A DNA stretch of 64,000 bases from Thiothrix sp. UBA5583 (GTDB lineage: Bacteria > Pseudomonadota > Gammaproteobacteria > Thiotrichales > Thiotrichaceae). Both the position numbers and the translations under genes were made by a program. The notes below the pieces were generated by a model. The model had not been told where the DNA came from. It was given only the letters and a program-made list of their open reading frames with translations, and searched no databases. This document shows, in pieces, positions 1-64,000 of this stretch. The first letter of the stretch is position 1, and each line of letters opens with the position of its first letter. Location of the stretch: positions 62,001 to 126,000 of the forward strand of contig DILV01000038.1 in the NCBI GenBank assembly GCA_002425225.1, written 5' to 3'.

Positions 1-726
1 CTCGAACATGTCACGGACACGGGATGCCCCCACACCTACAAACATTTCGACGAAATCAGAACCAGAAATGCTGAAAAACGGTACTTTTGCCTCACCCGCA
101 ATCGCTTTCGCCAACAGGGTTTTACCTGTACCCGGCGAACCAACCATCAGTACACCGCGCGGAATCTTGCCACCCAGTTTCTGAAACTTGCCTGGGTCAC
201 GCAGAAACTCAACCAGTTCACCCACTTCTTCCTTGGCTTCATCACAACCAGCAACATCGTTGAAATTCACCTTGACTTGATCTTCAGTCATCATGCGGGC
301 ACGGCTCTTACCAAAGGACATCGCCCCACGACCACCGCCACCGCCTTGCATCTGGCGCATGATGTAAATCCACAAACCAATGATCAGCAGAAACGGAACC
401 CAGCTAATGATGATGTCCCAGAAGATGGAACGCTCTTCCGGCGGGGCTGCCTGAAACTTGACTTTATTGCTTACCAGATCATCCACCAGCTTGGGATCAT
501 TGGGAGGACTATAAGTCACAAAGCGACTATTGTTGCTATCCAAACCAACAATTTTCTGCCCCTTGATTTCAACTTCCTTGACACTGCCGCTGCGGACATT
601 CGTCAGGAAATCCGAATACGGCAAGGAAGCTGCCGGTTGGGCAGGCACACTAAATTTGCTGAACACTGCAATCAGGACGAATGCAATAACAGCCCAGATC
701 AGCAAATTTTTGGTTAAATCGTTCAA
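1..726 (-). CDS. ftsH: ATP-dependent zinc metalloprotease FtsH (N-terminal part, cut by window edge)
   Basis: This is the membrane-anchored AAA+ protease that degrades misfolded membrane proteins and short-lived regulators. The 242 codons in the window cover the first transmembrane helix (about residues 7-24), the periplasmic domain, a second helix near residues 104-125, a glycine-rich [17 protein letters not shown] stretch and the Walker A motif GSPGTGKT near residue 195. The rest, including the HExxH protease site, lies outside the window. I chose a TTG start at 726 because the protein then opens MNDLTKN, as is usual for FtsH, and a GGAG lies eight bases upstream. rlmE is upstream on the same strand, the standard gammaproteobacterial order. 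Confidence 0.96.
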
Positions 727-784
727 ATGATTTCTCCACTCTCAACAGGGGGTGATTCCCGATGTAACACCCATTACGCGAATA

Positions 785-1405
785 TTACAACACAAAACCC
801 TGCGCTAACACATAAACCTCCCGGCTCCGGGGTCTTGATGCGGCTGGTTTCCTGACTTTTACGACCTTGAAACTGCTGCGCACATCCCGCAGAAACGCTT
901 CCGACCCGTCTCCTTGGAACAGTTTCACCAGAAACGTCCCACCCGGCTTTAATACCTGTCGCGCCATATCCAGTGCAAGTTCACACAGATGAATGGCACG
1001 CGGCTGATCAACGGCATCTACACCACTCATATTGGGTGCCATATCGGAAATAACAAGGTCAGCCTTGTCATCACCCAACAAATGCAGGATTTCCGCCAGA
1101 ATGGCATCTTCGCGGAAATCGCCCAGCACAAACTCGACAAACGGCAAAGGATCAATCGGCAGGATGTCGCTCGCCACCATTCGACCCTTTTTCCCCAGAA
1201 TTTGGGTCGCATACTGGCTCCATCCTCCGGGAGCAGCCCCCAGATCCACCACTTTCATGGCAGGACGCAGAATATGATCCTTTTCTTGGATCTCTTTCAA
1301 CTTGTACACTGCGCGGGAACGGTAGCCTTCCTGCTGTGCCTTTTTGACATATTCGTCGCTGAAATGTTCACCTAACCAGCGGTTGCTGCTTTTGCTTCTT
1401 GCCAT
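785..1405 (-). CDS. rlmE: 23S rRNA 2'-O-ribose U2552 methyltransferase RlmE
   Basis: The protein (206 aa) is the SAM-dependent FtsJ/RrmJ enzyme that methylates U2552 in the A-loop of 23S rRNA, a late step of large-subunit assembly. The SAM-binding loop [15 protein letters not shown] is present. The catalytic K-D-K-E set can be placed at YKLKEI (K35), [16 protein letters not shown] and SREVYVLA. Length and ends match the family. It precedes ftsH on the same strand with 58 bases between them and is divergent from yhbY, an arrangement conserved in gammaproteobacteria. Confidence 0.97.
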
Positions 1406-1451
1406 GCCTCGTTATCACTCATTACACTTCGCAAATTTACGGAAGCGTATC

Positions 1452-1751
1452 ATGGAACTGACCGAAGCACAGAAAAAACGCCTGCGCACCCGCGCCCACG
1501 ATCTCAAGCCAGTTGTCATGGTTGGTCAGCACGGTATGAAACCGACCATACTGGAAGAAATCATTTCAGCCCTTGATTACCATCAATTGATCAAAGTGAA
1601 ATTGAGCGTTGGCGACCGCGACCTGCGCGATGAAATCATTGCCCAGATCGTTGCCGATAGCCAATGCGAACTGGTTCAACGGATCGGAAACATCGCCATC
1701 CTGTACCGCCGCAACACTGACCGCCCTGACATCCTCAAACAGGATTTCTGA
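1452..1751 (+). CDS. yhbY: YhbY family CRM-domain RNA-binding protein (ribosome assembly)
   Basis: A 99-residue single CRM-domain protein that associates with pre-50S particles in relatives. The sequence starts MELTEAQKKRLRTRAHDLKP, carries the GxxG loop (GQHGMKPT) and the typical LIKVKL strand and IGNIAILYRR end. The ATG at 1452 was chosen over in-frame upstream starts because those overlap rlmE and would add residues absent from the family. It is divergent from rlmE. Confidence 0.95.
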   Translation: MELTEAQKKRLRTRAHDLKPVVMVGQHGMKPTILEEIISALDYHQLIKVKLSVGDRDLRDEIIAQIVADSQCELVQRIGNIAILYRRNTDRPDILKQDF

Positions 1752-1762
1752 ACCCTCTCCCG

Positions 1763-3253
1763 TCAGCCAACACCATTGCAAGCCAGCGTGTGCCGCCATT
1801 CGCGCCCGCTGTCGCCAAACAGTTGCCCCGCAGCTTTCGGCCCCCAGCTTCCGGCGGGGTATTGCAACGGCAATTGCTCATCCTGACCCCAGAACTGCAA
1901 CACCGGGTCAACCACATTCCACGCGGCTTTCACCTCATCGTAACGCAGGAACAGTGAGCGGTCGCCCTGGATCACATCCAGCAGCAACTCTTCATAGGCT
2001 TCAGCCTTGCGCTCACCGGGGTGGGCAACGGCAGCATCCATCACAATCTGGCGGGTGCGCATTTCCAGCCCCGGTACTTTGGCAGAAATTTCCATACGCA
2101 CGGCATCTTCCGGCTGAATGCCGATCAGCAGCCAGTTGGGGTGCGGCTGGGCGATGCCACTGCCATGAAACAATTGCATGGGTGGCTGGCGAAAACGGAC
2201 TGCCACCATCGAACGACGTTCTTGCAAACGCTTGCCGGTACGCAGGTAAAACGGAACATCCTTCCAGCGCCAGTTGTCGATGTGCAGTTTCAATGCTGCG
2301 TAAGTCTCGGTATGACTGCCTGCCACCACCCCTTCTTCCTGCAAATAGCCCGGCACACTTGTACCCTTGAGGTCGCCCCCTGCGTATTGCCCCCGAACGG
2401 CATGACTGGCAAGTTTATCCACAACCAACGGGCGGATAGATTTCAGCACCTTGACCTTTTCATCACGCAAGGCTTCGGCTTCCAGTGAGACAGGCGGTTC
2501 CATCGCCAGCAAGGCCATCACTTGCAGCAAATGGCTCTGGATCATGTCACGCACTGCGCCGCCGCTTTTATCGTAATAACTGGCTCGCCCATCCACACCC
2601 ACCGTTTCGGCATGGGTAATCTGGATATGGTCGATATGATGGCGGTTCCACAATGGTTCCAGAATCAGGTTGGCGAAACGCAGCACCAGCAGGTTTTGCA
2701 CCGCTTCCTTGCCGACGTAATGGTCGATGCGGTAAATCTGCTCTTCACGCAAATGCACTTCCAGACTGTGCTGCAAGGCACTGGCAGATGACAGATCGTG
2801 CCCAAACGGCTTTTCGATCACCATGCGCCGCCAGCCGCTGTCCTCCTGCAACAAACCTACCGTTGCCAGCCCCTCAGTCACGTTCACATACAAGTCCGGG
2901 CTGACTGACAGATAGAAAATGACGTTGTTTTCACAACCATTACCACCAATCCACGTTCCTAAAGCCTGATAGAACGCTGCATCATTGAGGCTGCCGGACA
3001 GGTAATCCAGCCGCTGGATAAAACTATCCAGACATGGGCTGGCAGCCAAACCTGCGCTTGTCATCTGCTTGCGTACTTCCTCGCGCCAGCTTGCCTGGGA
3101 GTGGGCAGTACGCCCGCAACCCAGGATTTCCACATCCGCCGCCAGATGCCCCATGCAATGCAACTGGTACAGAGCGGGCAGCAGTTTCTGGGTGGCAAGG
3201 TTGCCGGTTGCGCCGAAAATGACGTAGGCGTGGGAAATTCCACCGCACTTCAT
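1763..3253 (-). CDS. zwf: Glucose-6-phosphate 1-dehydrogenase
   Basis: Catalyses oxidation of glucose 6-phosphate to 6-phosphoglucono-lactone with reduction of NADP, the entry to the oxidative pentose phosphate pathway. The 496-residue protein has the Rossmann motif GATGNLA (14-20), EKPFGHD (147-153) and the active-site signature RIDHYVGKE (175-183). It is the second gene of an operon with gnd: its ATG overlaps the gnd stop by four bases, so translation is probably coupled. No 6-phosphogluconolactonase gene is in the operon, so the lactonase must be elsewhere or the step is spontaneous. Confidence 0.97.
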   Translation of the reverse strand: MKCGGISHAYVIFGATGNLATQKLLPALYQLHCMGHLAADVEILGCGRTAHSQASWREEVRKQMTSAGLAASPCLDSFIQRLDYLSGSLNDAAFYQALGTWIGGNGCENNVIFYLSVSPDLYVNVTEGLATVGLLQEDSGWRRMVIEKPFGHDLSSASALQHSLEVHLREEQIYRIDHYVGKEAVQNLLVLRFANLILEPLWNRHHIDHIQITHAETVGVDGRASYYDKSGGAVRDMIQSHLLQVMALLAMEPPVSLEAEALRDEKVKVLKSIRPLVVDKLASHAVRGQYAGGDLKGTSVPGYLQEEGVVAGSHTETYAALKLHIDNWRWKDVPFYLRTGKRLQERRSMVAVRFRQPPMQLFHGSGIAQPHPNWLLIGIQPEDAVRMEISAKVPGLEMRTRQIVMDAAVAHPGERKAEAYEELLLDVIQGDRSLFLRYDEVKAAWNVVDPVLQFWGQDEQLPLQYPAGSWGPKAAGQLFGDSGREWRHTLACNGVG

Positions 3254-4689
3254 GGCAGTTGCTCCTCAGAACCATCCCCGTTCCAGTTGGTATGGAAATG
3301 TAACGCCGGATCACGATCCACCCGCTGATAACCATGCGCCCCAAAAAAATCACGCTGTGCCTGCAAAATGTTTGCCGAACCGTTGGCACAACGGTAGCCA
3401 TCGTAAAATGCCAGCGCGGAAGACAAGGCAGGGGCAGGTACACCCTGCATCACCGCCAGCGTTACCGCCTTGCGCCAGCCACTTGCCGCCTGTCGCAGTT
3501 CCTCCGCGAAAAACGGGTCTTGCAACAGGCTTTGTGGCACGGGATCACGTGCAAAACTAGCCTTGATGTCAGCGAGGAAACGGCTACGAATAATGCAACC
3601 TGCCCGCCACAACAAGGCGATGTCGCCGTAAGGCAAATGCCAGCCATTTGCTGCCGCTGCCGTTTGCAGCAGCATGAAACCTTGCGCGTAAGACACCAGC
3701 TTGGCGGCGTAAAGCGCATCGTGGATGGCATCAAGATAGGCTTGATGTTGGCCTGCCTCAACAGGTTCCGCCATACCGCCCAGCAGGGTGGAAGCAGCAA
3801 CGCGCTCATCCTTGCGGGCAGACAGCATCCGCGCATGGACAGCCTCCGAAATCAGCGTCAAAGGAACGGCGTGTTCCAGCGCGTCTTGCGCCGTCCACAA
3901 ACCCGTACCCTTTTGCCCGGCACGGTCGAGGATTTTGTCTACCAGCGGGCTGCCATCCGTATCTTTTTGGCGCAGCAGTTGGCTGGTAATTTCGATCAGG
4001 TAAGATTCCAGCTTGCCGCCATTCCACGCCACGAAGGTGTCCGCCATTGCGGCGTAATCCATCCCCAGTGCGTGACGCATCAGGTGACAGGCTTCCGCAA
4101 TCAGTTGCATGTCGCCGTACTCGATGCCGTTATGCACCATCTTGACGTAATGACCGGAGCCACCTTCGCCCAGCCACTGGCAGCACGGCTCACCGTCAAC
4201 GTGGGCTGCTACAGTCTGGAACATGTCCCGGATAACAAGCCATGCTTCGGCATTGCCACCGGGCATCAGCGAAGGCCCATGCCTTGCACCCTCTTCCCCA
4301 CCGGAAACACCCATGCCAACAAAACGGATGCCTTGGGCAATCAGTTGCTGCCAGCGCCGGGTTGTGTCTTTATGGAAAGAATTGCCGCCATCAATAACGA
4401 TGTCGCCGGGCACAAGCAAAGGCAGCAATTGTTCGATCACCGCATCCACCGCCCGACCTGCCGTCACCATCAACAGGATGATGCGCGGGCTACCAAGCTG
4501 GCTGACCAATTCGGGCAAGGTTGCCGCAGGCCGGATTGCCCTGCCCTGCGCCTGTTCCTGCATGAATTGTTCCGTGTTGGCGTAAGTGCGGTTGTAAACG
4601 CTGAGGGAATAGCCTTTATCGCTCAGGTTCAGTGCCAGGTTGGAACCCATGACGCCGAGACCGATCAGACCAATATGTGTGGTGTTCAT
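3250..4689 (-). CDS. gnd: 6-phosphogluconate dehydrogenase, decarboxylating
   Basis: Converts 6-phosphogluconate to ribulose 5-phosphate and CO2 with NADP. At 479 residues it matches the long family. Visible motifs are the nucleotide-binding GLGVMGSNLALNL near residue 10, the GMGVSGGEEGARHGPSLMPG substrate region (125-144), and KMVHNGIEYGDMQ, whose K183 and E190 match the catalytic lysine and glutamate of the family. It is the first gene of the gnd-zwf operon; ribulose 5-phosphate can feed the Calvin cycle supported by the RuBisCO genes of this window. The 203-base gap upstream (4690-4892) is a divergent intergenic region. Confidence 0.97.
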   Translation of the reverse strand: MNTTHIGLIGLGVMGSNLALNLSDKGYSLSVYNRTYANTEQFMQEQAQGRAIRPAATLPELVSQLGSPRIILLMVTAGRAVDAVIEQLLPLLVPGDIVIDGGNSFHKDTTRRWQQLIAQGIRFVGMGVSGGEEGARHGPSLMPGGNAEAWLVIRDMFQTVAAHVDGEPCCQWLGEGGSGHYVKMVHNGIEYGDMQLIAEACHLMRHALGMDYAAMADTFVAWNGGKLESYLIEITSQLLRQKDTDGSPLVDKILDRAGQKGTGLWTAQDALEHAVPLTLISEAVHARMLSARKDERVAASTLLGGMAEPVEAGQHQAYLDAIHDALYAAKLVSYAQGFMLLQTAAAANGWHLPYGDIALLWRAGCIIRSRFLADIKASFARDPVPQSLLQDPFFAEELRQAASGWRKAVTLAVMQGVPAPALSSALAFYDGYRCANGSANILQAQRDFFGAHGYQRVDRDPALHFHTNWNGDGSEEQLP

Positions 4690-4892
4690 GCCTACCTCGT
4701 TTTGGTGTTAGTGTGGGGCGATTGGCAAGACAAGGATAACATCGGTTTTATCGGATGTTTAACCCTTCCCGCCAACGTTTATCGTATGCTTGTCCAGACA
4801 AAGGGTTATGCTTTTTCAGCGTAGCCTGAGCAGCCTTTTGCTACAGTAACAGTATAAGCAACCGTGCAAGGAGAATTCCCATTTCTGCTGCA

Positions 4893-5570
4893 ATGCCTCA
4901 CCGCTCCATCGCGGCTTACACCCTTGTCGCACTGGCCTTGTCCGCCGGGCTGGTTGGCCTGTTTGCCTGGTGGTTCCAGCCACCGTGGTGGATGTTGGCT
5001 GCTTATGCCCTTGCTGCGCTGCTGATTGCCCTGAGCGTACCCCTGATGTACCGCCTTACCGGTCACAAGGATTTGGACGAAGCCATCTGGCTGCATGAAC
5101 GCAACCTGCGCGAACACACAGCCCTGCTGGATCGGCTGCAAAGCGCCCGCAAAAGCCTCCACGACCTGCGGATCAATGCTGGAGTCAGGCAGGCTGACAT
5201 CCTCAACGACATCCTCAACGACTACCAGTCAGTGGTGGAAACCCGCTTTATCGGCAAGCAATTTGCACCCCTGACCTACCTGAGTGCCGCCCGCAGTGTA
5301 CAGGAACACGTCATCCAGAACCTCACCGACATGGTAGCCGTCGGGCACAGTCTCGCCGGTCTGAGCCGCCAGTCTGACCAGTCCGAATTGCATGAGGAAC
5401 AGGAGCAACGCATCAACGGGCTACTGGCAGAAAACGACAAGCTGTTCACCGCCCTGAATGAAACCGCCGTGGAAGTCGCCAATATCCGCTCCATCAGCCA
5501 GTTTGAACGGCTGGACACACTGGCACGTCTGGTCAGCCTTGCCCAGACCGCCAACCAGACAGGAAAATAG
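4893..5570 (+). CDS. Membrane-anchored coiled-coil protein of unknown function
   Basis: I do not recognise the family. The 225-residue protein has two hydrophobic helices near its start (about residues 7-27 and 33-52), then a soluble, strongly helical part with many Gln, Glu and Arg that looks like a coiled coil. It lies five bases upstream of the von Willebrand A lipoprotein and is probably co-transcribed with it and the following small ORF. The best Shine-Dalgarno sequence (AAGGAG at 4868-4873) is about 20 bases from the ATG but well placed for an in-frame ATT at 4881, so the true start is uncertain. Confidence 0.8.
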   Translation: MPHRSIAAYTLVALALSAGLVGLFAWWFQPPWWMLAAYALAALLIALSVPLMYRLTGHKDLDEAIWLHERNLREHTALLDRLQSARKSLHDLRINAGVRQADILNDILNDYQSVVETRFIGKQFAPLTYLSAARSVQEHVIQNLTDMVAVGHSLAGLSRQSDQSELHEEQEQRINGLLAENDKLFTALNETAVEVANIRSISQFERLDTLARLVSLAQTANQTGK

Positions 5571-5575
5571 TCATC

Positions 5576-7243
5576 ATGAAATACCGCATCACCACCCTGA
5601 CTTCCCTTACCCTGTTGGCAACAGTTCTTGCCGGTTGCGGTGAAACCACTGACACCCAGAACAAGATTGAATCCCAAATCCACGACATCGTGCAAAACGT
5701 CGTGCAGCCAACGCACAATGAAAACCAGTATCGTGCCAATATCCAGCTTACCCCCACCAACCTGCTGGCGATGTTGCCCGATCTGGCGGAATACCCGCTG
5801 CTGATTGACATAAAAGACGATGCCACCACTGAAGTGGCAGAAATCTTTACCTCTGCTGACAAGGCAGGCAAGGGTCAGGATGGTGTCTACCTGGAGTTGG
5901 CCGACAAGTTCAACCAGCAAGGCCAGACCCTCGACAATGGCAAAAAAGCTGCTGTCACCATCCGCAAGCTGGATTCAGGGCTGGGTGCGCAATTCATCAT
6001 GACCGGACAATACATCGCTGAAGGCTACTCCCCTGCTAACGCTTTGTGGGGTAATCTGGTCAATAGCGGTAGCAACAAGCTCACCACCGTTGCGGAGGTG
6101 ACAGCCCCCAGTGTCGGCGGCATCATTGCCCGCAAATCCAAACTCGACCAGATCAGCGCCGATGGCAAGCTGGATGTTGCCAAGCTCTTAACCAATGTCA
6201 GCAATGGCTCGTTTGCGATGGGTTACACCAACCCCTACCAGTCAGCCACCGGGCTGAATTTTCTGATCACGGTACTGGATGCATTCGCCAAGGGGGATCA
6301 GACCCAGATGCTGTCACCGGACGTTGCCAGCGCATTTGAAGCCTTCCAGTTGGGCGTGCCATTCGTGGCACAAAATACCCTGCAAATGCGTGATGCGGCG
6401 ATGGGCAGCGGCGTACTGGACGGTTTCGTCGGCAGTGAACAAACCTGGCTCAGCACCAAAGGCATGGAAGACTACCAGTTTGTGCCCTTCGGTGTGCGCC
6501 ACGACAACCCGCTATACGCCACCAGTGAAGCCGACCCGGCAGAACAGGAAGTGCTGAAACGTTTCGCCCAGTTCGTCAAAACCCAGCAAGACGTACTGCA
6601 AAAATACGGGTTTGGAACCAGCCCGGATTACAAAGACGCTTACAAAATTCCTGACGGCAATGTGATTGCCCAGGCACAAAAACTGTGGAAACAGAAAAAA
6701 TCCGGGGGCAAACCGATTGCTGCTGTGTTCGTCACCGACATTTCCGGCTCGATGGAAGGCGAACGCATCAAAAACCTGAAAAAAGCCCTGATCGAATCCT
6801 CCGACCTGATCAGTGCCAACAACGCCATCGGGCTGGTGTCCTACAGCGATACCGTCAACGTGGATTTGCCCATCAGCTCGTTCAACGTCCAGCAGAAATC
6901 GCTGTTCAATGGCGCGGTGGAACAGCTTTCCGTGGGTGGCAAGACCGCCACTTACAGCGCCACCCTGGTAGCGGCTGACCTGTTGCTGGAATTCAAGAAA
7001 ACTCACCCTGACTACAAGACCGTCATTTTCGTGCTATCCGACGGTGAAACCAATACCGGAATCGATTTCGAGGAAGCCAAACTCCTGCTGGAGCAACTGG
7101 GTGTACCCATCCATACGATTGCTTATGAACTCAGCTCCCCTGCCCTCAAGGACATGGCAAGCTGGGCAGAAGGTGCTTACACCGAATCCAGCACTGGTTC
7201 CGCCTCGTTCCGCATCGGCAACCTGTTGAATGCTGAAATGTAA
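5576..7243 (+). CDS. Lipoprotein: solute-binding-like region plus von Willebrand factor A domain
   Basis: The 555-residue protein starts with a signal peptide and lipobox LAGC (lipidated Cys21), so it should sit on the periplasmic face of a membrane. Residues from about 50 to 370 resemble a periplasmic type II solute-binding fold (segments such as NALWGNLVNSGSNKL and FAMGYTNPYQSATGLNF). The C-terminal part (about 380-555) is a VWA domain with an intact MIDAS start, VFVTDISGSMEG, and the downstream VLSDGETNTG. Ligand and partner are unknown. It is the middle gene of a three-gene operon with the coiled-coil membrane protein and the 129-residue protein. Confidence 0.85.
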   Translation: MKYRITTLTSLTLLATVLAGCGETTDTQNKIESQIHDIVQNVVQPTHNENQYRANIQLTPTNLLAMLPDLAEYPLLIDIKDDATTEVAEIFTSADKAGKGQDGVYLELADKFNQQGQTLDNGKKAAVTIRKLDSGLGAQFIMTGQYIAEGYSPANALWGNLVNSGSNKLTTVAEVTAPSVGGIIARKSKLDQISADGKLDVAKLLTNVSNGSFAMGYTNPYQSATGLNFLITVLDAFAKGDQTQMLSPDVASAFEAFQLGVPFVAQNTLQMRDAAMGSGVLDGFVGSEQTWLSTKGMEDYQFVPFGVRHDNPLYATSEADPAEQEVLKRFAQFVKTQQDVLQKYGFGTSPDYKDAYKIPDGNVIAQAQKLWKQKKSGGKPIAAVFVTDISGSMEGERIKNLKKALIESSDLISANNAIGLVSYSDTVNVDLPISSFNVQQKSLFNGAVEQLSVGGKTATYSATLVAADLLLEFKKTHPDYKTVIFVLSDGETNTGIDFEEAKLLLEQLGVPIHTIAYELSSPALKDMASWAEGAYTESSTGSASFRIGNLLNAEM

Positions 7244-7261
7244 ACCGGCAGGAGGTACAGC

Positions 7262-7651
7262 TTGAAAGCCCTGAAAATCTTTGGCCTGTTTATCGTCCTG
7301 CACGCTGCTGCATGGGCAGGCACGCACCTCTACCTGCAACAACACCAGCCAGACGTGCTTGTGGTTGTAGATACCTCCTACGCCCTCAAACCACAATTTC
7401 CGGCAATGGAAAGCTGGATCAACAACCTGCAAGCCCGCACCCGCTACAAAAACATCATCATCGGCACAGACAAGGCCATGCTGGGCAAGCTGGATGCCAT
7501 CCCCACGAAAGCGACCATCTTCCGCACCGTATTTGGGCGCATGAGTGAAGACAACCTCAAACGTTACGAGCAGATACAGGCCAGCGAGAAAATTTTGCTA
7601 TCTGATGGCAGCATCCGACCTAGCGGCTGGAAAGTCATCAGCTTCCCCTAA
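7262..7651 (+). CDS. Small exported or membrane-anchored protein of unknown function
   Basis: The 129-residue product has an N-terminal hydrophobic helix (about residues 4-22) followed by a soluble part with no motif I recognise. A strong AGGAGG lies six bases upstream of the TTG start, which fixes the start and supports a real gene. It begins 18 bases after the VWA lipoprotein and is likely the last gene of that operon. Short regions such as VLVVVDTSYALKPQF suggest a small alpha/beta fold, but I assign no function. Confidence 0.75.
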   Translation: MKALKIFGLFIVLHAAAWAGTHLYLQQHQPDVLVVVDTSYALKPQFPAMESWINNLQARTRYKNIIIGTDKAMLGKLDAIPTKATIFRTVFGRMSEDNLKRYEQIQASEKILLSDGSIRPSGWKVISFP

Positions 7652-7768
7652 CGCTTTACAGCAGCCCCGCTCTCCCGCAAACTATCGTCACAACAAAAGT
7701 GCGGCATTTGACCGCACCGTAAGTCACAGCTAGCCGCAGCCTGTTCCACTTTGACTAAAGGTAGTCCG

Positions 7769-10700
7769 ATGACCCGGCCCATCAAGAAACTTCTGGTCGC
7801 CAACCGTGGCGAAATTGCTATCCGTATCCTGCGTGCCGCAGCCGAACTCAAGCTGTGTACGGTTTCGATCTACACTTACGAAGACCGTTTCTCCCCGCAC
7901 CGCTACAAGGCTGATGAAGCCTATCAGATCGGCAAGGACGACGAGCCACTCAAGCCCTATCTGGACATTGAGGCCATCATTGAGGTTGCCAAGCGTACCC
8001 ATACCGATGCTATCCACCCTGGTTATGGTTTCCTGTCCGAAAACGTGACGCTGGCTCGCCGTTGCCGTGAAGAAGGCATCATCTTTGTTGGCCCGACCCC
8101 TGAAGCCATGCAAAAGCTGGGTGACAAGGTAGCAGCCAAGGAAAACGCCATTGCCGCTGGCCTGCCAATCATCCAGGACAGCAAAGAACCGCTGGACACC
8201 GTAGAAATCGCCCGCCGCGAAGCTGACCGCATCGGCTACCCGCTGATGATGAAAGCCGCTGCCGGTGGTGGCGGTCGCGGGATGCGCGTACTGCGTGACT
8301 CTTCCCAACTGGAAGGCGCGTATAACGACGCCCGCAACGAAGCCCTGAAAGCCTTCGGCGACGCCACCGTATTCCTCGAAAAATACATCGACTCGCCCAA
8401 GCACATTGAAATCCAGATTTTGGGAGACAACCACGGCAACCTCGTCCACCTGTATGAACGTGACTGTTCCGTGCAACGCCGCTTCCAGAAAGTGGTGGAA
8501 GTCGCGCCCAGTACCGGCCTGAAAGATGAAACCCGTGAAAACCTCTACAAATACGCACTGGCCATCACCCGCCATGTAGACTATTCCTGTGCCGGTACAG
8601 TTGAATTTCTGGTCGACAAAGATGAAAACATCTACTTCATCGAAGTCAACCCACGGGTGCAGGTGGAACACACCATCACCGAAGAAATCACCGGGATTGA
8701 CATTGTACGCAGCCAAATCCTGATTGCTGGCGGTGCTAGCCTAGCTGACCTAAACATCAGTCAGGACAACATCCAGTGCAATGGTTACGCAGTACAATGC
8801 CGTATCACTACTGAAGATCCGGAAAACGGCTTTAAACCTGACTACGGTACGATCATCGCTTACCGCAGTACCGGCGGTTTCGGTATCCGCCTGGATGCTG
8901 GTGCAGCTTATCCGGGGGCGAAAATTTCCCCGTTCTTTGACTCCATGCTGGTAAAAGTAACCGCGTGGGGACGCACGCTGGATGGTGCCATCCGCCGCAA
9001 CTTGCGTGGCTTGCAGGAATTCCGTATCCGTGGGGTCAAAACCAACATCGGCTTCCTCGAAAACGTGCTGGAACACCCGGTCTTCACCAGTGGCAACTGC
9101 ACTGTCACCTTTATTGACAACCACCCGGAACTGTTCCATACCCCGCTGCGCTTTGACCGGGGAACCAAGACGCTGAAATTCATCGGCAACGTCACCGTTA
9201 ACGGCAACCCGGACGTAAAATACGTTGACCCGCACAAGCATTTCCGCAAGCCGATCGTGCCTGCGTTCGACAAGGTGGGCGATTATCCGAAAGGTACCAA
9301 AAACCTGCTGACCGAAATGGGCGCAGAAAAATTCTGCCAGTGGGTCAAAGAACAGCCGAACATTTTCTATACCGACACTACCATGCGTGACGCGCACCAG
9401 TCCTTGCTGGCTACCCGTGTGCGTACCGAAGACATGCTGAAAGTGGCAGAAGGTTTCGCCAAGAACCACCCGCAAATGTTCTCGCTGGAATTGTGGGGCG
9501 GGGCAACCTTTGACGTGGCGATGCGTTTCCTGCACGAATGCCCGTGGGAACGTCTGCAACTGCTGCGCGAAGCGATGCCAAACATCCTGTTCCAGATGCT
9601 GTTCCGTGGCTCGAACGCGGTTGGTTACACCGCTTACCCGGACAACGTGGTGGAAGCCTTCATCGAGAAGTCGTGGGAAAATGGTATCGACGTGTTCCGT
9701 ATCTTTGACTCCCTCAACTGGATCGAAGGGATGCGCAAGTCCATCCAGGTGGTGCGCGAGCGTACCGGCGGGATTGCCGAAGGTACGATCTGCTACACCG
9801 GCAACGTGCTGAACACTGACCCGTCTAACAAGTTCAACCTGCAATACTACCTTGACCTGGCACGCCAACTGGAAGATGCCGGTTCCCACATGCTGGCAGT
9901 CAAAGACATGGCAGGCTTGCTGAAACCGTATGCCGCCACCACCCTGATTTCCGCATTGAAAGAAGCCGTCAACATCCCGATCCACCTGCACACGCACGAC
10001 ACGGCATCTATCCAGTCAGCTACCTTGCTGAAAGCGATTGAAGCCGGGGTTGACGTGGTGGATGGTTGCATGAGTTCCATGTCCGGCCTGACCTCACAGG
10101 TCAACCTGAACTCGCTGATTGCTGCGATGGAAGGGCAGCCGCGTGAACAGCCGTTCAACCTCAAGTCGCTCAACGACTACGCCAACTACTGGGAAGACGT
10201 GCGCGAAATGTACTATCCGTTTGAATCCGGCTTGAAAGCGGGTACGGCGGAAGTCTACAACCACGAAATTCCGGGCGGTCAGTATTCCAACCTGCGTCCG
10301 CAAGCGGTGGCGCTGGGTCTGGAACACAAGTTCGAGGAAGTAAAGGAAAACTACGCGGTGGTCAACCGCATGTTCGGCGACATCGTGAAAGTTACCCCGT
10401 CTTCCAAGGTCGTGGGCGACATGGCGATTTACATGACCTCCAACGGCCTGACCGAGCAGGATGTGATGGAACGCGGTGCATCGCTGGCATTCCCGGATTC
10501 CGTGATCGATCTGTTCAAGGGTGGTCTGGGTCAAGTACCAGGCGGCTTCCCGAAACCATTGAGCGACATTATTCTCAAGGGTGAAAAGCCGTATCCGGGT
10601 CGCCCCAACGACCATCTGAAGCCGGTTGACCTTGATGCCGAATTTGCCGCATTCAAGCAGGAGTTTGACCCTGAACAAACCTTCCTCGACTTCCTGTCCT

Positions 10701-11203
10701 ACAAAATGTACCCGGCAGTGTTCCGTGACTTCTACAAGCACCAGCAGGAATACGGCAGCCTCAGCCATTTGCCAACCCCGGTATTCTTCTACGGCTTGAA
10801 GCTCAACGAAGAAGTCTTGGTGGAACTCGGCAAGGGCAAGGTGCTGATCATCCGCCTGCTGTACCGCTCACCTGCCGATGAAAACGGCATGTGTACCGTT
10901 ACCTTTGACTTCAACGGGCAAATCCGTTCCGTGCAGGTACGTGACCTTTCCGTCAAACCGACCAAGGCAACCAACCGCAAGGCGGTGGGGGACAAGGAAA
11001 TCGGCACATCGCTGCAAGGCAAGCTGTCTACGATCATGGCCAAGGTCGGTGACGAAGTGGAGCAGAACACTCCGTTGTTCGTTATCGAAGCGATGAAGAT
11101 GGAAACCACCATCACTGCACCACTGCCGGGTAAAATCCGGGCGATTCACCTGAAAGCCGGGGAACTGGTTGAACAAGGTGATCTTGTGGTTGAAATGGAA
11201 TAA
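7769..11203 (+). CDS. pyc: Pyruvate carboxylase, single-chain form
   Basis: Carboxylates pyruvate to oxaloacetate using ATP, bicarbonate and biotin, an anaplerotic step. The 1144-residue chain carries all three parts in the usual order. The biotin carboxylase (1 to about 450) starts KKLLVANRGEIAIRILRA and has the ATP-grasp loop GGGGRGMR. The carboxyltransferase (about 530-820) opens TDTTMRDAHQSLLATR. The biotin carrier domain ends the protein with EAMKMET, biotinyl lysine at about residue 1110. The ATG at 7769 has AAAGG upstream and gives the family N-terminus; an in-frame TTG at 7751 is less likely. The two-subunit oxaloacetate decarboxylase-like form is excluded because all domains are in one frame. 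Confidence 0.95.
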   Translation: MTRPIKKLLVANRGEIAIRILRAAAELKLCTVSIYTYEDRFSPHRYKADEAYQIGKDDEPLKPYLDIEAIIEVAKRTHTDAIHPGYGFLSENVTLARRCREEGIIFVGPTPEAMQKLGDKVAAKENAIAAGLPIIQDSKEPLDTVEIARREADRIGYPLMMKAAAGGGGRGMRVLRDSSQLEGAYNDARNEALKAFGDATVFLEKYIDSPKHIEIQILGDNHGNLVHLYERDCSVQRRFQKVVEVAPSTGLKDETRENLYKYALAITRHVDYSCAGTVEFLVDKDENIYFIEVNPRVQVEHTITEEITGIDIVRSQILIAGGASLADLNISQDNIQCNGYAVQCRITTEDPENGFKPDYGTIIAYRSTGGFGIRLDAGAAYPGAKISPFFDSMLVKVTAWGRTLDGAIRRNLRGLQEFRIRGVKTNIGFLENVLEHPVFTSGNCTVTFIDNHPELFHTPLRFDRGTKTLKFIGNVTVNGNPDVKYVDPHKHFRKPIVPAFDKVGDYPKGTKNLLTEMGAEKFCQWVKEQPNIFYTDTTMRDAHQSLLATRVRTEDMLKVAEGFAKNHPQMFSLELWGGATFDVAMRFLHECPWERLQLLREAMPNILFQMLFRGSNAVGYTAYPDNVVEAFIEKSWENGIDVFRIFDSLNWIEGMRKSIQVVRERTGGIAEGTICYTGNVLNTDPSNKFNLQYYLDLARQLEDAGSHMLAVKDMAGLLKPYAATTLISALKEAVNIPIHLHTHDTASIQSATLLKAIEAGVDVVDGCMSSMSGLTSQVNLNSLIAAMEGQPREQPFNLKSLNDYANYWEDVREMYYPFESGLKAGTAEVYNHEIPGGQYSNLRPQAVALGLEHKFEEVKENYAVVNRMFGDIVKVTPSSKVVGDMAIYMTSNGLTEQDVMERGASLAFPDSVIDLFKGGLGQVPGGFPKPLSDIILKGEKPYPGRPNDHLKPVDLDAEFAAFKQEFDPEQTFLDFLSYKMYPAVFRDFYKHQQEYGSLSHLPTPVFFYGLKLNEEVLVELGKGKVLIIRLLYRSPADENGMCTVTFDFNGQIRSVQVRDLSVKPTKATNRKAVGDKEIGTSLQGKLSTIMAKVGDEVEQNTPLFVIEAMKMETTITAPLPGKIRAIHLKAGELVEQGDLVVEME

Positions 11204-11228
11204 ACGGGAAACTCCCCTCTCTGCCTCG

Positions 11229-11253
11229 CCCTCCCCCCGCAAGGGGTGGAGGG
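11229..11253. repeat. Degenerate arm of the GC-rich palindromic repeat
   Basis: A C-run, a GCAAGG loop and a matching G-run (CCCTCC...GGAGGG) lie between pyc and the EamA transporter gene. The unit resembles the CCCCCGCAAGGGGG arms found elsewhere in this window (20939-21044, 45262-45302), but it is imperfect and lacks a partner arm. Confidence 0.5.
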
Positions 11254-11273
11254 AACTGGAGAAGGTTACGGCT

Positions 11274-12170
11274 ATGCTGCCACTATCCGGCCTAGCTTAC
11301 GGCGCGTTGCTGATTTTAGCATCCGAATTTTTTCTGGTGAGCGCGGGGATGGTGATTAAACACCTGAACGGCGTGGTCTCGACGGAACAAACCGTGTTTT
11401 TCCGCAATGCGTTTGCGCTGTTGCTGCTGTTGCCGTGGTTGTGGCGCAGTGGGCTGCGGGCAGTGAAAACCGATTGCTTGCACCTGCATTTTTTGCGCTC
11501 GCTGCTGGGCGTCACCGCCATGAGCTGCATGTTCTATGCTTGGGGGCATCTGCCCTTGGCGCAAAGCGCGTTGTTGAAGCAAACCATGCCGCTGTTCGTA
11601 CCGATTGTGGCGTTTTTCTGGGTGGGGGAACGCTTGTCCTGGCGTAACTTTGTGGCGATTGGCTTGGGGTTTGCCGGGGTGCTGTTGGTGCTGAACCCGT
11701 TTCAGGAGGAGGCAGTTTTCAATCTGGCGGTGGTATTGGGGCTGGTTGGTGCAGTGATGGGCGGCTCAACCAAGGTAAGTATCCGACGGATGCGTTCGAG
11801 CGAGGAGCCAGCTTTGCGGGTGGTGTTTTATTTTGCCTTGTTTGCCAGTATGTTGTCGGTGATTCCGGCAGCATTAGCGTGGTTGCCGCTGACTGGGGAA
11901 ACCTTGCTGTGGTTATTCCTGTTGGGGGTGTTGGCAACCTTGGCGCAGTGGGCGTTGACGGCGGCGTATGGTCATGCTCCTGCGGGGCAATTGGGGGCGT
12001 TTACCTATGCGTCGGTGATTTTCGCGGCGGTATTGGGTTGGTGGTTATGGGATGAAAGCCTGACGTTGCTGGCGATGGCAGGGATCGGGATTATCATTGC
12101 CGCCGGGTTGCTGGTGATGCTGGGGCAAGCACGTTTACCCATAGCAGGATTGGTGAAGGGTGAGACATGA
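11274..12170 (+). CDS. EamA/DMT family membrane transporter
   Basis: The 298-residue protein is almost entirely hydrophobic, with about ten transmembrane helices in two repeated five-helix EamA halves. The drug/metabolite transporter pattern is seen in segments such as FLRSLLGVTAMSCMFYAW and WRNFVAIGLGFAGVLLVL, and near the end in the conserved TYASVIFAAVLGWWLWDE. Such proteins export or import small metabolites; the substrate cannot be read from the sequence. The ATG at 11274 follows GGAGAAGG, while longer in-frame versions would overlap pyc and read through the repeat arm. It may be co-transcribed with pyc. Confidence 0.88.
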   Translation: MLPLSGLAYGALLILASEFFLVSAGMVIKHLNGVVSTEQTVFFRNAFALLLLLPWLWRSGLRAVKTDCLHLHFLRSLLGVTAMSCMFYAWGHLPLAQSALLKQTMPLFVPIVAFFWVGERLSWRNFVAIGLGFAGVLLVLNPFQEEAVFNLAVVLGLVGAVMGGSTKVSIRRMRSSEEPALRVVFYFALFASMLSVIPAALAWLPLTGETLLWLFLLGVLATLAQWALTAAYGHAPAGQLGAFTYASVIFAAVLGWWLWDESLTLLAMAGIGIIIAAGLLVMLGQARLPIAGLVKGET

Positions 12171-12266
12171 ACAGCACGAAGGTGTTGGCATGATGTTATC
12201 GATCGCTGATTAATCCCCGCTGCCACCCCCATTCCTGTCGCCAGAATCCCCTGAACTGCTTCCGCA

Positions 12267-12488
12267 CTACTGTTTGACTGTGCTGAGGGTGTCTTTCAAT
12301 CCATTCCAGACTTTACCCAACAAGTTACGGGCTTTGGGTTTATCCTGTGGAGCGACAAGTGCTTTGTTCACTTCGGCAACAGCCAGAAGGGACTCAGGAT
12401 CAAGACTGCCAAGATCCTTGAGCAAACTACCTATGATGGTGGCGATTTGTTGGCGTTGGTCGGTAGTCACGTCACCACCAATCATCAT
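12267..12488 (-). pseudogene. Probable C-terminal fragment of a larger protein
   Basis: The 73-residue frame begins MMIGGDVTTDQRQQIATIIG, has no Shine-Dalgarno sequence, and is closed a few codons upstream by a stop. The GGDV...QR start resembles C-terminal helical modules attached to bacterial effector or NTPase proteins, which often follow a GGDV-type beta strand; this is a weak, memory-based resemblance. I read it as a leftover of a larger gene, but a free-standing small protein is possible. Confidence 0.35.
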
Positions 12489-12551
12489 GGAGAAAATAAT
12501 GGGTAGGGATCACCGATTTTTCAGAAAGCGCAACAACGTAATGCATATTGC

Positions 12552-12704
12552 ATGACACTGGGCAAGCTGCACGCCAAACTGATACAAAAAGTCGATTTCA
12601 ACGACCCCAGCTTCTGGGCAGCGGCGAATAAACGTGACCTGATGAGTACGCCGGAACGCTGCATCGCATCAGAAAAGCGCCAAAACAATGACTTGCCTCA
12701 ATGA
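12552..12704 (+). pseudogene. Short gene remnant, unrecognised
   Basis: A 50-codon frame (MTLGKLHAKLIQKVDFNDPS...) with protein-like composition that stays open upstream of the ATG for several codons, as a decayed C-terminus would. It lies in the 593-base stretch between the EamA transporter and nhaD (12171-12763), which holds no intact gene that I can support. Confidence 0.3.
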
Positions 12705-12763
12705 CGCACGGAAATTATTTTGCGCATGATGCTAACTTCTTGAAACGCCCATAAGGAACTACC

Positions 12764-14080
12764 ATGACTGAGATTGCCAGCTTTACCGGCTCAGGCTACG
12801 GCATTATCGCGCTGCTGATCTTTTTTGCCGCCTACACGCTTGTGATACTGGAAGAACGCTTCCATTTGCGTAAGTCCAAGCCTGTCATGTTCGCCGCCGG
12901 ACTCATCTGGGTACTGGTCGCTTTGGCCTACGCTAGCGTGGGCAAGATTGAGGAAATGCAGGAAATCTTCAACCACAACTTGCTGGAATACGCCCAGTTG
13001 TTGCTGTTCCTGCTGGCGGCGATGACTTACATCAGTACGCTGGAAGAGCGCAACATCTTTGAGGCATTACGCGCCTGGCTAGTGTCGAAGGGCTTTTCGC
13101 TGTACTGGATTTTCTGGATCACCGGGATTCTGGCGTTTTTCATCTCCTCTATAGCTGACAACCTGACCACTGCATTGCTGATGTCGGCAGTGGTGATTGC
13201 GGTTGCCCCCAACCGCCCGCAATACCTTGCCATGTCGTGCGTCAATCTGGTGGTGGCAGCCAATGCGGGTGGGGCATTCAGCCCGTTCGGCGACATTACT
13301 ACCCTGATGGTGTGGCAGTCCGGTGTCGTCAAATTCTGGGAGTTTTTCGAGTTGTTCGTGCCGTCACTGGTGAACTGGTTTGTGCCTGCGCTGATCATGT
13401 CGTTCTTCATCGACAAGGGGCATCCTGATCCGTTGACAGCCACCGTTTCCATCAAGCGCGGCGGACTGGTGATTCTCGCCCTGTTTATTGGCACGATCGT
13501 GACGGCGGTGACGTTCCACAACTCGCTGCACCTGCCACCCGTGCTGGGGATGATGACCGGTTTGGCGGCCCTGCAATTGTTTGGCTGGTATCTGAAGATT
13601 TCCGACAATATTCCCGACAATGACAACGAAGTGGCTGAGGTCGGGCGTTTCGACATTTTTTCCCAGTTGCAGAAGGCGGAGTGGGATACGCTGCTGTTCT
13701 TCTACGGCGTGGTGTTGTGCGTTGGCGGGCTGGGTGCGCTGGGTTATCTGGCGCTGGTTTCCGAAGTGATCTATACCGGCATGGGGCCGGTGTGGGCAGG
13801 CGTGTTGGTGGGGATCATTTCAGCGGTGGTGGACAATATTCCGGTGATGTTTGCGGTGTTGACCATGCACCCGGATATGTCACTGGGTGGCTGGTTGCTG
13901 GTGACATTGACTGCCGGGGTCGGTGGCTCGCTGCTGTCCATCGGCTCGGCTGCCGGGGTGGCACTGATGGGGCAGGCACGCGGCATGTATACCTTCAATT
14001 CTCATTTGAAATGGTCAGGTGCGATCATGCTGGGTTATATCGCCAGCATTTTGGTACACCTGTGGCTTAATGGTGTGTAA
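12764..14080 (+). CDS. nhaD: NhaD family Na+/H+ antiporter
   Basis: A 438-residue polytopic inner-membrane protein of the ion transporter superfamily that exchanges sodium (or lithium) for protons. It has a dozen or so hydrophobic helices and family segments such as SSIADNLTTALLMSAV, NAGGAFSPFGDITTLMVWQ and SAVVDNIPVMFAVLTM, where the paired DN...T motifs form the two ion-binding half-sites. The last segment GGSLLSIGSAAGVALMGQAR is also typical. It appears to be a single-gene unit with ATG preceded by AAGGA. It suggests life in saline or alkaline water, but is not diagnostic. Confidence 0.93.
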   Translation: MTEIASFTGSGYGIIALLIFFAAYTLVILEERFHLRKSKPVMFAAGLIWVLVALAYASVGKIEEMQEIFNHNLLEYAQLLLFLLAAMTYISTLEERNIFEALRAWLVSKGFSLYWIFWITGILAFFISSIADNLTTALLMSAVVIAVAPNRPQYLAMSCVNLVVAANAGGAFSPFGDITTLMVWQSGVVKFWEFFELFVPSLVNWFVPALIMSFFIDKGHPDPLTATVSIKRGGLVILALFIGTIVTAVTFHNSLHLPPVLGMMTGLAALQLFGWYLKISDNIPDNDNEVAEVGRFDIFSQLQKAEWDTLLFFYGVVLCVGGLGALGYLALVSEVIYTGMGPVWAGVLVGIISAVVDNIPVMFAVLTMHPDMSLGGWLLVTLTAGVGGSLLSIGSAAGVALMGQARGMYTFNSHLKWSGAIMLGYIASILVHLWLNGV

Positions 14081-14241
14081 CAGGAACCACCGTATAGCGT
14101 GGCGAAGCCGGTGTTTGATGAATACGATCTGGATGGTTGTTCCATTGACCCCGATGATTTTCTCTGACGGAGGTAGGGATACCATGTGTTTGCGTTTACT
14201 ATACTGAGCCATCGACGTCACAGCATGTGAGGAAATAACGT
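14081..14241 (+). other. Gap with a decayed reading frame after nhaD
   Basis: Directly after the nhaD stop an open frame without a start runs to a TGA at 14165-14167 and encodes KPVFDEYDLDGCSIDPDDF-like acidic sequence. It looks like the 3' end of a lost gene whose 5' part was replaced. The rest of the stretch shows nothing that I can name. Confidence 0.3.
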
Positions 14242-14376
14242 ATGACAACGGTAATAATCCAAGTGCCTGATTCTGTGCTACCTTCGCTGCACCTTGATCC
14301 GGCTGGTTTTGTGCGTGAGATGCGCCTTGCTGCTGCTATCTTCCCCCTTTCACTTAAACGAAGCAGAATTGCTTGA
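14242..14376 (+). pseudogene. Truncated UPF0175-like antitoxin gene
   Basis: The first 32 codons, MTTVIIQVPDSVLPSLHLDP followed by AGFVREMRLAAAI, match the N-terminus of small UPF0175 proteins, which are predicted antitoxins of toxin-antitoxin loci. After AAAI the family continues with a KLYELGRLS helix and a helix-turn-helix, whereas here the frame turns into FPLSLKRSRIA and stops at codon 45. This points to a frameshift or deletion that removed the DNA-binding half. No PIN-like toxin gene follows. Confidence 0.55.
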
Positions 14377-14384
14377 GGAGCTGC

Positions 14385-14603
14385 ATGGACTCTGTTAAGC
14401 ACAACTACACCGAAGAGCGTCAGCAGTGGTTGGGTAATCCGACATTGGAAGAAATTAGGGCCGATATTCTCAAGCTCAAGCAAGACCCAAGCAATCCATT
14501 GAATCAGCAAGAACCCCACTTTTTGCTACGGGCAGAGCGAGGAGGTGGCAAGACTGAGCGCGGGCTGGAGTTGCTGCGCAAAGCTATGGTGACACGTGGA
14601 TAA
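14385..14603 (+). CDS. Small ORF of unknown function
   Basis: A 72-residue frame starting MDSVKHNYTEERQQWLGNPT, with GAGGAG eight bases upstream. The body is charged and helical, with LEEIRADILKLKQDPSNPL and an Arg/Gly-rich RAERGGGKTERG stretch near the end. I do not recognise the family. It follows the broken antitoxin-like gene and ends just before the convergent Cas2-Cas6 gene. It could be a real small protein or another fragment of this worn region. Confidence 0.4.
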   Translation: MDSVKHNYTEERQQWLGNPTLEEIRADILKLKQDPSNPLNQQEPHFLLRAERGGGKTERGLELLRKAMVTRG

Positions 14604-14608
14604 TAGGC

Positions 14609-14633
14609 TTCATTTAATGGAAATCAATGAAGT
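14609..14633. other. Hairpin between the small ORF and the Cas2-Cas6 gene
   Basis: CTTCATT and AATGAAG are perfect inverted repeats separated by 11 bases, lying seven bases beyond the Cas2-Cas6 stop codon and just after the convergent small ORF. There is no clear T-tract on either strand, so a terminator role is only possible. It is a single unit and not a CRISPR repeat. Confidence 0.35.
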
Positions 14634-14639
14634 TTGGCC

Positions 14640-15875
14640 TTATTGATTCGGTGGCAGCAATGAACTGGCGGGAGGAACCCGGTGGTAGGTTTGCTCTCCG
14701 TCGGCATCCACCAGCAGATAACGTCCCCAGCCGAATGTGGTGCGTTGACCTAATCCAAGGTATTGCCCCAGTACTAGCAATTCCCACCAGAACGTGGACA
14801 AATCTGTGGGGAGTTGCAGGTGAATGTGCCCGTTGATCCCGCCCATTTCCTTATACTTATGGTTCGCACCTCTATAGCCCGCATCTAACCAAAACAAGTG
14901 GGAGGCTATCACAGTAGAATCCGGGACGGTTTGTTGTAGCGGCTGGATCTCGCCCCGACGGCGCAGTAAATCCGCCACGCTGCTATGCAGGCGGCTGAAT
15001 AGTAAGTTGGCGCCCACTTCCGCACTATCGCGCACATAGCGCTTATCACCCTTGGCTTTTACACCATTCGCCTCGCGTTGCTGCTTATTTTTGAGCAGCA
15101 GAGCAGGAGCCAACCATCGCCATTGCACTTGTTGCTTGCCAGCCCACAGCGCTGCCTCGCCTCGTAACTCTTTCTCCCCGTAGTAGCCAGCCTGCTCCAT
15201 ACTGGTGATGATGGTTCCGCTGAACATGTCTTGCACCGCTTCGAGTTTCCAGTTGTCGGCAAATGGCAGTTCATGCCCTTGTTTGGGGGCACTGAACGGC
15301 AATTGCGCCAGTTTGGTCAGCATCATCTCCAGCAGCGCATCACTGCCAGCCAACCCGATTAGCAAGAAACGGTAATGATCATGCTTGCGGTAGGCTACCT
15401 GCCCGCTTTCCGGCGCATCTAGGCGAACAAGTTGGTCATAAGCGTCCGGCGAACCGGTGAGGAAGCGCAAAAATGCGGTGAGGGCAGGTTGGTGGAAAAA
15501 GGACGGACGGGCAGTGGAGACGCACCGCAATGTGACGACTAGACCGCGCAGAGGTAACAGGGAATAGAATGGGAAAACGTCAGTGGCTGTGCTTGCAGCA
15601 TTATCAGTAGGGGGGAAATCAGCAATTCGCTCGTCTCTCTTTACTATGTGAGACTTGCTGCGGCAATCGTGGCACAGGTGGTAGAAACGCAGATCGTCGC
15701 CAGGTTCTAGCCAGAATTTTAGGGAAATTTTCAGCGCTAGCAACTGCTTCGTCGACTGTACACTGATCTCAAACACAGATTTCTGTACCCGCAGGCCATA
15801 TGCCTCCAGCAATGCTACGATGTGTAGCCGGTTACGGTCGTCTTGGATGTCGAAGCAGGCGAGGTAGGTGTCCAT
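14640..15875 (-). CDS. CRISPR-associated fusion protein: Cas2 domain followed by Cas6 endoribonuclease domain
   Basis: The 411-residue protein joins two Cas proteins. Residues 1-75 are Cas2: MDTYLACFDIQDDRNRLHIV with the first-strand aspartate (D9), then LLEAYGLRVQKSVFEI and LRFYHLCHDC, all typical of the Cas2 ferredoxin fold of the adaptation complex. A linker (about 76-100) leads into a RAMP protein. It has FFHQPALTAFLRFLTG (H128 is a candidate catalytic residue), FLLIGLAG, and at 370-385 the glycine-rich loop GQYLGLGQRTTFGWGR of Cas6, which cuts pre-crRNA. The ATG at 15875 gives the exact Cas2 start. No cas1, effector gene or repeat array lies in the window, so it must act on arrays elsewhere or be an orphan. 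Confidence 0.85.
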   Translation of the reverse strand: MDTYLACFDIQDDRNRLHIVALLEAYGLRVQKSVFEISVQSTKQLLALKISLKFWLEPGDDLRFYHLCHDCRSKSHIVKRDERIADFPPTDNAASTATDVFPFYSLLPLRGLVVTLRCVSTARPSFFHQPALTAFLRFLTGSPDAYDQLVRLDAPESGQVAYRKHDHYRFLLIGLAGSDALLEMMLTKLAQLPFSAPKQGHELPFADNWKLEAVQDMFSGTIITSMEQAGYYGEKELRGEAALWAGKQQVQWRWLAPALLLKNKQQREANGVKAKGDKRYVRDSAEVGANLLFSRLHSSVADLLRRRGEIQPLQQTVPDSTVIASHLFWLDAGYRGANHKYKEMGGINGHIHLQLPTDLSTFWWELLVLGQYLGLGQRTTFGWGRYLLVDADGEQTYHRVPPASSLLPPNQ

Positions 15876-16238
15876 AAAGAAAACAATATTACAATTATTT
15901 AAATTAATAGACTGCCAATAAATCACTGAAAATTCAAGATAATTAGGATTGACTTGCTGAAAAAAATTCCATTCCAGTCTTTTCGACTGTTATGTAGCTT
16001 GTATTTCAGTGTTATATTATCTCCTGTTTGGTCACAAGAGTGTGAAACAGATTGGTGGCTGGAGTTTAGATTAATTCTATAAAAATCAATGCTTTGGGTG
16101 TTTGCATGAAGATGAAGAAGACATTGTGCTAGCGTTTTTGGAAAAGTCATAGATTGTAGCCACAGTTTGATGAGAAATCTTTAACCAAAATTGATTTGTG
16201 GTACAATCCAAATATTTACTAATAAGATTGGGGGCTTT
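15876..16238. other. AT-rich divergent intergenic region
   Basis: This 363-base stretch separates the Cas2-Cas6 gene (leftward) from the 4TM/nucleotidyltransferase pair (rightward) and should hold both promoters. It is visibly richer in A and T than the flanking housekeeping DNA. I see no CRISPR repeats, tRNA or convincing inverted repeats. A 75-codon leftward frame (15923-16150) is present but has no recognisable content or ribosome-binding site. Confidence 0.5.
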
Positions 16239-17060
16239 GTGATTGACGACTTAGAGCATTATTATACTTCTGTCTATGACGAAGCGGCAAGATATTCATC
16301 TTTTAGAAAATGGCTATTTAAAATTATGCTACTATTTTTAGTGGTATCAGTTTTTGTGAATGGCTACTTGTTGTATATAATTATGACGGCCTTGTTTTTT
16401 TGTCAAATCAGTATTTCTTACTTAAAATCTCAAGTTGATCGCTTATATATGCTTGGGCATAACTTGCAAAAGCATTCAATGTTGGGAAATACTATGCCTG
16501 ATAGTATTGATGTTGAAGATGTGGCTAATTTAAAAAGCCAAGTAAGCTTAGGAGTTGTCGATGCTGTTAAGAAAAAAATAGAACAGCAACAGGACTCTGT
16601 AACATATTTCAAAGAAGATTCTTATTCAGGTCTTGAAAAATTGAGATGGATGATTCATGAAAATAGTTTTAAGAACTCACATTTCTATAATTATTCTTAT
16701 GCGGAAAACATGAGGATGTTTGTTGTTGCGATTGTAATATTAATATTTTCTTTATTAATATTAATGCCATACATAAAAGATGATCCATCGCTAACTATCC
16801 CTAAACTTGCATTCACAATTCTATCAATTGGCTTAATTTATGAGTTTTTTGAAGAAACCATGAAAACTAAAAAAACAGTCGATCTTATGAAGGGCGTTGA
16901 TGAGTTTTTATCGAAAAATACAAGTGCTGATAGCCAGATAATTATTGATGTTTTTTCTCGTTATAATGAAGCAAAGTTGATTACACCTAATATACCATTC
17001 TCAATATATAATAAACATGGAGATAGGATTGCATCACTATGGAAGCAAAAGATGGCATAA
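16239..17060 (+). CDS. Four-helix membrane protein, possible S-4TM-like effector
   Basis: The 273-residue product has two close hydrophobic helices (about 25-41 and 43-60), a long polar helical middle with KLRWMIHENSFKNSHFYNYS, and a second pair (about 157-177 and 186-205) followed by a soluble tail. This 2TM-helical-2TM layout, with the tail IPFSIYNKHGDRIASLWKQ, resembles the S-4TM membrane effectors predicted in nucleotide-centred conflict systems, but the assignment rests on topology and memory. The GTG at 16239 is four bases after GGGGG; a TTG at 16191 is an alternative. Codons are strongly AT-rich, unlike neighbours, suggesting acquisition by transfer. It overlaps the next gene by 22 bases. 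Confidence 0.6.
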   Translation: MIDDLEHYYTSVYDEAARYSSFRKWLFKIMLLFLVVSVFVNGYLLYIIMTALFFCQISISYLKSQVDRLYMLGHNLQKHSMLGNTMPDSIDVEDVANLKSQVSLGVVDAVKKKIEQQQDSVTYFKEDSYSGLEKLRWMIHENSFKNSHFYNYSYAENMRMFVVAIVILIFSLLILMPYIKDDPSLTIPKLAFTILSIGLIYEFFEETMKTKKTVDLMKGVDEFLSKNTSADSQIIIDVFSRYNEAKLITPNIPFSIYNKHGDRIASLWKQKMA

Positions 17061-17503
17061 ATAAAATATTGAAGTTAAATGAAGAGCTATTGCCTGTTAA
17101 TGGCCTTTGGGCGATAACAGGTGGAGCCAATCATTTTATTAGAGGCATTGTTAGTGAGATTAATGATGTTGACATAATAACGACTAAGGAAACAGGATTA
17201 GAAATAAGTAATAAATTTTTGAATTATATTTTCAAGAATTATGAATATACTCAATCCGAGCGAATTATTTCTAATTTTTGCATTATAAAGTTTAATGGAT
17301 TAAATATAGATGTCATGGCTGACCCAGTTAATTTGATAGGTGATAAGTGGGTTGTTAATAAAGAGTGGAGTAATAGTATTGAAATATTTAATGCTTTTGG
17401 CATGAGCTTTCCATTAACAACATTAAAATATGAGTTATATATATATAACTTGCTAGGTCATTTTGATAGGGTAAGGCTGCTTAGGTCTTTTCTAGAGGAA
17501 TGA
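17039..17503 (+). CDS. Small nucleotidyltransferase-fold protein
   Basis: The 154-residue protein has the marks of a minimal nucleotidyltransferase: WAITGGANHFIRGI with the GG motif, then EINDVDIITT giving the DxD metal-binding pair, and FNGLNIDVMADP supplying the third acidic residue. The arrangement is closest to the aminoglycoside/lincosamide adenylyltransferase-like group, not the larger CD-NTases of CBASS. Its start lies inside the end of the 4TM gene, so translation is coupled and the two probably act together. Possible roles are modification of a protein or RNA, or making a nucleotide signal for the membrane partner; none is shown. Base composition is as AT-rich as its partner. Confidence 0.65.
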   Translation: MEAKDGINKILKLNEELLPVNGLWAITGGANHFIRGIVSEINDVDIITTKETGLEISNKFLNYIFKNYEYTQSERIISNFCIIKFNGLNIDVMADPVNLIGDKWVVNKEWSNSIEIFNAFGMSFPLTTLKYELYIYNLLGHFDRVRLLRSFLEE

Positions 17504-17716
17504 TTTTGGATACAGGGAAATAATAGCAGTTATCGGTAGCGTAGGATGGTGCTTCTACAAATAATAATTAGATTGTTGATCAATGGTTTGAAAATTTATA
17601 GTTGTATTGGCTAATGTCATAACGTTATGAATATACAGGGTATTTTAACAATATTCTTCGCTAATTTAACTTGGTGAGTCAGTTTTTCGGGGTTTTTTGA
17701 AAAATAATATTTTCAC

Positions 17717-19969
17717 TCACCCCGTCAACGTAACAAACACCTGCGTCATCCTTTCCGGCAACCGCTGTACATTATCCACCACGGTAACGCGCTTGCCGAA
17801 AATATCCCGCACATATTCATCCGCTCGCGGATCAAGGCTAATGCAATAGCTGTAAATGCCTTTCTGATCCAGTTCTTTCACCGCTTGGCGCATATCTTGC
17901 GTCAATAATTGCGGGTCATCCACATCAATATCCGACGGTTCGCCATCGGTTAAAATCAGCAGCAGTTTTTTATCAGCCTGTTGATGCTCCAGATAATGCG
18001 CCGCATGGCGAACCGCCGCACCCATCCGCGTCGAATACCCCGCCTGCATCGCTGCCAGCCGCCCCTTCACCTCATCGTTCCAGTGTTCCTTGAAACCCTT
18101 GATGTGCTGGTAACGCACCTCATGGCGCGTATTGGACGCAAACCCGGCAATCGCAAACGGGTCGCCCAACGCCTCAATCGCATACGCCAGCAACGACACC
18201 GCTTCCTGGCTCAGTTCCAGAATGCTTTGCGTGCAGCCTTCCGGCGTTTCGCTGATCGAAGCCGACAAATCCAGCAGCAGCATCACCGCGATATTGCGCC
18301 CGTCATGCTTGTGGCTCATATTGATGCGCGGGTCAGGGTTCGCCCCGCCCTTGAAATCAATCAGCGAACGGATCGCCACATCCAAATCCAGCTCGCTGCC
18401 TTCTTCCTGATAGCGTACCCGCGTGTAATTTTGCGGCTTCAACAAATCCACAATCTGCTTCAAACGCTTCGCCAACGCCGCGTGTTTTTGCAACAGCGCA
18501 TCAATCACTGCCGGATTACCCGCCGGATGCAAACTTTCATACACGCTTGTCCAATCCGGTCGATAGGTCTGCGTGCTGTAATCCCACTCAGGGTAATGGC
18601 GCGGTGGCAAACCGGATTGTTCGTTTTGCTGCGCGGTTTGCTTGTGTTCGTCGAAGAATTCTTCGTCGTCGCTTTCCTCGATGTACTGCCACAAATGGCG
18701 GTTATCATCGCGGTAAGGAATGGCGGTATGGTTGAAATACACGCTCGGCAACTGGTCAGTTTGCAAGCGCGTCTGTGCCACAAACGAAATCGCCACAGTC
18801 ACCATATCCGCCGTCGTCGCGTTGCCTTCTGCCATTTTTGCGTGGAACTTGCCCGCAAATTCATTGATTTTCGCGTTCTGATAGCCATGCGCCGGATTCA
18901 AAATCGCCCAGGACAACATCGCCAACCGATGCCGGAAGCAAGATTCGGTCTTGGAATCGCACTCGTTTTCCAGCGGGGCAGGGTGCAACGCCGTGAATAT
19001 CCGCCGTAAACCGGGATATTCCTGCATTGCCAGATATTCCACCCGACTGTCTTCGAGGCGTTCAATCGCAATGCGCTGCTGTGGGCTGAAATTATCTGCC
19101 ACCACTTTATGCGTCCAGCGTTGATGCGCCGCCATGTGCGCCAACACCGCGCGGTAACGGTCAATCCCCGTCACACCGTGTGCATCGTCGAACACATCGG
19201 GAATGCGCATCCCGTATTCATCAAAGTACGGTTGCTGTTCGCGCACATCGCGGAAATCCACCGAATACGGCACGAGGTATTCGTGGCTCTGCCAACAGGC
19301 TTGCAAATACAAATTCAGCTTGCGCTCGTTATGCGTAAACAGTGTGCCGTGGCGTTCGTGCTGCAACATCGCCTTGGCATCAGCGGATTGCAGGCTGAAA
19401 TACTCTTCTTGCCGATGCGGGTGTTTGCCGTAGTTGCGGATGCCGTAGTCGATCCAGTTTTTCAAGCCGCCCAAGGCTAACTGGCTCATTAAATAAGGCA
19501 TTTGTTCCAGCAATTTGGGCAAGCCGGGGCTGGGGATGGTGGTGTGGAAACCGTGGATCGAACCTGTGGTGCGCTCCATCATTTCAAACAGCAGGGCGAT
19601 GTAATGCCCAACCAATTCCTCGCTTTCGAGACGGCGGCATACGTCGGGTAGGGTCTGCAAGAAGATGGGAATAATGCGCCCGTTCGGGGTACGCGAGATT
19701 TTCCACACCGCTTGGCTAACACGGGTCAACATTCCTTCGCCGAGCTTGTGGGCGATGACCGGCATTTCTTCCAGATAGGTCAGCACGGGGTCGAAACCGC
19801 GCCCGATTTTGCACACCAACGACGCACCGTCGAGGTAATCCTTGATGCCTTGCTCGCTCAACAGCGCGAGTGCGTCCTGCATACAGGCGGCGAAGGCTTC
19901 ATCAAGCTGCTTGAAGTTGCAGCTTAGTTGGGCGCGGTAACGGGCGATGGTTTCGTTGGCTTCTTGCAT
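17717..19969 (-). CDS. cbbO: CbbO, VWA adaptor of the form II RuBisCO activase
   Basis: CbbO works with the AAA+ ring CbbQ to remove inhibitory sugar phosphates from RuBisCO. The 750-residue protein has a long helical N-terminal part and a C-terminal VWA domain whose MIDAS begins LLLDLSASISE near residue 564 and continues to ILTDGEPSD. It is the last gene of cbbM-cbbQ-cbbO, beginning after a palindromic repeat downstream of cbbQ, with GGAG ahead of its ATG. In Acidithiobacillus, paired QO complexes are specific for form I or form II RuBisCO; position here suggests the form II partner. The 213-base AT-rich gap downstream (17504-17716) shows nothing else. Confidence 0.92.
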   Translation of the reverse strand: MQEANETIARYRAQLSCNFKQLDEAFAACMQDALALLSEQGIKDYLDGASLVCKIGRGFDPVLTYLEEMPVIAHKLGEGMLTRVSQAVWKISRTPNGRIIPIFLQTLPDVCRRLESEELVGHYIALLFEMMERTTGSIHGFHTTIPSPGLPKLLEQMPYLMSQLALGGLKNWIDYGIRNYGKHPHRQEEYFSLQSADAKAMLQHERHGTLFTHNERKLNLYLQACWQSHEYLVPYSVDFRDVREQQPYFDEYGMRIPDVFDDAHGVTGIDRYRAVLAHMAAHQRWTHKVVADNFSPQQRIAIERLEDSRVEYLAMQEYPGLRRIFTALHPAPLENECDSKTESCFRHRLAMLSWAILNPAHGYQNAKINEFAGKFHAKMAEGNATTADMVTVAISFVAQTRLQTDQLPSVYFNHTAIPYRDDNRHLWQYIEESDDEEFFDEHKQTAQQNEQSGLPPRHYPEWDYSTQTYRPDWTSVYESLHPAGNPAVIDALLQKHAALAKRLKQIVDLLKPQNYTRVRYQEEGSELDLDVAIRSLIDFKGGANPDPRINMSHKHDGRNIAVMLLLDLSASISETPEGCTQSILELSQEAVSLLAYAIEALGDPFAIAGFASNTRHEVRYQHIKGFKEHWNDEVKGRLAAMQAGYSTRMGAAVRHAAHYLEHQQADKKLLLILTDGEPSDIDVDDPQLLTQDMRQAVKELDQKGIYSYCISLDPRADEYVRDIFGKRVTVVDNVQRLPERMTQVFVTLTG

Positions 19970-19987
19970 AATTGACTCCGGGAATTA

Positions 19988-20097
19988 CCCCTCACCCCAA
20001 CCCCTCTCCCTCAAGGGGAGAGGGGCTAAGAAAGGAATGCCATTATTCTCTTGTTCCCCCTCGCCCCTTGAGGGAGAGGGGGCTAGGGGGTGAGGGG
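19988..20097. repeat. Paired inverted GC-rich repeat between cbbQ and cbbO (form II cluster)
   Basis: Two inverted arms of about 31-34 bases bracket a short unrelated centre. Each arm reads CCCCTCACCCC, a short variable piece, then TCTCCCTCAAGGGG, and each arm can also fold on itself around CTCAAGGGGAG or CCCTTGAGGG. In the cbbQ-cbbO transcript it would form a large hairpin that could stabilise or process the mRNA. Confidence 0.85.
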
Positions 20098-20104
20098 TTT
20101 CTTC

Positions 20105-20908
20105 CTACCCAAAAATCGCGTCAATCGCGTGGTTCAAGGTGCTGCGGATGTCGGCATCATCGGTGATCGGGCTGACCAGTGCCATGCGGCAAGCGTCACC
20201 GGCGGCAATCCCGTCGCGCATCAAATTGGCGGCGTACACCAGCAAACGGGTGGAAATGCCTTCGTCCAGCCCATGCCCTTTTAGGTTACGGGCGGTGTGG
20301 GCAATCTTCACCAGCTTATCCGCCATTGCCGCGTCCACCTTTGCTTCATTTTGCAAAATGGTGGATTCCACTTCAGCAGCGGGGTAATCAAAATCGAATG
20401 CCACGAAGCGTTGCTTGGTGGACTGTTTCAAATCTTTCATCAGGCTTTGGTAGCCCGGATTGTAGGAAATCACCAACTGAAAATCGGGATGAGCCTGTAC
20501 CAACTCGCCTTTTTTATCCAAGGGCAAGGTGCGGCGGTGATCCGTCAGCGGGTGAATGACTACGGTAGTATCCTGGCGTGCCTCAACGATTTCATCGAGG
20601 TAGCAAATTGCGCCAATGCGGGCGGCGGTGGTCAATGGGCCATCCAGCCAGCGTGTGCCATTGGCTTCGAGTAAATAGCGTCCGACCAGATCGGAGGCGG
20701 TCATGTCTTCGTTGCAAGCGACGGTAATCAGTGGCTTGCCGAGTTTCCACGCCATGTGTTCGACGAAACGCGATTTGCCACACCCCGTTGGACCTTTCAC
20801 CATCACGGGCAAGCGGGAACGGTACGCAGCTTGGTACAGTTCGACTTCGCGTCCGGTGGCTTGGTAGAAGGGTTCGTGTTGGATGGTGTATTGGGTAGCG
20901 TCGGTCAT
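20105..20908 (-). CDS. cbbQ: CbbQ, AAA+ ATPase of the form II RuBisCO activase
   Basis: A MoxR-type AAA+ protein of 267 residues that powers remodelling of inhibited RuBisCO together with CbbO. The Walker [11 protein letters not shown] is at residues 39-48, Walker B is in the [15 protein letters not shown] region, and the sensor area includes [12 protein letters not shown], followed by [16 protein letters not shown]. It lies between cbbM and cbbO on the same strand and is separated from each by a palindromic repeat. It is close to the second CbbQ at 26017-26829, so the two clusters arose by duplication or by separate gain of related modules. Confidence 0.95.
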   Translation of the reverse strand: MTDATQYTIQHEPFYQATGREVELYQAAYRSRLPVMVKGPTGCGKSRFVEHMAWKLGKPLITVACNEDMTASDLVGRYLLEANGTRWLDGPLTTAARIGAICYLDEIVEARQDTTVVIHPLTDHRRTLPLDKKGELVQAHPDFQLVISYNPGYQSLMKDLKQSTKQRFVAFDFDYPAAEVESTILQNEAKVDAAMADKLVKIAHTARNLKGHGLDEGISTRLLVYAANLMRDGIAAGDACRMALVSPITDDADIRSTLNHAIDAIFG

Positions 20909-20938
20909 GGGTGGGATTCCGATAAAGGTTCAAGATTA

Positions 20939-21044
20939 CCCCCCACCCTAACCCTCCCCCGCAAGGGGGGAGGGAAAAGATGCGCTCCCAATTACCCTCT
21001 TGCTCCCTTCCCCCCTTGCGGGGGAAGGGTCGGGGATGGGGGGG
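20939..21044. repeat. Paired inverted GC-rich repeat between cbbM and cbbQ
   Basis: The left arm (CCCCCCACCCT, CCCTCCCCCGCAAGGGGGG) and the right arm (CCCCCCTTGCGGGGGAAGGG, GGGGATGGGGGG) are inverted copies about 30 bases apart. It is the GCAAGG-loop subtype of the repeat. Sitting just after the RuBisCO gene, it could protect the cbbM message and limit read-through into cbbQ. Confidence 0.85.
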
Positions 21045-21064
21045 CTTTCACTGTAGCTTGCGGC

Positions 21065-22444
21065 TTACTTGTGTACGCCCAGCTTTTCGCGCCAGCCTGG
21101 GTAGATCTTGTCAGCATCGCCAGGGAATGACTCGAATGCGCGAGCAAATTCTTTGTGCTCTTTCGCAAATTCAATCGGGTCAGCACCGGATTTCCAGCAC
21201 TCATAGGATTGACGCAAGGAGATTGCGCCAGCCGCTGGGCTGTCAATGTGACCGTAAGAACCACCACCGGAGGTGTTGATGACGTTACCGTGACCCAAGT
21301 TCTCGAAGAAGCCCGGCAGACGCAGTGCGTTCATACCGCCAGAGATGATTGGGGTAGTTGGCTTCATGCCGTACCACTTCTGGAAGTAGACCGGCCCTTG
21401 GCACTCGTCACGCTCAATCATGTACGCGATCAGTTTGTCGCTGGCGTCGCCTTCCATTTTACCATAGCCCATGGTGCCGACGTGGATGCCGGAAGCACCT
21501 TGCAGGCGGGACATTTTCGCCAGCACGAACGCAGTGTAACCACGTTTGGCGGATGGGGAAGTGACCGCGCCGTGACCAGCACGATGGTAGTGCAGGTATT
21601 GGTTAGGGTATTGACGGCGTGCAGTGGTTACCATGCCAGGGCCACCGACGTAACCGTCAACCAGGAACGCAACCTTGTCCGCATCCGGCCCGAAGGTTTC
21701 GAGGATGAAGTCAGCACGGGCGCACATCTCGTAGTGGTCGTCAGCGGTGATATTGGCAGAGAAGATTTTGGCTTGCCCGGTTTCGTCTTGCGCACGTTTC
21801 ATGGCGTCATATACAAGTGGGTAAACTTTTTTCGCTGGGCAGAATACCTGGTTGCCTTGCGGTTCATCGTTCTTGATGAAGTCGCCACCGAGCCAGAACT
21901 GGTAAGCAGCGTGGGCGAACGGCTCAGGGCGCAGACCCAGCTTGGGCTTGATGATGGTGCCTGCGATGTAACCACCGTCCTTGACCGGGCGACCGAGGAT
22001 GCGCCACATATCGGAGATGTCTTTGGATGGGCCATCGAACAACTGGATAGCCCGCTCAGGCATGTAGAAGTCATACATCTTGGCGTGTTCAACGTCGCCC
22101 ATGCCTTGGTTGTTACCGATAACCAGTGTCAGGAACGACACCAGCATCATGCGGCCATCGGTCACATTGCGGTCGAACAAATCCAGTGGGTAGGCAATAC
22201 GCATTTCTTCAGTGGCTTCGTCGATATGGTACACCAACGCATCCACGCCTTTGGTGAAGTCGTCAGTGGTGCATACTTCAACGTTAGTGCCGGTGGAAGA
22301 TTCAGCGGCGAAATGTGCAGCAACTTCCAGATAACCGTAGCCAGCCGCAGGCTTCATTTTGTAGGCAACCAGAATGTGCTTGCCGCCTGCAATCAGATCT
22401 TCTTCCTTCAAGCTAAGATCAGCGTAACGTCCAGATTGGTCCAT
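21065..22444 (-). CDS. cbbM: RuBisCO form II large subunit
   Basis: Fixes CO2 onto ribulose 1,5-bisphosphate as a dimer of large subunits without small subunits. The 459-residue protein has AESSTGTN near residue 47, IKPKLG with catalytic K166, and [10 protein letters not shown] with carbamylated K191 and metal ligands D193 and E194. The form II numbering matches that of Rhodospirillum exactly. The ATG at 22444, preceded by GAGGAG, gives the usual [10 protein letters not shown] start; a start five codons upstream is unlikely. It is the first gene of cbbM-cbbQ-cbbO and is divergent from a cbbR gene. Form II enzymes suit high CO2 and low oxygen. Confidence 0.97.
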
Positions 22445-22517
22445 GGTTTCTCTCCTCAAGGTATGGATAGATAAGGTTCAATAACTTTCAATTAGCGCAA
22501 GTATAAGTGATGCTTAA

Positions 22518-22532
22518 TATAATGAAAACTCA
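22518..22532. promoter_or_regulatory. Candidate CbbR-binding site upstream of cbbM
   Basis: The 15 bases TATAATGAAAACTCA lie in the cbbM-cbbR intergenic region, 74-88 bases before the cbbM start. Thirteen of the 15 also occur at 29280-29294 in the other cbb intergenic region. On the other strand the site starts TGAGTTTTCATTA, which fits the LysR T-N11-A rule. Assignment is inferred. Confidence 0.5.
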
Positions 22533-22612
22533 TTTGTTCTTACTTAAACATCAGGTTTTATTATGTTACAGTGATAGCAAGAAACCCTGAATTTCCGAGT
22601 GGATTAGTCAAG

Positions 22613-23536
22613 ATGCACATCTCATTTCGCCAGATCCAGATCTTCCAGACCGTTGCCCAGACGGAAAACTTCACCCGCGCCGCCGAATTGTTGCACATGA
22701 CCCAACCCGCTATCTCGATGCAGGTCAAGCAATTGGAAGATAACGTAGGGTTGTCTTTGTTTGAGCGTCAAGGTAAACGCATTGTAATGACGGCGGCAGG
22801 GCGGGCGATGCACACCTACACCTGCGAGATTGCAGCAAAATATCAGGGTATGGTGGAAACGCTTGAAGAACTCAAGAATGTTCATCAAGGCTATATCAAG
22901 GTTTCCGCTGCCAACACGTCGATTTATTTCATCACCCGGATGTTGGCGGGTTTTTCACAACAGAATGAAGGCATTACCGTTTCTCTCAATATCACCAACC
23001 GCAAGACCTTGGTGGAACAATTGCAGAATTATGAGGCAGATTTGGTAGTGATGGGCGAGCCGCCGTCGAATCTGGACTTGCATTCGCAACGCTTGATGTG
23101 CAATCCACTGGTGCTGATTGCGCCTGCCAATCATCCGTTAGCGGGACAAAAGGACATTCCGGTGTCTGCGATTATTGGCGAAAAGTTTGTGGTGCGCGAG
23201 CCTGGGTCGGGAACACGCGCCGCGATTGAACGGTTCTTTGCCGAACACGGGCATACCTTTACCAGTACGCTGGAAATGGGTAGCAATGAGTCGATCAAGT
23301 ATTCGGTGATTGCGGGGCTGGGCTTGGGGATTGTGTCGTTACACAGTATTCAGTTGGAAATAGAAACGCATTCGCTGGCAATATTGGATGTGGTCGGTTT
23401 CCCCATCCAGCGCTACTGGCACATCGTGACGCGGGAGGGGAAATGGCTTTCCCCAGCAGCGCAGGCGTTCAAGGAATACGTGATCGCGGAAGCAGCGACG
23501 TATTCGCAGGATTATCAGCAGTTGTTGCTGGCTTAG
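22613..23536 (+). CDS. cbbR: LysR family regulator CbbR (beside cbbM)
   Basis: A 307-residue LysR-type activator with the winged helix-turn-helix at residues 1-60 (ISFRQIQIFQTVAQTENFTR, TQPAISMQVKQLE) and a two-lobed effector domain with LVIAPANHPL-like and REPGSGTRAAIERF segments typical of CbbR. It is divergent from cbbM and should control it in response to Calvin-cycle metabolites. The ATG at 22613 gives a normal LysR start; an in-frame GTG at 22571 would add 14 unusual residues. Its stop is three bases from the convergent end of the second cbbO. Confidence 0.9.
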   Translation: MHISFRQIQIFQTVAQTENFTRAAELLHMTQPAISMQVKQLEDNVGLSLFERQGKRIVMTAAGRAMHTYTCEIAAKYQGMVETLEELKNVHQGYIKVSAANTSIYFITRMLAGFSQQNEGITVSLNITNRKTLVEQLQNYEADLVVMGEPPSNLDLHSQRLMCNPLVLIAPANHPLAGQKDIPVSAIIGEKFVVREPGSGTRAAIERFFAEHGHTFTSTLEMGSNESIKYSVIAGLGLGIVSLHSIQLEIETHSLAILDVVGFPIQRYWHIVTREGKWLSPAAQAFKEYVIAEAATYSQDYQQLLLA

Positions 23537-23539
23537 ACC

Positions 23540-25885
23540 CTACTTCGTCAAACTCGCAAACAACAGCGGCAACTGCTCCGGCAACCGCTCCACATGGTCA
23601 ATCACCGTGTAATTATTCTGCCCAAAAATCCGCTTCACATAATCATCGGCGTGTGGGTCAAGCGTCAGACAGTAGGTTTGCACACCCGTGGCATACAACT
23701 CCTCCACCGCCTTTTTCGCGTCGAAACGCAAATGCTGCGGGTCGCGCTCGTCAATATCCGCTGGTTCGCCATCCGTCACCAGCAGCACCAGCTTGCGGCG
23801 TTCCGGTTGCTTGTGCAAATGGTGGGCGGCATGGCGTAACGCTGCCCCCATGCGGGTGGAAAGCCCGCCCTTCATCCCCGCCAGCCGTGATTTGGCCTCA
23901 TCATCAAAATGCTGATTAAAATCTTTCAAGCGGAAATACTGCACATCATGCCGCCCATCCGACGCAAAGCCGTGAATCGCATACGGGTCGCCGATGCCTT
24001 CAATCGCGGTTGCCACCAAGGTGGAAGCTTCACGGGTCAATTGCAGCACTGTTTTGTCTGAACCTTTCATCGCCTCATTGGTCGATTCCGACAAATCCAG
24101 CAATACCACTACAGCTAAATCACGGTTTTTGATGACATTGCGCATCGTAATGCGTGGGTTGGGCTGTTCACCCATGCGTAGCGAAATCATCGCATCCACT
24201 GCCGCATTGATGTCGATTTCATCACCATCTTCCAAACCACGTTGGCGCTGCACACCTTCGGGGGTCAGCAAGTCGATAATTTGCTTGATGCGGTGCGCTA
24301 CCGGACGGTAAGCGTCGATAATGGCGCGAATATCATCAGGATCACCGCGTTGCTGACGTTTTTCGTACACCGTCACCCAATCGGGGCGGTGTAACTGAAT
24401 GTGGTAATCCCATTCGTGATAATGAAACGGTTCAGAAACTGGCTCTTTACCCCACATCTCATTGAAAGTCTTGGTGTTGTCGGTCAAATCGTCTTCATAC
24501 GGACGCATTTCGGTGGAACACGTCCAGATTTCCTGTGCGTCATCGCCCGCCAGTTCGCAATCGACCTCGTTCGCCATCATCATCACATTGACTTGGCGGC
24601 GTACCTGACGCTGGCTGGCAGGGACGTATTCAAACCCGACATCCCACGTCATTTCTTCCATCGTCCAGACATAACGGTTGTCATCGCGGTAGGGGATGCG
24701 GATGCGCTCCAGAATCCGCAAACTCGGCACTTCACGCCGCCCGGCAAACAGGTTGTACAGCTCCACGCCCATCAGCCACGAGAACTGCCCGTCATCCTGC
24801 TTGTCGGCAATATTGGCGTGGAATTTCGCCACGAAAGCACTAATCGCCTCATCACCCTTGCCTGTGACCAGCTCATCCAACAACATCAGCGCGATGTTTT
24901 CCAGCAAACGCATGGTCGGGTGTTCCACCGCCCCGTCATAATTCGCGGTCAGCAGCCGACTCCACAAGGTCTTTAGCCCCGGAAAGGCTTGCGTGGCTTT
25001 GTATTCGACCCGCGCATCTTCCATAAAACCAATGAAAAACAATTGCGCAGGGCTAAGTTGTTCCGCCGACAATGCCTTGCGGGTATACATCAAATGCGCA
25101 GCCATGTGCGCAGCGGTAGCGCGATACAATTCCAGCCCCGGAATATCGCCGATGTCATCCACCGCATCCGGCATGTGGAAAATGCGGTGTTCGATGTAAG
25201 GGCGAAAATCGGTGTAATCCGCACCCGTCGGACGCAGGAAGAAATCCCGTCCCCACAACGCCCGCAGGTAGAAATTCAATTTGCGCTGGGTTTTGACGAA
25301 CAGCACGCCCCGGCGTTCTTTCTGCAACGTCGCACGGCTATCCGCTGATTCCAAATCAAAATACTTGGTGAGGTTATTGAAATCGCGGCGGTAGGCTTGC
25401 GCCCCAAAATTCGCCCAACGACGCAAGCCGCTCAAGGTCAGTTTGGAGAGCAATTCATCCATGTGATTCAGCATCGGGCGCAAGCCACGTGCTGCGGTCG
25501 AGGCAAACTGGTGGATAAAGGTCAGGTAGCCGCGCACCAGTTCCGCATCGCCCAAGTGACGCGAAGCGGTAGGCAGGCTGGAAATCATCAGGGTAATGAC
25601 TTCGCCCGATACCATCGACGACAGTTTCATCGCCGCCGTGACCACATCGGGGATAATGTCTTCGCCGCATTCTTTGGCAACCAGCGGCATTTCCTGCAAA
25701 TAGGTGATGATCAGGTCTTCGCCGCGCCCCAGTTTCTGAATGGCTTTTGCACCGTCCAGATAATCTTGCAACCCGCCGGGCGACATCACCCGCGTGGCTT
25801 CTTGGTAGGAACCATCGAGGACATCACGCACGCGCGGCGTTATTTTTTCGAGGAACTCCCGATATTCTTCAAGATGGATTGCCAT
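23540..25885 (-). CDS. cbbO: CbbO, VWA adaptor of the form I RuBisCO activase
   Basis: The 781-residue paralogue of the CbbO at 17717-19969. It has the same helical N-terminal architecture (VRDVLDGSYQEATRV, DGAKAIQKLGRGEDLI) and a C-terminal VWA domain with MIDAS VVLLDLSESTNEAM and the later LVTDGEPADIDE. It ends the cbbL-cbbS-ORF-cbbQ-cbbO cluster, so it should serve the form I enzyme with the adjacent CbbQ. It is longer than its paralogue, mostly in the region before the VWA domain. Confidence 0.92.
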   Translation of the reverse strand: MAIHLEEYREFLEKITPRVRDVLDGSYQEATRVMSPGGLQDYLDGAKAIQKLGRGEDLIITYLQEMPLVAKECGEDIIPDVVTAAMKLSSMVSGEVITLMISSLPTASRHLGDAELVRGYLTFIHQFASTAARGLRPMLNHMDELLSKLTLSGLRRWANFGAQAYRRDFNNLTKYFDLESADSRATLQKERRGVLFVKTQRKLNFYLRALWGRDFFLRPTGADYTDFRPYIEHRIFHMPDAVDDIGDIPGLELYRATAAHMAAHLMYTRKALSAEQLSPAQLFFIGFMEDARVEYKATQAFPGLKTLWSRLLTANYDGAVEHPTMRLLENIALMLLDELVTGKGDEAISAFVAKFHANIADKQDDGQFSWLMGVELYNLFAGRREVPSLRILERIRIPYRDDNRYVWTMEEMTWDVGFEYVPASQRQVRRQVNVMMMANEVDCELAGDDAQEIWTCSTEMRPYEDDLTDNTKTFNEMWGKEPVSEPFHYHEWDYHIQLHRPDWVTVYEKRQQRGDPDDIRAIIDAYRPVAHRIKQIIDLLTPEGVQRQRGLEDGDEIDINAAVDAMISLRMGEQPNPRITMRNVIKNRDLAVVVLLDLSESTNEAMKGSDKTVLQLTREASTLVATAIEGIGDPYAIHGFASDGRHDVQYFRLKDFNQHFDDEAKSRLAGMKGGLSTRMGAALRHAAHHLHKQPERRKLVLLVTDGEPADIDERDPQHLRFDAKKAVEELYATGVQTYCLTLDPHADDYVKRIFGQNNYTVIDHVERLPEQLPLLFASLTK

Positions 25886-25909
25886 AGTTGCCTGCCTGTC
25901 TCCGAAATT

Positions 25910-26004
25910 ACCCTCACCCCAACCCCTCTCCCAGAGGTAGAGGGGCTAAGAAAACACCCTCTTGCTCCCCCTCTACCTCTGGGAGAGGGGGCTGGGGGTG
26001 AGGG
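25910..26004. repeat. Paired inverted GC-rich repeat between cbbQ and cbbO (form I cluster)
   Basis: Left arm CCCTCACCCC...CCCCTCTCCCAGAGG and right arm CCTCTGGGAGAGGGGG...GGGGGTGAGGG are inverted copies around an A/T-richer centre. The loop is AGAGGTAGAGG-like here, unlike the CAAGG loop of other copies, so the arms have diverged together. It occupies the same junction as 19988-20097 in the form II cluster. Confidence 0.85.
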
Positions 26005-26016
26005 TCTTCTTCTTTA

Positions 26017-26829
26017 TTACCCAAAGAACGTCTGTACCGCTGCGTTCAATGTATCCCGCATATCCGGGTCGTCAGTCAACGGTGTCACCATTGTCATTGA
26101 ACACGCCGCTAACGGTGTCACCCCTTTGCCGATCAATTGTCCTGCGTAAACCAATAAGCGGGTGGAAATGCCTTCATCCAGCCCGTGACCTTTGAGGTTA
26201 CGCGCACGGTGGGCAATTTGTACCAGTTTCGCCGCCGTCTTTTCATCCACGCCGGATTCTTTGGCAACGATGGCAATTTCAATCGCCTCACGCGGGTAGT
26301 CAAAATCCAGTGCGCCAAACCGTTGCTTGGTGGATTGCTTCAAATCCTTCATCAGGCTCTGGTAGCCGGGGTTGTAGGAAATGACCAACTGGAAATCGGG
26401 GTGCGCATTCACCAGTTCGCCTTTTTTGTCCAACGGCAAGGTACGGCGGTGGTCGGTCAGCGGGTGAATCACGACGGTGGTATCTTGCCGCGCTTCCACG
26501 ATTTCATCCAAATAGCAGATTGCGCCCATGCGTGCCGCCGTTGCCAGCGGGCCGTCTTGCCATTTCGTGCCATCTTTATCGAGCAGGAAACGCCCCACGA
26601 GGTCGGAGGCGGTCATGTCTTCGTTACAGGCAACCGTGATCAGCGGGCGTTTTAGCCGCCAGGCCATGTGTTCGACGAAACGCGATTTACCACAACCGGT
26701 CGGGCCTTTGAGCATCATCGGCATCCGTGCGCTGTAAGCCGCTTCATAAAGCGCAATTTCGTCGCCAACTGCTTCGTAATAAGGTTCGTGTTTAACGGTG
26801 TATTGGTTTGGGTCAACGGATGCAGACAT
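26017..26829 (-). CDS. cbbQ: CbbQ, AAA+ ATPase of the form I RuBisCO activase
   Basis: A 270-residue AAA+ protein of the MoxR group with Walker [11 protein letters not shown] (42-51), Walker B in [15 protein letters not shown], and [20 protein letters not shown]. It pairs with the CbbO encoded downstream to reactivate form I RuBisCO. A well placed AGAGGA precedes the ATG. It follows a 104-residue ORF after cbbS, 30 bases away, so all are likely one transcript. Confidence 0.95.
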
Positions 26830-26859
26830 GGCTAATCCTCTTGAAATTCTGTGAAGTTT

Positions 26860-27174
26860 TTAATCTTCGTAGTCGGTTTCGTGTTCGCCCGACCAGCCTG
26901 CCGCGCGTGCTTTAGCAATCGCGGCACCGTGAATTTGTTGGTGGCGTGCTGCCAACTCAGGGGGAAGGCGGCTGACTAGACAGCCGTATTTGTCCCACTC
27001 GGCATTAACCTTTTGCAGCAAAGCGTCAATCCCGGCTAGGTTCCAATTTTGACAGGTTTCGGTTTCGGGAATCAGGCCAAAGACCCACGCATCGCGGATA
27101 ATCTTACCAATCGTGGTCATGCCACCGTTGATGTCATTGTCGATGCCGATGTAACGGTCGGGTTTTGTTGCCAT
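26860..27174 (-). CDS. Small conserved-looking protein in the form I RuBisCO operon
   Basis: The 104-residue soluble protein starts MATKPDRYIGIDNDINGGMT, contains KIIRDAWVFGLIPETETCQN and ends acidic (EHETDYED). I do not recognise a named family. A GAGGAG lies upstream of the ATG, and the gene is tightly set between cbbS (71 bases) and cbbQ (30 bases), so a role in RuBisCO assembly, activation or the carboxysome-free form I complex is likely by context only. The form II cluster has no counterpart. Confidence 0.8.
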   Translation of the reverse strand: MATKPDRYIGIDNDINGGMTTIGKIIRDAWVFGLIPETETCQNWNLAGIDALLQKVNAEWDKYGCLVSRLPPELAARHQQIHGAAIAKARAAGWSGEHETDYED

Positions 27175-27245
27175 GAAACGGTACTCCTCTAGCGATTAAT
27201 GTGGGGGGGTATTGTATACACCCCCACACACTGTCACCTAATCAA

Positions 27246-27602
27246 TTAGACAGTTTTACCGCGATAGATAACCATCGAAGCACCCGCACATTGTGCGTAG
27301 TTGTCCAAGCCGAGCAGACGAACGTGGTTGTTCGGGTGCGCAGCGTGGCAGTTTTCGAGTTCTGCCAAAATGGTGTCAACGTTGGTTTCGCCGAACATTG
27401 GCAGTTTCCACATGTACCAGTAGCTGCCGGAAGCATTTTCTGGCTCAGTGTGTTCGATAGACGGATTCCAGCCTTTGTTAACGATGTACTGGATTTGCTT
27501 GCGTGTTTGATCCGAATTCATCGCTGGCAGGTAAGAAAAAGTTTCAAACTTGCGGCTTTCGGGATTGCTCAAGCTTGATTTGTAGTCTTGCATATCACTC
27601 AT
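27246..27602 (-). CDS. cbbS: RuBisCO form I small subunit
   Basis: The 118-residue small subunit of the L8S8 enzyme. It has the proteobacterial form IA pattern: [53 protein letters not shown] and [15 protein letters not shown]. The ATG at 27602 is nine bases after GGAG and gives the usual form IAq start; ATGs at 27608 and 27617 are less well spaced. It follows cbbL across a palindromic repeat. Confidence 0.97.
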
Positions 27603-27633
27603 TTTCATAAACTCCAAAATTTAGGTTAAGAAT

Positions 27634-27755
27634 CCCTCACCCCAACCCCGCACCCAGCCCCCTGCGGGGTCGTCCCTCAAGGGGAGAGAGGCTAAGAGTG
27701 GTTATCTCTTGTTCCCCCTCGCCCCTTGAGGGAGAGGGGGCTAGGGGGTGAGGGG
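27634..27755. repeat. Paired inverted GC-rich repeat between cbbL and cbbS
   Basis: The outer arms are CCCTCACCCCAACCCC and CTAGGGGGTGAGGGG. The left half carries an extra block (CACCCAGCCCCCTGCGGGGT) inserted before CCCTCAAGGGGAGAG. The right half is nearly identical to the right arm at 19988-20097, so the two copies are recent relatives. It separates the two RuBisCO subunit genes within one operon. Confidence 0.85.
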
Positions 27756-27763
27756 ATTAAAAA

Positions 27764-29185
27764 TTACTTGTGAGCAACGTCGAGCTTGTCAACGGTGTCA
27801 AACTCAAACTTGATTTCTTTCCAAGTTTCCATCGCAATTTTGAGTTCAGGGCTGGACTTCGCGGCATTAACCAGAATGTCTTTACCTTCTTTCTCAATTT
27901 CGCGACCCATGTTACGTGCTTCCACGCAAGCTTCAACCGCCACACGGTTAGCAGCCGCGCCAGCAGCGTTACCCCACGGGTGACCCAATGTACCGCCACC
28001 GAATTGCAGGACGGAATCATCACCGAAGATGTTGACCAGCGCAGGCATGTGCCATACGTGGATACCACCGGATGCAACCGGCAATACGCCCGGCATGGAA
28101 CCCCAGTCTTGGTCGAAGAAGATACCGCGTGAACGGTCTTCCTTGATGTAGCTGTCACGCATAATGTCGATCCAGCCCAAGGTCGCTTCACGGTCGCCTT
28201 CCAACTTACCAACAACGGTACCGGAGTGCAGGTGGTCGCCGCCGGACAGACGCAAAATTTTGGTCAGTACGCGGAAGTGGATACCGTGGTGCGGGTTGCG
28301 GTCGAGTACCGCGTGCATCGCACGGTGGATGTGCAACAACATGCCGTTGTTTTGGCACCATTGCGCCAATTGGGTGTTCGCTGCCCAACCGCCGGTGATG
28401 TAGTCGTGCATGATGATCGGCGCACCGATTTCTTTCGCGTATTCTGCACGGCGCATCATTTCGTCAGCCGTTGGTGCAGTTACGTTCAGGTAGTGACCTT
28501 TGCGTTCGCCGGTTTCGGCTTCGGCTTTGTGGATCGCTTCCATTACGAAGTCAAAACGGTGTCTCCAGCGCATGAATGGCTGGCTGTTGACGTTTTCGTC
28601 GTCTTTGGTGAAGTCCAAACCGCCGCGCAGACCTTCGTAGCACGCACGACCGTAGTTCTTGGCAGACAGACCCAGTTTAGGCTTGATGGTGCAACCCAAC
28701 ATCGGACGACCGTATTTGTTGAGGATGTCACGTTCAACTTGGATACCTTGTGGTGGACCGTTGCACGTCATGACGTAAGCGATAGGGAAGCGGATGTCTT
28801 CCAGACGCAGCGCACGCAGTGCTTTGAAACCGAACACGTTACCAACCAACGAGGTCATGACGTTAACGACTGAACCTTCTTCAAACAGGTCGATGGGGTA
28901 TGCTACGAAAGCGTAGAAGCAAGTGTCATCGCCAGGTACGTCTTCGATAGCGTAAGCGCGGCCTTTGTAGTAGTCCAGATCGGTCAACAGGTCAGTCCAA
29001 ACGGTAGTCCATGTACCGGTGGAAGATTCTGCGGCTACCGCTGCGGCGACTTCTTCACGTGGAACACCTGCCTGTGGTGTAACTTTGAAGCAAGCTAGGA
29101 TGTCGGTTTCTTTCGGGGTGTAATCCGGCATCCAGTAGGTTTCGCGGTATTCTTTAACACCGGCGCTGTAGTTTTTAACTGCCAT
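27764..29185 (-). CDS. cbbL: RuBisCO form I large subunit
   Basis: The 473-residue catalytic subunit of the L8S8 enzyme. It shows [15 protein letters not shown] (51-65), IKPKLG with catalytic K168, [17 protein letters not shown] with carbamylated K194 and ligands D196 and E197, and [17 protein letters not shown] forming loop 6 and the phosphate site. The downstream cbbS-cbbQ-cbbO order and absence of carboxysome genes fit the non-carboxysomal form IAq type. The ATG at 29185 gives [14 protein letters not shown]; earlier in-frame codons run into the promoter. Divergent from its own cbbR. Confidence 0.98.
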
Positions 29186-29279
29186 GAAGTGATTGCCTCC
29201 AACGAGGTTGTAAGAAAAGTGTTTTTGCCTAAACAACAAGCACTGCTTGCTGATGGGGAGAAGTATGGCAAAGAGTAAG

Positions 29280-29294
29280 TATAATTGAAACTCA
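29280..29294. promoter_or_regulatory. Candidate CbbR-binding site upstream of cbbL
   Basis: TATAATTGAAACTCA lies 95-109 bases upstream of the cbbL start and matches 13 of 15 bases of the sequence at 22518-22532. It holds the dyad TTGA-AAC-TCAA when read with the next two bases and fits T-N11-A on the other strand. It may overlap the promoter of the divergent cbbR. Confidence 0.5.
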
Positions 29295-29345
29295 ATAATT
29301 AAACTGATAAATATAAGTAATACTGATGTTTTTAGGAGGAATTCC

Positions 29346-30278
29346 ATGCCGTACTCATTGAGTCAAATCCGCATTTTTGAAGCGGTCGCACAATACGAAA
29401 GCTACACCCGTGCAGCGGAAAAGCTGTTCATGACTCAACCGGCTGTTTCCATGCAAATCAAACAACTAGAAGATGAAAGTGGCTTGGCTTTGTTTGAGCG
29501 ACAGGGCAAGAAAATGCGCCTTACCCCGATAGGCAAGGAGGTGCAGCACTACGCCAGCCGTGTCTTGCAAGCCCATAACGATATGTTGGGCGTGATGAAA
29601 GAACTCAAAGGTACCAAAGGCGGGCACTTGATCGTATCGGTAGCAACCACAGCCAATTACTTCGTTACCCAATTGTTGGCGGAGTTTTCACAGCAACACG
29701 AAGGCATCAATATCACACTGGATGTCACCAACCGCCACACCCTGTTGGATCAGTTGGAAAACCACGAACCGGATATGGTGATCATGGGTGAGCCGCCCAA
29801 AGGTCACGGCTTACAATCCGAGCGATTGATGGAAAACCCGCTGGTAGTGATTGCTGCGCCCAACCACCCGCTGGTGGGCGTTGAACGTCAGCTTTTGCTG
29901 AGTGATGTCTTGGCGGAACGCTTTATCGTGCGAGAAAAAGGCTCAGGCACACGCAGTGCGATTGAGCGTCACCTGCATAAACATCATGCCAGTTGCAAAA
30001 ATACACTGGAAATGCGCAGCAATGAAACCATCAAACACGCCGTTGAAGCGGGGTTAGGCTTAGGAATTGTGTCAATGCACACCATTCAGCCGGAACTGGA
30101 TAGTGGACGGCTGGTGATTTTACAGGTAGAAAATTTTCCAATTCGACGCCATTGGCATGTTGTGATGCGCAAGGGCAAGCGGCTGTCACCGATTGCACGG
30201 GAGTTCAAACGCTTTGTGATGTCTGAAGCCCCTAGGTTTGTCAGGATCTGGGAGCAACCTAACCAGGCACAGGATTAA
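29346..30278 (+). CDS. cbbR: LysR family regulator CbbR (beside cbbL)
   Basis: A 310-residue LysR-type regulator. The helix-turn-helix ([35 protein letters not shown]) and effector-domain segments [16 protein letters not shown] and [17 protein letters not shown] are closely related to those of the CbbR at 22613-23536, so they are paralogues that may cross-regulate. A strong TTAGGAGGAATTCC precedes the ATG. It is divergent from cbbL with a 160-base promoter region. Confidence 0.92.
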
Positions 30279-30353
30279 TGATTTAGAACATTGTAAAAAA
30301 AGATTTTTTTAATGCGATTGCCCAGTGATAAAGAAGGTCAGCGTGTATCCCTG

Positions 30354-31895
30354 TTACTCCATTTCCATCAGCCAATCATCCACGCTCTTGGCCTCACTGC
30401 TGAAATTGATGCCGAGCAGCACTTTCGGGCGTGAATCAGTGCGGAATGCCCCGGCATAGTCGCGATTCTTGATCTGTTCCAACGCGGCTTTGGCGGTCTT
30501 ATCCAGCTTGAATTCGAGGATGTAAATGTGGGTCGGGGTTTTCACCACGCAATCCACCCGCCCGTTGCTGTCGTTGACTTCAGCTTCGGCGTATTGCCCC
30601 AGATAGAAAAACGTCAGGTAAATCAGGCTGTGGTAATACGCTTCGCGTTCTTGCAGGAAAATCTGGTAGGGGATTTTTTTGAACACCGTCTTGATGATGT
30701 CAATCACGGCGGGTACATCGTTTTTCTGGAATGCCTTGTGCAATTTGACCACCAACGGCGTGGTGCGGGCGGGTTCTTCATGCGCCCATTCCGCCATCAG
30801 GTACATCGACATTGAGCCTTTCACTTCACGGTTGGGGTAGCCAAGCTGATACAGGTCACAATCATCAATGCTTTTCAGTGTCAAATAGCCAGTCTGAAAC
30901 AATACTGGAGCAAGTTGTAGACGCTCCAAGTCGTAATTGCCCAGTGCCAGTTCATCCACTTCCAGATCATCGACCCGATAAACCTTGTTACTGCGCATTA
31001 ACTTGGGCAGGAAGGTGGGTGTGCCGGATTCAAACCAGAAATTACGGAACGCTTGCGCCTGAAAAAAGCTCAGGATCGAATAAGGATTGTAAACCTTGTT
31101 GCGCAGATCCCACGTATAACCGTTGTACCAGAGGCGGATTTTCTCCAGCAATGCCGTGCGGCTCAGGTTGAGGTACTGCTCGGTTTCAGGCATGTACGGG
31201 GTAAAATAGTGTTCCAGTTCTGCTTGCGTGTAACCCAATAACGTCGCGGCACTGCGATCCATCGACAGATCAAACAGGTTATTCAGGTCAGAAAAAATCG
31301 ACACACGGCTGAATTTCGATACCCCGGTAATCAGCAAAAACTCCAGATGCGGGTCACTGTCTTTGAGCACCGAATAAAAGGTTTTCATGATTTGCTGGTT
31401 GGCTTTGGCTTGCGGGATGTCGTCAAGGTAATCAATCAGCGGTTTGTCGTATTCGTCGATCAGCAGCACTACTTTGCCGTGCTGTGCGGCGATCTTTTCC
31501 AGCAACTCGGCAAACAGTCGCGCAATGCTGCTGGTATTTTGGCAAACCAAACCGTAATCCGCTGCAATGGACTGTAATTGCAATAAAAGTGCAGCTTCCA
31601 ACCCCAGTTCACGGTAGCCCATGCTGGCAAATGACAGGTGGATAACGGGATGCACTTGATTCCAATCCCGCTGATTTTCGATCCACAAACCCGCAAACAA
31701 GGCGCGGTTGCCTTGGTAGATTTCCTTGATGGTGGAAAGCAGCAGGGATTTGCCGAAGCGGCGCGGGCGTGACAGGAAAAAATACTTGCCCTGCTTCAAT
31801 AGCCGAGCAATCGCTTCCGTCTTGTCAACATACAGGCACTGACGGCTGATAAGCTCAGAAAAAGTCTGGATACCAACGGGTAAACGCTGCAACAT
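30354..31895 (-). CDS. AAA-ATPase-like / PD-(D/E)XK nuclease family protein
   Basis: The 513-residue protein belongs to a widespread two-domain family of unknown role, often found as scattered paralogues. The N-terminal ATPase-like part starts LPVGIQTFSELISRQCLYVD and has the unusual P-loop FLSRPRRFGKSLLLS (40-54) and LLIDEYDKPLIDYL (Walker B). The C-terminal nuclease-like domain ends with GRVDCVVKTPTHIYILEFKL, giving the D...ExK residues. The family is tied to mobile or defence-related contents, but no function is established. It is complete and stands alone between cbbR and mtgA. Confidence 0.85.
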   Translation of the reverse strand: MLQRLPVGIQTFSELISRQCLYVDKTEAIARLLKQGKYFFLSRPRRFGKSLLLSTIKEIYQGNRALFAGLWIENQRDWNQVHPVIHLSFASMGYRELGLEAALLLQLQSIAADYGLVCQNTSSIARLFAELLEKIAAQHGKVVLLIDEYDKPLIDYLDDIPQAKANQQIMKTFYSVLKDSDPHLEFLLITGVSKFSRVSIFSDLNNLFDLSMDRSAATLLGYTQAELEHYFTPYMPETEQYLNLSRTALLEKIRLWYNGYTWDLRNKVYNPYSILSFFQAQAFRNFWFESGTPTFLPKLMRSNKVYRVDDLEVDELALGNYDLERLQLAPVLFQTGYLTLKSIDDCDLYQLGYPNREVKGSMSMYLMAEWAHEEPARTTPLVVKLHKAFQKNDVPAVIDIIKTVFKKIPYQIFLQEREAYYHSLIYLTFFYLGQYAEAEVNDSNGRVDCVVKTPTHIYILEFKLDKTAKAALEQIKNRDYAGAFRTDSRPKVLLGINFSSEAKSVDDWLMEME

Positions 31896-31969
31896 GGTGG
31901 TCTGCCTCAGATGTTCATGGGCTTAGGATAGCACGTTTACACCCGCAGGCAGACCGCATGGCGCGGGCG

Positions 31970-32140
31970 TTACACCTTCGATGCCTGTTTGATTTTCATC
32001 TCGGCAAACTTCTTTTGGTACTCATCCACCTTGTTTTTCATCACTGCCTTCAGCGGGTGGGTAGCATTGATGACCGCCAGCAAGCGATTGTCAAGTCCCG
32101 ATAGATCAATCCAGCCGCTGCAAATAGGCTGCCCCGCCAA
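31970..32140 (-). CDS. Possible small ORF overlapping the end of mtgA
   Basis: A 56-codon frame starting at a TTG inside the last codons of mtgA (overlap of 35 bases, other frame) encodes a sequence ending HPLKAVMKNKVDEYQKKFAE and a Lys-rich tail. It is protein-like and the codon use is normal for the region, but the start is weak. It could be a small coupled gene or the relic of a longer one. I do not recognise the product. Confidence 0.3.
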   Translation of the reverse strand: MAGQPICSGWIDLSGLDNRLLAVINATHPLKAVMKNKVDEYQKKFAEMKIKQASKV

Positions 32141-32828
32141 TTGAGCGCATTTGCCTCAGAATCCGCCCCTGACGGGCGCGTACATAGCCGGAGGGTTTGG
32201 TCACGCTGTATTTACGCGGGGCAGGTAATACCGCCGCCAGCAAGGCTGCATCCGCTGCGCCTAGGTTGCTGACAGGCTTGCCCAGCAGGTTTTGCGCCGC
32301 TGCCCCTACCCCGTAATCCGCCCTGCCGAACTGGGCAGTATTCAGGTAGACCTCCAGAATGCGTTCCTTCGACCAGAAAATTTCAATCAGGCTGGCAATA
32401 CCCCACTCCAGCCCCTTGCGGATATAACTGCGCTCTTCCCACAGGAACAGATTTTTCGCCAGTTGTTGGGTGATGGTACTGCCGCCACCTTTGGCTTTGC
32501 CGCGCATTTCAGCACGGATAGCAGCTTCGGTCGCCTCCATGTCAATCCCCCAGTGCTCGGCAAAACGCTGGTCTTCGGAGGCAATCACAGCCAGTTGCAC
32601 ATGACGCGGAATATCATCCAGACTCACCCAGTCATGACGTACAAAGGGCGTTTCCTGGCTGAAAATGGCGGTAATGTCCTGGCGCAGCATGAAAGCCGAG
32701 GTCGGTACAGGCAGCCAGCGAAACACCAGCAGCAACAGGCACAAGACCACGAACACGCGCAGCGGAATGCGCCAGAGCCAGCTTTTCCAGCGGGCAGAAC
32801 CTGAGGTAGCAGTATCATTCAATTTCAT
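32106..32828 (-). CDS. mtgA: Monofunctional peptidoglycan transglycosylase MtgA
   Basis: Polymerises lipid II into glycan strands at the periplasmic face of the inner membrane. The 240-residue GT51 protein has one N-terminal anchor helix (about 22-40), the catalytic glutamate E85 in ASEDQRFAEHWG, and the conserved KGGGSTITQQLAKNLFLW and RKGLEWGIASLIEIFWSKERI motifs. Length and single domain exclude a bifunctional penicillin-binding protein. Divergent from the ABC transporter genes. Confidence 0.96.
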   Translation of the reverse strand: MKLNDTATSGSARWKSWLWRIPLRVFVVLCLLLLVFRWLPVPTSAFMLRQDITAIFSQETPFVRHDWVSLDDIPRHVQLAVIASEDQRFAEHWGIDMEATEAAIRAEMRGKAKGGGSTITQQLAKNLFLWEERSYIRKGLEWGIASLIEIFWSKERILEVYLNTAQFGRADYGVGAAAQNLLGKPVSNLGAADAALLAAVLPAPRKYSVTKPSGYVRARQGRILRQMRSIGGAAYLQRLD

Positions 32829-32901
32829 AATGGCGCGTATTAAACCCTATTCACGGGAGACGTGCTACCATCCCAGCTTTCGATTCCGACAGAAAAACCA
32901 C

Positions 32902-33831
32902 ATGACAACGGCACTCGATATTCAGGGATTACGCAAAACCTACCACAACGGTTTCACAGCGCTGAAAGGCATTGATTTGCAGGTAGAACAAGGGGATTTC
33001 TTCGCCTTGCTGGGGGCAAACGGTGCGGGCAAATCCACCACCATTGGCATCGTCAGTTCGCTGGTGAACAAAACGGCGGGCAAGGTGAACATTTTTGGTT
33101 ACGACCTCGACACCCAGCGTGAACAGGCCAAGGCACAGATCGGGCTGGTTCCGCAGGAATTCAATTTCAACATGTTCGAGCCGGTGGTAGAAATCGTGGT
33201 CAATCAGGGCGGCTATTACGGCATTCCGCGTCAGGAAGCGTTTGTACGTGCCGAAACCCTGCTCAAGCAACTGGGCTTGTGGGAAAAAGCCCGTGAGCAA
33301 GCCCGTAACCTCTCCGGCGGGATGAAGCGCCGCCTGATGATTGCCCGTTCCCTGATCCATCAGCCGCGCCTGTTGATCCTCGACGAACCGACTGCCGGGG
33401 TGGACATTGAAATCCGCCGTTCGATGTGGGAATTCCTGCGCAAGCTGAATGCCGAAGGTACGACCATCATCCTCACGACCCACTATCTGGAAGAGGCCGA
33501 AAGCCTGTGCCGCAATATCGGCATCATCGACAAGGGCGAGCTGATCGAAAACACCGGCATGAAACAGTTGCTCAACCGGCTGGATACCGAAAGCTACGTG
33601 TTCGACCTGGCCTCGCCGCTGGAGCACCTGCCCGCAACCAGCAGCAACCTGTGCCACTGCACCCTGCTTGACCCGACCACACTGGAAGTGGCTTTCCACA
33701 AGGAACACTATTCGCTCAATCAAGTGTTCAGTTTCCTCAACCAGCAGAGCATTACTGTCCAGAGTATGCGCAACAAGACCAACCGGCTGGAACAGCTTTT
33801 CCTGGAACTGGTGGAGGGCAACAAGGCATGA
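32902..33831 (+). CDS. ABC transporter ATP-binding protein (ABC-2 exporter, YadG-like)
   Basis: A 309-residue ATPase subunit with Walker A GANGAGKS (38-45), the signature LSGGMKRRL, and Walker B LLILDEPTAGVD. The closest familiar relative is YadG of E. coli, partner of YadH. The ATG at 32902 gives MTTALDIQGLRKTY; longer in-frame starts run antisense through mtgA. Its stop overlaps the start of the permease gene by four bases, so the two are coupled. Substrate is unknown. Confidence 0.93.
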   Translation: MTTALDIQGLRKTYHNGFTALKGIDLQVEQGDFFALLGANGAGKSTTIGIVSSLVNKTAGKVNIFGYDLDTQREQAKAQIGLVPQEFNFNMFEPVVEIVVNQGGYYGIPRQEAFVRAETLLKQLGLWEKAREQARNLSGGMKRRLMIARSLIHQPRLLILDEPTAGVDIEIRRSMWEFLRKLNAEGTTIILTTHYLEEAESLCRNIGIIDKGELIENTGMKQLLNRLDTESYVFDLASPLEHLPATSSNLCHCTLLDPTTLEVAFHKEHYSLNQVFSFLNQQSITVQSMRNKTNRLEQLFLELVEGNKA

Positions 33832-34601
33832 ACACCCAACAGAAATGGATTGCGTATTACACCATCCTGATCAAGGAAATCCTGCGTTTTACCCGCATCT
33901 GGAAACAGACCATCCTGCCGCCGGTCATTACCACGTCACTGTATTTCGTGATTTTCGGCAACCTGATCGGCCCGCAGATTGGTAACATGGATGGACATCG
34001 CTACATCGACTTCATCATGCCGGGGCTGATCATGATGACCGTCATCACCAATGCCTACGCCAATGTGGTGGCGTCGTTCTACGGCAGCAAATTCCAGGGC
34101 AATATTGCCGAAATGCTGGTGTCACCTACCCCCAACTGGATCATTCTGGCAGGGTTTGTCAGTGGCGGCGTGGCTCGCGGCATGACTGTCGGGGTTGCCG
34201 TGACCGTGGTTTCACTGTTTTTCACCCACTTGCAGATGCAGCATTTCTGGGTGATGGTGACGATCGTGATCCTCACGGCGGTGCTGTTCTCGCTGGCGGG
34301 GCTGATCAATGCGGTGTATGCAAAAAGTTTCGACGACATCAATATCATCCCCACCTTTGTACTGACGCCGCTGACCTATCTGGGCGGGGTGTTTTATTCC
34401 ATCGCCATGCTGTCACCGCTGTGGCAGAAGGTATCACTGCTCAACCCGGTACTGTACATGGTGAATGGCTTCCGTTATGGGATTCTGGGGGTATCGGATA
34501 TTCCGCTGTGGGTGAGTTATGGGGTGATTATGGCGTTTATCCTCATGTTGGGCGGGTATAGCATGTACCTGTTGAACAAGGGGACGGGGATTCGCAGTTG
34601 A
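33828..34601 (+). CDS. ABC-2 type permease (YadH-like)
   Basis: The 257-residue membrane subunit has six predicted helices and the ABC-2 pattern: ETTILP-type entry helix (RIWKQTILPPVITTSLYFVI), the FIMPGLIMMTVITNAYAN loop and PLTYLGGVFYSIAMLSPLWQ. It forms an exporter with the preceding ATPase. It overlaps the downstream flavoprotein gene by four bases, although a shared function is not evident. Confidence 0.92.
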   Translation: MNTQQKWIAYYTILIKEILRFTRIWKQTILPPVITTSLYFVIFGNLIGPQIGNMDGHRYIDFIMPGLIMMTVITNAYANVVASFYGSKFQGNIAEMLVSPTPNWIILAGFVSGGVARGMTVGVAVTVVSLFFTHLQMQHFWVMVTIVILTAVLFSLAGLINAVYAKSFDDINIIPTFVLTPLTYLGGVFYSIAMLSPLWQKVSLLNPVLYMVNGFRYGILGVSDIPLWVSYGVIMAFILMLGGYSMYLLNKGTGIRS

Positions 34602-35839
34602 AACCAGTGGTCATCATCGGTGGTGGCCCGGCGGGTCTGATGGCTGCCGAACAACTGCTGGCAGCCGGGTATTTGGTCGATTTGTACGACGCCATGCCCA
34701 CTGTCGGGCGTAAGTTCCTGCTGGCAGGCATTGGTGGCTTGAACATCACTCATGCTGAACCCTTCCCCACCTTTTGCAGCCGCTATGCCGAACGCCAGTC
34801 ACAGATACAACCATTGCTGGAACAGTTTGGCGCTGAGGAACTGCGCCAGTGGTGTAGCGACTTGGGAGTTGAAACATTCGTCGGCACATCCGGGCGCGTA
34901 TTTCCCAAGGAAATGAAGGCGGCACCACTGTTACGTGCCTGGCTGGCGCGTCTGAAACAGCAGGGCTTGCGCCTGCACCCGCGCCACCGCTGGCTGGGCT
35001 GGGATGAGCAAAGGCAGCTAGTTTTTCAGAACCCGCAAGGGCACATCACCGCACCCTATTCCGCCGTTATGCTGGCACTGGGCGGCGGAAGCTGGAAAAA
35101 ACTCGGCAGCGATGGCACATGGATTCCCCTGTTGGCGACAAAGGCCATTCCAGTCACGCCACTCAAGCCAGCCAACTGCGGCTTCCTGTGCCAGTGGAGC
35201 GAACATTTGCGTAGCCGCTGTGCCGGTTCCCCGCTGAAATCCGTCACCCTCAGTTTCACCGACCTGAGCGGGCACACAGAAACCCGCATGGGTGAAATGA
35301 TCATCACGGAACGTGGGGTGGAAGGCAGCCTGATTTACGCCTTTGCTGCCCGCTTGCGGGACATGCTCGACTTACAGGGTTGCGCAACCTTCCATCTGGA
35401 CTTGTTGCCCAACCATAGCCAGGCTCACATTGAAGATGCCCTTCACAAAAAGCCAGCCAGCAAGACATTAGGGGCGTACCTGAAAAGCCGTTTTAAGCTG
35501 GATGGAGCCAAAACTACCCTATTGTTTGAAACACTCGAAAAACAACACTGGCAAACCATTCCTCTCCTAGCATCCACCCTGAAAGCACTGCCTGTCACCG
35601 TCACCGCAACGACACCCATTGATGAAGCCATCAGCACCGCAGGCGGTGTACCCTTTGAGGAACTGGATGAAAATCTGATGCTAAGGAAATTACCGGGCGT
35701 ATTCTGTGCCGGAGAAATGCTGGACTGGGAAGCGCCCACGGGGGGCTATTTGCTGACGGCCTGCTTTGCAAGCGGCAGGCAAGCGGGACAAGGTGTCGTG
35801 CGCTGGTTGCACGACACCCGCATGAAACTTACACGTTAA
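34598..35839 (+). CDS. BaiN/HI0933-like FAD-dependent oxidoreductase
   Basis: The 413-residue flavoprotein starts [20 protein letters not shown] with the dinucleotide-binding GxGxxG and has the family signatures [33 protein letters not shown] and, near the end, [18 protein letters not shown]. The family includes the bile-acid enzyme BaiN but most members have no known substrate. The start is TTG at 34598, supported by GGGGA upstream and by coupling to the permease. Its end overlaps the convergent ychF by 11 bases. Confidence 0.88.
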
Positions 35840-36923
35840 ACAGGAAGTTCATCACATCGCCATCCTTGACGATGTAATCCTTGCCTTCCGCCCGCATTTT
35901 CCCGGCTTCTTTCGCGCCCTGCTCACCTTTGTAAGCAATGAAATCCTCATACGCAATCGTCTGCGCCCGGATAAAGCCACGCTCAAAGTCGGTATGGATC
36001 ACGCCCGCCGCCTGCGGTGCGGTAGCTTTTTTCGGAATCGTCCAAGCCCGCACTTCTTTCACACCGGCGGTGAAATAGGTCTGCAAGCCCAGCAAATCGT
36101 AGCCAGCGCGGATTACCCGGTTCAAGCCCGGCTCATCCAACCCCATGCCCGCCAGGAATTCGTCGCGTTCGGCATCATCCAGTTGCGACAGTTCCGATTC
36201 CATCTCCGCACACACCGGCACAACCACAGCGTTTTCACGCACCGCGATTTCACGCACCTGATCCAGATACGGGTTGTTTTCAAAACCATCATCATTGACG
36301 TTGGCAATGAACATCAGCGGTTTGATGGTAATCAGGTGGAATTCACGCACTGCCATTGCACGCTCTTCCGGGGACATCGGCAGTGAACGGGCGGAATGGC
36401 CTTCGGACAGATGGGCATACAAGCGTTCAGCTAAGGCTTTTTGTGCCAGCAAATCCTTGCTGCCGGATTTGGCGGAACGGGTCAGGCGGTTGACGGCCTT
36501 TTCAGCCGTATCCAGATCCGCCAGCGCTAGCTCGGTATTGATGGTATCAATGTCTGACGCGGGGTCGATTTTCCCTGACACGTGAATAATGTCGTCATTG
36601 TCGAAGCAGCGCACCACTTGTGCAATCGCGTCGGTTTCACGGATATGGGCAAGGAACTTGTTGCCCAGCCCTTCGCCTTGTGACGCACCGGCTACCAGCC
36701 CGGCAATATCGACAAATTCCATCGTGGTTGGAATAATGCGTTCCGGCTTGACGATGGTAGCCAGCGCATCCAGACGCGGGTCAGGCATGGGCACGATGCC
36801 CACATTGGGTTCAATGGTACAGAAAGGGTAATTCGCGGCCTGAATCCCCGCCTTGGTCAAGGCATTGAACAGGGTAGACTTACCCACATTCGGCAAACCA
36901 ACAATTCCACACTTGAATCCCAT
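35829..36923 (-). CDS. ychF: Redox-regulated ATPase YchF (Obg family)
   Basis: A 364-residue ribosome-associated P-loop protein that hydrolyses ATP in preference to GTP. The G1 motif GLPNVGKS is at 9-16, [17 protein letters not shown] carries G3, and the C-terminal TGS domain ends with [19 protein letters not shown]. It follows pth on the same strand, as in most gammaproteobacteria. Confidence 0.97.
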
Positions 36924-36947
36924 GACTTCCGTACCTTGTGTATCAAA

Positions 36948-37529
36948 TTAACGGGTGTGCAATGCCTGCATGGCTTTTTGCATTTCACCCTGCAAAATCA
37001 GTCCAATCTGGTCGGCGGCAGTATCAATTGCCCGCAGGATAACGATTTCATCGTCTTGCGAAGGGCGTGACAACACGTAATCCACCACCTTGTTGCGGTC
37101 GCCGGGATGACCAACCCCCAAACGCAACCGCCAGTAATCTGCACCCAGATGGGCGTGCAAATCACGCAAACCGTTATGACCACCATGACCACCGGCCTGT
37201 TTCAGGCGTACATCCCCGGCGGGAATGTCCAGTTCATCATGTGCCACCAATACCTGTTCCACCGGAATACGGTAGAAATCAGCCAACTGACGCACTGCCA
37301 AACCACTGCGGTTCATAAAGGTCATCGGCTTGATCAGCCAGACCACATTGCTGCCCACTTGCAGCTTGCAGACATCGCCGGAAAAGCGCTTTTCAGCAGC
37401 GAACTGACCCGAGTAACGCCGTGCCAGTTCGTCAACAAACCAAAACCCGGCATTGTGCCGGGTTTTGTCGTACTGGCTACCGGGGTTGCCCAAGCCTGCA
37501 ATCAGGCGTATCGGGGTTCCCATCGGCAT
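36948..37529 (-). CDS. pth: Peptidyl-tRNA hydrolase
   Basis: Releases tRNA from peptidyl-tRNA dropped by stalled ribosomes. The 193-residue protein has GLGNPGSQYDKTRHNAGF with catalytic H25, KPMTFMNRSGLAV and HDELDIPAGDVRLKQAGGHG, all typical of the bacterial Pth1 family. Placed between rplY and ychF, five bases from the rplY stop, in a conserved translation operon. Confidence 0.97.
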   Translation of the reverse strand: MPMGTPIRLIAGLGNPGSQYDKTRHNAGFWFVDELARRYSGQFAAEKRFSGDVCKLQVGSNVVWLIKPMTFMNRSGLAVRQLADFYRIPVEQVLVAHDELDIPAGDVRLKQAGGHGGHNGLRDLHAHLGADYWRLRLGVGHPGDRNKVVDYVLSRPSQDDEIVILRAIDTAADQIGLILQGEMQKAMQALHTR

Positions 37530-37534
37530 CTACC

Positions 37535-38107
37535 TTAGTGGCAGGCAGCAACGGCTGAGTTATGGTCTTCACCCAGTGCCAATGCTGGCAGGCTGACGCC
37601 TTCTGGCAGTTTCAGGTCAGACAGGTGCAGAATCTGGCCTTTTTCGATGTTGATCATGTCAACTTCGATGTATTCAGGCAGGTTCTTCGGCAAGCAGGCG
37701 ACTTCAACCTCGGCAACCACGTGGCTAATGGTACCACCCTGCTCTTTCACACCTTTGGAAACGTCTTCGTTGAGGAAGTGCAGGGAAACGTGGACACTGA
37801 TTTCCTGATCGTCAGTGATGCGTTGCAGGTCAGCGTGCATCACAACCGGCTTGGAAGGATGACGTTGCAGGTCACGCAGGATCGCCCGTTCCTGATGATC
37901 ACCGAAGTCAACCGTAATGATCTGGGAATAAAACCCTTCTTCCTGAAGGTTGCGGATCATTTCGTTATGACGCAGCGTGATGGATTTAGCTTCCTGACCT
38001 GCACCGTAAATCACGGCAGGAACCAGGTTTTCGTTACGCAGGCGGCGGCTCGCACCCTTGCCCTGCAACTCACGTACCTGTGCATTCAGGACGTATTTCT
38101 TTGACAT
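37535..38107 (-). CDS. rplY: 50S ribosomal protein L25/general stress protein Ctc
   Basis: The 190-residue long form of L25 binds 5S rRNA with its N-terminal part (ASRRLRNENLVPAVIYG) and carries the C-terminal beta-barrel TL5 extension (HVVAEVEVACLPKNLPEYIE). The order prs-rplY-pth-ychF is standard. The start is the ATG at 38107 with GGAG upstream. Confidence 0.96.
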   Translation of the reverse strand: MSKKYVLNAQVRELQGKGASRRLRNENLVPAVIYGAGQEAKSITLRHNEMIRNLQEEGFYSQIITVDFGDHQERAILRDLQRHPSKPVVMHADLQRITDDQEISVHVSLHFLNEDVSKGVKEQGGTISHVVAEVEVACLPKNLPEYIEVDMINIEKGQILHLSDLKLPEGVSLPALALGEDHNSAVAACH

Positions 38108-38162
38108 GTTGTTTCTCCAAATAATGACCAGTGTCCGCGACCAGACCCGGTCGGGTTAAAAT

Positions 38163-38260
38163 CCCCTCACCCCCAGCCCCTCTCCCTCAAGGGGCGAGGG
38201 GAGCAAGAAGGGAACCCTCTCGTTCCCTCTCCCCTTGAGGGAGAGGGTTAGGGTGAGGGG
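38163..38260. repeat. Paired inverted GC-rich repeat between prs and rplY
   Basis: Left arm CCCCTCACCCCCAGCCCC followed by TCTCCCTCAAGGGG, and right arm CCCCTTGAGGGAGAGGG with TTAGGGTGAGGGG, form an inverted pair around a centre containing a second CCCTCT. The same family sits in the RuBisCO operons. Here it separates the prs and rplY cistrons. Confidence 0.85.
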
Positions 38261-38267
38261 TACAAAA

Positions 38268-39224
38268 TCATAAACCTTCAAACAGGGAGCTGACAGACTC
38301 ATCCTGATTGATGCGTAAAATCGTTTTCGCCAGTACACCGGCTACCGAAAGCTGGCGAATCTTAGCACATGTTCTGGCACTTTCGCTTAATGGAATCGAG
38401 TCGGTGACAACAACCTCATCAAGCTGGGAATTATCAATATTGGTGACTGCCTTGCCGGAAAAGACCGCGTGGGTTGCATACGCCCGCACACTCAATGCAC
38501 CGTGCTGCTTGAGCGCAGTTGCCGCATTGCAGAGTGTGCCACCTGTGTCAATCAGGTCATCAATCAGGATGCAATGACGCCCTTCCACATTACCGATGAT
38601 ATTCATGATCTCGGATTTGTTGGGTTCAGGACGACGCTTGTCAATGATGGCAAGGTCAGCATCTTCCAGACCTTTGGCCAAAGCGCGTGCACGCACTACC
38701 CCGCCCACGTCCGGTGAAACCACCATCAGGTTGGGAAGATTTTGTGCCAGAATGTCATTCAACAACACACCAGAGGCATAAATATTGTCAACTGGCAGGT
38801 CAAAGAACCCTTGCACCTGATCGGAATGCAGGTCGATGGTCAATACGCGGTCAACATGCCCACTAGAAATCATGTCCGCCACCAGTTTGGCGGAAATCGG
38901 CACACGCCGTGAACGCACCCGACGATCCTGTCGCGCATAACCGTAATAGGGGATAACCGCAGTGATGCGCCCCGCTGAAGAACGGTACAGGGCATCAGCG
39001 ACGATCAGCAATTCCATGATATTGTCGTTGGTCGGTGCACAGGTAGACTGTATTACGAAGACATCACGACCACGCACGTTTTCCAGCAGTTCGACGTGCA
39101 CTTCACCATCGCTGAAACGCTCCGCCTTGATCTTGCCTAAAGGAATACCGAGGTGATCGACGATTTTGTGGGCGAGTTCAGGGTTGGCATTACCTGTAAA
39201 CACCATCATTCTATCGTCAGACAT
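38268..39224 (-). CDS. prs: Ribose-phosphate pyrophosphokinase (PRPP synthase)
   Basis: Makes phosphoribosyl pyrophosphate from ribose 5-phosphate and ATP for nucleotide, histidine and tryptophan synthesis. The 318-residue protein has the flexible-loop region [37 protein letters not shown] and the PRPP-binding loop [13 protein letters not shown]. It lies downstream of two tRNA-Gln genes and ispE in the conserved order. Confidence 0.97.
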
Positions 39225-39257
39225 GCTTGATCCGCTTTGAGTAGGGGGAAGAGAAAA

Positions 39258-39332
39258 TGGCAGGGCTGCTAGGATTCGAACCTAGGTATGCTGGAATCAA
39301 AATCCAGTGCCTTACCGCTTGGCGACAGCCCT
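39258..39332 (-). tRNA. tRNA-Gln (anticodon TTG), copy 2
   Basis: The leftward RNA starts AGGGCTGTCGCCAAGCGGTA, has the anticodon loop ATTTTGAT with TTG, the T-loop GGTTCGAATCC, and the encoded CCA. The acceptor stem pairs AGGGCTG with CAGCCCT over seven bases. It is identical in sequence to the copy at 39391-39465. Confidence 0.98.
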
Positions 39333-39390
39333 GTTGAAACACGCTTTAATCCTATGGGGTCGGAAAGGCTTACACTTTGGTCAAAAGGAA

Positions 39391-39465
39391 TGGCAGGGCT
39401 GCTAGGATTCGAACCTAGGTATGCTGGAATCAAAATCCAGTGCCTTACCGCTTGGCGACAGCCCT
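39391..39465 (-). tRNA. tRNA-Gln (anticodon TTG), copy 1
   Basis: This is an exact duplicate of the tRNA-Gln at 39258-39332, offset by 133 bases, including the encoded CCA. It is immediately downstream of ispE and upstream of prs, the usual site of tRNA-Gln in gammaproteobacteria. Confidence 0.98.
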
Positions 39466-39485
39466 GTTGAACCAAAGTGAAACTT

Positions 39486-40328
39486 TTACAATGCTACCAG
39501 TTTCTGCTGCAAAGGTGAAACAGAGTGACCTTGCGCAACAAAACCGAACCACCCGGATGGCAAGCCTCGCAGGATATTTTCACCTTCTTGCTTGCTACTG
39601 ACAGTGGCAAACAGGCAACTGCCGGAGCCGGTTAACCTTGTTTTTGCATATCCCGTCAGCCAGCCGATTGCTCGGGCAACTTCCGGGAAACACCGCTCCA
39701 CCACCGGCTGGAACACATTGCTCCCCTGGCCTGCGTGGAAGGCGGCTAATGTAATGGGCGGGCAGTCGCGTGTCAAGTCCGGCGCTGCAAAAAGTTGGGC
39801 GGTGGGGACAGGTACGCCGGGGTGAATCACCACATACCAGACAAGCGGTAAGTCCACAGGGGTAAGGATTTCCCCCACCCCCTCCGCCCAGGCGGCACGA
39901 CCACGCACAAACACGGGCACATCCGCTCCCAAACGCAAGCCTAATGCTGCCAGATGGTCGTCATCCAGCCCGCAATGCCACAAACGGTTCAAACCTTGCA
40001 GCACCGTGGCAGCATCCGAACTGCCACCTCCCAGACCACCACCCATCGGAATATTTTTCTGCACGCTGATGTCTGCGCCCAGATGGCAACCGGTTTCCTG
40101 TTGCAGCAAGCGGGCAGCCCGTACTGTCAGATCAGCATCTTCCGGCACATCTACAGCGCCTTGCGGACGGCAAATCCTGCCATCTTCACGCACGGACAAG
40201 GTAATTTCATCAACAAAATCCAGAAACACGAACAGGGTTTGCAGCAGATGATAACCATCTGCCCGCCGCCCGGTGATGTGCAGGAACAGATTGAGCTTGG
40301 CTGGAGCCGGAAGTACCAATATTTCCAT
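39486..40328 (-). CDS. ispE: 4-diphosphocytidyl-2-C-methyl-D-erythritol kinase
   Basis: Phosphorylates CDP-methylerythritol in the MEP isoprenoid pathway. The 280-residue GHMP kinase has PAPAKLNLFLHITGRRADGYH at the start and the phosphate-binding loop PMGGGLGGGSSDAAT. The ATG at 40328 is preferred to an adjacent TTG. It follows lolB in the conserved lolB-ispE-tRNA-Gln-prs order, with a repeat arm between the two genes. Confidence 0.96.
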   Translation of the reverse strand: MEILVLPAPAKLNLFLHITGRRADGYHLLQTLFVFLDFVDEITLSVREDGRICRPQGAVDVPEDADLTVRAARLLQQETGCHLGADISVQKNIPMGGGLGGGSSDAATVLQGLNRLWHCGLDDDHLAALGLRLGADVPVFVRGRAAWAEGVGEILTPVDLPLVWYVVIHPGVPVPTAQLFAAPDLTRDCPPITLAAFHAGQGSNVFQPVVERCFPEVARAIGWLTGYAKTRLTGSGSCLFATVSSKQEGENILRGLPSGWFGFVAQGHSVSPLQQKLVAL

Positions 40329-40342
40329 CAAATCATATCTTC

Positions 40343-40384
40343 GCCCCCTTCACCCCTTGCGGGGGAAGGGCTGGGGATGGGGGG
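40343..40384. repeat. Single arm of the GC-rich repeat between lolB and ispE
   Basis: CCCCCTTCACCCCTTGCGGG continues as GGAAGGGCTGGGGATGGGGGG and ends at the lolB stop codon, which its last bases touch. It is the GCAAGG-loop subtype, without an obvious partner arm close by. Confidence 0.8.
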
Positions 40385-41020
40385 TTAGAAACGGGTTTGC
40401 CAGTCTTTGGCAAGAACCTTGACGCGGGTATTTTCTGACGCACGACTCAGGTTGATTTTTTCAGGCATGGCTTTGGCACTATCACCTTGCCAGCCGGTGT
40501 ATTCCACCAACCACCCGGATTGCTGCAAGGTCTGCGGACGCCCTTGCGCATCCAGTTTCACTGCATCAACCGCTGATTTGGGGGAAGGGATACCCCGTAT
40601 CCAGTACTTCATGCCATCCAGCGGCAGGGAAACACCCATCTGGCTTTGCAGCAGACGCTCGGCATTGGCATCCTGATAGGTTTTGCCATTGGCTTGCAGG
40701 CTGACCTTGTTGGCAGAGCCTTGCAGATAAGCCACCACGGAACCTGTCAGCGGGTTCTTGATATTCATTTCGTAATTGTCACTGCCGTTCTGGAGCCAGG
40801 AAATGCCGAATGAAGCACTTTCCTCACGGAACTGTACGCCGACCCGCCCCTGCATTCGCCAGGAACTCATGCGGGCGAAATCGGCCTGACGCTGTTCCCA
40901 CGCCACCTGCGGGCTGGTTGCCGTGCCAGAACCGGTTTGCTGGCTGGCATTCTTGTTTTGGGTGGCACAACCGCCAAGTGTCAGCAGGCATAAGGATGCC
41001 GCCAGTATCCATGTTTTCAT
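40385..41020 (-). CDS. lolB: Outer membrane lipoprotein LolB
   Basis: Receives lipoproteins from LolA and inserts them into the outer membrane. The 211-residue precursor has a signal peptide with lipobox LGGC (Cys18), then the LolB fold with WRMQGRVGVQF near the start of the mature domain. Adjacent ispE and divergent hemA are the normal neighbours. Confidence is high on context and length. Confidence 0.92.
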   Translation of the reverse strand: MKTWILAASLCLLTLGGCATQNKNASQQTGSGTATSPQVAWEQRQADFARMSSWRMQGRVGVQFREESASFGISWLQNGSDNYEMNIKNPLTGSVVAYLQGSANKVSLQANGKTYQDANAERLLQSQMGVSLPLDGMKYWIRGIPSPKSAVDAVKLDAQGRPQTLQQSGWLVEYTGWQGDSAKAMPEKINLSRASENTRVKVLAKDWQTRF

Positions 41021-41047
41021 TGCTGTATCCTAAACGTGAGTCAATTA

Positions 41048-42769
41048 TCAGAGACCAACCAGCTTTTCCTTGACCTTCAACAACAAAGGGTCATCAGGAA
41101 ATTTGCCCAGCATGTCCTGCAAAAGGGTTTTGGCTTCGGCAGACTTGCCCGCAACCGACAGGACTTCCACCAAATGGCTGGCAACTTCAGGATCAGGCAA
41201 CTGATTGAATGCCTTGCGTAACCAGCTTTCTGCCTCGTCCTGCTTGCCCATGCGGAACGCGACCCAACCCATGCTATCCATGATGGCAGCATCAGTGGGA
41301 CGTAATTCCAGCGCCTTGCGGATCAGAGGTTCGGCTTCAGCAAAACGGTCAGTATTGGTTGCCAGCATGTAACCCAGTGCATTCAGGACAGTGGCATTAT
41401 CAGGTTGCAAGGTCAGCAAGGTACGCAAATCGGTTTCAGCCGCCGCAAAATCACCCATTTTTTCCCGACTGAGCGAGCGGCTATACAAGACATCGAAATC
41501 ATCAGCTTTGATGGCTAACGCCTTGTCAAAACTGGCAATGGCATCCTGGTACTGTTTTTTATCATGCCAAAGCTGACCTTCCACCAGCAGCAACTGTATT
41601 TTATGGGAATCACTGCTGGCAGATTTTGCTTCATCCTGCAACCATTGACGGGCAGCTTCCGCCCCTTCGGTTTCTTCCAGCAAGCTGGCAACACGGCTGG
41701 TGGCTTCCAGGCCGAAATTGTTGTGCCGCACCGCGCCCTTGTAGGCGGCAATCGCTTCTTTGGGGTGCTTCAAGCCCTCCTGCAATTGTCCCATGAAATA
41801 ATTGGCGTCTTCGGCACGCCCTGGAACCTGTTGCAGTTTTTTGATCAATGGCTCAGCGAAGGCAAATTCTTTCTGCTCCAGATGCAACAGACCAAGGGTA
41901 TAGAGGATGTCGGTATTGTCAGGCTGACTGTTGTACAACTGTTTGTAGAGCGGGGTTGCTTCCTTGCGCCGGTCGGACAGGATCAACATGCGGGCGTAAT
42001 CCAGCTTCAGGTTGCTGTTTTTGCTGCTGGCGGCAACCGGCTCCAATTCCTTGACGGCTTCATCCAACCGGTTAAGCGCCAACAGGGCTTTAGAGGCGAG
42101 ATGTGTTGCCTGGGCTTTTTGTTCCTTGTTGCCAGACTGTTTGGCTGTTTCAGCCGCTTGCAGGGCTTCTGTAAACTTTTCCGCCCCCAGAGCCAGTGAT
42201 GCCAGTGCCAACTGCGCCGGTGCTGATTTGTCTGCGGTATCAACGTAGCGTTTGAAGGTTTCATACGACTTGCCGCCCTGTGGCTCCAGTGCCAGCAAGG
42301 AAACGATGAATTCCAGCCCGCGCCCGTCACGCTGTTCCACATCTTTGCGGATCATGACCAAATCCTTGGCGGCTTCATCGTAACGTTCCGCCCGCAGGTT
42401 GCTCAGCGCCCGGTATTGCAAGGCTTCCGCCGAGGCAGGTTCCAGTTTGAGCCAATGATCCAGCGCTCGTCCGACTAACTGGTTATCCTGCGCATTGATA
42501 GCCAGTTCCGCTGCCTTTTGTGCCAGTTTGGGGTCGCTGTCCTGCTGGGCGACGGCCAGATAATGCAGGGCAGCCTGACCCGGCTTGCCATCACGCAGGT
42601 ACATTTCCGCTGCCAGAATATTGTAAATACGATAACTGAGGGGGCTGCTGAAAGTAGCTACATTACCGGCTTGCTGTTCCGCAAAGCTCGGGCTACCCCA
42701 TGCAAGACTACCCGCCAAGACAGCAAGGGCTACTTTTGCCAAACGGCGGGGCAACTGGAAATTCTGCAT
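41048..42769 (-). CDS. Periplasmic tetratricopeptide repeat protein
   Basis: The 573-residue protein has a signal peptide (cleavage after a PSFA-type site near residue 31) and numerous TPR units, clearest in the C-terminal half (YQDAIASFDKALAIKADDFD, ATVLNALGYMLATNTDRFAE). It is probably a scaffold in the cell envelope. The gene is placed between lolB and the divergent hemA, as its homologues are in Pseudomonas and relatives. Specific partners are not known. Confidence 0.9.
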   Translation of the reverse strand: MQNFQLPRRLAKVALAVLAGSLAWGSPSFAEQQAGNVATFSSPLSYRIYNILAAEMYLRDGKPGQAALHYLAVAQQDSDPKLAQKAAELAINAQDNQLVGRALDHWLKLEPASAEALQYRALSNLRAERYDEAAKDLVMIRKDVEQRDGRGLEFIVSLLALEPQGGKSYETFKRYVDTADKSAPAQLALASLALGAEKFTEALQAAETAKQSGNKEQKAQATHLASKALLALNRLDEAVKELEPVAASSKNSNLKLDYARMLILSDRRKEATPLYKQLYNSQPDNTDILYTLGLLHLEQKEFAFAEPLIKKLQQVPGRAEDANYFMGQLQEGLKHPKEAIAAYKGAVRHNNFGLEATSRVASLLEETEGAEAARQWLQDEAKSASSDSHKIQLLLVEGQLWHDKKQYQDAIASFDKALAIKADDFDVLYSRSLSREKMGDFAAAETDLRTLLTLQPDNATVLNALGYMLATNTDRFAEAEPLIRKALELRPTDAAIMDSMGWVAFRMGKQDEAESWLRKAFNQLPDPEVASHLVEVLSVAGKSAEAKTLLQDMLGKFPDDPLLLKVKEKLVGL

Positions 42770-42911
42770 GTATCTCTCCGGTGTGGCGTCATACCTGATT
42801 GCATTGCTTGTAAGAGATTTAAGGGTATATTCCGTTAATCACCTTGTAATCAGGTATAACGTATCAGAAAATTCGCGGTTCCGAAATAATGTATCCCGTA
42901 TAAGTATCTGA

Positions 42912-44186
42912 ATGTCTATCCTGATCGTTGGAGTTAACCATAAAACCGCCCCGGTCGCCATTCGGGAAAAGGTTTCTTTTGCGCCCGACAGCATGTCGGC
43001 AGCGTTGCGCTCTGCCCATCAGGTTGTGCCTGAAAACCTTATTCTCTCCACCTGCAACCGTACCGAAATCTACGCTGCCAGTCATCAGCAACAACCCGTG
43101 GAAACCCTGGTCGGCTGGCTGGCGAACTGGCACAACATTCCCGCTGACCAGCTTCTCCCCTATTTGTACATCCACCAGCAAGACGACGCCGTGCGTCATG
43201 CCCTGCGGGTAGCCTGTGGGCTGGATTCATTGGTACTGGGTGAACCACAGATTCTCGGGCAACTGAAATCAGCCCTGCAAGCCGCTACTGACAACGCTGT
43301 CACCGGCAACCACCTCAACAAGCTGATGCAGCACGCTTTTTCCACTGCCAAGCGGATACGCACCCAAACCAGCATCGGCGCCAACCCGATTTCGGTCGCA
43401 TTCGCTGCCGTCAGTCTGGCGAAACAGATTTTCAGCAAACTGGAAAAACAGACTGCCCTGCTGATCGGTGCAGGTGAAACCATTGAACTGGTCGGCAAAC
43501 ACCTTGCCACCAACCACATTGGCAAGATACTGGTGGCCAACCGCAGTGTGGACAAGGCGCAAAAACTGGCTACCGAATACGGTGGCAAAGGCATTGGCTT
43601 GCAGGATATTGGCGAATACCTGCCGCAAGCCGACATCGTGATTTCTTCCACCGCTGCCCCCGTACCCATCCTCGGCAAAGGCACGGTAGAACGCGCCCTC
43701 AAGATCCGTAAACACCGCCCCATGTTCATGGTGGACATTGCCGTACCACGCGATATTGAGCAGGAAGTGGCTGAACTGGATGATGTGTACCTTTACACCG
43801 TCGACGATTTGCAATCCGTGATCGAGGAAAACCTGCAATCCCGCCGCGCGGCTGCCGAGCAAGCCGAAGGCATGGTACTGGAAGAAGTTGACAAATTCAT
43901 GGACTGGCTGCGGGCGCAGGATCACATGGATACCATCCGCCAGTACCGTGCCCACGCCGAGCGCCTGCGTCAGGAAGTGTTCGAGAAAGCCACCACCATG
44001 CTGCATAACGGCAAAAGTGCGGAAGAAACCCTGCAATTCCTCGCCCATACCCTGACCAACAAACTGTCGCATGATGCCACCCAGGCCATGCACCACGCAG
44101 CCCGCAATGGCGACCACCAGTTACTGGCACACGCCCGCATCCTGTTTAACCTGTCCCCGACGGACACCAGCGACCAACACCCGTGA
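42912..44186 (+). CDS. hemA: Glutamyl-tRNA reductase
   Basis: Reduces glutamyl-tRNA to glutamate-1-semialdehyde, the first step of C5 tetrapyrrole synthesis. The 424-residue protein has the catalytic cysteine C48 in [23 protein letters not shown], and [14 protein letters not shown] for NADPH binding. It is first in hemA-prfA-prmC, and its stop overlaps the prfA GTG start. Divergent from the TPR gene with a 142-base promoter region. Confidence 0.97.
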
Positions 44187-45262
44187 AAGCATCCATCCTG
44201 CACAAACTTGAAGCCCTGAGCGAACGTTACACCGAAATCTCTGCCCTGCTGGGCGAAGCCGACGTAATCAGTGACCAGAACCAGTTCCGCAAGCTGTCGA
44301 TTGAATACAGCCAGCTTGAGCCGGTTGCCCAAGGCTTCCGCGATTACCAGCAAACCGCCGCTGACATTGAAGCCGCGCAGGAAATGCTGGCTGACCCTGA
44401 AATGCGCGACATGGCTACCGAAGAAATCGACGTTGCCAAAGCCCGCCGTGCCGAACTGGAACTGGAACTGCAAAAACTGCTGCTGCCCAAAGACCCGCAC
44501 GACGACAGCAACGTGTTTCTGGAAATCCGCGCAGGAACAGGGGGTGATGAAGCCGCCATTTTTGCAGGCGATCTGTTCCGCATGTACTCGCGCTATGCCG
44601 AATTACGTCGTTGGCAAATCGAAATCATCAGCCAGAGCGAGGGTGAACACGGCGGTTACAAGGAAATCATTACCCGCATCATCGGACAAGGGGCTTATTC
44701 CCGCTTGAAATTTGAATCCGGCGCCCACCGGGTACAGCGTGTACCCGCCACCGAATCGCAGGGGCGCATCCACACCTCCGCCGCCACCGTTGCGGTACTG
44801 CCGGAACTGGACGAAGTGGAAGCAGTGGACATCAACCCGGCAGATTTGAAGGTAGACACCTACCGCGCCTCCGGGGCGGGCGGGCAGCACATCAACAAGA
44901 CCGAATCCGCAATCCGCATCACCCACCTGCCGACCGGCATTGTGGTCGAATGTCAGGATGAACGTTCCCAGCACAAGAACCGCGCCAAGGCGATGGGGCT
45001 GTTGCAGGCACGCATCTTTGAGGGTAAACGGCAAAAACAGGCCAACGAACAGGCAGAAACCCGCAAGAACCTGGTCGGTTCGGGCGACCGTTCCGAACGC
45101 ATCCGCACCTACAATTTCCCGCAGGGGCGGGTGACTGACCACCGCATCAACCTGACCTTGTACAAGCTGGATGAAATCATGGCGGGCAGTGTCGATCAGG
45201 TGATTGAGCCGCTGATCAACGAGTATCAGGCGGATCAGTTGGCGGCGCTGGCGGATGAATAA
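44183..45262 (+). CDS. prfA: Peptide chain release factor 1
   Basis: Recognises UAG and UAA. The 359-residue protein carries the GGQ motif ([15 protein letters not shown], near residue 233), [20 protein letters not shown] with the PxT-type anticodon-like element, and the usual C-terminus. The start is GTG at 44183, overlapping the hemA stop (GTGA). It ends inside the start of prmC, its modifying enzyme. Confidence 0.97.
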
Positions 45263-46166
45263 CCCCCCTTCCCCAGCCCTTCCCCCGCAAGGGGGGCAGG
45301 GGTCAAGAGTTCGGGAGTTGTTGGTTTGGGCGGTGCAACAACTGATAGTGTCGGAATCAGCTAGGGCGGATGCGGAGATATTGCTGGCGCACTGCTTGCA
45401 AAAACCACGCACATGGTTGTTTACATGGCCTGAGAAAGAAGTTGATCCCGCTATTAGGGCAGAGTTTCAGCGCTTGCTGGCAGAACGGGCGCGAGGTGTA
45501 CCGGTTGCCTATCTAACAGGCCAGCGCGAATTCTGGACGCTGAACCTCAAAGTCACCCCGGATACCTTGATTCCTCGCCCCGAAACCGAGCTGCTAGTCG
45601 AAACCGCCCTCTCTTTACTCCCTGCCCCCCTTGCGGGGGAAGGGCTGGGGATGGGGGGCAAGGGCGCAGCCCTGGATCTCGGCACAGGAACCGGCGCTAT
45701 CGCCCTGGCTCTCGCCACCGAACGCCCCGACCTGCCAATAACCGCCATCGACTTCTCACCCGCTGCCCTCGCCGTCGCCGCAGAAAATGCCCGTACCCAC
45801 GCCATCCACAACGTACAGTTCATCCTCTCCGACTGGTTCAGCGCCCTACCCCCCCAACGTTTCCACTTGATCATTTCCAACCCGCCCTACATCGAAGCAC
45901 AAGACCCGCACCTGAATCAGGGCGACGTGCGCTTCGAGCCAAGCACGGCACTGGCATCCGGTGTGGATGGGCTGGATGACATCCGCCACCTCGTGCAAAC
46001 CGCACCGCAATGGCTGGAAAATGGTGGCTGGCTATTGCTGGAACATGGTTATAACCAAGGCAAGGCAGTGACGGCTTTGCTGCAAGCTGCCGGTTTCCAG
46101 CAAGTGCGTTGCCTGCCGGATTTGGCAGGCAACGAGCGGGTCAGTCTGGGGCAATACCTCGACTGA
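45255..46166 (+). CDS. prmC: Release factor glutamine N5-methyltransferase PrmC, with repeat-encoded insertions
   Basis: Methylates the glutamine of the GGQ motif of RF1 and RF2. The 303-residue protein has the family N-terminal helical domain ([20 protein letters not shown]), SAM motif [13 protein letters not shown] and catalytic NPPY (209-212). Two stretches are unusual. Residues 3-16 and about 123-136 ([10 protein letters not shown]) are translations of two inverted arms of the local GC-rich repeat, so the gene has absorbed a repeat pair without breaking the frame. The ATG at 45255 overlaps prfA; a later start may be used in place of the repeat-coded N-terminus. Confidence 0.95.
45262..45302. 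repeat. GC-rich repeat, left arm, inside the prmC frame
   Basis: CCCCCCTTCCCCAGCCCTTC followed by CCCCGCAAGGGGGG forms the left arm. It starts at the last base of the prfA stop and is translated as the N-terminal residues of PrmC ([11 protein letters not shown]). The matching inverted arm is at 45622-45659. Confidence 0.85.
45622..45659. repeat. GC-rich repeat, right arm, inside the prmC frame
   Basis: CCCCCCTTGCGGGGGAAGGG and CTGGGGATGGGGGG are the inverse of 45262-45302. Read in the prmC frame they encode [15 protein letters not shown] between the N-terminal domain and the SAM-binding motif. Confidence 0.85.
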
Positions 46167-49100
46167 TCAAGGGTTGGAGACGTTGTTGTCCCGCCAGAAA
46201 ATGCGTGGGATGATGTCAGTCAGGTCGGTTTTTTCCGACATTTTGCTGCCTGCATTGTTACTGTTGTCTTCATCCATCAGGGGCACGCTCATTTTGCCCA
46301 CGCGGATTTCAACCGTTTGCTGGCAACCATCCGTACAGCCGGTCACAGAACCATCATCACCCGTCACATATTCCGGCGGGCGGAACACAATCTGGGCTGA
46401 ATTGAGGATTTCATTGATCCCCGCCACCACGAACTCGTCCTTGCCAGATGTACCGTTGGTAGCATTGCCATCCAGATTGGCAACTGGTTTGCCGGTAAAC
46501 AGATCCAGGATATAAGCCCTGGCACTGCTAACCGGCGCTGCACAGGATTCTGCGGCAACAGTTACCGGATTACCGTTTTCATCCACTGGCGCAAAGGTGG
46601 TAAACAACGCCTTGTTGAGGAACGTCACTGCCGGAGCCAGCACTTTTTCACCGCTCAGACTGAAGTCGTAATACCAACCCTTGTAGGTTTGTTTCAGCAA
46701 ATCCAAGTCGGCATTGCTGTGCACCGTCAGGTCGGTATTGGTGATGGCGGCAAAATTGCTGGGTGGCTCGTTGTAGACGTTGGGTTCCATCAGCACATAG
46801 AAACGGTCATTGGTGGCAGTATTCAACGGATGGGTGCGGTAGCCACTACCAATGGAAATGGTCATCAGCGATTGACCATTGTGCTGGATCAGAGCCACAT
46901 CCGGTTCGTAGAAGAACTTGCGCGGGTCAACCGTGTTGTCACTGCTGGTTCCCAGTGCGGCAATCTTGGTGAGCTTGGCATCATCGTAGTTGTACATGTC
47001 GGCATCACTGTCACGCAGGTCATGATCCATGTCCACCCGCCAGATGTTGCCACCCGTATCAGAGAAATACAGGCGATCGAGTGCGCCGTTGCGATCCATG
47101 TCCATCACGCGGATGTCGCCCGGAATACTGTGGAGCAACAGGTCATCTGCACCGTTTACGTCATTGCGCAATGACCATAGCAACGTGCCATCCAGCGCAT
47201 CCACGATCATGACATCGCGACCCGCACCATCAGCGATTCTGTTGGCGACCGTCTGCTCATCTTTGGCGGCATCGTAACCTGCACCAAATACCAGCACTGT
47301 CTTTAACGTGTTGCTGGTAGAGCTGCCGGTACGCATTTTTGCCAGAGCGGGCTTTGACCAAGTTTCACCCAGTTCATCCCACTCGTTATCATCCACACCA
47401 TCAACGTTTTCATATTTCCATTTCAGCAAGGGCTTGTCCGGCTCGGTAACATCCAGCGCGTAATAGGCTTTGCCGCCACGGCGCAGACCAAAGAACAGGT
47501 AGGCTTTGTCATCGTCGTTGGTATCCTTCAATCCGTCTTCGTTGTTGTCCTTGGTGTTGCTGTACTTTTCGATCTTGCCGTTGCCATTCCAGTCCACCAG
47601 CCACGGCGTAATCGGGCCATCAATACCGTACATGTGCTCATTGCTGGGTGTCTGATTGTAGAACAGGCGGATGTTGTCCAGCAGGCTTTTGGGCATGAAA
47701 GCCCATTGCTCTTCACCCTCGGTGGTATCAATCGAATGCAGGAAGCCTTCATTGGTGGCAACAAAAATGCGTTGTTCATCCGCATAGCTCAGCACAACCG
47801 GTTTACTGTTGAGAATGTCACCCATGTGCTGACGTGGCTCACCCGTGACTGGCGTTTTCCCCCGGGCAAATTCGATGTACTGCTCACGTTCACTGGCACT
47901 GACGTTATTGACTGGACAGGTGGTCACTTCCTGGATATTGACACAGTTGGCATTGGTGACTGGGTTACCCAAGACAATATGATTATTGCCATTACAGTCC
48001 TTGTACCACCCCGCACAACTGATGCCATCAGATACACCGTTGTAAAAATCCGGCAGATAGTGTTGGGTTGTGAATGTCCCGCCCAACATGGCTCCAGTAA
48101 TGTTTGAATTGGAGACTTTCAGGGCGTTGGAGGTGGCTGTCAGGTCAGTAGAGCTACTGACATCCGTATACAACTTGCGGTCATCCGGCGCTGGCAACTG
48201 GCTGGCAGCTCCACCGGCAGAAACTTCTTCACCGGCTGGCCCCCAGACATCATCCGTGGCTTCCGTAGCTTCACCTTGTTCGGTAAAGGCGGGCGTACCA
48301 TTTTCATTGACAATCACCCCTTCGGTATTGCGGGTGAACTTTTTCAGGTTGCCTTCCCAGCCAGTTGCACTACCGGGTTGGGAGACCGGAATGTAAACGT
48401 CGCTGCTATGAGACAACAGCGTATTCTGGTTGACCGCATACGAAGGTGAAGTAAACGTCACCGATTTGCCCGCTTCATCCAGAATTTCGTTGAAACGATC
48501 AACCAGTTCGCTGGTGTTGTTGGCGGTAAAGAATTCGCCATTGCCTTGCTGTGCCAGCAGTTCCAGATACTTTTTGCCTTTCGGCTCATCCTGCATGGCA
48601 AAGCCGATGGTATAGGTTTTGACGGTTTCCTTTTTGTCAGTCCCCAGTGCTGTGCTCAAATCGGTATTTGCCAGCCAATGGGTAATTTCCGGCCCGCAGG
48701 TTCCGCTTTTGTACCCAACAGCGGCATCCACACCATCCACACAGGCCGTATTGGCAATCCCTAGGTAGTTTTCAACTTTCTGGCTGAAATGACGGTTCAT
48801 GTGATCAGTACGGTCAGCCGCGTAACCCGTGGTTGCACCAACCGTTGAATTGCCCGGATAACGTGCCGAGGATGGCGGATAGTAATGAGTTCCGTCCACT
48901 TCCGTTGCGCCAGGGTAATAGGGATATTCGGGCTTGCCATCCGACATCAGCACCAGATAGCTGGGCTGGCACTTGTTCTTGATCGGGCTTTTGTAAGCTG
49001 GTGTGCCTTCAAATTCGGTACAAACGCTATGCTGGCAGGTTTCAATTGTGGTCGAACAGGTGTAATCGTTGTTTTCGCAGTAACCTGAGCCATCCCCACC

Positions 49101-49835
49101 GGTTGTAACCCAGTTGCAGCAAACGTTGTAGGATTCGCTGGTACAGTTGCTGACGCTGGCGTTGCATTCGCCCCAGGTTTTGACACAGCTTTCCTGCGTG
49201 GATTTTCCGGCTTTACAGGTGACAGAATCTGTATAAGCCATGGGGTGGGCAGCCCACCCCATGATGGGTTCATCGCGCCCCCAGGCAACTGCATCGCCCT
49301 TGAAATAGCGGGAAGCTTCATACAAGGCATCGACAATGGGGGTGTAGCCTTCCACATAGCTGCTGGTTCCACCCCAGTCATTGACCACACTGGCAAGAAA
49401 CTGGCGCACCGTGGTTGTCCCTGTTGGATCAGGCAGGTTGTCATTATGCTTGTAAGGGGCAATAACATCCTGAATCTGGCTGTCAATCGGCAAGACCGGC
49501 ACATTGACACCCTTGACGGAACTCCACCAGTAATCATTGCCCAGCCCATGATTGGCGTAATGCATCAAGCCAATATTGATGCCCTCTGGGGCGGTTGACA
49601 TGACCTGACTGAAGGACTCCTTGAGTACCTGCATCCGGGTCTTGTCGTTGGCAGTATTGCCATCACCGTCATCAATGGTCTTGCGCATACTGCCGGAAAC
49701 ATCCAGCAGGAACAGGACATTTGGGCTGCCTTCATAAGCCGAGTAGATTTCGGTTTCATCCGCCATCAATGCCGTGGCAAAAGCCAGTGGCAAGAGGGTT
49801 AGCAACAGTTGCAAGGCACGACGTTTAGTTTTCAT
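46167..49835 (-). CDS. pilY1: PilC/PilY1 family type IV pilus tip/adhesin protein (second copy)
   Basis: A 1222-residue exported protein with a signal peptide (about 1-25) and an N-terminal VWA domain with MIDAS LFLLDVSGSM (41-50). The C-terminal beta-propeller contains a PilY1-type calcium loop, DMDRNGALDRLYFSDTGGN. Between the VWA strands there is a cysteine-rich stretch, residues 207-272, with ten Cys including a CC pair. PilY1 proteins prime pilus assembly and mediate adhesion or surface sensing. It is the last gene of pilV-pilW-pilX-pilE-pilY1-pilY1 and a paralogue of the preceding gene. Confidence 0.92.
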   Translation of the reverse strand: MKTKRRALQLLLTLLPLAFATALMADETEIYSAYEGSPNVLFLLDVSGSMRKTIDDGDGNTANDKTRMQVLKESFSQVMSTAPEGINIGLMHYANHGLGNDYWWSSVKGVNVPVLPIDSQIQDVIAPYKHNDNLPDPTGTTTVRQFLASVVNDWGGTSSYVEGYTPIVDALYEASRYFKGDAVAWGRDEPIMGWAAHPMAYTDSVTCKAGKSTQESCVKTWGECNASVSNCTSESYNVCCNWVTTGGDGSGYCENNDYTCSTTIETCQHSVCTEFEGTPAYKSPIKNKCQPSYLVLMSDGKPEYPYYPGATEVDGTHYYPPSSARYPGNSTVGATTGYAADRTDHMNRHFSQKVENYLGIANTACVDGVDAAVGYKSGTCGPEITHWLANTDLSTALGTDKKETVKTYTIGFAMQDEPKGKKYLELLAQQGNGEFFTANNTSELVDRFNEILDEAGKSVTFTSPSYAVNQNTLLSHSSDVYIPVSQPGSATGWEGNLKKFTRNTEGVIVNENGTPAFTEQGEATEATDDVWGPAGEEVSAGGAASQLPAPDDRKLYTDVSSSTDLTATSNALKVSNSNITGAMLGGTFTTQHYLPDFYNGVSDGISCAGWYKDCNGNNHIVLGNPVTNANCVNIQEVTTCPVNNVSASEREQYIEFARGKTPVTGEPRQHMGDILNSKPVVLSYADEQRIFVATNEGFLHSIDTTEGEEQWAFMPKSLLDNIRLFYNQTPSNEHMYGIDGPITPWLVDWNGNGKIEKYSNTKDNNEDGLKDTNDDDKAYLFFGLRRGGKAYYALDVTEPDKPLLKWKYENVDGVDDNEWDELGETWSKPALAKMRTGSSTSNTLKTVLVFGAGYDAAKDEQTVANRIADGAGRDVMIVDALDGTLLWSLRNDVNGADDLLLHSIPGDIRVMDMDRNGALDRLYFSDTGGNIWRVDMDHDLRDSDADMYNYDDAKLTKIAALGTSSDNTVDPRKFFYEPDVALIQHNGQSLMTISIGSGYRTHPLNTATNDRFYVLMEPNVYNEPPSNFAAITNTDLTVHSNADLDLLKQTYKGWYYDFSLSGEKVLAPAVTFLNKALFTTFAPVDENGNPVTVAAESCAAPVSSARAYILDLFTGKPVANLDGNATNGTSGKDEFVVAGINEILNSAQIVFRPPEYVTGDDGSVTGCTDGCQQTVEIRVGKMSVPLMDEDNSNNAGSKMSEKTDLTDIIPRIFWRDNNVSNP

Positions 49836-49878
49836 GGTTATTGTCCGCTGTATTTCTTATTGCCCTGTCCAGTCCCGC

Positions 49879-52800
49879 TCAATTCCCGGATATTCTGTCA
49901 TCACGCCAGAAAATCCTTGGCAAAATGTCGCTCAGGTCAGTTGACCCTGCTCTATTACCACTTCCGTTCTGACTATTGCCTGAATCCATCAACGGAGCCT
50001 GCATTTTGCCAACCCGGATTTCCACCGTCTGGCGGCAGTCTGTTGCAGTACAGCTTGTGCCATCCGATGCTGCCGGGTTGCGGAACAGAATCTGTGCCGA
50101 ACCGAGGATTTCATTAACACCCGCCACCACGGACTTGTCCTTGCTGTCATCCAGTGAACGGTCAAGGTTGGCAACTGCCTGCCCATCAAACAGATCCAGC
50201 ACATACGCCCGTGCCGTATTGGGTGAAACCTTGCAGGGGTCAGTGCTGGCTGCTCCGTCATTGGCGAACGTGGTAAACACCACTTTGTTGAGGAACGTCA
50301 GTGCCGGAGCCAGTACCTTTTCCCCACTATTCGGCAACGCCATATACCAGCCCTTGCTGCTGCCATCCTGCAAGGTCTTGCCTTGCAGTGCCAGCGTATC
50401 GGCTTCTGTCAGGTCGGTGTCTGTCAGCGGCAAACGGGTATCTGACGGTGGCTGATAGACGTTTTCATCCAGCATCACGTAGAAACGATCCTGGATGTCA
50501 GCATTGAGCGGGCGGGAACGGTAGCCGCTGCCCAATGCCACAGTCAGGACGGTATGCCCATCTTTTTGCATCAAGGCTACATCTGGCTCGTAATAAAACT
50601 TGCGTTTGTCCGTGCCACTGCCTGCCAAATTCGCAAATACCGTCAGTTTGGCCTTGTTGTAGTCATACAAGCTGCTATCGGCATCACGCACGTCCATGTC
50701 CATGTCGACCCGCCAGACCTTGCCGCCGGTATCGGCGAAATACAGACGATCCAGCGCACCGTTGCGATCCATATCCAGCACCCGAATATCGCCCGGAATA
50801 CTATTGAGCAAACTGTCAGCAGCACCTGTCACCGCTTGCCGCAATGACCACAGTAACGTGCCGCTTTCAGCATCAACGATGAAGACATCACGCCCCATAC
50901 TGTCATCTGCCCGTTTGCTTGGGTCAGCTTCTTCCAATGCCGGGTCAAAACCGCCACCGAACACCAGTACGTCTTTCAGACCCTCCGCAAAACGCATCCG
51001 CGCCAACGCCGGTTTCGACCAGCTTTCACCCAGTTCCGCAAAACCGGTAGTATCCTGGGTCATTTTCCATAGCACTTTGGGCGTTTCAATGTCGGATAAA
51101 TCCAGTGCGTAGTAAGCACGCCCGCCCCGACGCATCCCGAAGAACAGGTAGAATTTGTCACCGTCTGCCTTGTCGACCTTGCCATTGGCATTCTTGTCGC
51201 GGAACCAGGGGGTAAACGAGCCGTCGATACCATACACATGCTGTTTGGCTTGGGTGTTGTCGTAGAAAATGGCTGAATTCTTCAACAAGTCTTTGGGCAT
51301 GAATGCCCACTTTTCCACACCGGTAGCGCTATCAATAGCGTGCAGGAATCCCTCATTTGTGCCGACAAGCACATACCCGTTGCTGGTGTAATCCACTACC
51401 AGCGGTTTGTTGTTCATCACATCCCCCATGTGGAAGCGCTGTTGACCATCCTTGCCAGCCCCGCGCACAAAATTGATCAGGTTGGTGCGGTAGGTGACGC
51501 AGGCAGGGTGTGTATCCGCATCGGAGTTATCCGGGTCACAACCTGTCGGGTTGTTGTCATGCCCATTGTTACCGTCATTATCCACGTACAAATTACCGAT
51601 CTTGAGCGCAGTATTGCCAATATTCAGGGCGCTCAAGTTCAACCCAACGGCATCGGTATACAGCATACGCGAGGCTGGTGCTGGCAATTTGTTGGCAGCA
51701 CCACCCGCCTTGACATCCTTGCCACTGGCTGTATCCGACCATAAATCCCACGCCGTATCAGTAAAGACACCCTGCGCATCCACGGCTGGCTGGTCATCCT
51801 TGCCAACAATCACGCCATTCTTGAGCTTGAATTTTTTCAGATTGCCCGACCACAGCGGCAACAAATCACGTTCAAATACTGGAAGGAACACTTCATCGCT
51901 GTGTGCCAACATGACATTTTTGTCCACGTTATAGGCAGGTGAACTGAACGACGCTGCCGAAGCATCAATCTTGTCCAGAATACTGTTGAAAGCATCGGTC
52001 AGCTCTTGCAGGTTGTTGGCAGAAAACGCCCCGTTAGTGGCTGCCAACTGGCGGAACTGTTGCAGCGGATTAAACACATCCAGCAACAGGCTGCGGACTT
52101 CCACATTACCGATACCGTCGCCCAGCAGACCGAATGTCTGCCGGAATAAACCCTGCGGTTGTTCCTGACGTGCCAGCATGGGAACAGGCAGTTTGCCCGC
52201 CTGCAATTTGTAGGAAGGCGTGGCAGATGCCATCACTGTCGGGTTGGCGGTATTCACCTGCTGCAAAATGCGCTCGAAAGCCAGTTTCAAACCCTCTGCA
52301 TCCCGCGCAGCCATCGCACCGTTTGACAGGTTGGCAAGGCTGGCGAGGTATTCCGTAGCCGTAGCATCATCCACCCCGAAAGCAACAGTAAACGTGTTGA
52401 CGAACTGATCGCCATCCAGACTGCCATTCTGATCTTTGGTGGCAAGAAAACTGGTCAATTCCGACCCGCACGTACCACTTTTATAACCGGAAGGGCTATC
52501 GGCGCAACTATTGCCTGTCAGGGTTTGAATCGGGGTGGCAGAAGGGGGCAGCACACCCGTTCCCCCGGAATACTCGGGCTTGCCATCTGACATCAGTACA
52601 ATGTAATTGGCCTGGCAACCGTACTGCATGGGGGAAACGTACTGCGCATCCCCGGTAACAGCACCCGTACAGTGTTGCGCTTTGCATACTTCCTTGTCTT
52701 TATCTTCGTAGGTAACACAACCGTAAGTAGGACAAGTCTTGTTGTCATCCTTGCACACCCAGCCGGTGGCATTCCCTGCCTCATCGTAAGCATTTGGCTC

Positions 52801-53553
52801 ATAAGCGCAGCAACCACCGGTCGGGCTGGTTTCTCCCCATTGGCACATGGGCACAGATTTGATACTGCAACTGTCGGGCACGATTTTTCCGTAGCAGTAT
52901 TCTTTGAGGCACTCATAGGGCGCATCGCAACCACCGCCCTCCGGGTCATAGCTTAATGTTCCACTATAGGTAGCCGGGTGAGCTGCCCGTACCTGATCAG
53001 CTTGCAGCCTGCCCCAATTCACATTATCTCCTCGGTAATACAGTGCTGCTTCGTACAATGCATCCACAATCGGGGTATACCCTTGGGCGGTCCAGTTGTT
53101 GGCAACATCCTGCAAAAAAGTCCGCACCGGCTGTTTGCTTGCCGGATCAGGCAAATTGTCGAGTGCCGGGGAGATACGGTCGGAAATAATGGTTTGCGCA
53201 TCCCCTGTACCGTCTTTTGCCAAATCAACCGGCTTCACCGGGAAGCTGACCCCATTGGCGGCATTTTCCCCATGCCCACCGTAACGCATCAAACCAATAT
53301 TCAGGTTGGAAGGTGCTGAAGCCATCACGCTGTCAAACACCTCCTGCATGACCTGCATCCTGGTTTTGCCACCACTGTCCGGCACGGTGTTTTGTTGCAT
53401 ACTGCCGGAGTTATCCAGTACAAACAGGATATTGGGGTTAACACTTACTGTTTGGGAATAGTAAATTTCCGCATCATCTGCCATCACAGTGGAGGCGAAT
53501 GCCAGCGGCAACAATTGCAGCAACAGGCGCAGCGTCAGGCGTTGGGTATTCAT
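49879..53553 (-). CDS. pilY1: PilC/PilY1 family type IV pilus tip/adhesin protein (first copy)
   Basis: A 1224-residue paralogue of the downstream protein, with signal peptide, MIDAS ILFVLDNSGSM (42-52) and the C-terminal propeller with DMDRNGALDRLYFADTGGK. Residues 209-295 contain 12 cysteines, again with an adjacent pair, spaced differently from those of the other copy. The gene follows the pilin genes of the operon. Two such genes in tandem suggest alternative pilus tips or adhesins for different surfaces. Confidence 0.93.
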   Translation of the reverse strand: MNTQRLTLRLLLQLLPLAFASTVMADDAEIYYSQTVSVNPNILFVLDNSGSMQQNTVPDSGGKTRMQVMQEVFDSVMASAPSNLNIGLMRYGGHGENAANGVSFPVKPVDLAKDGTGDAQTIISDRISPALDNLPDPASKQPVRTFLQDVANNWTAQGYTPIVDALYEAALYYRGDNVNWGRLQADQVRAAHPATYSGTLSYDPEGGGCDAPYECLKEYCYGKIVPDSCSIKSVPMCQWGETSPTGGCCAYEPNAYDEAGNATGWVCKDDNKTCPTYGCVTYEDKDKEVCKAQHCTGAVTGDAQYVSPMQYGCQANYIVLMSDGKPEYSGGTGVLPPSATPIQTLTGNSCADSPSGYKSGTCGSELTSFLATKDQNGSLDGDQFVNTFTVAFGVDDATATEYLASLANLSNGAMAARDAEGLKLAFERILQQVNTANPTVMASATPSYKLQAGKLPVPMLARQEQPQGLFRQTFGLLGDGIGNVEVRSLLLDVFNPLQQFRQLAATNGAFSANNLQELTDAFNSILDKIDASAASFSSPAYNVDKNVMLAHSDEVFLPVFERDLLPLWSGNLKKFKLKNGVIVGKDDQPAVDAQGVFTDTAWDLWSDTASGKDVKAGGAANKLPAPASRMLYTDAVGLNLSALNIGNTALKIGNLYVDNDGNNGHDNNPTGCDPDNSDADTHPACVTYRTNLINFVRGAGKDGQQRFHMGDVMNNKPLVVDYTSNGYVLVGTNEGFLHAIDSATGVEKWAFMPKDLLKNSAIFYDNTQAKQHVYGIDGSFTPWFRDKNANGKVDKADGDKFYLFFGMRRGGRAYYALDLSDIETPKVLWKMTQDTTGFAELGESWSKPALARMRFAEGLKDVLVFGGGFDPALEEADPSKRADDSMGRDVFIVDAESGTLLWSLRQAVTGAADSLLNSIPGDIRVLDMDRNGALDRLYFADTGGKVWRVDMDMDVRDADSSLYDYNKAKLTVFANLAGSGTDKRKFYYEPDVALMQKDGHTVLTVALGSGYRSRPLNADIQDRFYVMLDENVYQPPSDTRLPLTDTDLTEADTLALQGKTLQDGSSKGWYMALPNSGEKVLAPALTFLNKVVFTTFANDGAASTDPCKVSPNTARAYVLDLFDGQAVANLDRSLDDSKDKSVVAGVNEILGSAQILFRNPAASDGTSCTATDCRQTVEIRVGKMQAPLMDSGNSQNGSGNRAGSTDLSDILPRIFWRDDRISGN

Positions 53554-53573
53554 GGCTTTATCCTGTCAATCAG

Positions 53574-54035
53574 TTACCAGCATACGGTGGAAGCAGCTCT
53601 GTCTTTGTCTTTGGCACTGCGATTACCCCGGTTATCCATAGCAAGGGTCTGACAGGCATCATCATGCGTCTGGGTTGAACCACTGGCAGGTGCAGCACTG
53701 ACACTGTAAGTCGTGCAGGCATTACCACTGGTTCCCGCACAACCGGCAGGAGCCGGAGCCAGTGTCAGGCTGTACTGGTTTTCCGGGCTGGTAGCGGCAT
53801 AGCCCAACTGGGTCATTGTGCTGGCATAGCTGTAATTGCGCAGGAAATAACTCTCCTGCCGCTGGTAAACCTCATTCAGGGCAACATGTGCATCCGAACG
53901 TTTGGCCTTTTGCACGTGGGATGCATAGCCAGGGTAAGCGATAGCAGCAAGAATGCCAATGATGGCTACTGCAATCATCAGTTCGATCAGGCTGAAGCCG
54001 CTGGAGGAAGATGCCGTTGTTTTCATGATTGTCAT
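53574..54035 (-). CDS. pilE: Type IV pilin-like protein PilE (minor pilin)
   Basis: A 153-residue prepilin with the cleavage site and hydrophobic N-terminal helix GFSLIELMIAVAIIGILAAI, including the conserved glutamate at mature position 5. A C-terminal pair of cysteines is suited to a disulfide D-loop. In minor-pilin operons this position is taken by PilE, which joins the pilus initiation complex with PilV, PilW, PilX and PilY1. The start could be the first ATG at 54035 or the one three codons later. Confidence 0.88.
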   Translation of the reverse strand: MTIMKTTASSSSGFSLIELMIAVAIIGILAAIAYPGYASHVQKAKRSDAHVALNEVYQRQESYFLRNYSYASTMTQLGYAATSPENQYSLTLAPAPAGCAGTSGNACTTYSVSAAPASGSTQTHDDACQTLAMDNRGNRSAKDKDRAASTVCW

Positions 54036-54095
54036 GCCTGTTTCCTTGGTTGTTATCAGGGTTGTAAAGCGAAATTTTGCGGGAAATGTGGGGCG

Positions 54096-54593
54096 TTAGC
54101 CGGTTCCCGGAACCAGTTTGATGACACCTTCAGAATGCTCGCTGCTGGCGCCGGTTCCCTGCAATTCCGAATCCACGTCAGTCACAAACACCCGACAAGC
54201 TACCCCACCCGATTCAGGCGACATCTCGGTACTCATCGCCACCCCACGCAATGGCGGGCAACTTTCCTCATCACCCATACTGGATTCCCCGGTGGTTTGT
54301 ACCTGCCCACCGCTGACCGTATCGGTGTAAGAAACGGGGAATACCCGTGCTTCCTTATCAGTTGAATAAGTACCCTGCACCGCTGTCTTGATGACTTGCA
54401 GGTTATTGACCGAGCGCCGCAGGGACGATTCCGCCCCCTGGAAGGTCAGCATGTAATACAGTTCATTACCGACAATGCGGGTATCCAGCGCCGACATGCG
54501 GGTCGCTGCCACGCCGATGACGGTCAGGGTCAGCAAAATCACCAGCCCCCACAGCAGTACGGAACCGGATTGTTTGTGTTTCAGGGTGCGCAT
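54096..54593 (-). CDS. pilX: Minor pilin assembly protein PilX
   Basis: The 165-residue protein starts MRTLKHKQSGSVLLWGLVIL and has the N-terminal helix with GNELYYMLTFQGAESSLR, the typical PilX region following the pseudopilin-like segment. The usual cleavage glutamate is replaced by a hydrophobic residue, as in PilX homologues. It lies between pilW and pilE on the same strand. Confidence 0.85.
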   Translation of the reverse strand: MRTLKHKQSGSVLLWGLVILLTLTVIGVAATRMSALDTRIVGNELYYMLTFQGAESSLRRSVNNLQVIKTAVQGTYSTDKEARVFPVSYTDTVSGGQVQTTGESSMGDEESCPPLRGVAMSTEMSPESGGVACRVFVTDVDSELQGTGASSEHSEGVIKLVPGTG

Positions 54594-54605
54594 GACTTCC
54601 TCCTG

Positions 54606-55469
54606 TTAGCGGCTGCGGTTGCGCAAGTGGATGACTTCGGTGTAAACGCCACGTTGGTAGCGGTCATTAACGGAAACGCTGGTATCCAGCAGGGCATAGG
54701 TGCGGGCTTCCGCTTTTTCCAGCACGGGTTCGAGCGACTTGATCAACAGTCCGACCTTGATACTGACCACATCATCCCAGTTGCTGCCCACCCCGGTGGC
54801 ATTGAAATATTGCTCAACCTGCCCATCCATGTTGCTATCCACCCCGTACATGAGCTGGATGTTTTCCACACCCTGCGCCACCATCTGCCGATTGGCGCTG
54901 GCAGAACCCGAGCAATACAAAGCAGGTATCACATCACCCACCGAGTTTTTTTCCACGGTTGAGGGCTGATCCAGCGTGAAGGTGTTATACACCAGCGATC
55001 CTTGCGAACTGGGTGCCTGACCGGAACGGCACACCGCCGGAACAGCGGAATTGGTACAATCCGTAAAAAGGGTATCGTCACTCAGGAAAGCAATGCCAAC
55101 TGCATCATCCTTGACATTGGCAGGTGGTGCTGGCACTGCCCCATCCTGGGTCAGGTACATACTGGATGATGTCCGCTTGTTGGAAGTACCATCCGAACAC
55201 GCCGCCCAAGCAGGCTGGGAACCCACCACAAACGGGTGTGCCAGCGGAAACAGCCCATTGGCAGCATAACCGGCATGTTCCAAATGCTTTTTCAGGGAGT
55301 TCAGGGCGACACGGGCATTTTCATCCATCATGGAAAACTGGTCGCGTGCCTGATAGTTGCGTTTGCTGCTCAAATACACTGTGCCAACCCCGGCAATCAG
55401 CACCATGCTGACCACCATTGCCACCATCAGCTCAATCAGGGTCACGCCTTGTTGTTTGTTACGTTTCAT
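54606..55469 (-). CDS. pilW: Minor pilin assembly protein PilW
   Basis: The 287-residue protein begins MKRNKQQGVTLIELMVAMVV with a type III prepilin signal. It continues with a long soluble domain with VENIQLMYGVDSNMDGQVEQ, the pattern shared by PilW proteins. It is the second gene of the minor pilin operon, 12 bases from pilX, and helps to initiate pilus assembly. Confidence 0.88.
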   Translation of the reverse strand: MKRNKQQGVTLIELMVAMVVSMVLIAGVGTVYLSSKRNYQARDQFSMMDENARVALNSLKKHLEHAGYAANGLFPLAHPFVVGSQPAWAACSDGTSNKRTSSSMYLTQDGAVPAPPANVKDDAVGIAFLSDDTLFTDCTNSAVPAVCRSGQAPSSQGSLVYNTFTLDQPSTVEKNSVGDVIPALYCSGSASANRQMVAQGVENIQLMYGVDSNMDGQVEQYFNATGVGSNWDDVVSIKVGLLIKSLEPVLEKAEARTYALLDTSVSVNDRYQRGVYTEVIHLRNRSR

Positions 55470-55480
55470 GCATTTCCCCC

Positions 55481-56050
55481 TTAAAGAACCGCTGTCAGGT
55501 TGATGGAAAAGGCTTCCAGCCCGTCAGTGCTACCATCCAGATCACCACCCTTGCGGCTGGCATTGCGCTCATTCCATTGCAGGTTAACCGTGACACCCTG
55601 GTTACAATCGGCTGGCAATGCGCCTGCCCCGTCGGGATCCACGCAAGTGACAGTCAACACACCATTGAGCAAGGCATTGCGCACACTCGTTTCACTACTG
55701 GTTGCACCGGCAGGATTACCGCAGCGGATACGGTACAGGTCATATGCTGCTAGTTGTGCCGGAGTACAGGAACCGGATGTACACAGCGTGTCGGGTGCTG
55801 TCAGGCAATCAGTCGCACCGGCATAGTCACCTGCCAGTGCTGCGCTGCGGTTGGCACGCATGTGTTCCAGCAGGTCATTGACCAGCCAGGTTGCCTGTTG
55901 CATCTGGTGCGAGTTGTGGGAGGTTTTCATGCCTGCAATCTGCAAACTGGCAAGCCCTAGCAGGCCAGCGGACAGCACCAGCGTGGAAACCAGAACTTCA
56001 AGCAGGCTTAAACCCGCCTGCCGCTTGCGGGGTATCGGGGTCGTCAACAT
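55481..56050 (-). CDS. pilV: Minor pilin assembly protein PilV
   Basis: The 189-residue prepilin has the signal QAGLSLLEVLVSTLVLSAGL, cleaved before L-S-L-L-E, then a PilV-type soluble part. The ATG at 56050 with AGGTGG six bases upstream was chosen over an in-frame GTG three codons earlier. It appears to be the first gene of the operon; fimU/fimT is not seen upstream. Confidence 0.87.
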   Translation of the reverse strand: MLTTPIPRKRQAGLSLLEVLVSTLVLSAGLLGLASLQIAGMKTSHNSHQMQQATWLVNDLLEHMRANRSAALAGDYAGATDCLTAPDTLCTSGSCTPAQLAAYDLYRIRCGNPAGATSSETSVRNALLNGVLTVTCVDPDGAGALPADCNQGVTVNLQWNERNASRKGGDLDGSTDGLEAFSINLTAVL

Positions 56051-56207
56051 TAAGGCCACCTGTTGGTATTATGATTGGGGCGTAAATTCAGGTTATAAGG
56101 CAAGTATACTGAAAATGCTTGCCCAGCGATAAAAAACACAAACATAGCCGACAGAGTGCCTGTTTTACCGTATCAATGGTTGGGTGTGTAATGGTTCAGA
56201 CAAAGAA

Positions 56208-56234
56208 AAGCCCCCGACTTTGCAGCCGGGGGCT
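56208..56234 (-). terminator. Rho-independent terminator (leftward)
   Basis: AAGCCCCCG and CGGGGGCTT form a nine-base GC-rich stem with a loop of nine bases; on the minus strand it is followed by the T-rich TTCTTTG. It lies downstream of the 61-residue ORF at 56327-56512, so it ends that transcript before the pilV promoter. Confidence 0.85.
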
Positions 56235-56326
56235 TAATCTCAACTCAATGACTAAAATGGCAAGCTGCTGCCACTTACTTGGTCACATCATACAAGCAAA
56301 AAGTTCACATCCTGCGAGCAAATAAC

Positions 56327-56512
56327 TCAATGATAACGGGCAGAAAATGCAGAATCCAAGGAAGAACGGACACCATGCTGCCGGAGCAAGCGCTCCAGTT
56401 GTTTACCCAATTCACCCAATTCCCTGCTATGAATGATCAACCCGTCCAGCAACAACTGCGGTTTGCGCCGGTACTGCTCTTTTCCCCTTGAAGCCAACTC
56501 TTTTCTATTCAT
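56327..56512 (-). CDS. Small basic protein of unknown function
   Basis: A 61-residue ORF starting MNRKELASRGKEQYRRKPQL, rich in Arg, Lys and Leu and predicted helical. AAAGGGGA is six bases upstream of the ATG, and a strong terminator lies 93 bases downstream, so it is probably a real transcription unit. I do not recognise the family; the basic helical nature could mean nucleic-acid or membrane binding. Confidence 0.6.
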   Translation of the reverse strand: MNRKELASRGKEQYRRKPQLLLDGLIIHSRELGELGKQLERLLRQHGVRSSLDSAFSARYH

Positions 56513-56604
56513 GTCTTATCCCCTTTTACTGACCACATGTCCGAACCCTCTCGGTAAATATAGCCCAAATTCACTGTTTATGTGTTGTCATCCCCACTTA
56601 TTTC

Positions 56605-57537
56605 ATGATAATGAACCCGTCAGTTTATCATCATGCACTTATAGAGATGACAGCCAACGAACTACCAATCCCCGAAACACGTCTGAACTTTGTTGACGAG
56701 CTTGATCAAGCACAAATTCGCCATCTTCAGCAAGAAACTGCGCAGGCTTACGGCATGACGCCTTTTTTTCAGGACAAACTGAAATCCGGGGCAAACGCCA
56801 TCAAACTCGCCATTATTCCCCCCGGTCGCTTTGAAATGGGTTCTACCCCGGACGAATACGGGCATCAGGCGATGGAAGCCCCTCGTCATCTGACCATTAT
56901 CCGCCAACCATTTGCCATCGGTGTCTATCCAGTGCTGGCAGAGGAATTTGAACAGTTTCGCCAGGATACCGAATGGTTTTTGCGCCCGGAACTGATCTGG
57001 CATAGCGAGCGCTACCCCGTCATCAACATCCGCATAGAAGACATCCGCCTCTATCTGGGCTGGCTAAGTGCACAGACCGGGCATACTTATCGCCTGCCCA
57101 CCGAAGCCGAATGGGAATACGCCGCCCGTGCTGGCACAACGACACCGTTCCACTGCGGCAATGATGCAAGCTGCAAGGAAGTTCATTTCAACCCGCTGTT
57201 CCCCTACAAGGAAAACCACGAAAAACGCCGCTGGTATCTGCCGCGCTGCCTCCCTTCCGTCAAAGCCAGCGAAGCCGGAATACGCGCTGCCAATGCCTGG
57301 GGATTACACGACATGCATGGCAATGTATGGGAATTTACCAGCAGCCACTGGAGCCGTTCCCATTTCGGTGCCAACCGGGATGGAAGCCCATCACGCGGCG
57401 ATGACCCCTACTGGTATGTCACCAAAGGTGGGTCATGGTTTGACCCGGCAACGCTAGCGCGTAGTGCTGCCCGTAAAAAACGTTATCTGGATGAAATGGA
57501 TACCAACCTTGGGTTTCGGGTCGTGCGTGAATTATAG
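56605..57537 (+). CDS. Formylglycine-generating enzyme (SUMF1)-fold protein
   Basis: The 310-residue protein has the SUMF1 pattern: IIPPGRFEMGSTPDEYGHQA, RLPTEAEWEYAARAGTTTP, GLHDMHGNVWEFTSSHW and the ending GFRVVREL. The C-terminal region where catalytic FGEs carry two cysteines reads GGSWFDPATLARSAARKK, without them, so it is unlikely to make formylglycine. Members without these cysteines include ergothioneine, nitrite-reductase-associated and structural proteins. It lies upstream of the hydrogenase maturation genes. Start may be at 56605, 56611 or 56647, none with a good ribosome-binding site. Confidence 0.85.
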   Translation: MIMNPSVYHHALIEMTANELPIPETRLNFVDELDQAQIRHLQQETAQAYGMTPFFQDKLKSGANAIKLAIIPPGRFEMGSTPDEYGHQAMEAPRHLTIIRQPFAIGVYPVLAEEFEQFRQDTEWFLRPELIWHSERYPVINIRIEDIRLYLGWLSAQTGHTYRLPTEAEWEYAARAGTTTPFHCGNDASCKEVHFNPLFPYKENHEKRRWYLPRCLPSVKASEAGIRAANAWGLHDMHGNVWEFTSSHWSRSHFGANRDGSPSRGDDPYWYVTKGGSWFDPATLARSAARKKRYLDEMDTNLGFRVVREL

Positions 57538-57679
57538 GTTCGGCACACTTTTACCCCTTTATGTCAAGATTTGCCGAGGTCATGCCCGCCATGCCATGCT
57601 GATTTGACCCATATCAAGCTGCCAGCCTCAAAACCAGACACAATGGGCAACATTATAATGAAACTGATAAGTGACAGAC

Positions 57680-58192
57680 ATGTTGGTGTTAGGTATTGGC
57701 AATATACTCCTGCAAGATGAAGGCATCGGCATTCACTTGCTAAAGTTCATGGAAAAACATTTCCCTGTATTCCCTGATGTGACCTATCTGGATGGTGGTA
57801 CATTGAGTTTTACCCTCGCGGGTGAAATCGAAAGCCATGAGCACTTGCTGGTGCTGGATGCGGTGGAATTACACGCCCGCCCCGGTACGCTATGCTGCTA
57901 CGAAAATGAAGCGATGGACAAGTTTCTCGGTACTGCCAAGCGCAGTGCCCATGAGGTTGGCCTGCTAGACTTGATGGACATTGCCCGTCTTTCGGGGCAT
58001 TTGCCCAAACACCGTGCCCTGATTGGTATGCAATACCACAGGTTTGCATGGGGAGAAACCCTTACCCGTGCCGTCAAAAACAATTTGCCACTGGCGGGTC
58101 GGTTAGCTGCCAACCTGTTACTGAAATGGGAAGTAGCAGAATACCCGCCTTGTTACCCGCGTTCCAAACCCAAACTGGAGATTACCCGATGA
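57680..58192 (+). CDS. Hydrogenase maturation endopeptidase, HyaD/HupD family
   Basis: The 170-residue protein belongs to the protease family that trims the C-terminus of the [NiFe]-hydrogenase large subunit after nickel insertion. It has LGIGNILLQDEGIGIHLL with the first metal ligand E14, LLVLDAV with the aspartate and SAHEVGLLDLMD with the histidine, so the three nickel-binding residues are present. The ATG at 57680 aligns with the family start; a GTG at 57671 would add three residues. It overlaps the next gene by four bases. No hydrogenase structural genes are in the window. Confidence 0.85.
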   Translation: MLVLGIGNILLQDEGIGIHLLKFMEKHFPVFPDVTYLDGGTLSFTLAGEIESHEHLLVLDAVELHARPGTLCCYENEAMDKFLGTAKRSAHEVGLLDLMDIARLSGHLPKHRALIGMQYHRFAWGETLTRAVKNNLPLAGRLAANLLLKWEVAEYPPCYPRSKPKLEITR

Positions 58193-58599
58193 GTCTGAAC
58201 GACATCCCCATCCAGACCGAAACCACCCGCACCCGGAACCTGCTACCTGTCATGCATGAAATCCGCCATGCACTGGCTGAACTGGTAGAGCACGGCACAC
58301 AGAACATCATCGACCTGCACAGCCTACCTTTCTCTGCCCAGGAACTGGCTGAACTGGAGGAGTTTCTCGGTGAAGGTGAAATTGACCTGACCCTCAACGT
58401 ATTGGGTCACACCCGTATCCGTGAAAGCAGCTATTCCGGCGTATGGCGCATTGAACACATGGACGACAACGACAAGCGCATCGGCTACTTCATCGAAATC
58501 GGTCTCGTCCCGGAAATATTGCGTTCGCAGTGCGATGACATCAAGGAAGGTCTGGCGGCGATGACAACCATCCTCTCCATGCAGGAAGAACCCGGCTGA
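58189..58599 (+). CDS. Hydrogenase expression/formation protein, short HupH-like
   Basis: The 136-residue protein contains one HupH_C-type domain: RNLLPVMHEIRHALAELVEH, LPFSAQELAELEEFLGEGE, SSYSGVWRIEHMD and VPEILRSQCDDIKEGL. Canonical HupH/HyaF proteins are about twice as long with a second copy, so this is the single-domain form. It is coupled to the protease by an ATGA overlap, so both probably serve one hydrogenase. Its role in the family is late maturation of the large subunit. Confidence 0.8.
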   Translation: MSLNDIPIQTETTRTRNLLPVMHEIRHALAELVEHGTQNIIDLHSLPFSAQELAELEEFLGEGEIDLTLNVLGHTRIRESSYSGVWRIEHMDDNDKRIGYFIEIGLVPEILRSQCDDIKEGLAAMTTILSMQEEPG

Positions 58600-58602
58600 C
58601 CT

Positions 58603-58959
58603 TTACAGAACACCCAGCGCAAGCGTTGCATACGAATACAGGCAGCCCAGCGTGGCTGCCAGCGGGATGACCGCAATCCCGAACATCAGCCATGACAGCA
58701 AGCGCTTGAACGAGCACTCACGGTAATAAAAGCGGGTGAAGGTATGGATTGCCACCAGCAAGATTTCAATCAGTGCCGTTCCCATGATCAGAACCAGTAC
58801 CAGATCCACCGTATCCGCCGAATAGCCACTCCACACCAGTGAACCTACCAACGAAAAACCATGAGCAATGAAATAGGCGGGAATAAACAGCATCAGCCAG
58901 CCCATCCAGAACAGCAACTGTTGCCACGGAGCAAAATCCATCGTTTCAGCCTTAACCAT
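58603..58959 (-). CDS. Small polytopic membrane protein of unknown function
   Basis: The 118-residue product has three hydrophobic helices (about residues 18-40, 46-73 and 86-108) and few charges. It starts at the ATG at 58959, or at 58941, which has AAGG at a better distance. I do not recognise the family. It is convergent with the HupH-like gene and divergent from nudL; the intergenic region upstream holds no other gene. Membership in the hydrogenase locus is not shown. Confidence 0.6.
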   Translation of the reverse strand: MVKAETMDFAPWQQLLFWMGWLMLFIPAYFIAHGFSLVGSLVWSGYSADTVDLVLVLIMGTALIEILLVAIHTFTRFYYRECSFKRLLSWLMFGIAVIPLAATLGCLYSYATLALGVL

Positions 58960-59188
58960 ACAGCAACCCAAACAGCCAGATAAAAAAGGAGGGAATGCAT
59001 CCAAGGGATCAGCAAACCTGCGGACACATCCTCTATTCATAGCAAAACTTCGTGAAATCTGCTGGTTCATATATAGGCAAAACACAAAGAAGACTGTAGG
59101 CAAGGCGGTATACCCGGCCTGTTTTTCCTGACGGAACCCTTCGCCTTGTAGTAAAGTGTTTGTTATCACAGTTGGAAAGGGCTGGATA

Positions 59189-59782
59189 ATGCATAATCTT
59201 GATCGACTCACAGCAGCCGAAATCAGCCAGCGGCTACAAAAAGTGGGGCTTCCTACCCATGATGTGGCATTGAATGCTTGCCGGGAAGCGGGCGTATTGG
59301 TTCCTTTTGTGCGGATAGCGGAAACATGGCATTTGCTGTTTATCCGCCGCCCTGCATCAGAACACGACTACCATAGTGGGCAAGTCGCTTTCGCAGGCGG
59401 CAAACGTGACCCACAAGACCGTGACCTAACCGCAACCGCCTTGCGGGAAGCCCATGAAGAAGTTGGCATCATGCCTCAAGACGTACAAATTCTTGGGCAA
59501 CTCAGCCCGCATCACAGCGTCAGCCGTTTCCGTATTGCCCCAGTCGTTGGCATTGTGCCCTGGCCTTACAGCATCATCCCCAACCCGCTGGAAGTGGCAC
59601 GCGCCTTCACTATTCCCCTGCAATGGCTGGCACAACCCGAACACCACGAAATTCGCTACCGGCATCTGGCAGATATAAAGGAACCTGTTCCCGTGGTTTA
59701 CTTCCAGGAATATGACAATGAAATGTTATGGGGGGCAACAGCACGGATTACACTCAGTCTGCTAGCCTGTCTGCAAGACTGA
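59189..59782 (+). CDS. nudL: NUDIX hydrolase, probable CoA pyrophosphatase NudL
   Basis: The 197-residue protein has the NudL version of the Nudix box, AGGKRDPQDRDLTATALREA, followed by HEEVGI, with the extended spacing of CoA pyrophosphatases, and an upstream LLFIRRPASEHDYHSGQVAF. The enzyme splits CoA and its oxidised forms into phosphopantetheine and ADP. The ATG at 59189 has AAAGG upstream. The downstream hairpin at 59819-59841 ends the gene and the convergent tsf operon. Confidence 0.87.
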   Translation: MHNLDRLTAAEISQRLQKVGLPTHDVALNACREAGVLVPFVRIAETWHLLFIRRPASEHDYHSGQVAFAGGKRDPQDRDLTATALREAHEEVGIMPQDVQILGQLSPHHSVSRFRIAPVVGIVPWPYSIIPNPLEVARAFTIPLQWLAQPEHHEIRYRHLADIKEPVPVVYFQEYDNEMLWGATARITLSLLACLQD

Positions 59783-59818
59783 CCAGCCAGAGCGAGAAAG
59801 GAATTTGCAGGCAAACAA

Positions 59819-59841
59819 AAAGGGGCAACCAGTGCCCCTTT
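59819..59841 (-). terminator. Rho-independent terminator of rpsB-tsf (possibly bidirectional)
   Basis: AAAGGGGC and GCCCCTTT pair over eight bases with a seven-base loop; the minus strand continues TTTGTTT. It is 32 bases beyond the tsf stop and also follows nudL on the other strand. Confidence 0.85.
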
Positions 59842-59872
59842 CTGATCCCGGTGTTGGCACACCGGAGATGGA

Positions 59873-60760
59873 TTACTTGCCCGCAGCAGCAGCTTGTGCA
59901 GCTACTTCGTCAGCAAAGTTTTCCTGTTTCTTTTCGATGCCTTCACCGACAGCCAGACGTGCAAACTGACTAATCTTGGCACCTTTGGAAGCCAGCAAGT
60001 CACCTACAGTCTGATCAGGGTTCATGACGAACTGTTGACCAACCAGCGTAATTTCGCTCAGGAACTTCTTCATGCGACCAGCAACCATTTTCTCGGCAAT
60101 ATCGCGTGGCTTGCCGCTTTGCATAGCGATGTCGATCTGGATTTCACGCTCACGGTCAACAATTTCAGCCGGTACACCGGATTCATCAACGCAAACTGGG
60201 CTAGTCGCCGCGATGTGCATTGCCACGTGTTTGCCAACTTCAGCGTCGCCACCTTCGATGCACACGACCACGCCGATTTTGGAACCGTGCTGGTAAGTGG
60301 CAATCTGGCCTGCACCAGCATCCACCAATTGCAGACGGCGTACCTGGATGTTTTCACCGATTTTAGCAATCAGCGCAGTACGACCTTCTTCAACGGTTTG
60401 ACCGTCGGCCATTGCCAGCGCAGCCAGCGCTGCAACGTCAGCAGGCTTGTTTGCCAGCGCTGTTGCGCCCACTGCTTCAGCAAAGGCAACAAAGTTGGCA
60501 TCGTTGGCCACGAAGTCGGTTTCGCTGTTGACTTCAACCATCGCTGCTTGCTTGCCATCCGCAGAGACGGCAATGATCATCCGGCCTTCAGCCGCAACAC
60601 GGCTTGCTTTTTTGTCAGCTTTAGCAGCACCGGATTTGCGCATCAGGTCGATAGCCGCTTCCATGTCACCATTGGTTTCGGTCAGAGCCTTTTTGCATTC
60701 CATCATGCCTGCGCCAGTACGTTCGCGCAGTTCTTTAACCATTCCAGCAGTAATTGCCAT
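59873..60760 (-). CDS. tsf: Elongation factor Ts
   Basis: Guanine nucleotide exchange factor of EF-Tu. The 295-residue protein has the signature [20 protein letters not shown] (9-28), TDFVAND and the repeated core subdomains. It is 24 bases downstream of rpsB, in the usual operon. Confidence 0.98.
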
Positions 60761-60784
60761 CAGAATAACTCCTTGATTTTAAAA

Positions 60785-61558
60785 TCAGGCTTGTACGTCG
60801 CCTGCTTCCTGACCAGCATCAGCAGTTTCATCTGCCCCAGCCTGGGCAACAGCATCCTGCTGCGGTGCAACCGCTGCGCTGATGTGACCTTCGTTTACAG
60901 CGTCAGAAGCCGCCGCAACATACAACTGGATGGCGCGGATAGCGTCATCGTTGCCTGGAACGATGTAGTCAACACCCTGCTGAGAGTTGTTGGTATCAAC
61001 GACGCCGATGACCGGAATACCCAGTTTGTTGGCTTCCTGCACTGCGATTTTTTCGTAACCCACGTCGATAACGAAAATGGCATCCGGCAGACCTTTCATG
61101 TCCTTGATACCACCCAGGCTACGCTCCAGCTTTTCAGCTTCGCGCGTCAGCATCAGGACTTCTTTCTTGCCCAGCTTCTGGAAAGTGCCATCTTCAGCCA
61201 TTTTTTCCAGATCCTTCAGGCGACGGATGGATTGCTTGACAGTTTTGAAGTTGGTCAACATACCACCCAACCAGCGGTGGTTAACGTAAGGCATTTTGCA
61301 GGCCAGTGCTGCTTCACGCACGGCATCACGCGCAGAACGCTTGGTGCCGACAAACAGCACCTTGCCACCTTTTGCAGCCAGCTTGCCAACGAAGTTCATC
61401 GCATCGTTGAACATCGGCAGGGTTTGCTCAAGGTTGATAATGTGGATTTTGTTGCGCTCACCGAAAATGTACGGAGCCATTTTAGGGTTCCAGTAACGGG
61501 TCTGGTGTCCGAAGTGAACACCGGCTTCCAGCATTTGACGCATGGTAACTTTAGGCAT
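60785..61558 (-). CDS. rpsB: 30S ribosomal protein S2
   Basis: The 257-residue S2 starts [20 protein letters not shown], with conserved [20 protein letters not shown] and DANNS-type turn in [16 protein letters not shown]. The ATG at 61558 was preferred to an in-frame start 24 codons upstream, which would add a leader-coded extension. The C-terminus is Ala/Gln/Glu-rich ([18 protein letters not shown]). The 178-base gap upstream (61559-61736) holds the rpsB and map promoters; S2 autoregulation at the leader is common in relatives but I could not confirm the RNA fold. Confidence 0.98.
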
Positions 61559-61736
61559 TGTAATCTCCTGTATCGGGTTATGCCTCCATGTATCCCACCA
61601 ACGCAACTTGCTGTTTTTGCAGCGAAGCACCCTGCGTGATGTGCCGATACATGTGTGGATTTAAAAACTATTTGCGGAAATCGCGGGCGCTTTATACCAT
61701 GAAACGCTTTTGAGTGCTACCAGGAAGAAGCAGCGA

Positions 61737-62549
61737 ATGGCAAAGACAGACAAAGACCAAACAATAAAAATCAAAACAGCGGATGAAATCGCTAAAATGC
61801 GGGTCGCAGGCAAACTGGCTGCCGAAGTCCTGGAAATGATTGCAGAGCATGTCAAACCCGGTATCAGTACCGCCCAGCTTGACCGGATTTGCCATGATTA
61901 TATTGTCAATGTGCAACAGGCCATCCCTGCCCCACTGGGTTATGGCACACCGCCCTTCCCCAAATCCATCTGCACTTCCGTCAACCACGTGATCTGTCAT
62001 GGCATCCCCAGCGACAAAATCCTGAAAAAGGGCGATGTCCTTAACATTGACATCACGGTCATCAAGGATGGCTATCACGGCGACACCAGTAAAATGTTTT
62101 TTATCGGTGAACCACCGATTGCAGGCAAACGCCTGAGCGAAATCACCCAGCAGTGCATGTACCTTGGCATCAAACAGGTGCGCCCCGGTGCCAGCATGGG
62201 AGATATTGGTCGCGCCATCCAGAAACATGCCCATGCCAACCATTACTCGGTAGTGGAAGAATTCTGTGGTCACGGTATCGGTAGCCGCTTTCATGAAGCC
62301 CCGCAAATCCTGCATTACTACCACAAGGACAGCGACAAAATCGTCATGCAACCCGGCATGATCTTCACCATTGAACCCATGATCAACCAGGGAAAACGCC
62401 ACCTGAAAATCCTGCCTGACCAGTGGACTGCCGTCACCAAGGATCACAAGCTCTCTGCCCAGTGGGAACACACTGTGCTGGTCACGCAGGATGGCTTTGA
62501 AATCCTCACCCTGCGGCAGGAAGAGGCAGGTTGGCAGGAGCGTTTATGA
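61737..62549 (+). CDS. map: Methionine aminopeptidase type I
   Basis: Removes initiator methionine from nascent proteins. The 270-residue protein has metal-ligand motifs: VLNIDITVIKDGYHGDTSKM (two Asp), FCGHGIGSRFHEAPQ (His), and GMIFTIEPMINQG (Glu), followed by QWEHTVLVT (Glu). The ATG at 61737 follows AGGAAG; an in-frame TTG at 61710 is less likely. It overlaps glnD by four bases. Confidence 0.97.
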   Translation: MAKTDKDQTIKIKTADEIAKMRVAGKLAAEVLEMIAEHVKPGISTAQLDRICHDYIVNVQQAIPAPLGYGTPPFPKSICTSVNHVICHGIPSDKILKKGDVLNIDITVIKDGYHGDTSKMFFIGEPPIAGKRLSEITQQCMYLGIKQVRPGASMGDIGRAIQKHAHANHYSVVEEFCGHGIGSRFHEAPQILHYYHKDSDKIVMQPGMIFTIEPMINQGKRHLKILPDQWTAVTKDHKLSAQWEHTVLVTQDGFEILTLRQEEAGWQERL

Positions 62550-64000
62550 CCCAAGGTAATCCCCTGCTGGACATCCATGTACGCTTACACATGCAAGGCG
62601 ACCTGAAAACGGCAGATTACGCCCAAGCGGTGCGTGATGCCCGCAAGCTGTTGGGCGAACGTTTTGCTGCCGGAGAAGATGTACGTCAACTACTCAACGA
62701 TCATGCCGACTTTATTGACGCCCTGCTCCAGCTTTTGTGGAACACGCAAGGCATTGCCCGCCAACAACACGCCACGCTGGTCGCGGTTGGTGGCTATGGC
62801 AGACGTGAATTGCATCCGGCCTCAGACATCGACCTGATGATCCTGCTGACCAAACCACCCTCGGAGGAATGTCAGGAACGCCTGTCAGGTTTCATCACCC
62901 TGTTATGGGATATTGGCCTGGATGTCGGGCACAGCGTGCGCACACTGGATGAATGCCTGGAAACAGCCCGGCAGGATCTAACGGTCATCACCAACCTGAT
63001 TGAAGCCCGTTATCTGGATGGCAGCGAAAGCCTGTTCCTGCGCCTGCGGGAAGGCATTACCCCGGAATGCATGTGGAACAGCCGCGAATTTTTCATCGCC
63101 AAACTGGAAGAGCAAAACAAACGCCACCGCAAATTCGGCGACACCTCTCACCGGGTAGAACCCAACCTCAAGGAAGGGCGCGGCGGCTTGCGTGACATCC
63201 AGACCATCGGCTGGGTAACACAACGCGAATACGGTACATTTTCCTTGCAGGAACTGTATGAGAAACGCCTGCTGGAATACGAAGAATACGAAACCCTGCG
63301 GGATGGACGCCAGTTCCTGTGGCGCATCCGTTTTGCCCTGCATGAACTTGCCAAGCGCAAGGAAGACCGCCTGCTGTTCGATTACCAGCGCAGCCTTGCC
63401 CACATGTTCGGCTTCACCGATGACACCAACAATGCGGCGGTGGAAGGCTTCATGCAGCAGTATTATCGGGTCATTACCGAACTGGAACGCCTCAGCGACA
63501 TGCTGCTGGGCATCCTGCGCGAACGCATCCTTACCCTGCACCCACCGCCACCGGAAATGCTGGGCGAATGGTATCAGCGGCGTGGCAACCTGATTTCCAT
63601 TGCCTCCCCCGACGTGTTTGTCCTGTACCCGACGGCTTTGCTGGAAATCTTCCTGCTGTTACAGATTACCCAGGGTGTTACGGGGTTGACGCCCGATACC
63701 ATCCGCATGATCCGCAACAACCTGCACCGGATTGATTCCAGCTTCCGCCAGCAGGCACGCCACCGGCAACTGTTCATCCAGATCCTGCGCCAGCCCAAGG
63801 GCATCACCTTCGTCATGCGCCTGATGAACCGTTACGGGATTCTGGCAGCCTACATTCCGGCTTTTGCCAATATCGTGGGGCGGATGCAGTATGACCTGTT
63901 CCACATGTATACCGTGGACGAGCACACCCTGTTTGTGGTGCGCAACCTGCGCCACTACAGCACTGCCGTGGGCGCACAGGAACTGCCGTTCTGTGCAGAA
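62546..64000 (+). CDS. glnD: [Protein-PII] uridylyltransferase/uridylyl-removing enzyme (N-terminal part, cut by window edge)
   Basis: GlnD senses glutamine and modifies PII proteins. The 485 codons in the window include the nucleotidyltransferase motif VAVGGYGRRELHPASDIDLM (GG...DxD), EARYLDGSESLFLRL and PNLKEGRGGLRDIQT, and extend to the start of the HD domain (QYDLFHMYTVDEHTLFVVRN). The ACT domains lie outside. It is translationally coupled to map, as in E. coli. Confidence 0.97.
   Translation, partial: MTQGNPLLDIHVRLHMQGDLKTADYAQAVRDARKLLGERFAAGEDVRQLLNDHADFIDALLQLLWNTQGIARQQHATLVAVGGYGRRELHPASDIDLMILLTKPPSEECQERLSGFITLLWDIGLDVGHSVRTLDECLETARQDLTVITNLIEARYLDGSESLFLRLREGITPECMWNSREFFIAKLEEQNKRHRKFGDTSHRVEPNLKEGRGGLRDIQTIGWVTQREYGTFSLQELYEKRLLEYEEYETLRDGRQFLWRIRFALHELAKRKEDRLLFDYQRSLAHMFGFTDDTNNAAVEGFMQQYYRVITELERLSDMLLGILRERILTLHPPPPEMLGEWYQRRGNLISIASPDVFVLYPTALLEIFLLLQITQGVTGLTPDTIRMIRNNLHRIDSSFRQQARHRQLFIQILRQPKGITFVMRLMNRYGILAAYIPAFANIVGRMQYDLFHMYTVDEHTLFVVRNLRHYSTAVGAQELPFCAE

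What the first reader, a model, noticed from the sequence alone, without database searches (positions are those of the whole stretch)
14640..15875. Cas2 fused to Cas6 in one protein, with no array or other cas genes in the window
The first 75 residues are Cas2 (spacer integration) and the C-terminal two thirds are Cas6 (crRNA processing). Cas6 is known fused to reverse transcriptase-Cas1, but a direct Cas2-Cas6 chain is not an architecture I know as standard. It would tie the adaptation complex to the nuclease that recognises the repeat hairpin or to new transcripts. The frame is intact and the junction contains a linker rather than a stop/start, so it is not an annotation error. The gene is in a region of worn fragments, so it may be either an orphan or a working module acting on distant arrays.
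Basis: partly seen in the sequence, partly recalled or inferred. Interest (0 to 1): 0.75.

Follow-up and report, generated by a model that had tools for sequence, protein, structure and literature searches.

The report
Stranded Cas2-Cas6 fusion from decayed CRISPR
A single intact gene joins two CRISPR proteins, Cas2 and Cas6, but it looks like the leftover front end of a known CRISPR module whose reverse transcriptase and integrase parts have been lost, so it is more likely a fossil than a new machine.

Summary
The gene is real: 411 codons on the MINUS strand (window 15875 to 14640), open throughout, Cas2 at residues 1-87, Cas6 at 105-407. The Cas6 part belongs to the Cas6-RT-Cas1 family. In three Thiothrix-family relatives, cas2 sits directly before cas6-RT-cas1 in a type III operon, overlapping it by 1 or 4 bases in another frame. 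The window gene is that pair run together: the end of Cas2 and the stop/start are gone, and RT-Cas1 is missing from just past Cas6. Homology to the operon stops 10 bases before the start codon and at residue 407. Searches of the genome found no RT-Cas1, no match to that operon's Cas10 and no array with its repeat; the one system detected, a III-B type on another contig, has its own Cas6, Cas1 and Cas2. No other genome returned by the searches carries the fusion. Both folds and key residues are kept, and the Cas6 part shows purifying selection along its branch, so the fusion is either recent or still used. Best reading: a stranded by-product of deletion, perhaps still able to cut its lost cognate repeat RNA. 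A working Cas2-Cas6 protein is possible but unsupported; all rests on one assembly.

The parts
14640..15875 (-). cas2-cas6 fusion gene, 411 aa plus stop
15615..15875 (-). Cas2 part, residues 1-87; D9 kept; 34 of 35 positions invariant in four relatives are kept
15564..15614 (-). Junction/linker, residues 88-104; replaces the Cas2 tail and the stop/start overlap seen in relatives; no in-frame ATG/GTG/TTG between residues 46 and 115; residues 78-98 have pLDDT under 50
14655..15563 (-). Cas6 part of a Cas6-RT-Cas1 protein, residues 105-407; H128, R137 and the GQ..FGWGRY loop kept; 88 of 94 positions invariant in six relatives are kept
14640..14654 (-). Four unrelated residues and stop where the relatives continue into RT-Cas1; homology ends here
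15876..15885 (-). Last 10 bases upstream that still match the operon of L068; beyond them unrelated DNA of about 30% G+C
14087..14588 (+). Worn toxin-antitoxin scraps (truncated UPF0175 antitoxin) that also lie beside cbbO in G051 (Thiothrix fructosivorans); not part of the cas gene
16110..16161 (+). Tail of a lost xisI gene; the same site in G051 has a whole xisI and no homologue of the cas gene

Best explanation
A stranded remnant of a type III adaptation module. The ancestor carried cas2 overlapping cas6-RT-cas1. A deletion or recombination left only cas2 and the Cas6 front of cas6-RT-cas1 in a patch of worn toxin-antitoxin genes. A frame change at the overlap, together with loss of the cas2 stop, turned the two into one open frame. 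SHOWN: domain content, kinship, boundaries, and that searches found no RT-Cas1, no match to that Cas10 and no copy of the relatives' repeat. INFERRED: if it is still made, its Cas6 half could cut its old repeat RNA, for which no array was found, and its Cas2 half is unlikely to serve in integration, because its Cas1 partner and its own last residues are gone. It therefore most likely has no CRISPR role now.
For: cas2 directly precedes cas6-RT-cas1 in three of six relatives (L068, L069, L071), overlapping by 1 or 4 bases with the same frame offset; the MAG L129 also has cas2 directly ahead of cas6 in another frame. Homology to the operon stops abruptly: 10 of 10 bases then chance upstream, 4 of 12 then chance downstream. 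Own genome: no RT-Cas1, no match to L068's Cas10 (no positive control), no cognate repeat at up to 3 mismatches. Its III-B-type locus has its own Cas6, Cas1 and Cas2. Decay of the same module is seen in other genomes: cas2 missing in G051 (L067), cas2 down to a 13-residue match and the Cas6 frame cut to 495 aa in G038 (L070), stops and a frame break inside the Cas6 match in G564. By eye no ribosome-binding-like purine run lies just upstream of the start, and no promoter-like match lies between 15876 and 16110.
Against: The frame is intact over 411 codons. Invariant positions are kept about as well as in the relatives. On the window branch the Cas6 part has omega 0.13 (values within 1.92 log-units about 0.07-0.29, interpolated on an 11-value grid), omega 1 is rejected (2dlnL 13.5), and it does not differ from background. 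A fusion that had been useless for most of that branch should look worse. The Cas2 part is uninformative in this test. That only the two domains were retained, with clean edges, is also what selection for them would leave.
Confidence: 0.72

Rival explanations
1. A functional single-chain Cas2-Cas6. Two chains pair through Cas2, giving a dimer with two Cas6 nucleases that cuts repeat-like RNA in trans or feeds repeat-bound RNA to another Cas1.
For: Cas2 fold confident and Cas6 fold recognisable; D9, H128 and R137 kept; R137 aligns with the Thiomicrospira active-site R37 if the 3-residue tag offset I assume is right. Purifying selection on the Cas6 branch. As the sequence stands a whole Cas6 can only be made as a fusion.
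Against: One genome only: no other genome returned by the searches carries it. No cognate array or RT-Cas1 partner found. The Cas2 tail is missing. The III-B-type system has its own Cas2 and Cas6 and an unrelated-looking repeat.
Confidence: 0.13
2. Sequencing or assembly error at the junction joins what are really a separate cas2 and a truncated cas6.
For: Three relatives have the two genes overlapping in different frames. The junction contains a short homopolymer run. One assembly of 42 contigs, reads not held.
Against: Without the join the Cas6 part has no start codon in its present frame between residues 46 and 115. Cas2's conserved tail and the usual overlap are missing, which a single read error does not obviously explain. 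The gene lies at 76643-77875 of a 129998-base contig, far from its ends. The loss of RT-Cas1 stands either way.
Confidence: 0.12
3. Repurposed RNase: the Cas2 half, whose fold is shared with VapD-type RNases (recalled), and the Cas6 half act on cellular RNA as a toxin- or regulator-like enzyme among toxin-antitoxin genes.
For: Catalytic residues kept; neighbouring toxin-antitoxin scraps.
Against: The neighbours are broken; no whole antitoxin gene was recognised beside it; no sequence sign of a changed active site.
Confidence: 0.03

Closest known systems
Cas6-RT-Cas1 plus Cas2 module of Thiothrix-family type III loci (L067-L072)
   Same: Cas2 identity 55-64% (four relatives), Cas6 identity 48-69% (six relatives); same gene order in L068, L069, L071
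   Different: Here Cas2 and Cas6 are one chain, RT and Cas1 are absent, and no operon, array or effector accompanies it
Marinomonas mediterranea MMB-1 Cas6-RT-Cas1 (6dd5, Cas6 domain)
   Same: Cas6 domain is the closest solved relative by sequence and by fold
   Different: MMB-1 Cas6 is part of a Cas6-RT-Cas1 fusion; Cas2 is a separate protein there (recalled)
Thiomicrospira Cas6-RT-Cas1-Cas2 complex (7kft/7kfu; PMC8102632, passages seen)
   Same: Cas2 and Cas6 both match its chains; the paper shows one complex with a central Cas2 dimer and outlying Cas6-RT lobes
   Different: Two polypeptides and an integrase core there; in that complex RT is the part near the Cas2 dimer and Cas6 abuts RT, so a direct Cas2-Cas6 join does not copy its geometry

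Membership tests
Cas2 | Family profile and ferredoxin fold | tested here: met
   Pfam 1.8e-13, TIGR01573 37.9 bits against cut-off 24.5; pLDDT over 90 in residues 1-60; Foldseek to Cas2 chains
Cas2 | Conserved Asp at the end of the first strand (D9) | tested here: met
   D9 in the window and in all four relatives aligned
Cas2 | C-terminal hydrophobic tail present in relatives (LAVML and the like; Cas1 docking is recalled, not tested) | tested here: not met
   The last five residues of the four relatives are absent and replaced by the linker
Cas2 | Partner Cas1 of the same module in the genome | tested here: not met
   Only the III-B Cas1 on contig C27, 33% identical to the RT-Cas1 query
Cas6 of the Cas6-RT-Cas1 family | Homology over the whole Cas6 domain | tested here: met
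   Residues 93-399 to 6dd5, E 1.4e-45; 48-69% identity to relatives; note TIGR01877 is below its cut-off, 15.3 against 58.65 bits
Cas6 of the Cas6-RT-Cas1 family | Active-site and glycine-rich loop residues | tested here: met
   H128, R137 and 13 positions between G370 and Y386 are invariant across window and six relatives; the match to R37 of PMC8102632 assumes a tag offset
Cas6 of the Cas6-RT-Cas1 family | Cognate repeat array in the genome | tested here: not met
   No copy at up to 3 mismatches of a repeat consensus from four relatives; a more diverged repeat would be missed
Cas6-RT-Cas1 adaptation module | RT and Cas1 domains | tested here: not met
   No trace in the window or elsewhere in the genome other than the III-B Cas1
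Cas6 | Endoribonuclease activity on repeat RNA | not testable with these tools
   needs an assay

The most novel reading that the evidence does not exclude
A maintained, working Cas2-Cas6 protein: after losing RT-Cas1 the cell kept a Cas2-dimerised, double-headed Cas6 that processes RNA in trans or competes with or regulates other CRISPR modules.
Probability: 0.12. Interest if true: 0.6.

Novelty: new variant of a known kind. Interest (0 to 1): 0.3.

Why it matters
More usefully, it shows how it can arise: cas2 and cas6-RT-cas1 overlap in different frames in several relatives, so a frame change there can fuse them. Two relatives show loss of cas2 or truncation of the Cas6-RT-Cas1 gene and a third has a broken Cas6, so these RNA-spacer modules seem to erode piecemeal. 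If the fusion proved active, it would be a compact two-headed RNA processor.

Tried and rejected
Rejected: the fused Cas6 serves the genome's own III-B arrays. That locus has its own Cas6 and a repeat of unrelated sequence; not excluded biochemically.

Rejected: the L126, L127 and L129 hits covering query 1-407 as further fusions; in each, Cas2 and Cas6 lie in different frames. The G038 hit (query 63-407 with five stops) is a decayed cas2 plus a Cas6 frame, not a fusion. The G007 hit across the junction (query 47-128 with two stops) is only a Cas2 end at the edge of a short contig on re-alignment. The G544 hit has Cas2 and Cas6 in separate places, and its one stop lies ahead of the Cas6 domain; I dropped it as evidence of decay after checking.

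Rejected: the C14 Cas2 family hit as a relevant Cas2; the frame there looks by eye like a long secreted protein, a weak match.

Led nowhere: the first genome-contig scan with the single protein, the viral contigs, phages, Rfam over 12000-20000. The plasmid search gave 8 records, none covering 80% of the query. The Cas2 half is too short and too diverged for a selection test. Synonymous sites are near saturation, so omega values are rough.

Not done: raw reads, other strains of the species, expression data, a scan of the whole genome for arrays of unknown repeat or for systems without cas1.

Full report
WHAT IS THERE. The gene lies on the minus strand, window 15875 to 14640, 411 codons and a stop. 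Residues 1-87 are Cas2 and 105-407 are Cas6. The best solved relatives are the Cas6 domain of Marinomonas MMB-1 Cas6-RT-Cas1 (6dd5, E 1.4e-45), Thiomicrospira Cas6-RT-Cas1 (7kft_D, 2.8e-29) and Thiomicrospira Cas2 (7kft_B, 5.2e-10). An AlphaFold model from 11 aligned rows has mean pLDDT 74.6 and pTM 0.65. The Cas2 fold is confident, residues 78-98 are below 50, and the Cas6 half has blocks of middling and low confidence. Foldseek ranks 6dd5 first (E 2.7e-23) and finds many Cas2 chains.

WHERE IT COMES FROM. A search of 63 genomes of the order found a match at E 0.001 or better in 18, own genome included. Six relatives carry strong homologues (E below 1e-94); the other 11 have weak partial hits (best E 8.9e-7). 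In L068, L069 and L071 cas2 is a separate gene directly ahead of cas6-RT-cas1. In L068 this is the end of an operon with a Cas10-like protein and three RAMP-like proteins; L069 and L071 have similar-looking frames in the same order, not scanned against families. The two genes overlap by 1 or 4 bases with one and the same frame offset. In L072 cas2 follows cas6-RT-cas1. In L070 (G038; likewise Thiofilum flexile) a 13-residue match to cas2 is left and the Cas6 frame is cut to 495 aa. The window gene is colinear with the cas2/cas6 pair. Its Cas6 ends in ...ASSLL, where relatives run on into RT; four residues later it stops. Upstream, the 10 bases before the ATG match L068 exactly and then the match drops to chance; downstream the match is at chance from residue 408 on. 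tblastn with 16 proteins of the relatives (Cas6-RT-Cas1, Cas2, Cas10, RAMP and others) finds only this gene in the window, including a weak match of a second Cas6 to the same place.

WHERE IT SITS. It lies between worn toxin-antitoxin scraps and the tail of xisI, near cbbO. G051 has the same site with a whole UPF0175 antitoxin and a whole xisI, and its only homologue of the cas gene is elsewhere. The DNA just upstream has 30% G+C, the gene 54%. No promoter-like match lies between 15876 and 16110 on its strand; the nearest upstream is at 16290-16261, and such matches are hardly commoner than in shuffles (4 against mean 2.5).

THE REST OF THE GENOME. Family searches find one Cas1 (contig C27), four Cas2 matches (two on C27, this gene, and a doubtful one on C14), and with one Cas6 profile this gene and a Cas6 on C27. 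C27 holds a III-B-type system with Cas10/Cmr2, Cmr3, CARF-HEPN and CARF-RelE proteins and two arrays; its repeat core occurs 48 times, all on C27. RT-Cas1 was not found. The relatives' Cas10 gave no match, although that call had no positive control. A consensus of the repeats next to L067, L068, L069 and L070 has no copy at up to three mismatches. Systems without cas1, or arrays with another repeat, were not looked for.

HOW RARE IS IT. Class sample: 11 of 369 genomes match at E 1e-10, own included, and only G000 covers the query from Cas2 through Cas6 in one open frame. Phylum sample: 5 of 398, own included, again only G000. These samples and the order search overlap. Named genome contigs: 8 loci, none fused. 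Plasmids: 8 records, none covering 80%. Phages and viral contigs: none. Papers: 2 for 'Cas2-Cas6', and 7 (those 2 among them) for six phrasings; none is about such a fusion by its listing. I read passages of PMC6299218 and PMC11742911, where the words list gene order, and nothing of the other five. Passages of PMC5513706 describe Cas6-RT-Cas1 as a clade with later fissions; the main text has no word beginning with Cas2. The library lacks most subscription journals.

IS IT STILL SELECTED? The window keeps 88 of 94 Cas6 positions invariant in the six relatives and 34 of 35 Cas2 positions invariant in four. Leaving out other rows in turn gives 88 of 89 to 88 of 114 for Cas6 and 34 of 35 to 34 of 40 for Cas2; the best of these Cas6 rows have a close relative in the set, and L070 comes from a decayed locus. 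A codon model on 297 Cas6 codons gives omega 0.13 on the window branch against 0.09 elsewhere; equal omegas fit as well (2dlnL 0.94) and omega 1 does not (2dlnL 13.5). Values within 1.92 log-units run from about 0.07 to 0.29 by interpolation. If the relatives set the norm, at most about a fifth of the branch could have been free of constraint (my arithmetic). So the fusion is either young or constrained; the data do not say which. On 87 Cas2 codons even omega 1 is not rejected. The tree shape was set by me from the identities, and synonymous sites are near saturation.

HOW IT WOULD WORK. Shown: sequence, folds, kept residues, edges, partners not found. From the literature (passages of PMC8102632): in Thiomicrospira the complex cuts its 35-nt repeat with 97% efficiency, and mutating the Cas6 residue R37 reduces this to 12%; the RT and Cas1 mutants tested cut as well as wild type, so a Cas6 half alone could plausibly cut. 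Inferred: R137 corresponds to R37. Inferred: with no array of its repeat and no Cas1 partner found, the protein has nothing obvious to act on. Hence a stranded remnant is the best reading, with a working fusion and a junction error as live rivals.

Noticed in passing
L003 9582-12024 (own genome, contig C27): The III-B-type locus carries a doubled adaptation set: a Cas2-like protein, a normal Cas1, a second, diverged Cas1-like protein of 261 aa matching Cas1 models mainly over its first 100-145 residues, and a Cas2. PADLOC has a model 'Cas1, diverged variant, second in the loci' that is its best hit.
   Followed up: partly
L068 11572-18342, and similar frames in L067, L069-L072: The relatives' effector operon has a Cas10-like protein of 548 aa without an NCBIfam match and RAMP proteins whose parts resemble TIGR03986, Csx7 and segments of Cas7-11; it may be an unnamed type III variant. 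Only L068 was scanned.
   Followed up: partly
L003 12887-14927 and L004 3949-5944: Two arrays flank the III-B-type locus with 36-base repeats that differ from each other at three neighbouring positions near the 5' end and are otherwise alike.
   Followed up: no
window 16191-17503: Two adjoining plus-strand frames of about 30% G+C (289 and 154 aa), far below the window's 53%, without a significant Pfam match: likely a recent import.
   Followed up: no
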